Virus record (IMG/VR): IMGVR_UViG_3300023257_000106
Coordinates: 1 to 24,800 of that record
Reading direction: 5' to 3' (one strand)
DNA length: 24,800 bases
Source: a virus
Part shown: positions 1 through 24,800 of the stretch, piece by piece
How the letters are laid out: every line of letters starts with the position of its first letter
Numbering within the stretch: the first letter of the stretch is position 1
Notes under the pieces: generated by a model
Seen by the model: only the letters and a program-made list of their open reading frames with translations
Databases searched by the model: none
Told to the model about the DNA's origin: nothing
Program-made: the position numbers and the translations under genes

Positions 1-1720
1 ATGGTACTACTTGACCGTTTAGGAAGGCTTCGTTCTCGTCTAGGGCTGATGCTTCGTTGTGGATGAAGTCGGAGTCTTTGTAGAAGTATTCTATGTTGGC
101 TCCGAAGCCTTTGAAGATCTTCTTGGATATCTTTTCACCGTCTAATCTTGCTGCTGTTGGTTGGGTTAGGGGGTTGGACATTAGGAACTGTGTTGCTTGC
201 ATTAGGCCTGTAGCCATGGATTGGTCGAAGACAACCATTGATTCTATGTCTAGGTCTAGGCTGAAGAGGTTGTTCTTTGGTAGGGCTGTCCATAGTTCTT
301 TAGGGAAGTCGTAGCCTATTAGTTCTACTATTTCTTTGTGGGTGTAGTATTTGTCTGCTAGTTCTAGTACCTTTTGGGATATGTCTAGTACTGCTTGTTT
401 TACGAAGGATAATAGGTAGTCTCTTCTTACTCGGCCTGTACCTTGCTCGAAGGCTGATTCTGTGGCTGTTTTGCGTTTGGTGGAGTTCATGCTTTGGAAG
501 TCGTATACTCCTAGACCTCTGTCTATTAGGCCTGAGAAGGATTGTATGGAGTTGAAGTAATCTGCGCCCATTTGGAGGGGAGCTTCTCTTCTTACTCTTG
601 CTCCTGAAGGGCCTGCTAGGGCGTTTGCTTCTACTTCTAGCATATCACCTTGTCTTGACATGCGCCATGCTTCTAGCTGTTGTTCTGTTAGGGCACCCTT
701 TTCGTATACTAAGACACCGCCGAAGATGTTTATGTGGCGTATCTGAGCTGTTAGGACTTGGTTGATGGCTAGGGCTTCGTCTTCTTGGGTTCCTAGGGTG
801 GATATTCCTCTTAGTCTGTCGTTTAGGGTGGAGAAGCGGAGGAGGGTGAAGGCTGATGTTTTGCTGTTGTTTGTTACGAGCTTAAGGAGGTTTGCTGGTT
901 GTACTGGGTGGGTTGATGTTGCGTCTTCTTGGGCTATTGTTGCTATGTTGTTTTCTGATTGTTCGTGGTATTCGTAGAGAGTTGTGTATTTGCGTTGGGT
1001 ATGGTGTTGTACAGCTTTGTATAGGTCACCTTTAGGGGTGTCTTGTTCTATAGTGTGGCCTTCTAAGTTCTTGGTATTCTTAAGGGATTTGTCGTCTTGG
1101 AGTAATCTGGTTTCTTTGGTGTATCTGTGGGCGATGAAGGCGCAGTTGTCGAAGGAGCCTGTTGCCATAGGGTCATATAGGACATCTTCAGGGCATAGGG
1201 ATGTTACATAGATGGATTTCTTGGGGAGGCTGAAGGGTGCTGAGGATTCTGATTTAGTTGTTATGCCTGTTTTAAAGACACCCCAGCCGTATATTAGGGC
1301 GTTCTGGATGCCTTTACGGAGTTCATCTCCTATGTTTAGGGATGGGTATAGGGCGTTGAGGATATCACTGCGTAGGGAGCATATTAGAGCTGTTGGGTAG
1401 TGTTCTGTTATGCCATCTGGGTTGGTTATTATAACATCATCTTTGTGGGAGTTTACTGATATTACTGGGTCTTGGTAATATAAAGATGGTATTATAAGGT
1501 TTATGAGGGTGTAGAAGGTGTTTACTACGTATGGTGTATCTAAGCCTGGGGGATAGATACCATCGATATAACCTATGTAGCGTCTTGATTTCTCAAGCCA
1601 TTGGTTCTCGCGTTGATACAGTTTTGCTACCTCTATGTCAGCTGAGGCTATTTCTAGGTATTCTTTTTGTTCTTCTAGCTTAGAAGTCTTGTCTTTAGAT
1701 TGTTTGGTATCTTTTTTCAT
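1..1720 (-). CDS. Phage portal protein (C-terminus beyond window edge)
   Basis: Open on the minus strand from an ATG at 1720 to the window edge, giving 573 visible codons with no stop. The portal is the dodecameric ring at one capsid vertex through which TerL pumps DNA and to which the tail attaches. The start codon abuts the TerL stop at 1723-1721, the usual TerL-portal pairing. The N-terminus (about residues 1-30) is charged and lysine/glutamate-rich. It is followed by segments such as PYVVNTFYTLINLIIPSLYY, ALIYGWGVFKTG and CPEDVLYDPMA, which resemble podovirus/siphovirus portal proteins. A later part (around 340-420) is arginine-rich and reads like the portal clip/wing region (SGARVRREAPLQMGADYF). 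No separate ribosome binding site lies in the TerL end, so translation is probably coupled. Identification rests on position, size and general resemblance; exact family not determined. Confidence 0.72.
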   Translation of the reverse strand, partial: MKKDTKQSKDKTSKLEEQKEYLEIASADIEVAKLYQRENQWLEKSRRYIGYIDGIYPPGLDTPYVVNTFYTLINLIIPSLYYQDPVISVNSHKDDVIITNPDGITEHYPTALICSLRSDILNALYPSLNIGDELRKGIQNALIYGWGVFKTGITTKSESSAPFSLPKKSIYVTSLCPEDVLYDPMATGSFDNCAFIAHRYTKETRLLQDDKSLKNTKNLEGHTIEQDTPKGDLYKAVQHHTQRKYTTLYEYHEQSENNIATIAQEDATSTHPVQPANLLKLVTNNSKTSAFTLLRFSTLNDRLRGISTLGTQEDEALAINQVLTAQIRHINIFGGVLVYEKGALTEQQLEAWRMSRQGDMLEVEANALAGPSGARVRREAPLQMGADYFNSIQSFSGLIDRGLGVYDFQSMNSTKRKTATESAFEQGTGRVRRDYLLSFVKQAVLDISQKVLELADKYYTHKEIVELIGYDFPKELWTALPKNNLFSLDLDIESMVVFDQSMATGLMQATQFLMSNPLTQPTAARLDGEKISKKIFKGFGANIEYFYKDSDFIHNEASALDENEAFLNGQVVP

Positions 1721-4168
1721 TTATGAATGCCACTTTCTGAGTTTAGCTGCACGTTCTCTGTGGTATTTGTCTACAAATCTTTGTTTTACTTCTCCTAGTG
1801 AATCTTTGGGGTATGAGGGTGTGTCTGTTTCTGAGGGGGTTGTTACCATTTCTAGGATATAGGATAGAGCGTCTACTCTGTCGTCGTGTCTGCCTGGGTA
1901 GTTACATATTTGGTCTACTAGGCCCTTTTGAGTGCAGCCTGTGTATGTGCCGTCTGTGGAGTGGAACTTGATTCTGCCTAGTTTGATGAATGGTTGTAAG
2001 GCTAGGATTCTTCTTTCTTTAGCGTTTAGCTTATTACCTGAGTGGAGTTCTGTTACGAAGAAGTTAGTATGTCCACCCTCTTTACGTTTAGTGTCTAAGT
2101 ACCATTTGAGGGTATGTTGATATGCGTCACATTCTATGCCTAAGGGGTTAGGATGCCATGTATCTGCATGTCTATATATTTCATCTACTATTCTATCTGT
2201 TGTTAGATGATCAGAGGTTATGTCTGCTACGTGTATATTACTCTCTGTATCTGTACCTGCGGTGATTATGACTGTCTCGTCTGCGTCAGGGTCTAATGAC
2301 TTGGCTGGGTCTACTGCTGTGCAGAATCTTAGGTTGGTGGGTAGTTTGTCGTAGTATTGTATGTCCTCTAGCTTGAAGTGACACATGTCGTCTGGTAGGG
2401 GGTTGTTCTGGAACTCTTGTTGGAAGGCTACTGGAGCTACGTCACGGCGCATTAGGAGGTTCTCTGTGGGGTATTGCTCAGGCCATACGCTGTACTCTAC
2501 ACCTTCTTTAGTTGTTTCTAGTGCTCTGTATAGCTTCCTGAACCAGTTTACTCTGTCGCTGTATTGGGTATTGATTAAGGTGCTTATGAAGCCTAGAGGG
2601 TGTAAGACTGTTCCTGCGATGATCATGGTGCCTTTAGCGTGTAAGGAGCCGAACCACTCGCTAGAGAATTGATGGGTTATCTTATCTCTTTGTTCTTTAC
2701 TTCTTACGTTTATGTCGTTCTCTATATCATCTAGGATTAGCCAGTGAGGTCTTTCTCCTCTATATCTAGTATCTATACCATAAGGTGTCATCTTGGTGTT
2801 CTTGGTTGTTACGATACCTTCTACTGAGCCTTGACCTATTAGGATACTGCCGAAGTCTTGTATTATCATAGAGTTATGTTTAAGCTCTCTTATAATAACT
2901 GTCATTCTTCTCTTCTGTATGTTCTTTATAGATGATCCTACTAAGGCTATTGTACAGTTGTTCTTTGTAAGTAATAGGTATAGTGGAAGAAAGACTGAGA
3001 ATATCATAGAGTTGTGTGTTAGGAGATAATCATCTGTTATGTATCTACCATCTTCTGCTTCTACTGTTATACATCTGCCTAACGCTGCGCTGTAGGGTTC
3101 AATTGCTGTTATGGCGTTCTTTAGTGTTCTACTCCCCTGCCATCTATCCGCTTTCCTTGAGAGTCTTGCTGGGTTGATATCCTTAGATAGCTTGCAGGAT
3201 ACTCTATAGGACTGAAACCAATGGGTTGAATATTTGTTTACCCGTGTTTGCTGAGAACTTACAAGGGCTGTACCGCCAAGGCTGCGTACTAGTTCTACCA
3301 CTCCGTCTATTAGGTTCTTGTCCTTGTTACAAAAGCTAAAGGTTTTGCCATCTGGGGCTACTGTACCATCTGTGTCTATTAAGCCTTGCAATAGAGCGTG
3401 TCGCTGGGTTATGCTGCCTATTAGGTAGGCTTTGGGGATATGCTTATTGTTAAGAACTTCTGCCTTTCTTAGGTCTTTAGAGAGTCCTTTTATCTGGTAC
3501 CTATACTGTGCTGATTTGGATTTAGTATTAGGGTATGGTATGTATGATAGAATTTCTGGGTCTGCTGTTGTGAGCTGTCCTTCTCTAGATGTTCCATCTC
3601 CTAGCCATAATCCTAGCGTATAGGGGTCTACTGGTAGATGCTGTTCTGGTAAGTCTACTGGAGCTGGGTTTGGAAGGAAGTGTCTATATTCTGTATATGT
3701 TTCTCCACTGCGTTTATCCAATCGTGGGGCCTTGTAGTTCTGTGCTAGTTCTTGTGTTTCTTTAGTTATTTCTCTGTTCCCTGTGTTGGAGGGTGTTTCT
3801 ACAGTCCATAGGTGCTCTGCGTTACATAGGGTGCTACGGCCATCACGGGTGGATACCTTATACAAGTCCATCTTGCTTATTGGATGTAATGCTATAACTG
3901 CGGTTGGAGCACCGTTGGAGCCTATAACCTTATCCCCTACACTGAGGCTTCCTATCGTAGACCATCCATCTGGGGTGAGTACCTTGGAGTTAAGGCTTTG
4001 GGCCTTAGCATGTCCACGTGGAGCTGCTATAACCATACCCTCTCCTGCAAAGATAGCTTGCATCCACTCATCATGCATAGGAGCAAAGGGGGCTTCACAA
4101 TACTCTTCTAGGTAATATAAGCAGAAAGCTTTAAATATTTCCCATTCCTTGTATTGTGGTTTATCCAT
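1721..4168 (-). CDS. terL: Terminase large subunit interrupted by an intein
   Basis: TerL is the ATP-driven packaging motor and headful/cos nuclease. The 815-residue precursor contains a 331-residue intein at residues 56-386; the spliced protein would be about 484 residues, a normal TerL size. The Walker A loop APRGHAK (49-55) is separated by the intein from its serine (S387), so ATPase activity should need splicing. Walker B is LILDDIE around D480-D481. The C-terminal RNase H-like nuclease shows D620 (TAVDPAKS), E679/D681 (GIECDAY) and D762-D766 (HDDRVDAL). An in-frame stop (TAA, 4174-4172) directly precedes the ATG, fixing the start. No clear Shine-Dalgarno is seen at normal spacing; GAGGA lies about 25 bases upstream. 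The gene is transcribed from the promoter at 4330-4302 and is followed with no gap by the portal gene. Confidence 0.93.
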   Translation of the reverse strand: MDKPQYKEWEIFKAFCLYYLEEYCEAPFAPMHDEWMQAIFAGEGMVIAAPRGHAKAQSLNSKVLTPDGWSTIGSLSVGDKVIGSNGAPTAVIALHPISKMDLYKVSTRDGRSTLCNAEHLWTVETPSNTGNREITKETQELAQNYKAPRLDKRSGETYTEYRHFLPNPAPVDLPEQHLPVDPYTLGLWLGDGTSREGQLTTADPEILSYIPYPNTKSKSAQYRYQIKGLSKDLRKAEVLNNKHIPKAYLIGSITQRHALLQGLIDTDGTVAPDGKTFSFCNKDKNLIDGVVELVRSLGGTALVSSQQTRVNKYSTHWFQSYRVSCKLSKDINPARLSRKADRWQGSRTLKNAITAIEPYSAALGRCITVEAEDGRYITDDYLLTHNSMIFSVFLPLYLLLTKNNCTIALVGSSIKNIQKRRMTVIIRELKHNSMIIQDFGSILIGQGSVEGIVTTKNTKMTPYGIDTRYRGERPHWLILDDIENDINVRSKEQRDKITHQFSSEWFGSLHAKGTMIIAGTVLHPLGFISTLINTQYSDRVNWFRKLYRALETTKEGVEYSVWPEQYPTENLLMRRDVAPVAFQQEFQNNPLPDDMCHFKLEDIQYYDKLPTNLRFCTAVDPAKSLDPDADETVIITAGTDTESNIHVADITSDHLTTDRIVDEIYRHADTWHPNPLGIECDAYQHTLKWYLDTKRKEGGHTNFFVTELHSGNKLNAKERRILALQPFIKLGRIKFHSTDGTYTGCTQKGLVDQICNYPGRHDDRVDALSYILEMVTTPSETDTPSYPKDSLGEVKQRFVDKYHRERAAKLRKWHS
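3011..4003 (-). mobile_element. Class 3 (WCT-type) intein with LAGLIDADG homing endonuclease inside terL
   Basis: Residues 56-386 of the TerL precursor form an in-frame intein. It begins with alanine (AQSLNSKVLTPDGW) rather than Cys or Ser, and ends LLTHN followed by S387. It carries the class 3 triplet: Trp121 two residues after the block B histidine (NAEHLW), Cys366 at block F position 4 (GRCITVE) and Thr384 just before the terminal His-Asn. In class 3 inteins the block F cysteine, not residue 1, attacks the N-terminal splice junction. Two LAGLIDADG helices, LGLWLGDG (185-192) and LLQGLIDTDG (259-268), sit about 75 residues apart, so the homing endonuclease looks intact. The insertion lies in the conserved ATPase P-loop between Lys55 and Ser387, a typical conserved insertion site. 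Boundaries come from restoring the Walker A motif and are firm; the mechanism class is inferred from residues. Confidence 0.9.
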
Positions 4169-4301
4169 AGTTTAAGGAGGGTGTCAGTTGTATCCTCTGT
4201 GCTTCACCGACATATAGGGGTTGGGCGTATAACGGATGCAGAAGGCCCATGAGGAGGGAGTGTGTTATGTCTTGTTATAGTCATGTCTTGTTTATACATA
4301 C

Positions 4302-4330
4302 ATTATATCATACACTTAGCTGTTTGTCAA
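4302..4330 (-). promoter_or_regulatory. Consensus sigma-70 promoter for the terL-portal operon
   Basis: On the minus strand TTGACA (4330-4325) is followed by a 17-base spacer and TATAAT (4307-4302), an exact match to the Escherichia-type sigma-70 consensus. Transcription would start near 4295 and leave a leader of about 125 bases before the terL ATG at 4168. This is seen directly in the sequence; activity is inferred. Confidence 0.85.
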
Positions 4331-4508
4331 GTAGTAGCTCTGTAACTCGTTGATATCATTGATGTTGTCTATAGAGGGTATATAACTACTCGGTCTATTT
4401 GTACCCTGTGTGGTGAGCTAGGGTAGCTTAGAGGCTGTTTAAATGGACTATGTTCAGGAAACTGCTATAAAATATTATAATTAGGTGGGGTTGCCTATCT
4501 CCCTCCGT

Positions 4509-4604
4509 GGGGCCCCCTTGGGGTACCCTCCCCCTTGTGGATGAACGGGTTTATTATACGACTGTAGAGGAGGGCGCTTGCAAGGCCATGAGCCAGCCGA
4601 TCGG
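4509..4604. repeat. Palindrome-rich GC island
   Basis: Four perfect 8-bp palindromes occur within 96 bases: GGGGCCCC (4509-4516), GGGTACCC (4521-4528), CTTGCAAG (4577-4584) and CCGATCGG (4597-4604). The surrounding phage DNA is AT-rich. The function is unknown; it could be a structured leader, terminator-like element, origin part or binding-site cluster. Confidence 0.45.
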
Positions 4605-4758
4605 TGGATCACCTAGTGTATTACCTACTGGTGTAGTGATGATGATTATCCTTCTATGGGTGGCGGGGGTGTATAGGGTATTGGGGGGACGAAGTGTATC
4701 TACTATCATTACTATCATATGGTATAAGCTATTGATATCATTAGGTTATACTGGTATT

Positions 4759-4802
4759 ATGGTTATCATTATGATAGGGTATGGTTATCACTTTGATAGG
4801 TA
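4759..4802. repeat. Tandem 22-bp repeat, each unit containing TATCA-N3-TGATA
   Basis: Two adjacent copies start at 4759 and 4781 with ATGGTTATCA and continue TGATAGG after three variable bases, matching at 18 of the first 20 positions. Each contains the inverted repeat TATCA-N3-TGATA, with centres at 4770 and 4792, exactly 22 bp (about two helical turns) apart. This looks like a pair of operator or iteron sites. The bound protein is unknown. Confidence 0.55.
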
Positions 4803-4911
4803 TATCTTATTACATTACAGGTAGTTAGCCATTACGTCAATATGTGGTCAATCTCTTGACGTTATTCCCTAGCTTGACCGCTCTAAGTAGCTGATATTGC
4901 GTTGTCATAGT

Positions 4912-4937
4912 TTGGCATGACGTTTGCATACTATAAT
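4912..4937 (+). promoter_or_regulatory. Candidate rightward promoter: sigma-54-like -24/-12 motif overlapping a TATAAT box
   Basis: TTGGCATGACGTTTGCA at 4912-4928 matches the -24/-12 pattern (GG at 4914-4915, exactly ten bases, GC at 4926-4927). A TATAAT box follows at 4932-4937 but has no good -35 hexamer at 16-18 bases. Either a sigma-54-type promoter or a -10-only promoter could serve the rightward early operon. This is a motif match only. Confidence 0.35.
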
Positions 4938-5000
4938 GGTATGAAGAATACACAGCACATAGTAGGGCATATAAATGATAGTACTCCGCACCTTTTACGC

Positions 5001-5029
5001 TTGACTTATGATAACTTCGGGTTTAAAGT
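5001..5029 (+). promoter_or_regulatory. Weak sigma-70-like promoter candidate
   Basis: TTGACT (5001-5006), a 17-base spacer and TAAAGT (5024-5029) precede the first rightward gene at 5115. The -10 match is 4 of 6, so this is only a possible early promoter. Confidence 0.25.
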
Positions 5030-5074
5030 CATGATCAAGGTATGGATGGCATTGCATAGCAGTAAAACAACGAC

Positions 5075-5095
5075 TTACTTATCATTGGTAAGTAA
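5075..5095. repeat. Inverted repeat directly upstream of the first rightward gene
   Basis: TTACTTA (5075-5081) and TAAGTAA (5089-5095) are perfect 7-bp arms around a 7-base loop, ending six bases before the AAGGAGG ribosome binding site at 5101. It could be an operator or an RNA hairpin near the ribosome site. Confidence 0.45.
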
Positions 5096-5114
5096 ATAAC
5101 AAGGAGGATATATA

Positions 5115-5312
5115 ATGGCTAAAGTAACTGCATACGAGAAAATGAAGTTGGAGAATAATGAAGCAAAGGTCGTAATAGATGTTGAAACGTTTTCAGAGCT
5201 TACATTTAAGCATGTTGAGGTAGCAGAGCGAGTATTAGACCTGCTAGGTCTTGATTCTAAAGTATTAATGGATGCGGTGGTAAAGCAGCGCAAGTTAGCT
5301 AAAACAAGTTAA
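5115..5312 (+). CDS. Small protein of unknown function, first gene of the rightward operon
   Basis: A 65-residue protein starting MAKVTAYEKM, with AAGGAGG at 5101-5107 and eight bases of spacing. It is mixed charged and probably helical (for example KHVEVAERVLDLLGLD), with no membrane segment, cysteine motif or recognisable domain. As the first gene behind the divergent control region, with a very strong ribosome binding site, it is likely an abundant early protein. Its stop codon forms the base of a hairpin at 5310-5358 that may separate it from later genes. I do not recognise the family. Confidence 0.75.
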   Translation: MAKVTAYEKMKLENNEAKVVIDVETFSELTFKHVEVAERVLDLLGLDSKVLMDAVVKQRKLAKTS

Positions 5313-5358
5313 GGTTTTACCTATATAATCAGATATGGTTGTATAGGATATAACCTTA
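5310..5358 (+). promoter_or_regulatory. Extended intergenic hairpin
   Basis: TAAGGTT (5310-5316) pairs with AACCTTA (5352-5358), and inside it CCTATA (5320-5325) pairs with TATAGG (5342-5347). No U-tract follows, so it is not a typical intrinsic terminator; RNA processing or mRNA protection is possible. Confidence 0.4.
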
Positions 5359-5379
5359 AACGTAATGGGAGGTGTGATT

Positions 5380-5469
5380 ATGGCTAGGTATCTAATAGAG
5401 AATACAATCGGTATGGTATTGATAGGTGTTTTAGGGTATGTTATAGTATGTTTATTGTTTGTAATGTAG
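5380..5469 (+). CDS. 29-residue single-pass membrane microprotein
   Basis: ATG at 5380 follows GGGAGGTG at 5368-5375 at good spacing. The product begins MARYLIENTIG and is followed by a continuous hydrophobic stretch to the end (about residues 10-29), one transmembrane helix with a short N-terminal arm. It sits in the early gene string, where such phage peptides often act on the host envelope, but no family is recognised. The strong ribosome binding site and the neat fit between neighbours are the evidence that it is a gene. Confidence 0.6.
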   Translation: MARYLIENTIGMVLIGVLGYVIVCLLFVM

Positions 5470-5489
5470 TTAACTAATGGGGTGATATA

Positions 5490-5669
5490 ATGGACAGTTT
5501 ATCTAAAAAGATGAGGGATTTACTTAATGGCAAAAGAATTGTAGCGGGTGATGAGGAAATGAGATTCTTTGAGAATAACTTACCTGAGAATAAAGTCAAT
5601 CGGTTGGCATCATTAATTAATGTAAAAGGTTACGGACTGCGTGATAGGTATATCGCATGGTTAAAATAA
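5490..5669 (+). CDS. Small protein of unknown function (59 aa)
   Basis: ATG at 5490 lies behind GGGGTGAT (5479-5486). The product begins MDSLSKKMRDLLNGKR and ends RDRYIAWLK. It is charged and helical with no cysteines and no membrane segment, and no family is recognised. It lies between two short early genes with its own ribosome binding site. Confidence 0.65.
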   Translation: MDSLSKKMRDLLNGKRIVAGDEEMRFFENNLPENKVNRLASLINVKGYGLRDRYIAWLK

Positions 5670-5703
5670 GATGTATAATGTAGGTTAAATGGGAGGTTAT
5701 GTT

Positions 5704-5976
5704 ATGACTAGAATATCTAAAGATGACTTGGAAAGACTAGTAAGGTTTATAAATGAGCGTACAGGACATGCTACAGAGCCTTACACGAAGGTTAATGGTG
5801 AATATAAGCCTAATGCGGGCAATTATCATTTATCGGGTGCGTATGGTGGTTATAGTCTACATCAGATGTGTTCTACGGGTAGTGGCACAAGTGATGTGTT
5901 TAGGTGTGGACATGTGGCGAAGCGCGACTTGTATAATAGAATGTCCGCTTTCCATGATGGGTTAGCTGTTGAATAG
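5704..5976 (+). CDS. Conserved phage hypothetical protein with GNYHLSGAYGGY motif
   Basis: The start is taken at ATG 5704 because GGGAGG at 5691-5696 gives seven bases of spacing; an ATG at 5689 in the same frame would put the ribosome site inside the gene. The 90-residue product contains NERTGHATEPYTK then GNYHLSGAYGGYSLHQM, a signature I recognise from uncharacterised proteins in many phages of Gram-negative bacteria. A glycine/serine-rich tail follows, ending GHVAKRDLYNRMSAFHDGL. There is no known function. It is probably a small globular cytoplasmic protein. Confidence 0.8.
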   Translation: MTRISKDDLERLVRFINERTGHATEPYTKVNGEYKPNAGNYHLSGAYGGYSLHQMCSTGSGTSDVFRCGHVAKRDLYNRMSAFHDGLAVE

Positions 5977-6010
5977 TTATACAATGTTATTAGATAAGGA
6001 TGGTGATATT

Positions 6011-6229
6011 ATGAAGTATTGTATTAAATGTGGGAAGCTGTTCGAGTCTAGTCTTACAGTGCATAGAGGTGTAGCTTGCTTTGCTTGTAAGGCTTGTGGG
6101 TTTACTATGCCGATCACTTGGCATGAGATGATGGAAGCTGGTATTAGTATGTATGGTGAGATATTGATTAATGAGTTAGATGAGGCTGAGTATAATAATG
6201 ATGCTTATAGAAAGGGGCGTATGAAATGA
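6011..6229 (+). CDS. Small zinc-ribbon-like protein (72 aa)
   Basis: ATG at 6011 is chosen over an in-frame ATG at 5969, which overlaps the preceding gene and lacks a ribosome site; AAGGA lies at 5997-6001. The product has C4-x2-C7 and C23-x2-C26-x2-C29, a likely zinc-binding module, then an acidic helical tail. Such proteins often bind nucleic acid or host polymerase, but nothing more specific can be said. It overlaps the next gene by four bases (ATGA), implying coupled translation. Confidence 0.7.
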   Translation: MKYCIKCGKLFESSLTVHRGVACFACKACGFTMPITWHEMMEAGISMYGEILINELDEAEYNNDAYRKGRMK

Positions 6230-6471
6230 TTGAGTCTTGGCAGATAACATATGATGATAAAGAGTGGACTTGTGAGTTAGACTATACCGTAACAAGGTTA
6301 GACATTACAACGTGGCCTGATGGTCAACGTGGAGAGCCTGAGCTGTATGTTGAGATAGATAGTGTAAGTGTTACGGATGAAGATGGACTGGAAGCTAATG
6401 AGAATATTGCTCAGACTGTATGTGATCTTGCTGAACATAAGATATGGGAGGTGTTATATGGGCATAGATAA
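6226..6471 (+). CDS. Acidic protein of unknown function (81 aa)
   Basis: It begins MIESWQITYDDKEW, with its ATG overlapping the stop of the zinc-ribbon gene. The sequence alternates beta-type segments (TCELDYTVTRLDI, PELYVEIDSVSV) with an acidic C-terminal helix (ENIAQTVCDLAEHKIWEVL). It is strongly acidic, a common feature of phage host-takeover or anti-defence proteins, though that is only an analogy. No family is recognised. The next gene starts inside its 3' end. Confidence 0.7.
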   Translation: MIESWQITYDDKEWTCELDYTVTRLDITTWPDGQRGEPELYVEIDSVSVTDEDGLEANENIAQTVCDLAEHKIWEVLYGHR

Positions 6472-6607
6472 TGATAAGGATAGGGAAGAGGCTATTGACT
6501 TCTTGGAGGGTTGCGCGTATGATCGGGAAGAACTAGTGCAAATGGGCGATGAGGAGTTAGATCAAAGGTGTTTTGATGAATGTCATAGTATTGTTGACTT
6601 CTTATAA
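6458..6607 (+). CDS. Very acidic small protein (49 aa)
   Basis: The start at ATG 6458 is supported by GGGAGG at 6446-6451; the same frame is open upstream, but that part overlaps the previous gene. The product begins MGIDNDKDREEAIDF and is rich in Asp and Glu, with two cysteines in RCFDECHS. It overlaps the preceding gene by 14 bases. The function is unknown; strongly acidic microproteins can act as DNA mimics, but nothing here proves that. Confidence 0.6.
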   Translation: MGIDNDKDREEAIDFLEGCAYDREELVQMGDEELDQRCFDECHSIVDFL

Positions 6608-6618
6608 GGGGGGTGATT

Positions 6619-6819
6619 GTGGAGAGTATTAAAGGTTATGATGATTATAAGGGTGCTAGTCCTATTGATGATGGGTTTATAGAGATAAGTACTTGTTATT
6701 ACTGCGGTATTGAGGATAGTGATGATGTTATGTTAGTTAATGTATATGAGGAGGATATTAATAAGGATATACTGGTATGTGATAATTGCATTGATGAGAT
6801 GCGGAAGGGTAGGTTATGA
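6619..6819 (+). CDS. Small four-cysteine zinc-finger-like protein (66 aa)
   Basis: GTG at 6619 is preferred because AAGGGGGGTGAT (6606-6617) fits as an extended Shine-Dalgarno with its G-run five bases upstream; an in-frame GTG at 6613 is possible. Cysteines C26-x2-C29 (CYYCGI) and C54-x2-C57 (VCDNCI) are spaced like a treble-clef or zinc ribbon. The rest is acidic. The stop overlaps the next ATG. No family name. Confidence 0.65.
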   Translation: MESIKGYDDYKGASPIDDGFIEISTCYYCGIEDSDDVMLVNVYEEDINKDILVCDNCIDEMRKGRL

Positions 6820-7031
6820 ATATATTCACTAGAGTTAATAAGATAGATTATAAGATATGGTATGCCAGGAATGGGGAGAGAGATGTTTATGACGGGTTTA
6901 TGTTGCCCGCTATGTGCTACGTTCGGCTGAATAAAGCTCGGCGGTTTAGTAAAGTAGCTAATTACGTGTTGGTTACCTTTATAGGAGCTGTTCTAATGGC
7001 TGTTATGAGCATTGTGTTGGGGGTAAAGTGA
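6816..7031 (+). CDS. Tail-anchored small membrane protein (71 aa)
   Basis: The N-terminal 45 residues are basic and soluble-looking (RFSKVANY); residues about 49-70 form one hydrophobic helix (VLVTFIGAVLMAVMSIVLGV) ending in a single lysine. Topology would be N-terminus in the cytoplasm, tail in the inner membrane. Its ATG overlaps the previous stop (ATGA) and its stop overlaps the next GTG (GTGA). No family recognised; a host-membrane target is plausible. Confidence 0.65.
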   Translation: MNIFTRVNKIDYKIWYARNGERDVYDGFMLPAMCYVRLNKARRFSKVANYVLVTFIGAVLMAVMSIVLGVK

Positions 7032-7120
7032 AGAAAAGAGGGAAAAGAGGGGTAAGGGTACACCTAATTATTGCGTCCAGTGGTGAGCCTCTCAGAGCGT
7101 TTAAAGGGTATGTTTTATAG
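7028..7120 (+). CDS. Basic microprotein (30 aa)
   Basis: GTG at 7028 overlaps the upstream stop, with GGGGG (7018-7022) five bases upstream. The product begins MKKRGKRGVRVHL, strongly basic at the N-terminus, and ends before the AGGAGGTG of the next gene. Basic microproteins can bind nucleic acid. It is short and uses GTG, so some doubt remains. Confidence 0.45.
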   Translation: MKKRGKRGVRVHLIIASSGEPLRAFKGYVL

Positions 7121-7128
7121 GAGGTGTT

Positions 7129-7371
7129 ATGGCTTATGATAGGTGTAGTTTGTGTGGTATGTTGACTAAAGAGAGGTTTGAGTTGTTGTTTAAGAATAGG
7201 GGGACTAGTTACGTGTTTCAGGGGAAGTTTGGTAAGGTTAGGTTAAGTGGGGATGAGGAGGGGTTTGGTAGGATGGTGCCAGCTGAGGAGGTTCATGTAT
7301 GTACTAAGTGTTTACTGGGTATAATGAGTAAGTGGATGTTGGATAATGAGGAGGATGGGGCTTATGTATGA
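7129..7371 (+). CDS. Small zinc-binding-like protein (80 aa)
   Basis: AGGAGGTG at 7120-7127 is adjacent to ATG 7129. C6-x2-C9 near the N-terminus and C58-x2-C61 near the C-terminus frame a beta-rich central part (YVFQGKFGKVRLS), an arrangement like a discontinuous zinc ribbon. Codons here favour G and T endings (GTT, TTG, AGG), as in the neighbouring small genes. No family recognised. The next gene starts inside its 3' end. Confidence 0.7.
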   Translation: MAYDRCSLCGMLTKERFELLFKNRGTSYVFQGKFGKVRLSGDEEGFGRMVPAEEVHVCTKCLLGIMSKWMLDNEEDGAYV

Positions 7372-7432
7372 GTTGTTTATGTTTGTTGTGTTTATAGCTA
7401 TAGTATGTCACTTTATAATGAAAGGAAGATAG
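7364..7432 (+). CDS. 22-residue membrane microprotein
   Basis: ATG at 7364 overlaps the end of the previous gene and is preceded by GAGGATGGGG (7351-7360). The peptide begins MYELFMFVVFIAIVC and ends HFIMKGR: one hydrophobic helix with a basic end, so the C-terminus would face the cytoplasm. Evidence is the exact packing between neighbours and the membrane-like composition. Confidence 0.45.
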   Translation: MYELFMFVVFIAIVCHFIMKGR

Positions 7433-7435
7433 ATC

Positions 7436-7600
7436 ATGGATACTGATACTATGCTAGAGGATGATAGGGTGGAGAAGCTTAGGTGGGAGGCTCTTGTAGC
7501 TTGTGATATGTTGTGGGATGAGATGAATATAGATAATGGTACTAAACAGATGTATATACAGCTTCTACGTACTGTTATGGGGCTGGAGGGGGAGGTATGA
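7436..7600 (+). CDS. Acidic helical protein of unknown function (54 aa)
   Basis: ATG 7436 sits behind AAGGAAG (7422-7428). The product begins MDTDTMLEDDRVEKLRWEALV and is predicted mostly helical and acidic. Its stop (TGA, 7598-7600) overlaps the next ATG at 7597, a coupling overlap. No motif is recognised. Confidence 0.6.
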   Translation: MDTDTMLEDDRVEKLRWEALVACDMLWDEMNIDNGTKQMYIQLLRTVMGLEGEV

Positions 7601-7890
7601 GAACACCGATAGAAGAGCTAGAGCCTGGGGAGAGGATGCTATTGATTAAGGTTATTATACAAGCGATAGAGGACATAACGATGGAGTATCCTGTAGCTTA
7701 TGAGGAAGATAGGGGGTACAGTTATTCAAAAGCTGAAGCAAAACGGTGGCTTAGGACTTTTGGGGCGGAAATCCTCAATAAAATCAACGTGCCTCGACTG
7801 TGTATATTGGAGGGGTTAAAACACCCTGAGAAATTGTGGATATATTTCAAGGAGTTAGAGCGACGAGAAGGGCTGCTACTTGACAAATGA
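7597..7890 (+). CDS. Helical protein of unknown function (97 aa)
   Basis: It starts MRTPIEELEPGERMLLIKV with the ATG overlapping the preceding stop; GGGGGAGG just upstream serves as the ribosome site. The sequence is amphipathic and helical (WLRTFGAEILNKINVPRLCILEGL) with mixed charge. No domain is recognised. A consensus promoter begins inside its last codons, so it closes one transcription block. Confidence 0.7.
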   Translation: MRTPIEELEPGERMLLIKVIIQAIEDITMEYPVAYEEDRGYSYSKAEAKRWLRTFGAEILNKINVPRLCILEGLKHPEKLWIYFKELERREGLLLDK

Positions 7891-7908
7891 GGTTCTGTGT
7901 GGTATAAT
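7880..7908 (+). promoter_or_regulatory. Consensus sigma-70 promoter
   Basis: TTGACA (7880-7885), a 17-base spacer and TATAAT (7903-7908) match the consensus exactly. The -35 lies in the end of the preceding gene. Transcription would begin near 7915 and serve the genes from 7960, including the 3'-phosphatase and the sigma-like gene. Confidence 0.85.
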
Positions 7909-7959
7909 AAGAGCATAAGGGGCAGCCGTGCACCTACATACTAGGATATTGGAGGTTAT

Positions 7960-8163
7960 ATGAGGAAGATAGTTATAAGGTTTGATGATGGACATGAGTT
8001 ATGTATAGAGAATGTTATATCTACTAGTGATGATGATCTTAAGCCTCAGAGAGGTATGCTTGTGGATATTAGGAAGGATGATTATACTCTTACTGTCAAA
8101 AGTATGGGGGGTACTACTGAGGTATGTAAGAGTAAGATAGTATATATAGAGGATAGTAAGTAA
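7960..8163 (+). CDS. Small beta-rich protein of unknown function (67 aa)
   Basis: TTGGAGG (7950-7956) precedes ATG 7960. The product begins MRKIVIRFDDGHELCIENV and contains alternating strands (GMLVDIRKDDYTLTVKSMGG), suggesting a small beta-barrel or OB/SH3-like fold, but no family is assigned. It is the first gene after the consensus promoter at 7880-7908. Confidence 0.65.
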   Translation: MRKIVIRFDDGHELCIENVISTSDDDLKPQRGMLVDIRKDDYTLTVKSMGGTTEVCKSKIVYIEDSK

Positions 8164-8211
8164 TAATGTGACTGGTTTATATTGTGACGCTGGGTATAAA
8201 GGAGAATGATT

Positions 8212-8652
8212 ATGAAACAACAAGCAATAATATGTGACATTGATGGGACGCTTGCAAATATAGACCATCGAATTCACTTCTTAAGTGGAGCGCATAAGGA
8301 CTGGAGATCCTTCTCAGAGTCTTGTGTTACTGATGCCCTGAATATTTGGTGCAAGACCGTCTTAGAGAGATTTAGCGACGCTTATAGGATTATTCTAGTA
8401 ACTGGTAGGTACGAAGAATTTAGAGATGTCACTGAACTGTGGCTGAGTCAAAATCATATAGAGTATGATAGATTATACATGCGAGCCGATGGAGATAGTA
8501 CACAAGACAGTGAGGTAAAGAAGAAAATATACCACTATCACATAGAACCCCATTATGACGTTCTATTCTGCATAGACGATAGACAGCGCGTCGTTGAAGC
8601 ATGGAGGGAGCTGGGACTTACCTGCCTTCAGTGCAAGAAAGGTGATTACTAA
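8212..8652 (+). CDS. T4 PseT-like HAD 3'-phosphatase (phosphatase domain without kinase)
   Basis: This HAD-superfamily phosphatase resembles the C-terminal domain of T4 polynucleotide kinase/phosphatase, which removes 3'-phosphates from nucleic acid ends in RNA or DNA repair. Motif I is D9-x-D11-G-T, motif II TGR (64-66), motif III includes K104, and motif IV is IDDRQRVVE (D122-D123). The block from LYMRADGD to the C-terminal CKKGDY follows the T4 domain closely. At 146 residues it is the phosphatase domain alone; no P-loop kinase is attached and no RNA ligase is seen in the window. The start at 8212 is set by AAAGGAG (8198-8204) with seven bases of spacing; an in-frame ATG at 8206 is too close. 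Confidence 0.85.
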   Translation: MKQQAIICDIDGTLANIDHRIHFLSGAHKDWRSFSESCVTDALNIWCKTVLERFSDAYRIILVTGRYEEFRDVTELWLSQNHIEYDRLYMRADGDSTQDSEVKKKIYHYHIEPHYDVLFCIDDRQRVVEAWRELGLTCLQCKKGDY

Positions 8653-8690
8653 TGGAGTGGTTTGAGGATTTTATTATTAGCCTGTATTGA
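8652..8690 (+). CDS. Possible 12-residue microORF
   Basis: ATG at 8652 overlaps the preceding TAA, and AAAGGTGAT lies at 8638-8646. The peptide is MEWFEDFIISLY. It could be a leader or coupling peptide for the next gene; equally it may be chance. Confidence 0.25.
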   Translation: MEWFEDFIISLY

Positions 8691-8707
8691 GAGGTTGGAG
8701 GTGGGAA

Positions 8708-8872
8708 ATGATGGTTAAGGGGATTATATTGTTGAGTATTGATAAGGATAGAGAAGGTAAGGAGATAGAGATTCATTGGGATGCTGATAATCCTGAGCTG
8801 GAGAGGTGGACGATAGAGGCTGAGAGGTTGGAGAGGAATGGAGAGGTTGATTATGATATTGACGAGGGATGA
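8708..8872 (+). CDS. Acidic small protein of unknown function (54 aa)
   Basis: GGAGGTG at 8698-8704 selects ATG 8708 (or 8711) rather than an in-frame ATG at 8687. The product begins MMVKGIILLSIDKDREGK and becomes strongly acidic (ERNGEVDYDIDEG). It looks like a short beta-hairpin followed by a helix. No family is recognised. It overlaps the sigma-like gene by 20 bases, so both are likely co-translated. Confidence 0.6.
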   Translation: MMVKGIILLSIDKDREGKEIEIHWDADNPELERWTIEAERLERNGEVDYDIDEG

Positions 8873-9377
8873 GAAGGTAGCTTTATACCTTGATATGCTT
8901 AAATATGGCAAGATGTGGGCAGCTATTAGGAGTAGTAGTAATGCTTGGGCTATGGAGCAGATAGATGAGGCTTTAAGGCTGCACCTGTGGGAGACTATAT
9001 GTAAGTTCCCTGATCTGGATAAGCTGTCTATGCGTAAGCTGTTGAAGTTGAATACTAGGTGGTGTATTACTGATTGTTTAAGGAAGATATATTATAATGG
9101 TAAGAGAGGTTATAAGCCTGTGGTTAACGTAGAGTGGTTAGAAGACACCAATAATACATTATCTACAGTAGCTTGTACTGAGTTCTTAGATACCCTTGAT
9201 GAATGGAGAAGATCCTTTATATGCTCTCTTATGGAAGGACAGAAGCTAAAGGATGTATGTAAGGATAGAGGTATAACAGCTTCTCATGGTATATATCGTA
9301 AGAAGTATATTAAGAGATACTATAAACAATTACAAGAGGGTAACAGTAAGGTTCCCTGGGTTAAGGAGATAATATGA
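8853..9377 (+). CDS. Putative divergent ECF-like sigma factor
   Basis: At 174 residues this has the size of an extracytoplasmic-function sigma factor. The N-terminal part QIDEALRLHLWETICKFPDL, followed by LLKLNTRWCITDCLRKIYYN, resembles sigma region 2 (the DxxQEAFLRLW...iaRN..iDxlRr pattern). The C-terminal part FLDTLDEWRRSFICSLMEGQ, then KLKDVCKDRGITASHGIYRK, resembles the region 4 helix-turn-helix (L.eL...R.v..L.l.eG.s..eIA...gis..tv). If real it would direct host RNA polymerase to phage-specific promoters. The start at 8853 is chosen because GGAGAGG (8840-8846) lies seven bases upstream; in-frame ATG 8838 is the alternative. Similarity is by eye and weak; another helix-turn-helix protein is possible. 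Confidence 0.5.
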   Translation: MILTRDEKVALYLDMLKYGKMWAAIRSSSNAWAMEQIDEALRLHLWETICKFPDLDKLSMRKLLKLNTRWCITDCLRKIYYNGKRGYKPVVNVEWLEDTNNTLSTVACTEFLDTLDEWRRSFICSLMEGQKLKDVCKDRGITASHGIYRKKYIKRYYKQLQEGNSKVPWVKEII

Positions 9378-9571
9378 ACCACCTAACATGTGATGAGTGT
9401 GAGAATATACTAGATATGTGTGAAGTAGAAGAAGCCTTACTAGATGGTAAACATCTATGTGATATATGTAGAGTATTACTTCATGGTGGTTTGTTTAGTG
9501 ATGATGATGGTGAGGCTTATATGGAAGAGGATGAGCTAACTGTAGTATTTACACCTGATGATGATTATTAA
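9374..9571 (+). CDS. Acidic zinc-ribbon-like protein (65 aa)
   Basis: The ATG overlaps the preceding stop (ATGA). C6-x2-C9 (TCDECE) and C29-x2-C32 (LCDICR) form a likely zinc site, followed by a very acidic tail ending FTPDDDY. Position directly behind the sigma-like gene suggests a shared transcription-related role, but that is only context. Its stop codon lies in the first copy of a tandem repeat upstream of a promoter. Confidence 0.7.
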   Translation: MNHLTCDECENILDMCEVEEALLDGKHLCDICRVLLHGGLFSDDDGEAYMEEDELTVVFTPDDDY

Positions 9572-9596
9572 CTTTACTAGATATTAACTTTACTAG
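9566..9596. repeat. Tandem 15-bp direct repeat abutting a -35 box
   Basis: TATTAACTTTACTAG occurs exactly at 9566-9580 and again at 9582-9596, a 16-base period. The second copy ends immediately before the -35 hexamer at 9597. Such an arrangement suits paired regulator sites or an AT-rich upstream element. Confidence 0.6.
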
Positions 9597-9625
9597 TAGA
9601 CATACCACACATAGTATGGTATAAT
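9597..9625 (+). promoter_or_regulatory. Sigma-70 promoter (TAGACA-N17-TATAAT)
   Basis: TAGACA (9597-9602), 17 bases, then a perfect TATAAT (9620-9625). It differs from consensus by one base in the -35 and reads into the gene at 9665. Confidence 0.75.
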
Positions 9626-9664
9626 AGGACATACAATAAAAGAAAGTCTTTAAAGGAGATAACA

Positions 9665-9898
9665 ATGGACAGATGTGAATACAGAAGGTTCCCAGTAGGT
9701 GGAGGCTTCGATGTATTCGAGGTGTGCAAAACATCTACACTTGTGAACAAGTGTAAAGGAAACTGTCATGATAGCAACACATTGACAACAAAAAATTCTA
9801 GGGATAGCAACACGGCTTACACTACAAAGTGTGATTTCTGGTGTAAAGTAGTGCAACTTTTAGAGAGGTTTACAGTGCCTCATATGTGGAGGAGATAA
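9665..9898 (+). CDS. Cysteine-rich small protein of unknown function (77 aa)
   Basis: ATG 9665 follows AAAGGAGATAACA (9652-9664), the ribosome-site string used by several real genes here. The product begins MDRCEYRRFPVGGGFDVFEV and has six cysteines, several in a Ser/Thr/Asn-rich middle with two copies of DSNT. No signal peptide is seen. The DNA contains a perfect 20-bp palindrome (9736-9755), so the segment could also act at RNA level. No family is recognised; gene status is likely but not certain. Confidence 0.55.
   Translation: MDRCEYRRFPVGGGFDVFEVCKTSTLVNKCKGNCHDSNTLTTKNSRDSNTAYTTKCDFWCKVVQLLERFTVPHMWRR
9736..9755. repeat. Perfect inverted repeat with 9-bp arms
   Basis: TACACTTGT (9736-9744) and ACAAGTGTA (9747-9755) flank a two-base centre (GA). 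It lies within the cysteine-rich gene and looks like a dimeric protein-binding site or tight hairpin. Confidence 0.5.
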
Positions 9899-9903
9899 CA
9901 GTC

Positions 9904-9990
9904 CACAATACTAATATTGTGTCAAGGTATAACAAAGTTATCATGGTTTAGTAGTAATAGATAAGTCGGTATATATCTGTAAGTACCGAC
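9904..9990 (+). other. Three consecutive inverted repeats in an intergenic spacer
   Basis: CACAATA/TATTGTG (9904-9910 and 9915-9921, 4-base loop), ATAAC/GTTAT (9929-9933 and 9937-9941, 3-base loop) and GTCGGTA/TACCGAC (9965-9971 and 9984-9990, 12-base loop) follow each other in 87 bases. The block lies in the spacer before the next microORF (start 10019). It could be a structured RNA or an operator array. No known RNA family is recognised. Confidence 0.45.
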
Positions 9991-10018
9991 ATAATGAAAC
10001 ATAATGTGGGAAGGGCTT

Positions 10019-10069
10019 ATGAAGTGTATACTTAAAGAGATGTCCCGCATTGACAAGGAGGCCAAGTGA
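10019..10069 (+). CDS. 16-residue microORF upstream of a coupled gene
   Basis: ATG 10019 follows GGGAAGGG (10008-10015). The peptide is MKCILKEMSRIDKEAK and its stop overlaps the next GTG (GTGA). It contains the AAGGAGG used by the next gene, so it may be a leader peptide that couples translation. Confidence 0.35.
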   Translation: MKCILKEMSRIDKEAK

Positions 10070-10188
10070 TTAAGTTTGTATTTGTTATAGAGGAAGGTGT
10101 CATATGGTCTAGACCTTTAGACAAGGTTAAAGATGAGATCTATTACGAAACACACGAGGAAGCTTTAGAAGCACTTAATGCAGAATAG
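10066..10188 (+). CDS. Small protein of unknown function (40 aa)
   Basis: GTG 10066 sits five bases after AAGGAGG (10055-10061). The product begins MIKFVFVIEEGVIWSRPLDK and ends EEALEALNAE: a short beta segment followed by an acidic helix. No family is recognised; the strong ribosome site and overlaps on both sides support it. Confidence 0.5.
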   Translation: MIKFVFVIEEGVIWSRPLDKVKDEIYYETHEEALEALNAE

Positions 10189-10288
10189 AATCATCGAAGC
10201 GGGTGCTGATGTGTTGGCAACATTGGGTCATGCAGAGAAGCCATTAAGTCTGCCACCCGCAACGATGGTTTTTAAGGAGGAGATATGA
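10178..10288 (+). CDS. Small protein of unknown function (36 aa)
   Basis: ATG 10178 overlaps the preceding gene by 11 bases and its TGA overlaps the ATG of the next gene at 10285. The product begins MQNRIIEAGADVLATLGHAE. No good ribosome site is seen, so it would depend on translational coupling. It fills an otherwise empty gap with perfectly fitting overlaps, which is the main evidence. Confidence 0.4.
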   Translation: MQNRIIEAGADVLATLGHAEKPLSLPPATMVFKEEI

Positions 10289-10539
10289 AACTAAAAGAAG
10301 AGTTTAGGAAAGAGATAGGGATATCTGAAGCGATCATAACATGTAGAATAGAGGATTGGTGGCTATCCAAGATAGACTCTATCCTCGATAGGCTTACGTT
10401 GGAGAAGAAGATATTCGAGATCAAGAAACAAATACACAGTATTAACCCATCGAGCGATGAGATCGCTTACCTTATCGGTGCGCAGGACATGAAGGACGAA
10501 CTAGAAGCCATTAAGAAAGAGATACGGGGGGAGTTATGA
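10285..10539 (+). CDS. Helical, coiled-coil-like protein (84 aa)
   Basis: AAGGAGGAG (10274-10282) precedes ATG 10285. The product is highly charged and helical (SKIDSILDRLTLEKKIFEIK, then MKDELEAIKKEIRGEL), with a heptad-like pattern suggesting a coiled coil or oligomer. No enzyme motif is seen. It overlaps the next gene by four bases, which is also charged and helical, so the two may form a pair. Confidence 0.7.
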   Translation: MKLKEEFRKEIGISEAIITCRIEDWWLSKIDSILDRLTLEKKIFEIKKQIHSINPSSDEIAYLIGAQDMKDELEAIKKEIRGEL

Positions 10540-10859
10540 GTAAATATATAGACGATATAGTGGAGGAGTTTAGAACAAAAGCACATAGCCTCCTAGATAT
10601 TGACAATATAGAGACTGGTGACAATTTGCTATCGGACACAGGACTTGAACGATTTGAAGCCTTCCTCCGCAAGAAGATAGCAGAGACTATAAAACACACT
10701 GAAGAGCTTACTATAGAGAAGTGTGCGAAGGTTGTAACCGATTCAAGAAAGAAGTATGAGAGCCAACCACGCATGGGTAAGCCTGTTGAAATGGCGATAA
10801 GAAGCCACATAAGAACGTGTTATGATTTAGCAGAAGCCATCCGCAAGATAGGAGAGTGA
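10536..10859 (+). CDS. Helical protein of unknown function (107 aa)
   Basis: It starts MSKYIDDIVEEFRTKAHSLL, with the ATG overlapping the preceding stop. It is charged and helical throughout (FLRKKIAETIKHTEELTIEK), with one cysteine in each of KCAKVV and RTCYDL. No domain is recognised. Some phage proteins of this shape bind host factors; that is not demonstrable here. Confidence 0.7.
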   Translation: MSKYIDDIVEEFRTKAHSLLDIDNIETGDNLLSDTGLERFEAFLRKKIAETIKHTEELTIEKCAKVVTDSRKKYESQPRMGKPVEMAIRSHIRTCYDLAEAIRKIGE

Positions 10860-10860
10860 T

Positions 10861-10959
10861 ATGAGATTATTCTTATGCTGGCTACTAGGACATAAGCCTA
10901 TACAGAAGATGGGCGGTATAATCTGTCAGAGATGTAGGCGACTGATAAGAACAAAATAA
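10861..10959 (+). CDS. Basic cysteine-containing microprotein (32 aa)
   Basis: ATG 10861 lies one base after the preceding stop, with AGGAGAG at 10850-10856. The product begins MRLFLCWLLGHKPIQ and has CQRCRRLIRTK at the C-terminus, a single CxxC in a basic context. It resembles the short CWLLGHxW...CxRCG proteins common in phages of Gram-negative bacteria, whose function is unknown. Confidence 0.6.
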   Translation: MRLFLCWLLGHKPIQKMGGIICQRCRRLIRTK

Positions 10960-11003
10960 GGGGTAAGGGTATGGGTTAGGGGGTAATCGTTCAATGTACC
11001 CCC
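10960..11003 (+). promoter_or_regulatory. G-quadruplex motif overlapping a competing hairpin
   Basis: GGGG-TAA-GGG-TAT-GGG-TTA-GGGGG (10960-10983) has four G-runs with uniform three-base loops, an ideal quadruplex pattern similar to telomere repeats. The last run also starts a hairpin: GGGGGTA (10979-10985) pairs with TACCCCC (10997-11003) across an 11-base loop. The two folds exclude each other. It lies in the 71-base spacer before the gene at 11031. Confidence 0.6.
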
Positions 11004-11030
11004 ACTAGCGGCTGAATAAGGGGGTATATA

Positions 11031-11180
11031 ATGGCATGTATGGAATGTCCTAATTGTGGTTGGATGGGTAATTTGTGTAATTGTCCTGAGTGTGGGTGTA
11101 CTAGCCTTGTGTGGGATGAAGGACATGATCATGAGATATGTGAGGAAGACCTAGAGGAGGAAGAGGATGATACCGAATAG
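11031..11180 (+). CDS. Cysteine-rich zinc-binding-like microprotein (49 aa)
   Basis: ATG 11031 follows AAGGGGG (11018-11024). The N-terminal half has eight cysteines in CxxC-type spacing (MACMECPNCGW, then NLCNCPECGC), a compact zinc module. The C-terminal half is almost all Glu and Asp with HDHEIC. It ends inside the start of the nuclease gene at 11167, so it is co-translated with the recombination genes. The acidic tail beside a metal module suggests a nucleic-acid or protein-binding adaptor, but no family is recognised. Confidence 0.65.
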   Translation: MACMECPNCGWMGNLCNCPECGCTSLVWDEGHDHEICEEDLEEEEDDTE

Positions 11181-11988
11181 GATAAAGAAGTGGGAAGATA
11201 AGGATACAGGGTTTAGGTATAGTATATATGATCATAGACCTGAACCTCATCCATCACCATCATCTATATTAGGGTTATGGAAGTGGGATAGTGGAGGATT
11301 AGACAACTGGAGAGCTAAGGTAGGTATAGCTAAGTCTAATGCTATAAGAGATGCTTCTGCTGCTATAGGTACTATGTTACATGATGCCTTTGAGAACTAC
11401 ACCAAAGGCGTGACAGTAGAAGTACCAGAGAAGTATAAGGCTTTATATACAGAGACATGTCAATGGATTGACAAGCAGGAGTGGAAGGAGGTTATAGGTA
11501 CAGAGGTATCATTAGTACATCTAGACCATGTATTTGGAGGTACTGTAGATCTTATAGTAAGAACTAAGAAGGATAAGATAAGAGTTATAGATTATAAGAC
11601 AGGTGATCTAAGAGGATATGACCCTAAGAAACATACATACTTTAGATATAGTCCCTCTAAGATGGTTAAGACAGGTGAACAGATGGCAGCTTATGCTAAG
11701 GCTTATGAATCTATGACAGGTATAAAGGTAGATGAACTACAGGTAGTAAACCCATCAGTTAAGACCAATAGAATGGAAGCTACTAATGTATATACTCATA
11801 TAGACTACCTATACAAAGGCTTCCTACATAGACTAGAAGCATGGAAACACGAGAACTTTAACATGTTAGTGAAAGGATTCTACGCACCAGGGGATGAGAA
11901 GATACTACTTAAATGGGATATGAAGCTCGTGTTGAGTGACTTCCTAGAGCAATTTAACTTAGAGCAGTTTAACCAAGGAGGAAAGTAA
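11167..11988 (+). CDS. PD-(D/E)XK nuclease, RecB/Cas4-like exonuclease
   Basis: A 273-residue protein with the ordered motifs of RecB-family nucleases: H72 (GTMLHDAFENY), E113 (GTEVSLVH), D128 (GGTVDLIV), D142-Y-K144 (VIDYKTG) and Q172 with the QxxxY pattern (GEQMAAYAKAYE). These residues bind Mg2+ and cleave DNA. In phages such nucleases act in recombination (making 3' overhangs for RecA) or in host DNA breakdown. There is no Cas4 four-cysteine iron-sulfur cluster and no helicase domain. GAGGAGGAAGAGG (11154-11166) directly precedes the ATG. The SSB candidate follows by one-base overlap and a RecA lies 8 kb on, supporting a recombination role. Confidence 0.85.
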   Translation: MIPNRIKKWEDKDTGFRYSIYDHRPEPHPSPSSILGLWKWDSGGLDNWRAKVGIAKSNAIRDASAAIGTMLHDAFENYTKGVTVEVPEKYKALYTETCQWIDKQEWKEVIGTEVSLVHLDHVFGGTVDLIVRTKKDKIRVIDYKTGDLRGYDPKKHTYFRYSPSKMVKTGEQMAAYAKAYESMTGIKVDELQVVNPSVKTNRMEATNVYTHIDYLYKGFLHRLEAWKHENFNMLVKGFYAPGDEKILLKWDMKLVLSDFLEQFNLEQFNQGGK

Positions 11989-12539
11989 TGTTTAGTAAAC
12001 TAGATCTACCAGCAGCGGCTAAGAAAGGTGGAGGAGATGACTTCGCAGAGATAGTACGTACTAGGTTTAAGGTAAACAGTAAGACTACAGGTGTATTTGT
12101 AGGTGAACCTCAAGAGACATATACCCACTGGGAAGGTGAATATCCTAACAGTAAGTTCGCAGGTGTATGTACAGGAGAGAACTGTGTAATGTGTCAAGAA
12201 GGTAATAAGGCTAGGTTTGCTATGCAGATAAACTTCCTTACCTTAGATGGTACAGGTACTCCTACTATGACAATAGCAGAAGGTCCTGCTTCCTTTGCTA
12301 GAGCCTTAAGAGAGAAAGAAGAGCTTAAAGGTGAAGGTTACTTCGATGGTACAGTTATACACATCAATAGAACAGATAAGACAGCCTTTGCAGTAGATGA
12401 TATCAAAGCTCCAGCAGGGTTAGATAACCTTAAGACCATCATGGCTGAAGTACAAACCTTTGATCTTAAAGCTATGTATGAAGCAAGAGTAAAGAAGCAG
12501 TTAGAAAATGCAGATACCAGTACAACAGCTCCATATTAA
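11988..12539 (+). CDS. Putative single-stranded DNA-binding protein (gp32-like zinc motif)
   Basis: A 183-residue protein with H47-x13-C61-x4-C66-x2-C69 (THWEGEYPNSKFAGVC, then CVMC), close to the H-x12-C-x9-C-x2-C zinc site of T4 gp32. Surrounding beta-strand-rich sequence (ARFAMQINFLTLDG, EGYFDGTVIHINRTD) fits an OB fold. Its start overlaps the nuclease stop by one base, and exonuclease plus SSB is a classic phage pair. The C-terminus (ENADTSTTAPY) is only mildly acidic, unlike the strongly acidic tails of T7 gp2.5 or gp32. AAGGAGGAAAGT gives a strong ribosome site. Function is inferred from motif and context. Confidence 0.6.
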   Translation: MFSKLDLPAAAKKGGGDDFAEIVRTRFKVNSKTTGVFVGEPQETYTHWEGEYPNSKFAGVCTGENCVMCQEGNKARFAMQINFLTLDGTGTPTMTIAEGPASFARALREKEELKGEGYFDGTVIHINRTDKTAFAVDDIKAPAGLDNLKTIMAEVQTFDLKAMYEARVKKQLENADTSTTAPY

Positions 12540-12558
12540 TTTCCTTTCTTGTGGGTTG

Positions 12559-12578
12559 GGTATACAATAGTGTATACC
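12559..12578. promoter_or_regulatory. Operator-like inverted repeat before the phosphoesterase gene
   Basis: GGTATAC (12559-12565) and GTATACC (12572-12578) are perfect 7-bp arms around a 6-base spacer (AATAGT). The 20-bp element sits in the 66-base gap between the SSB-like gene and the phosphoesterase gene and includes a TACAAT that could be a -10 box with no clear -35. Confidence 0.45.
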
Positions 12579-12605
12579 TCTCCCATAGGAACAAGGGGGT
12601 GTATA

Positions 12606-13328
12606 ATGAGTATTGTTAAAAAGAAGAAACATAAACCAGTATTAGTATTCGGTGATCTACATTCACCATACCACCATAGACTAGCCTTATCCTTCCTTAA
12701 GAGAGTACATAAGGATTATGGTTGTGCAGCTGAGGTAGTATGTGTAGGTGATCTATATGACTTCCATGCCATGTCTCGCCATACAACAGAACCAGATGCA
12801 CCATCACCTGATAAGGAATATAAGAAAGCTAAGAAGTTTGTAGAGACATTAACTAAAGAGTTCCCTAAAGGTATACTAGTACTAGGTAACCATGACCTTA
12901 TACCTCAAAGACAGATGAAGGAAGCGGGTCTATCAGATGTTATCCTCAAGACATACAATGACCTATATCATCTACCTAAAGGGTGGAAGGTAGAACCTCT
13001 TAAGCATATAATAGAACCATGGGATGTATTAGTACACCATGGTATTAACACATCAGGGCCTATGGGTGCTCTTAATAAGGCTATCTTAGAAGGTTGCTCA
13101 TGTGCTCAAGGCCACTGTCACAGTGAGGCATCAGTACATTACTTTGCTAACCATGAAGCCTTAAGGTTTGCTATCAATACAGGCTGCTTATGTGATAATA
13201 CAGCATTAGCTATGAGATATGCTAAGTATTCTAAGAAGAAGGGTATCCTAGGAGCAGCTATAATATATGGTCCTAGCCATGCTATCTTCGTGCCGATGCA
13301 ATTAGGCGCCAAGGGAAGACAACGCTAG
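12606..13328 (+). CDS. Calcineurin-like metallophosphoesterase
   Basis: A 240-residue two-metal phosphoesterase. All family motifs are present: D17-x-H19 (GDLHSP), GD49-x2-D52 (GDLYDF), GN95-HD (GNHD), H144-H145 (VHHG) and G169-H170-x-H172 (GHCH). Substrates in this family range from cyclic nucleotides and nucleotides to DNA, and the sequence alone does not decide. Location among recombination genes suggests a nucleic acid or nucleotide substrate. The start at 12606 follows AAGGGGGTG (12593-12601); an in-frame ATG at 12549 would place an operator-like repeat and the ribosome site inside the gene. Confidence 0.88.
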   Translation: MSIVKKKKHKPVLVFGDLHSPYHHRLALSFLKRVHKDYGCAAEVVCVGDLYDFHAMSRHTTEPDAPSPDKEYKKAKKFVETLTKEFPKGILVLGNHDLIPQRQMKEAGLSDVILKTYNDLYHLPKGWKVEPLKHIIEPWDVLVHHGINTSGPMGALNKAILEGCSCAQGHCHSEASVHYFANHEALRFAINTGCLCDNTALAMRYAKYSKKKGILGAAIIYGPSHAIFVPMQLGAKGRQR

Positions 13329-13432
13329 CATATCGACCGAATGTTAAAAGTAGGTTTACACCCAGGAAACGGGTATTATGGTAAAAGAGTACATATATCA
13401 TACACTTACTGGGGTGGGTATAATACTACTCG

Positions 13433-13461
13433 TTGACATATGGACCCCTTCGTGTTATAAT
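13433..13461 (+). promoter_or_regulatory. Consensus sigma-70 promoter for the HNH endonuclease gene
   Basis: TTGACA (13433-13438), 17 bases, TATAAT (13456-13461), an exact consensus match 25 bases before the HNH start codon. The TTG in the -35 is not a start codon. Confidence 0.85.
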
Positions 13462-13486
13462 AAGGGTACGAAAGGAGATTGACCAT

Positions 13487-13963
13487 ATGACCACATGCTT
13501 TTGTAAGACATGCAACGAGGTACTAACGGAAGATAACTGGGCTCCAAACAGACGGAAGAAGGGGTACAATCTGTGTAATCATTGTTATAGTGCGTACCTT
13601 AGAGCATGGAGAGCAAAGAACTCCAAAGAGGATACACCCAGAAGGAAGATGTACAGAGATAAGTGGAAGTGGACCAAGTATCAGGACAATAAGGACAAGG
13701 CCATTCAACGCCTGGGAGGGAGATGCAACATGTGTGGACTTTATGACAGAGAACTATCTGTGTTTGAATTCCATCACATAGACCATACTACTAAAGACCC
13801 TAAGAATAATATAGTTATCTTACTTAGACAAAACTGGGGAGATAGGATAGAGACAGAGCTTGACAAGTGTGTTGTGTTATGTGCCAATTGTCATAGGAAG
13901 GTACACGCCAGAGACAAGTACGATGCTCATAAGAAACGTGGTTCCAAGGGGAGGAAGAGATGA
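13487..13963 (+). CDS. HNH endonuclease, likely free-standing homing type
   Basis: A 158-residue protein with an N-terminal C4/C6/C9 and C30-x2-C33 zinc-finger-like part, a basic linker (PRRKMYRDKWKW), then the HNH core: C80-x2-C83, H96-H97 (FEFHHIDH), and C132-x2-C135-H136 with H140 (LCANCHRKVH). The C-terminus is strongly basic. Architecture matches phage HNH homing endonucleases that insert between genes. It has its own consensus promoter, and AAAGGAG (13471-13477) selects ATG 13487; a longer frame from TTG 13433 would translate the promoter. Its stop overlaps the next ATG. It shares the operon layout with small genes but may be a recent insertion. Confidence 0.88.
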   Translation: MTTCFCKTCNEVLTEDNWAPNRRKKGYNLCNHCYSAYLRAWRAKNSKEDTPRRKMYRDKWKWTKYQDNKDKAIQRLGGRCNMCGLYDRELSVFEFHHIDHTTKDPKNNIVILLRQNWGDRIETELDKCVVLCANCHRKVHARDKYDAHKKRGSKGRKR

Positions 13964-14124
13964 GTATATATAAAGTTATACTACGTATAGGTATTCAGGT
14001 ATGTATAGGATTGGTTGCTATGCGTTATGGTAGTGGTACTATAGGGTTCTTTGTATTCCTACCCATATGGGCAATTAGTTGGCTATGTTACGATAGGGTA
14101 GCGAAACTTGATTGGGGGGTATAG
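13960..14124 (+). CDS. Two-helix membrane protein of unknown function (54 aa)
   Basis: ATG 13960 overlaps the HNH stop and follows GAGGAAGAG (13951-13959). The product begins MSIYKVILRIGIQVCIGLVA and contains two hydrophobic stretches (about 6-21 and 27-43) with a short turn, ending in a polar tail DRVAKLDWGV. A holin-like shape is possible but it lies far from the lysis genes. No family recognised. Confidence 0.55.
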   Translation: MSIYKVILRIGIQVCIGLVAMRYGSGTIGFFVFLPIWAISWLCYDRVAKLDWGV

Positions 14125-14361
14125 ATGACACAGAAGATACGGGATAGGGTTAAGGAACTACAGGAGCAGTTGTATGAGGACTTAGATTACTATGATTATG
14201 GTATGAGGAGTGTTGATAAGTTATGTACTACTATAGAGAAGTTATGTGATGTGGTGGAAAGCATTAAGATAGATAAGGTTGACTATAGAAATGAGTATGT
14301 AGAGACTAACCGCACCGCTGACCTTAAGAAGGCTCTTAAAGAGTGGGGGGATAAGGTATGA
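14125..14361 (+). CDS. Helical protein of unknown function (78 aa)
   Basis: It starts directly after the upstream stop with GGGGGGT (14114-14120) as a ribosome site. The sequence begins MTQKIRDRVKELQEQLYEDL and is charged, with coiled-coil-like helices (CTTIEKLCDVVESIKIDKV). No enzyme motif. It overlaps the HEIIE-motif gene by four bases, so they are probably translated together. Confidence 0.65.
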   Translation: MTQKIRDRVKELQEQLYEDLDYYDYGMRSVDKLCTTIEKLCDVVESIKIDKVDYRNEYVETNRTADLKKALKEWGDKV

Positions 14362-14648
14362 AGATACCCACTAAACTAGATATACTAGGACAGATGTTTA
14401 TAGTAAAGAAGAACAAGGCCTTATCAGATGAGACAGGTAGTGTATTATGTGGTAGTTCTATAGCAGCTAAACAGGAGATACACATTAATACATCCTTCCC
14501 TCAAGAGGTACAAGAGTGTACTCTTATACATGAGATAATAGAAACTCTTAATACCTTACTGGAGATGGAGATGCCTCATAAGAATATATCATCATTAGAA
14601 TCAGGTCTATATCAAGTACTTAAAACTAACAAGCTATTGAAGGATTAA
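14358..14648 (+). CDS. Metallopeptidase-like protein with HEIIE motif
   Basis: A 96-residue protein whose core is IHINTSFPQEVQE followed by TLIHEIIETLN (H58-E59-x2-E62). This resembles a family of short phage proteins related to ImmA/IrrE-type (M78-like) metallopeptidases, in which the helix normally reads HExxH. Here the second histidine is glutamate, so activity is uncertain; the protein may bind a metal or partner instead. The C-terminal segment SLESGLYQVLKTNKLL also fits that family as I know it. There is no signal peptide, so it acts in the cytoplasm. It is followed by the GroES-like gene after 17 bases. Confidence 0.6.
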   Translation: MKIPTKLDILGQMFIVKKNKALSDETGSVLCGSSIAAKQEIHINTSFPQEVQECTLIHEIIETLNTLLEMEMPHKNISSLESGLYQVLKTNKLLKD

Positions 14649-14665
14649 CCTACAAGGAGAATAAC

Positions 14666-14980
14666 ATGTCAAGACTTAAACCACACGCTGATTATCTAAT
14701 ACTTAAGCCAGATCCAGATGGAGTACAGAAGGTAGGTAGGATATTTGTAGATACTAATGTAGCATCAGATCTACTTATAGGTACTGTAATAGAAGCAGGT
14801 CCAGGTAAGCTACTGTATGACGGTTCATATGCAGACCTTACCTTTACTGAGGGTATGAAGGTAGTATATCCTAAGTATGCTACAGAGATAAAGCTAGATG
14901 GTGGTAAGTTCCATATTGTAGTAGCAGCTGAGATACTTAGTGAACTGATTGAGGAAGAAGGTGATGATGAGAAGGAATGA
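14666..14980 (+). CDS. GroES-like co-chaperonin (Cpn10 family)
   Basis: A 104-residue protein aligned end to end with GroES: RLKPHADYLILKPD (GroES IRPLHDRVIVKR), the mobile-loop region with GRIFVDT (I26-F27-V28 in place of the GroEL-binding IVL), GTVIEAGPGKLL (GroES GEVLAVGNGRIL), GMKVVYPKYATEIKLDGGKF (GroES GDIVIFNDGYGVKSEKIDN), and VVAAEILSEL. It would cap host GroEL to fold phage proteins, as T4 gp31 does for the capsid protein. No GroEL is in the window. AAGGAGAATAAC (14654-14665) precedes the ATG. The C-terminal tail is acidic and overlaps the next gene. Confidence 0.85.
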   Translation: MSRLKPHADYLILKPDPDGVQKVGRIFVDTNVASDLLIGTVIEAGPGKLLYDGSYADLTFTEGMKVVYPKYATEIKLDGGKFHIVVAAEILSELIEEEGDDEKE

Positions 14981-15293
14981 AGTAAAGGATGAAGATTACC
15001 TTGATTATATAAGAGAGCAACCATGCTGTATATGTGGACATAAGTCTTATGGTGATAAGCCTACAGGTAAACCTCATCATAGTGCTGCTCATCATGTTAA
15101 TGGTAGATGGAATGATTATGATACAGTACCCTTATGTGACTTTAAGACATCATCATATGGTAATAATAACTGTCACCATGACACAGTACATAAGAAGATG
15201 AAGCATTATAGACCTATATTAACTAAAGTATCACATGAGTATAGACTAAGGTATATAGAGATACATGGAGATGTAGTAGAAGAGGAGGTATAG
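14964..15293 (+). CDS. HNH-like nuclease of the DUF968/NinG-related type
   Basis: A 109-residue protein with EQPCCICG (C21, C22, C24), PHHSAAHHV (H38-H39, H43-H44), VPLC (C58) and CHHDTVHKK (C70, H71, H76). This is the His-Cys pattern of lambdoid recombination-associated HNH proteins (DUF968, Ref/NinG-like), which are single-strand or RecA-linked nucleases. The start is uncertain: ATG 14964 with AAGAAGGTG upstream is chosen; TTG 14949, GTG 14961 or ATG 14967 are possible. It overlaps the GroES end. With RecA and a RuvC-like resolvase nearby it probably belongs to the recombination set. Confidence 0.7.
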   Translation: MMRRNEVKDEDYLDYIREQPCCICGHKSYGDKPTGKPHHSAAHHVNGRWNDYDTVPLCDFKTSSYGNNNCHHDTVHKKMKHYRPILTKVSHEYRLRYIEIHGDVVEEEV

Positions 15294-15294
15294 G

Positions 15295-15666
15295 ATGCCT
15301 GTAAGGACTTTAGCTGTGGATGTAGATTATACTCTTATTAACGGACATGATGAACTGTTCCCTGGTGTAGAGAATAAGCTTAAGGAGTGGAAGGTAAGAT
15401 ATACTACCCTTATATGTTGGTCACATAGTGGAGGAGATCATGCTAAGAGAGTATGTAAGAAGCATAAGATAGAGAAATACTTTACACACTTTATAGATAA
15501 GCCTGATGTTATAGTAGATGATAGACCAGAGAGTATAATAGAGTTCCCTGCTATACTACATGTAGTAGACCCTAAGAAGTGGTGGTCTTTACCAGACAAA
15601 GAACTGTTTAAGTATAGTAGAGACTGGTTCCATGATAACTATACGAGAGAAGAGGAGGATAAGTAA
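15295..15666 (+). CDS. HAD-superfamily phosphatase-like protein
   Basis: A 123-residue protein with D9-x-D11 in AVDVDYTLI (motif I), CWSHSGGDHA around S43 (motif II), K69 in IDKPD (motif III) and IVDDRP (D75-D76, motif IV). This is a minimal HAD phosphatase without a cap domain. The substrate is unknown; short phage HADs may act on nucleotides or nucleic acid ends. It is a second HAD besides the PseT-like one at 8212, and the two are only distantly alike. GAGGAGGTA lies just upstream and the next ATG overlaps its stop. Confidence 0.8.
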   Translation: MPVRTLAVDVDYTLINGHDELFPGVENKLKEWKVRYTTLICWSHSGGDHAKRVCKKHKIEKYFTHFIDKPDVIVDDRPESIIEFPAILHVVDPKKWWSLPDKELFKYSRDWFHDNYTREEEDK

Positions 15667-15788
15667 TGAGAAAATCAAGGTTAGTGGTAATGGTTATAGG
15701 TATACAATTAATGTCTCTTCTATTAGGTTTAGGAGCTATAGGAGCTATTGTATATGTAAGTATTCACTTTATTAGTAAGGTTTGGTAA
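15666..15788 (+). CDS. 40-residue single-pass membrane protein
   Basis: ATG 15666 overlaps the preceding stop (TAATG), with GAGGAGGAT (15652-15660) upstream. The product begins MRKSRLVVMVIGIQLMSLL, and the hydrophobic region spans about residues 6-37, ending in FISKVW. A basic N-terminus points to the cytoplasm. No family is recognised. Confidence 0.55.
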   Translation: MRKSRLVVMVIGIQLMSLLLGLGAIGAIVYVSIHFISKVW

Positions 15789-15801
15789 GGGGAGGTATAG
15801 T

Positions 15802-15996
15802 ATGAGGATTAAGGACTATATGACTACAGAAGGGAAGAAGATACTCATTGACATGGATAGGGTTATCTATATACTACCCAGCAGTGATACGGTAAGGATG
15901 GGGTTCACTAGTGGTGGTCACATAAATGTTACTCTAGAGAGTGCTCGTAAACTGCTCGATGGTTTATGGTTTGACTATTCTGAGGAGGATAAGTAA
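15802..15996 (+). CDS. Small protein of unknown function (64 aa)
   Basis: GGGGAGGT (15789-15796) precedes ATG 15802. The product begins MRIKDYMTTEGKKILIDMDR and shows a beta-rich middle (RMGFTSGGHINVTLESAR) followed by a helix, like a small antiparallel domain. No family is recognised. Its stop overlaps the next ATG. Confidence 0.65.
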   Translation: MRIKDYMTTEGKKILIDMDRVIYILPSSDTVRMGFTSGGHINVTLESARKLLDGLWFDYSEEDK

Positions 15997-16451
15997 TGGT
16001 ATGTAAAGTATGTGAGAAGTGGAATGAGGAGTTCCAAGCTAAGTGTGACTGTGTTGAGGATAGCGTGACACTAGCGGAGCAGGAAGCTAAAGTATATGGT
16101 CTTGACATGTGTATAAGCAAGCCTTCAAGGACTGCAGTTGTACCGCCCTATTCCTCAGGTGATATGGTACAGCTAAGTGACGGGTACTATACACCAGATC
16201 AGAGGGGTGAAGGCTGTACAGGATGCTCCTCATGCAACGATTGTACGTCAGACAAGGGTACATACATGATTAAGGATGATTATATGGAAGAGATGTTAGA
16301 TGGCATAGCAGAGGTACGTAGGATACATAGAAGTGATAAGGAAGGTGAAGAAGGTATAGATACAGCTCTTATTAAGATAATACTTAATGCTACAGGTATG
16401 TTGAATGCACTGTTGGAAGAGGATAAACTGTTGGAATCATTGGGGGAATAG
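15996..16451 (+). CDS. Cysteine-rich N-terminal protein of unknown function (151 aa)
   Basis: It begins MVCKVCEKWNEEFQAKCDCV. A second cysteine cluster GCTGCSSCNDC lies near residue 75. The C-terminal third is acidic and helical (MLDGIAEVRRIHRSDKEG, then MLNALLEEDKLLESLGE). The spacing suggests two metal-binding modules joined by a Pro/Ser/Tyr-rich linker. Codons in the first part differ in style from the later part, a possible sign of a composite origin. No family is recognised. Confidence 0.65.
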   Translation: MVCKVCEKWNEEFQAKCDCVEDSVTLAEQEAKVYGLDMCISKPSRTAVVPPYSSGDMVQLSDGYYTPDQRGEGCTGCSSCNDCTSDKGTYMIKDDYMEEMLDGIAEVRRIHRSDKEGEEGIDTALIKIILNATGMLNALLEEDKLLESLGE

Positions 16452-16682
16452 ATGATGGCACCTAAACCATACTGGCTACTTCTTTATAAGGGGAATGGTA
16501 AGGATTGTCCTAAGTGTGAGGAGCCTTTAGAGGCTCTTACTGAGGATGGTATAGCATACCGCTGTACCGGATGTGCCTCTGTATATTACACTAAGGCAGC
16601 TACACTTCAGGAATACCCCCCAAGTTGTGCAGACTGCCTGTCACGAGCCGATAACGGTATAAAAAGGGATAGCCATGAGTAG
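16452..16682 (+). CDS. Zinc-ribbon-like protein with three CxxC pairs (76 aa)
   Basis: It starts right after the upstream stop and overlaps the polymerase start. CxxC pairs at C19-C22 (DCPKCE), C38-C41 (RCTGCAS) and C59-C62 (SCADCL) give one classic zinc ribbon plus an extra pair. It lies directly before polA, so a replication accessory role is possible, but this is context only. ATG 16455 is an alternative start. Confidence 0.65.
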   Translation: MMAPKPYWLLLYKGNGKDCPKCEEPLEALTEDGIAYRCTGCASVYYTKAATLQEYPPSCADCLSRADNGIKRDSHE

Positions 16683-18408
16683 TATCAACTACGTAGCCAT
16701 AGACATAGAAACAACTGGTCTTAACAGTCATAAGGAAGATGTGTTATGTACTGGTATATATAGCCCTAAGAAGTTTGTATGTGGTAAGGGTAAGAATGTA
16801 CCCCCTAACCTCCTTGACTATCAACAGATATATCACAATGGTCTATTCGACTGTCAATGGGGTATAGAAGGATTAAGGTTAGATCATGATACAGCTATCC
16901 TCTCCTCCCTCCTACCCGTAGAAAGCCATAGCTTAGAAGACCTAGCTGTAGACTTCCTAGGTGTTAAGAGATGGAAGAAGATGGTTAACCGTAAGAAGCT
17001 AGATGATAGTGATGATACTAAAGCATACAATAAGATAGACTGTGAACAGACATATAACCTATTCCCCGTACTGTGGAAGGCTGTAGAGAAGAGGGGTATG
17101 TTAGACTATTATCTTAACTATTCCATGCCCTTAGCTAGAGAACTACTACATATGATAGAAGGAGGAGTACGTATAGATGTAGATAAACTACATGAACTAG
17201 CTACAGAGTATAACACCAAGGCACAGGAACAAGTAGATACCCTTAAATCATCATACCCTAAGTATATAAAGAGAATAGAACAGAAGCTACTTAGAGAAGC
17301 TAGAGCTAAGGTAAAGGGTATGAGCTATAAAGACCTAAGAACAGCTAACCCTGCCAAGTATAAAGCTACCTTCAACATTAACTCAGTACAACAGATGCTT
17401 AAGCTGTTCCACCTAGATGGCCTATACCCTAAGGTAATAGACCCTAAGACAAAGAAGATGAAGAACAGTACCAGTAATGAAGCCTTATCAGCCATAGACA
17501 GTCCTATAGCTACCATAATACTAGAATATAGAAGTCTTATAAAGATAGCCCAGTTCTTTGCTAAGTGGGATGAGGTAAGAATAGAGGATATGATATACCC
17601 ATCATACTCAACATACAAGGTAAGAACAGGTAGAGCGTCATCATCAGAACCTAACATACAACAAGTACCTGTAAGAAGAGATGGTAGAGTAAGGGAGATA
17701 TTCATACCAGCAGAAGGTAAACTATTCAGTATAGCAGATTATAGCCAAATAGAACTAAGATTAGCAGCTCACTTCTCCTGTGATGAGCACCTGATAGCCC
17801 TTATATCAAGTGGTGTAGACTTCCACGGATGGGTAGCTAAAGACATAATGGGCTTAGACTGTGAACCTAATGAAGTAAAGAAGAAGTACCCTGCTGCTAG
17901 AGACATATCTAAGACCCTAGTATACCTTACCCTATACGGTGGTGGAGTAGCAAGGTTCCAAGGTAACCTACAAGCTCAAGATATACACATGGAAGAAGCT
18001 AAGTGTAGGGAAATACTGAAGAAGTTCTATGCTACCTTCCCTCAACTAAGACAGTACGGCTTTACCTTAGGAGCTGTAGCAGAAAGACAGTTATATGTAA
18101 CCTCCCTATTTGGTCGTAAGCTGTGGTTAGATGAAGAGAATGCTAGGTTCTTTGCTCTTAATACTAAGCTACAGGGTAGTGCAGGGGAGTTAACCTTATT
18201 CTCCTTAATAGGTATGGGGCCTGCTATAAGAGAGATAGGGGGTAGGTTAGTAGCTACTATACATGATGAGGTTATAGTAGAACATACTCCTGATATAACA
18301 GATAATGTTAATGATATAATACAACATCATATGATAGAGAAGGTACAGGGTTTAAGGGTTCCATTAGAAGCTGAAGTTAATGTAGGAACAACATGGGGGG
18401 CTAAATGA
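16675..18408 (+). CDS. polA: Family A DNA polymerase with 3'-5' exonuclease
   Basis: A 577-residue replicative polymerase. The exonuclease domain has D10-x-E12 (AIDIETTG), N55-x2-F58-D59 (HNGLFDCQ) and Y118-x3-D122 (YNKIDCEQT), so proofreading residues are intact. The polymerase domain has motif A D355 (DYSQIELRLAAH), motif B R409-x3-K413-x7-YG (RDISKTLVYLTLYGG) and motif C H530-D531-E532 (ATIHDEVIVE). The motif B position equivalent to Escherichia Pol I Phe762 is Tyr417, as in T7 polymerase. There is no 5'-3' exonuclease domain. It is compact compared with T7 gp5 (704). ATG overlaps the zinc-ribbon gene by eight bases. The helicase/primase is not in the window. Confidence 0.95.
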   Translation: MSSINYVAIDIETTGLNSHKEDVLCTGIYSPKKFVCGKGKNVPPNLLDYQQIYHNGLFDCQWGIEGLRLDHDTAILSSLLPVESHSLEDLAVDFLGVKRWKKMVNRKKLDDSDDTKAYNKIDCEQTYNLFPVLWKAVEKRGMLDYYLNYSMPLARELLHMIEGGVRIDVDKLHELATEYNTKAQEQVDTLKSSYPKYIKRIEQKLLREARAKVKGMSYKDLRTANPAKYKATFNINSVQQMLKLFHLDGLYPKVIDPKTKKMKNSTSNEALSAIDSPIATIILEYRSLIKIAQFFAKWDEVRIEDMIYPSYSTYKVRTGRASSSEPNIQQVPVRRDGRVREIFIPAEGKLFSIADYSQIELRLAAHFSCDEHLIALISSGVDFHGWVAKDIMGLDCEPNEVKKKYPAARDISKTLVYLTLYGGGVARFQGNLQAQDIHMEEAKCREILKKFYATFPQLRQYGFTLGAVAERQLYVTSLFGRKLWLDEENARFFALNTKLQGSAGELTLFSLIGMGPAIREIGGRLVATIHDEVIVEHTPDITDNVNDIIQHHMIEKVQGLRVPLEAEVNVGTTWGAK

Positions 18409-18551
18409 GTGAGAATGTAGAGGGACTGCCTATAGTAGTGATGGATGAAAGAGAGTGGACCGAGGAAGACCAGAGGATACTGGATATATTACATGACATG
18501 TTAGGGGAGTACGGCCCCTGGGGGGATAAAGATGAGAGAGATAAAGTTTAG
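18405..18551 (+). CDS. Acidic small protein of unknown function (48 aa)
   Basis: ATG 18405 overlaps the polA stop (ATGA). The product begins MSENVEGLPIVVMDEREW and is acidic and helical (EEDQRILDILHDML). It overlaps the YopX-family gene by 20 bases. No family is recognised. The overlaps at both ends argue that it is translated. Confidence 0.5.
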   Translation: MSENVEGLPIVVMDEREWTEEDQRILDILHDMLGEYGPWGDKDERDKV

Positions 18552-18894
18552 GGTGTGGGATGGTATGGAGAAGCGCATGATTTCATGGTGTGAAACCCTA
18601 CAACGTACGCTATTACAGTTCACTATGCCAAACATGAACCAAGCTCGATTCAGTGCTATGCAGTACACAGGTCTTAAAGATAAGAATGGTATAGAGATAT
18701 ATGAAGGTGATGTACTTTCTTACCAGGGGAGTGTACTCCCCGGAGTAGAGTACATAGACTGGACAAGGGGTCCAGTAGATTCTTATGACTGTTCAATGGA
18801 CTGGTGTATAGGCTTTACCTTTGAAGAAGATCCCGAAGACTGTGAAGTAATAGGTAATATATATGAGAACCCTGACTTACTTAAGGAGATATAG
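18532..18894 (+). CDS. YopX-family protein
   Basis: A 120-residue protein with the full YopX signature: MREIKFRVWDGMEKRM at the N-terminus, MQYTGLKDKNGIEIYEGDVL in the middle and VIGNIYENPDLL at the end. YopX proteins are widespread in phages and prophages, form small beta-barrel-like folds, and have no established role. GGGGGGAT (18520-18527) precedes the ATG. A perfect hairpin (GGGGAGT-GT-ACTCCCC, 18726-18741) lies inside the coding sequence. Confidence 0.92.
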   Translation: MREIKFRVWDGMEKRMISWCETLQRTLLQFTMPNMNQARFSAMQYTGLKDKNGIEIYEGDVLSYQGSVLPGVEYIDWTRGPVDSYDCSMDWCIGFTFEEDPEDCEVIGNIYENPDLLKEI

Positions 18895-18895
18895 G

Positions 18896-19177
18896 ATGGA
18901 GTTCTGGATGAAAGACCCAAGGGATATGACCGAGGACGAGAAGTGGAGGCTGCCTACAGGCCCCATAATTAAATGTGAACGAGAGTGGACACTTGCTGAA
19001 GACATAGCAGGTAAGTCAAGGGGAGCAAAGAAGTGCTGGTGTGAGATGATGGAGATAAAGATAGTACCTATAAGCAACAGCGATACTTTTTATGACATGG
19101 TAGATAAGACAGGGAATAGGTGGAAGTTAAGGCAGTTCCTTAATGGTGCGTGGTTTAGGGAGCCTGTATATATTTAA
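18896..19177 (+). CDS. Small protein of unknown function (93 aa)
   Basis: AAGGAG (18883-18888) places the start at ATG 18896 rather than an in-frame ATG at 18863, which overlaps the YopX gene. The product begins MEFWMKDPRDMTEDEKWRL, has a C-W-C cluster (KKCWCEMMEIKIV) and a beta-rich end (WKLRQFLNGAWFREPVYI). No family is recognised. It lies just before recA. Confidence 0.65.
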   Translation: MEFWMKDPRDMTEDEKWRLPTGPIIKCEREWTLAEDIAGKSRGAKKCWCEMMEIKIVPISNSDTFYDMVDKTGNRWKLRQFLNGAWFREPVYI

Positions 19178-19201
19178 AGGTAAACTACACAAGGAGATAT
19201 A

Positions 19202-20191
19202 ATGGCTAAGAAGGATATACTTAAAGATCTAGGAGCTTATGGAGCTAATGTACTACGTAAGGGTAGTGATACTAAACGACCTGATATAATACCTACAGGT
19301 ATACCATCACTAGATATCCTTACAGGTGGTGGTTGGCCTAGAGGTAGAGCATTAGAATACTTTGGGCCAGAAGGCAGCGGTAAGAGTACACTAGCTCTAC
19401 TAGCTATAGCAGAAGCACAGAAGATGGGATTAGCTTGTGTTTACATAGACTTAGAGAGAACATATGATCCTTTATACTCAGCTCTGCTGGGTGTGGATAA
19501 TGAGATGATTATAGCTCCTACCTTTGATGATGGAGAATCAGCTATTGATGCTGCTATTATGATGGCAGATAGATGGGATGAGGTAGCGGATAAGACAGGC
19601 TTACCTTCTGAGTTAGGGATAATGGTTATAGATAGTGTAGCAGCCTTACTACCCAGAGCAGAGAAGGATGCTGAGATGGGTGATAGTCATGTAGGGCTTA
19701 TGGGTAGGATGACTTCTAAGGCTTGTAGGATACTCACCCCCTTACTACACGACAGGAACGTCACCATCCTCTATATCAATCAACTGAGAGGTACTATTAA
19801 TAGTGGTCCCTTTGCCCCTAAGACAGGTACTACAGGTGGTAATGCTATTAAGTACTATGCTTCATCAAGAGTAGATGTAAGAAGGATAGGACAGATTAAG
19901 TGTAAGGATGCTGTAGTAGGAGCTAAGATAAAGATTATGCTTAAGAAGGATAAGATATCGGGTAATGAATCTAAACATACTACTGTAGATATGTTCCATG
20001 GTAAGGGCTTCTCTATTATAGGAGACTTAATTGATCTTTCTATCGAAAAGGGGTTGACAAAGAAGGGGGGTGCATGGTATACTTATAAAGAACAAAGGTT
20101 CCAAGGTGCTGAGAATATGAAGATATGGCTTAAGGATAATCCTAATGAACTAGAAGAGCTTAGGTTGAGTATAGTAGGGGGTGGAGAGTGA
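19202..20191 (+). CDS. recA: RecA-like recombinase
   Basis: A 329-residue RecA homolog that forms filaments on single-stranded DNA for strand exchange. Walker A is GPEGSGKS (55-62), Walker B MVIDS (141-145), the catalytic glutamate region YIDLERTYDP (81-90), loop L1 EMGDSHVGLMGRM (158-170) and loop L2 INQLRGTINSGPF to TGGNAIKYYAS (192-221). The C-terminal part has EKGLTKKGGAWYTY, matching RecA's KSGAWYSY segment. It lacks the acidic C-terminal tail of bacterial RecA. AAGGAGATATA (19191-19201) is the ribosome site. The RuvC-like resolvase follows with a four-base overlap (GTGA), coupling strand exchange and resolution. Confidence 0.95.
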   Translation: MAKKDILKDLGAYGANVLRKGSDTKRPDIIPTGIPSLDILTGGGWPRGRALEYFGPEGSGKSTLALLAIAEAQKMGLACVYIDLERTYDPLYSALLGVDNEMIIAPTFDDGESAIDAAIMMADRWDEVADKTGLPSELGIMVIDSVAALLPRAEKDAEMGDSHVGLMGRMTSKACRILTPLLHDRNVTILYINQLRGTINSGPFAPKTGTTGGNAIKYYASSRVDVRRIGQIKCKDAVVGAKIKIMLKKDKISGNESKHTTVDMFHGKGFSIIGDLIDLSIEKGLTKKGGAWYTYKEQRFQGAENMKIWLKDNPNELEELRLSIVGGGE

Positions 20192-20709
20192 TAATAACAG
20201 GGATAGATCCTGGCGCACATAGTGGGGTAGCCATACTAGAGATAATCAATACCTCAGTAAAGGAGTCTATAACTGTACTTAATACTTATCCAGTATCCTT
20301 AATGCCTGCATCACGTAAGGGTAGCAAGGTAGCGGGTGGTCGTAGGTTACAGGATTATATAGATCAACTATTATCTATATTCATAGACCATCAACCAGAT
20401 AAGATATACTGTGAAGAACCATTCATCAAGTTCCGTAATGCCAGTAAGTCGATGAATCGTCTACTTGCGTGCGTTGATATAGCAGCTCATATGTATAAGC
20501 ATGATACTGTAATAGGTCTTATAAACCCTTCAGTAGTAAAGAAGACTGTATCAGGTAATGGTAAGATAGATAAAGAACCTTTAGCTAAGGTTGTAATGAA
20601 GATGGTAACTAACCCTAACATGGTACAATCTCTAATAGACAACAAGTCCTTTGATGTCACTGATAGTATAGCTATCGCATTGGCAGGTAACATTATAGGA
20701 GATATATAA
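20188..20709 (+). CDS. RuvC-like Holliday junction resolvase
   Basis: A 173-residue RNase H-fold nuclease beginning MIITGIDPGAHSGVAI. Predicted catalytic acids are D7 (GIDPG), E76 (CEEPF), D156 and D159 (FDVTDSIAIALAG), equivalent to RuvC D7, E66, D138 and D141. The VSGNGKIDKE segment (121-130) also fits RuvC. Length is the same as bacterial RuvC (173). It would cut Holliday junctions or branched replication intermediates before packaging. The GTG start overlaps the recA stop. Confidence 0.85.
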   Translation: MIITGIDPGAHSGVAILEIINTSVKESITVLNTYPVSLMPASRKGSKVAGGRRLQDYIDQLLSIFIDHQPDKIYCEEPFIKFRNASKSMNRLLACVDIAAHMYKHDTVIGLINPSVVKKTVSGNGKIDKEPLAKVVMKMVTNPNMVQSLIDNKSFDVTDSIAIALAGNIIGDI

Positions 20710-20738
20710 TAATGGATATAATAACCAAGGAGATAACA

Positions 20739-21083
20739 ATGTATGCCTTTACTAAACCTCAACCCTCTAAGTCAGACTTAGCTAACTGGAAAGAACACTT
20801 TGCTCTTAAAGGTAGATATTCAGAGATACAGAAAACTCCTCATGGTTATGTTCTGTTAGTAGAAGGAGAAGGTCAAGAGATACCAGAAGAGAAGTCCTAT
20901 TACCAAGGACAGTATGACCCTGTAAGAGGACCTTGTATATACTGTGGTGGTACAGATCATATAGAAAGATATAACCAATTCGATCCTCACTTTAGATTCT
21001 GTGATAAGACCTGTGTAGAGCTATATAAGCGTAGGTTAGCTAATGAGAAGGATAAGGTTAAGAATGTAAGGAGGAGACACTGA
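20739..21083 (+). CDS. Zinc-binding-like protein of unknown function (114 aa)
   Basis: AAGGAGATAACA (20727-20738) selects ATG 20739; a frame from 20712 would include the ribosome site. The N-terminal 60 residues are polar (KPQPSKSDLANWKEHFALKG), followed by C66-x2-C69 and C88-x3-C92 (GPCIYCGG, then FCDKTC), a likely zinc site, and a basic tail (RRLANEKDKVKNVRRRH). A nucleic acid-binding role is possible. No family is recognised. Confidence 0.7.
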   Translation: MYAFTKPQPSKSDLANWKEHFALKGRYSEIQKTPHGYVLLVEGEGQEIPEEKSYYQGQYDPVRGPCIYCGGTDHIERYNQFDPHFRFCDKTCVELYKRRLANEKDKVKNVRRRH

Positions 21084-21685
21084 TGAATAAGAGAGATAAG
21101 ATTATAGAGGCTATAGATAGGGCAAATAAAAGTTATATCCTTACTCCAACAGGGGTGGAGAACATAGCTGATGCTATTATGGCTATTGATGAGGATAAGC
21201 CACCAAAGCTTACCTTTCAGGGGGTTCCTATAGTATTTGATAAAGAGCTAAAGGAGGGGGAATATGGGTATCTTGAGAGAATGGGTGATGGGGTAGTGTT
21301 TGTAGTTCAGGATCTTCCTAAGAAGCCTAACGAATATGACATTAAGCAGCTATCAAGAATTTCACATATCCCCGTTGATATGCTACCTAAGACTCTGGTT
21401 GAGGCTTACTGTCTTGGTAAAGACCACCGAGGGGAATCCCCCATGTATGAGGAGCCTATACCTGAGACAGCTCTTCCTGAGTGGGAGAAGAGGTTTGATG
21501 GGATAAAGGATATATTAGCATCAGGGAAAGGCCCATTCGAGCAGCCCTTCGTTGAGGGGTATCGTGTAGATAAGGTTAAAGCCTTCATACGTGAGGAGTT
21601 TAAGAGGATGGGTGATGATATCAGAAGTAGACTTCCGGTTGATGATGATGAAATATCCGAAGCTTTAAAGAGTAGAGGTATATAG
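21083..21685 (+). CDS. Acidic protein of unknown function (200 aa)
   Basis: The ATG overlaps the preceding stop and follows GTAAGGAGGAG (21066-21076). It begins MNKRDKIIEAIDRANKSYIL; the middle has beta-type segments (LERMGDGVVFVVQDLP) and the C-terminal third is helical (VKAFIREEFKRMGDDIRS). It is acidic and cytoplasmic, with no catalytic motif. It is followed with no gap by the next gene. I do not recognise the family. Confidence 0.75.
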   Translation: MNKRDKIIEAIDRANKSYILTPTGVENIADAIMAIDEDKPPKLTFQGVPIVFDKELKEGEYGYLERMGDGVVFVVQDLPKKPNEYDIKQLSRISHIPVDMLPKTLVEAYCLGKDHRGESPMYEEPIPETALPEWEKRFDGIKDILASGKGPFEQPFVEGYRVDKVKAFIREEFKRMGDDIRSRLPVDDDEISEALKSRGI

Positions 21686-21913
21686 ATGACTAAAGAAGGA
21701 ACTACTGAGAAGAAGGTAGGAGTAGAAGTACCCACATGGTATGATGGTATACTGTTCTGGTATTATCCTCAGACAGGTGGGTGGGAATATAGAAGAGATA
21801 ATGATAGAGCTTATACTATTGCTAATGAACGTAAGGATGACATAGAACGTATAGTAAAGGATATGTATGCCGAAGACCAAGAGAAAGCCTATAAAGGTTG
21901 GGACTCGGACTAA
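21686..21913 (+). CDS. Small protein of unknown function (75 aa)
   Basis: It starts right after the preceding stop. The product begins MTKEGTTEKKVGVEVPTWYD, with an aromatic patch GILFWYYPQTGGWEYRRDND, then an acidic helix (IERIVKDMYAEDQEKAY). No family is recognised. The next gene begins 47 bases before its end, in another frame. Confidence 0.6.
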   Translation: MTKEGTTEKKVGVEVPTWYDGILFWYYPQTGGWEYRRDNDRAYTIANERKDDIERIVKDMYAEDQEKAYKGWDSD

Positions 21914-22292
21914 AGGTAAGAAGATACCAGTTCGGGGGAACAGGAATAAGAAGAAGATTAAGGTAGCGAGGGTTAGGATAAGACCTAAGCAGCCTATCAA
22001 GAAGGATGAAGAGATAGAGGTATCAGTAGAGATAGAGGATAATATAGGATGGAGAGACTATATCCTACTAGGGCAGTTAATAGCAGGAGTAGCAGCAGGA
22101 GCTTATAAGGCGTATAAGTGGTGGCAGAATAGACCGCCCCCACCCCCAAGGGATAATAACCCCTTTAGGTTCCCCAGTATGACTCCTCTCTATACACCGA
22201 TGTATATGATGCAAGCTAGTATGATGCAGACAGCAATGACTCAATCAACTTTAATGTACTCAATAGGTTTAGGAAGGTGTGGTATTATATGA
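21867..22292 (+). CDS. Membrane protein with basic N-terminus, polyproline and Met-rich tail (141 aa)
   Basis: The first 45 residues are highly basic (GKKIPVRGNRNKKKIKVARV); after a short acidic stretch comes one membrane segment (about 69-87, YILLGQLIAGVAAGAYKAYKWW), then PPPPPR and a methionine/threonine-rich tail (MYMMQASMMQTAMTQSTLMY). AAGGATATG (21856-21864) precedes ATG 21867. It overlaps the upstream gene by 47 bases in a different frame, unusually long for this genome. A basic cytoplasmic domain plus one helix would suit DNA or RNA binding at the membrane, but no family is recognised. Confidence 0.65.
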   Translation: MPKTKRKPIKVGTRTKGKKIPVRGNRNKKKIKVARVRIRPKQPIKKDEEIEVSVEIEDNIGWRDYILLGQLIAGVAAGAYKAYKWWQNRPPPPPRDNNPFRFPSMTPLYTPMYMMQASMMQTAMTQSTLMYSIGLGRCGII

Positions 22293-22406
22293 GGATATAC
22301 AGTAGAATATACTATACAATGCCCTATCAGACATACCCCTCAGTGTCCACAGGATGCCCGTCACTGGACGATCACCCCTTTAGTAGGGGTAAGGGTAGGG
22401 GTAATT
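22293..22406 (+). other. Structured spacer upstream of the lysis region
   Basis: No gene is visible here. ACCCCT (22374-22379) and AGGGGT (22385-22390) form a hairpin; GGGG, GGG and GGGG runs follow at 22386-22401, echoing the G-rich element at 10960. GTCCA and TGGAC (around 22344-22368) can also pair. No promoter with both boxes is recognised. Confidence 0.4.
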
Positions 22407-22541
22407 ATGGAGAGCTGTAAGTACTTGATATCATTAGGGGTCGTTATTGGAGATGCTCTCACAAGGCCCTACAGTGAGTTGGTGGCATTACAGTGGGTGC
22501 TAATACCCTTTAGGAGAAACAATGACAGCCAGATATTATAA
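22407..22541 (+). CDS. Possible small protein (44 aa)
   Basis: ATG 22407 follows TAGGGGT (22396-22402). The product begins MESCKYLISLGVVIGDALTR and ends RRNNDSQIL. It overlaps the next gene by 20 bases. There is moderate evidence only: a fair ribosome site and filling of an otherwise empty stretch. Confidence 0.35.
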   Translation: MESCKYLISLGVVIGDALTRPYSELVALQWVLIPFRRNNDSQIL

Positions 22542-22674
22542 CAAGTTAAATAAGAAGTATTGTATATGTAATATGGTGTGGGCTGCTGTAGTTACCTTGT
22601 GTATGTTAGGAGTTATTTATATAGTTAATACTATTTATAGTATAGTAGTTAATAGTATAGTGGAAGGAGTATGA
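22522..22674 (+). CDS. Small membrane protein, holin candidate (50 aa)
   Basis: TAGGAGAAACA (22511-22521) precedes ATG 22522. The product has a basic N-terminus (MTARYYNKLNKKYCIC) and a hydrophobic region from about 18 to 48 (WAAVVTLCMLGVIYIVNTIY and on), one long or two short helices. Its place just before the spanin genes makes it the best holin or pinholin candidate in the window, but the sequence resembles no holin family that I can name. Confidence 0.55.
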   Translation: MTARYYNKLNKKYCICNMVWAAVVTLCMLGVIYIVNTIYSIVVNSIVEGV

Positions 22675-22675
22675 T

Positions 22676-22912
22676 ATGAAGGTACTGTGTCCTACAGCTA
22701 CAAGAGATGAGTTATTATATACCCACCTATCAGATGGTAAGTGGGTAATAGCTACTACAATGGATTGGATATGGACTATAACAGGGGATCAACAGATAGA
22801 GCTTAGAGCAGAGAAGGGATATGTTATATGTGATACACTAGAAGGACCTTTATATACCTTATTAGAATCTTACTCCGTTGGGGAGTATAACGTAGGAAAG
22901 GAGGAGGGATGA
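22676..22912 (+). CDS. Small protein of unknown function (78 aa)
   Basis: AAGGAG (22664-22669) precedes ATG 22676. The product begins MKVLCPTATRDELLYTHLSD and is beta-rich (GKWVIATTMDWIWTI, RAEKGYVICDTLEG), with no membrane segment. It overlaps the inner spanin gene by four bases, so it belongs to the lysis operon by position, but no function can be assigned. Confidence 0.65.
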   Translation: MKVLCPTATRDELLYTHLSDGKWVIATTMDWIWTITGDQQIELRAEKGYVICDTLEGPLYTLLESYSVGEYNVGKEEG

Positions 22913-23199
22913 TATTCGCAGCATCAATGTTAAAGTCATTAGTTATAAACAAGTATACTATAATAGGTACAGTTATTATATGTATAGCTATAGGAGCATA
23001 CTTTAAAGGTAGAACAGATATGCAACATAAGTACCAAAGGAAAGCCTTAAAGGAGGTGGTATCATATGCGTGTGAGATGGATAGGATTACTAATACTTAT
23101 AAGTCTATGCCCGTTAATGCAGCTAGGATGCTCTCAGGCCAGGTCAGCAGTCACTATAGGGGTGAGATACCCACTAATGCGACCAATAAAGATAAATGA
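22909..23199 (+). CDS. Inner-membrane spanin (Rz-like i-spanin)
   Basis: A 96-residue protein with an N-terminal signal-anchor (about residues 15-32, KYTIIGTVIICIAIGAYF), then a charged periplasmic domain (GRTDMQHKYQRKALKEVV). The outer spanin gene starts inside it in the +1 frame, the classic Rz/Rz1 arrangement. With the outer lipoprotein it would fuse inner and outer membranes in the last lysis step. It is shorter than lambda Rz (153). AAGGAGGAGGG (22898-22908) is the ribosome site. Identification rests on topology and gene nesting, since spanins share little sequence. Confidence 0.72.
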   Translation: MIFAASMLKSLVINKYTIIGTVIICIAIGAYFKGRTDMQHKYQRKALKEVVSYACEMDRITNTYKSMPVNAARMLSGQVSSHYRGEIPTNATNKDK

Positions 23200-23311
23200 G
23201 AATGGTTGTATATGTGACGATATGCTGAGGGATGCTGCTCTTAACAGTAAGGACTTGCAGGAGCTTATTGATAAGATGTATGCCCTGCCATGCGTGAAGG
23301 AGGTACGATGA
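23066..23311 (+). CDS. Outer-membrane spanin lipoprotein (Rz1-like o-spanin)
   Basis: An 81-residue protein with a signal sequence MRVRWIGLLILISLCPLMQL and lipidated Cys22 (QLGC). Gln at -3 is unusual for a lipobox, Gly at -1 is usual. AAAGGAGGTGG (23049-23059) precedes ATG 23066. The first 134 bases overlap the inner spanin in another frame; the gene then runs 112 bases beyond it, so it is overlapping rather than fully embedded. The mature part has a CICDDM and a C-terminal helix (LQELIDKMYALPCVKEV). Its last bases overlap the protease start. Confidence 0.7.
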   Translation: MRVRWIGLLILISLCPLMQLGCSQARSAVTIGVRYPLMRPIKINENGCICDDMLRDAALNSKDLQELIDKMYALPCVKEVR

Positions 23312-24252
23312 ATAAGATATCTAAGTTTACAGCAGCAGCGATAGGTATGTTAGTAGGAGTAACAGCTATGGATGTAACAGTAGGTAAGGATGTTACTATA
23401 AGACAAGCTAAGAAGGCTATGGGTGGTGTTATAGCTCTGTATGATAGTCTACAAGATAGTATTATAGTACATGAGAATGAGAAGGATATAGAACCCTTTA
23501 CAGGCAGAGCAGAGTATATAGGAGATATACCTGAGAGGATATTCAATAGGATGTATGATAGTGTAGTAAGGATTAACTTTGTACATGATAGAGGATTGGG
23601 TAATAAGTCATGTGATGAAGCTGGCACATCATGTGGTACAGGTACAGTTATATACTCTACAGATACTCATTCATATATACTAACCAATAAGCACATAGGA
23701 GGAGCAAGCCTTATGTGTGGTCAGATGATAGAATCACCACAGCACATGGGCCTTATCAAAGGCTCCACAGTGTTTGTATCAACACAAGCAGACCTAGCCC
23801 TTATAAGAGCAGAACGTCCACTGAGGGTATCACCACTGTCCGATAAGCCCCTATCCCTACATGACACCACAGCTGTAGTAGGCTGTCCATGGTGTCTAGA
23901 GTGGTTTACTGATATAGGCTTTGTATCTAAAGAGAACCAGATGGTATTAGGCTCATGGGCAGAGCAGTTAGCTTCACATACCTATCCAGGTAATAGTGGT
24001 TCACCTGTCTTTAATATGCAAGGTGAGCTATCAGGTGTTATCTTTGCAGGTATAAGAGGTATGCATAATATAGGATATAACATCCCTTGGGAGTCTGTTA
24101 TGACATTCTTGTCAGAGGCAGGGTTCCCCGATAACCTACCCACCACCCCAGTAACAGGAAGAAGGATACTTATACGCAGTACTACAGACACTAACCAACA
24201 ACTAGGTACTCCCTACTTCCCTCTAGCCCCCTCCCCTATAGGAGATGAATAG
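23308..24252 (+). CDS. Exported trypsin-like serine protease
   Basis: A 314-residue protein of the trypsin/DegP-like (S1) fold. The catalytic triad is H129 (YILTNKHIGG), D162 (ADLALIRAE) and S230 (YPGNSGSPVFN). An N-terminal hydrophobic segment (residues about 6-20, KFTAAAIGMLVGVTA) looks like a signal peptide or anchor, so the enzyme likely acts in the periplasm. No PDZ domain follows; the end is proline-rich. Residues 30-100 are a charged helical pre-domain. AAGGAGG (23297-23303) selects ATG 23308. It overlaps the outer spanin stop and ends four bases before a terminator, so it closes the lysis operon. Cys pairs (C102-C109, C193-C196) could form disulfides. Substrate is unknown. Confidence 0.85.
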   Translation: MNKISKFTAAAIGMLVGVTAMDVTVGKDVTIRQAKKAMGGVIALYDSLQDSIIVHENEKDIEPFTGRAEYIGDIPERIFNRMYDSVVRINFVHDRGLGNKSCDEAGTSCGTGTVIYSTDTHSYILTNKHIGGASLMCGQMIESPQHMGLIKGSTVFVSTQADLALIRAERPLRVSPLSDKPLSLHDTTAVVGCPWCLEWFTDIGFVSKENQMVLGSWAEQLASHTYPGNSGSPVFNMQGELSGVIFAGIRGMHNIGYNIPWESVMTFLSEAGFPDNLPTTPVTGRRILIRSTTDTNQQLGTPYFPLAPSPIGDE

Positions 24253-24255
24253 CAA

Positions 24256-24277
24256 AAGCCCCCAGTTACGGGGGCTT
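24256..24277. terminator. Bidirectional intrinsic terminator
   Basis: AAGCCCCC (24256-24263), a six-base loop AGTTAC and GGGGGCTT (24270-24277) form a perfect 8-bp GC-rich stem between convergent genes. On the minus strand it is followed by a TTTT run from 24257 (CTTTTGC); on the plus strand by ATTTG. Confidence 0.85.
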
Positions 24278-24285
24278 ATTTGTAT

Positions 24286-24741
24286 CTACTTATCCATATA
24301 CTTATATATCTTATCAGGCATTCCATCCTCCATCCACTCTTCCACGTTGAAGCATGGACAGGTCTTATGCTTATTATACTCTCTATGACCTACTACAGGC
24401 ATAACACCATAAGTCATGAATATACCTTCTATAACTATCTTAAGCTCCTTAAGCTGCTCACTATTAAACTTATACATCTTATTACCATCATCACCACCTA
24501 TCATACATATACCTATAGAGTGTGAGTTATGTCCTTTACAATGAGCACCTACAGTATTAATATCTCTACCCCAACCTACCCTTCCATCTGATTCTATAAC
24601 TATATTATAACCACACCCATCCCAGCCTCTAGCCTTATGCCATCTGTCAATATCCTTAATGGTGATGCCATGTCTACTAGCACTACAATGAATGATTATC
24701 TCATTAATACTCCTCTTATCACTTACGCTTCTCTTCTTCAT
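24286..24741 (-). CDS. N-acetylmuramoyl-L-alanine amidase (T7 lysozyme-like endolysin)
   Basis: A 151-residue zinc amidase that cleaves the bond between muramic acid and L-alanine in peptidoglycan, the same size as T7 gp3.5 (151). Zinc ligands H18 (IIIHCSA), H119 (VVGHREY) and C128 (KHKTCPCF), with Y45 (GCGYNIVI) and K126, correspond to T7 H17, H122, C130, Y46 and K128. No signal peptide, so release needs a holin. In T7 the homolog also inhibits the phage RNA polymerase; no such polymerase is seen here. It is on the minus strand, convergent with the lysis operon across a terminator. Its ATG overlaps the 3' end of an upstream gene. Confidence 0.95.
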   Translation of the reverse strand: MKKRSVSDKRSINEIIIHCSASRHGITIKDIDRWHKARGWDGCGYNIVIESDGRVGWGRDINTVGAHCKGHNSHSIGICMIGGDDGNKMYKFNSEQLKELKIVIEGIFMTYGVMPVVGHREYNKHKTCPCFNVEEWMEDGMPDKIYKYMDK

Positions 24742-24800
24742 TGTTACCTACTTTCTTTATACGCCTGTTACGCCAAGCTATAGCAGAGTCTTTCCACCCC
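24719..24800 (-). CDS. C-terminal end of an unidentified protein
   Basis: The minus strand from the window edge is open and ends at TGA 24721-24719. The visible 26 residues read GWKDSAIAWRNRRIKK, then VGNNEEEKRK, a basic-to-charged tail. It overlaps the amidase start by 23 bases, suggesting translational coupling. Too little is visible to name it. Confidence 0.5.
   Translation of the reverse strand, partial: GWKDSAIAWRNRRIKKVGNNEEEKRK

Follow-up and report, generated by a model that had tools for sequence, protein, structure and literature searches.

By sequence, the phage DNA analysed here (the window: 24,800 nucleotides, positions 1 to 24,800 of IMG/VR record IMGVR_UViG_3300023257_000106) encodes a putative serine protease with a trypsin-like fold, a catalytic triad and an export-type N terminus, placed in an operon and translationally coupled to a putative spanin pair, and similar genes recur in the lysis cassettes of distant phages. 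We propose that the window protein is an accessory lysis protease, a reading that we regard as evenly balanced. That the protein is active as an enzyme and located in the periplasm, when it acts and what it cuts are what we infer from here on.

Lysis locus of the window phage

The window had a 100% match to IMGVR_UViG_3300025669_000009 (43,985 bp). Because the two ends of this contig share 127 bp (window 21549-21675), the parent genome was probably assembled in full and as a circle. Its + strand carries the replication genes (DNA polymerase, RecA-like, RuvC). The - strand has those for terminase, portal and capsid, for a lytic-transglycosylase internal protein, for a TM protein of 70 aa and for an amidase endolysin. 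Close isolate relatives were not found for the portal and the DNA polymerase. The large terminase gene (window 1721-4168, - strand, 815 aa) has an intein-type insert N-terminal to the Terminase_6C domain, and the insert carries a homing endonuclease (PF05204 1.4e-8, LAGLIDADG_3).

At its end, the + strand operon encodes, from 5' to 3', a 78-aa ORF, the i-spanin, the nested o-spanin and the protease (Table 1). The last three make up the span 22909-24252 singled out by a first-pass annotation of the window. No family was found for the 78-aa ORF in profile searches, and the 50-aa ORF had no PHROGs or other family match.

Table 1 Features of the protease-spanin locus in the window, and of a gene next to related proteases in rhizobial phages
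Feature	Coordinates	Strand	Evidence or remark
50-aa single-TM ORF, 5' of the cassette	22522..22674	+	Candidate small lysis/holin-type membrane protein; hydrophobic segment; L002 974-1126
78-aa ORF	22676..22912	+	No predicted membrane segment; stop overlaps i-spanin ATG (ATGA)
Putative i-spanin, 96 aa	22909..23199	+	N-terminal TM, short periplasmic part; weak match to PHROG 1026
Strong Shine-Dalgarno (AAAGGAGGT) for the nested o-spanin	23050..23058	+	Sequence
Putative o-spanin lipoprotein, 81 aa	23066..23311	+	Cys22 in MQLGC; nested in i-spanin in another frame, running past its end
Exported trypsin-like (HtrA-type, PDZ-less) serine protease, 314 aa	23308..24252	+	H129, D162, S230
N-terminal export segment MNKISKFTAAAIGMLVGVTA	23308..23370	+	Hydrophobicity; modelled as helix; possible cleavage after A20
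Hairpin, bidirectional intrinsic terminator between two convergent operons	24256..24277	both	Terminator search and folding
Endolysin, N-acetylmuramoyl-L-alanine amidase (Amidase_2)	24286..24741	-	PF01510 4.2e-16; PHROG 822 8.8e-47
70-aa TM protein gene, window part	24719..24800	-	Whole gene, L002 3171-3383
Multi-TM protein after the trypsin (rhizobial phages)	L137 5788-6213; L138 4507-4932; L136 5693-6118; L143 4714-5190		

The i-spanin had a weak match to the Rz-like spanin PHROG 1026 (E=0.047). Among the window ORFs of 50-160 aa, only the o-spanin had both a Shine-Dalgarno and a lipobox, its lipobox (MQLG-C) being atypical; no such ORF arose in 60 dinucleotide shuffles. An o-spanin nested inside the i-spanin is the classical Rz/Rz1 layout. 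All three starts, of the i-spanin, o-spanin and protease, are preceded by a strong Shine-Dalgarno. The protease gene overlaps the o-spanin stop, as the first-pass annotation had stated, and does so by exactly 4 nt (ATGA); the 78-aa ORF ends on the i-spanin ATG in the same way. The terminator that the annotation had placed right after the protease gene was also recovered, as a hairpin with a fold of -18.6 kcal/mol (z=-3.1).

Beyond the hairpin lies the endolysin gene, convergent with the protease operon. The gene for the 70-aa TM protein sits 5' of the amidase gene and overlaps its start. This protein on the late strand is a likely holin candidate; family searches, PHROGs included, gave no match for it. 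We see the window system as a known lysis cassette type with an added protease. It resembles the lambda-type Rz/Rz1 cassette in having a putative i-spanin with a nested o-spanin lipoprotein, and differs from it by the protease and by the splitting of the lysis genes over two convergent strands.

The protease gene truly starts at 23308 (GAAGGAGGTACG-ATG) and not at 23290, the position given by the ORF caller; the resulting 314 aa agree with the S230 numbering of the first-pass annotation. The full His-Asp-Ser triad claimed there is present, in order and with a GNSG motif. Matches to Trypsin_2 (PF13365, E=7.6e-13, 49.9 bits, cut-off 27.6) and to PF00089 (26.7 bits, cut-off 20.6) put the predicted trypsin-like identity far beyond chance. 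An alignment of 24 viral proteins showed no variation at H129, D162 and S230, and the triad was kept in all 34 members of an overlapping set that includes the window protein. An export segment was found in most of these 34, a set obtained by a profile search for distant viral relatives. In the window protein, the N-terminal export signal noted earlier corresponds to a hydrophobic segment which, by eye and by hydrophobicity, looks like a signal peptide.

The AlphaFold2 model had a confident core (pLDDT mostly >90) with a predicted chymotrypsin-like fold, and Foldseek matched it to DegP, DegS-deltaPDZ and the HtrA1 catalytic domain (E about 1e-13, TM-score by target up to 0.82). By sequence comparison too, the best solved relatives were HtrA/Deg proteases (DegP/HtrA). 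Profile searches detected no PDZ domain, only ~45 low-confidence residues following C-terminal to the protease domain, and the HtrA model TIGR02037 scored 45.9 bits, far below its cut-off of 416. Because the PDZ domain is absent and the HtrA models stay far below their cut-offs, the protein is trypsin-like with an HtrA-type catalytic domain, and not an HtrA by definition. It shares with the HtrA/Deg proteases (DegS, DegP, HtrA1 catalytic domain) the trypsin fold, the His-Asp-Ser order and export, but it lies in a phage operon with spanins. The HtrA-type fold and the DegP/HtrA relatives would suit a periplasmic quality control protease that, like DegP, sustains viability under infection-induced envelope stress; the missing PDZ domain and the low TIGR02037 score argue against this role, which we consider very unlikely.

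Close relatives of the window protease were restricted to the parent genome in viral_contigs, with none in phages at 1e-5 and none in genome_contigs. Its match to PHROG 9683 (E=8.6e-11) covered residues 150-270 only. When 44 viral records (the parent and 43 amidase relatives) were searched with PF13365, only the parent gave a match, so the protease is not tied to the window amidase family. A prohead (head maturation) protease was ruled out by the export segment, the trypsin fold and the location, the gene being with the spanins and away from the capsid genes (L091 2343-4320). The CARD-NLR/LypABC trypsin systems were also rejected: they are host-encoded and multi-gene, and such partners are absent here. 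Four weak matches listed as phage (MT835589, MW462191, MT837774 and MT835582) resemble bacterial chromosomal sequence and were used solely as distant rows in the alignment and tree. Three of them (MT835589, MT837774, MW462191) carry bacterial chromosomal genes, e.g., HtrA with PDZ-type C-terminal parts, despite their phage label, and are likely host contamination.

Linkage of exported trypsins to lysis genes in phages and prophages

At the level of gene order, the linkage between protease and lysis genes is recurrent and not unique to the window phage. A survey of phages for spanin-protease linkage, suggested by the first-pass annotation, gave the same ATGA layout in two contigs, L218 and L219 (IMGVR_UViG_3300025247_000003 and 3300025281_000010), and an Rz/Rz1 cassette in L199 and L200. 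The order in L218/L219 is XhlA-like, endolysin, i-spanin, nested o-spanin, ATGA and protease, and their proteases, distantly related to that of the window, start on the o-spanin stop. The L218 i-spanin matched PHROG 1026 at 7.1e-5 and its protease PHROG 9683 at 8.5e-44. These two loci were missed by the homology probes, spotted by eye and confirmed with PHROGs, and stand outside the lysis-linkage counts below. Although they share the putative i-spanin, nested o-spanin, ATGA and exported trypsin with the window, their endolysin is in the same operon and their protease belongs to an alphaproteobacterial family across a 100/100 branch of the protease tree.

Other cassettes were built differently. 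L199/L200 had a SAR-like lysozyme as endolysin, Rz, Rz1, an XhlA-like gene and the protease. In L151 a 3TM-holin-like gene is coupled to the protease by a 4-nt overlap, and in L112 the protease adjoins a 3TM holin. Sulfitobacter phage pCB2047-C encodes an endolysin, a holin, a 3TM-holin-like protein, an XhlA-like “hemolysin” and a protease with a clear signal peptide. The rhizobial phages AP-16-3, NV1.1.1, RHph_X2_25 and 16-3 have an endolysin, a TM protein, 3TM-holin-like and XhlA-like genes and then an exported trypsin, with ~0.5-2 kb from the last lysis-type gene to the protease in 16-3-type phages. In RHph_TM3_3_14B, lysozyme, Rz-like, Rz1-like and XhlA-like genes are ~2 kb or more upstream of the protease. 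In L093, L114 and L243, trypsins fused to SLH-type domains (checked by Pfam in the first two) have holin and endolysin genes close by, which may be a Gram-positive form of the linkage.

The rhizobial proteases, used as queries, gave 80 viral loci; the Sulfitobacter type and others came from a second scan. At 60% identity, the rhizobial-type loci and the Sulfitobacter locus (L145-L225) formed 28 clusters; a same-strand lysis gene was found upstream of the closest member within 5 kb in 23 clusters, and a lysis gene within 1.5 kb in 18, these counts not being independent, as clusters within one family share synteny by descent, and no p-value being claimed. For the remainder of the second scan (16 clusters), one (L227, on the same contig as L112) had a 3TM holin immediately downstream, and the other 15 gave no lysis gene with the probes used. 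In bacterial genomes the family was present in Hyphomicrobiales (Chelativorans, Rhizobium, Hoeflea, Ensifer, Agrobacterium and others). Among the best 20 of these loci, 15 had same-strand lysis genes upstream, within about 4 kb, and for this reason they are probably prophages.

The catalytic His and Ser were present in all 81 family proteases, with Asp as the third residue in 76 and Glu in five. An N-terminal hydrophobic segment was found in 80 of the 81 and a lipobox in seven. The 16-3 group (L137, L140, L143) has the Asp to Glu change (TEIAIL). Just 3' of the exported trypsin, rhizobial phages encode a conserved multi-TM protein of ~141-158 aa, which by eye resembles MotA/ExbB/TolQ (Table 1).

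In the protease tree, the alphaproteobacterial family, including L218, was split from a group with the window, Sulfitobacter, L112 and SLH-type proteins by a branch of length 1.25 (100/100). The bootstrap had not fully settled, and the window protein was on a long branch and not firmly placed. Lysis-linked proteases were spread over several separate lineages. The linkage recurs across distant lineages, since linked proteases fall on either side of the 100/100 branch, as does the spanin-ATGA-protease layout itself.

Proposed role in lysis

Gram-negative phage lysis is described in three steps, by holin, endolysin and spanin. We propose that the protease would be made from the spanin transcript, exported by Sec to the periplasm and folded as an HtrA/DegS-type trypsin domain that lacks the regulatory PDZ module. 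Late in infection, once holin and amidase have opened the inner membrane and peptidoglycan, the protease would cut envelope proteins that still link the wall to the outer membrane, or that hinder the spanins in some other way, and would thereby help the spanins to complete the disruption of the outer membrane. The lysis-associated role put forward in the first-pass annotation gains support from the other phages in which the same linkage is predicted. Its narrower form, that the protease severs protein links between outer membrane and wall, is tentative, and the substrates suggested in that annotation (Lpp-like tethers, lysis factors, defence proteins) are guesses. Early expression of the protease is possible, because its operon is on the strand of the replication genes, opposite the endolysin.

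The exported protease beside endolysins in many cassettes would also fit the removal of host periplasmic inhibitors or defence proteins (lysozyme/endolysin inhibitors, envelope antiphage factors), the gene being near the lysis genes since both act late in the periplasm. Periplasmic lysozyme/endolysin inhibitors exist. However, the linked endolysins are very different (Amidase_2, Amidase_3, M23 and several lysozyme-like types), which makes a single inhibitor target unlikely, and no defence link was seen; we judge this explanation unlikely.

The protease could instead regulate lysis, cleaving a spanin, an antiholin or a membrane-tethered endolysin to set the timing. Its tight coupling to spanin or 3TM-holin-like genes points in this direction, as do the SAR-like lysozymes (with an N-terminal hydrophobic segment) in the L199, L207 and RHph_TM3_3_14B cassettes. 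But the window amidase sequence has no N-terminal membrane anchor, and the partners vary between cassettes, some being without spanins, which leaves a regulator quite improbable.

As an accessory lysis protease recurrently built into cassettes, the protein would represent a fourth lysis activity and would give a function to PHROG 9683, an annotated but unassigned family. The recurrence in distantly related phages points to protein cutting as an additional step, so far overlooked, in the exit of some phages from bacteria. More generally, many dsDNA phages, especially of Alphaproteobacteria, might have a dedicated proteolytic lysis step, with an exported trypsin repeatedly recruited into holin/endolysin/spanin cassettes to sever outer membrane-wall protein links, beyond the action of endolysins and spanins; we put this forward as a possibility that is more doubtful than the lysis role itself. 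The idea is directly testable in laboratory strains, because cultured phages (Sulfitobacter pCB2047-A/C, rhizobial 16-3 group) carry the protease.

Known relatives and exported trypsins away from lysis genes

The protein family is already catalogued, as PHROG 9683 (“protease”, category other) and PHROG 11383, and single genes are annotated “protease”. The open-access papers that we searched neither describe exported trypsins in lysis cassettes, nor assign these proteins to lysis, nor mention the recurrent linkage. The earlier statement that known lysis cassettes have no secreted serine protease therefore holds for the papers searched, but not for the sequence record, where alphaproteobacterial phages and prophages commonly have cassette-linked exported trypsin genes, annotated only as “protease” (e.g., SUBG_00019 of Sulfitobacter phage pCB2047-C). 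The window locus, for the first-pass annotation the best candidate for an undescribed system, is therefore no one-off system of that kind.

PHROG 9683 and the proteases of pCB2047-A/C, 16-3, AP-16-3, NV1.1.1 and RHph_X2_25 are, like the window protein, exported single-domain trypsins at or near the 3' end of a lysis cassette. The pCB2047/16-3-type proteases are only distantly similar to it (18-27% in the A2 and A4 alignments), and they follow 3TM-holin-like/XhlA-like genes, whereas the window protease comes after a nested spanin pair, with the endolysin on the other strand.

In other phages, exported trypsin genes stand apart from lysis genes; the fold therefore has wider uses, and the lysis linkage is frequent, not universal. 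In a non-lysis lineage the exported trypsins adjoin portal/terminase-type genes (L095, L104, L115, L120, L231, L236, L246). Non-lysis accessory positions of exported trypsins, and the lipoprotein nature of some relatives, would be in line with a moron-like accessory protease of the envelope that attacks surface receptors, for superinfection exclusion or for keeping progeny off debris. The repeated position downstream of lysis genes in separate lineages is unexpected for a general moron, and we rate this option as improbable, a shade below the regulator. With regard to an accessory lysis protease, those relatives that are lipoproteins would have the enzyme anchored at a membrane.

In Pootjesviridae, an exported trypsin is encoded close to the capsid gene and on the opposite strand. 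Marine T4-like contigs (L098, L119, L123, L124, L132, L133) encode a Cys-containing exported protein directly 5' of the exported trypsin. In two of these proteins tested, Pfam gave no match. They have ~180-230 aa and conserved Cys motifs (CYQGTxRW..HCFCVLD), and are a possible partner, inhibitor or substrate of the trypsin.
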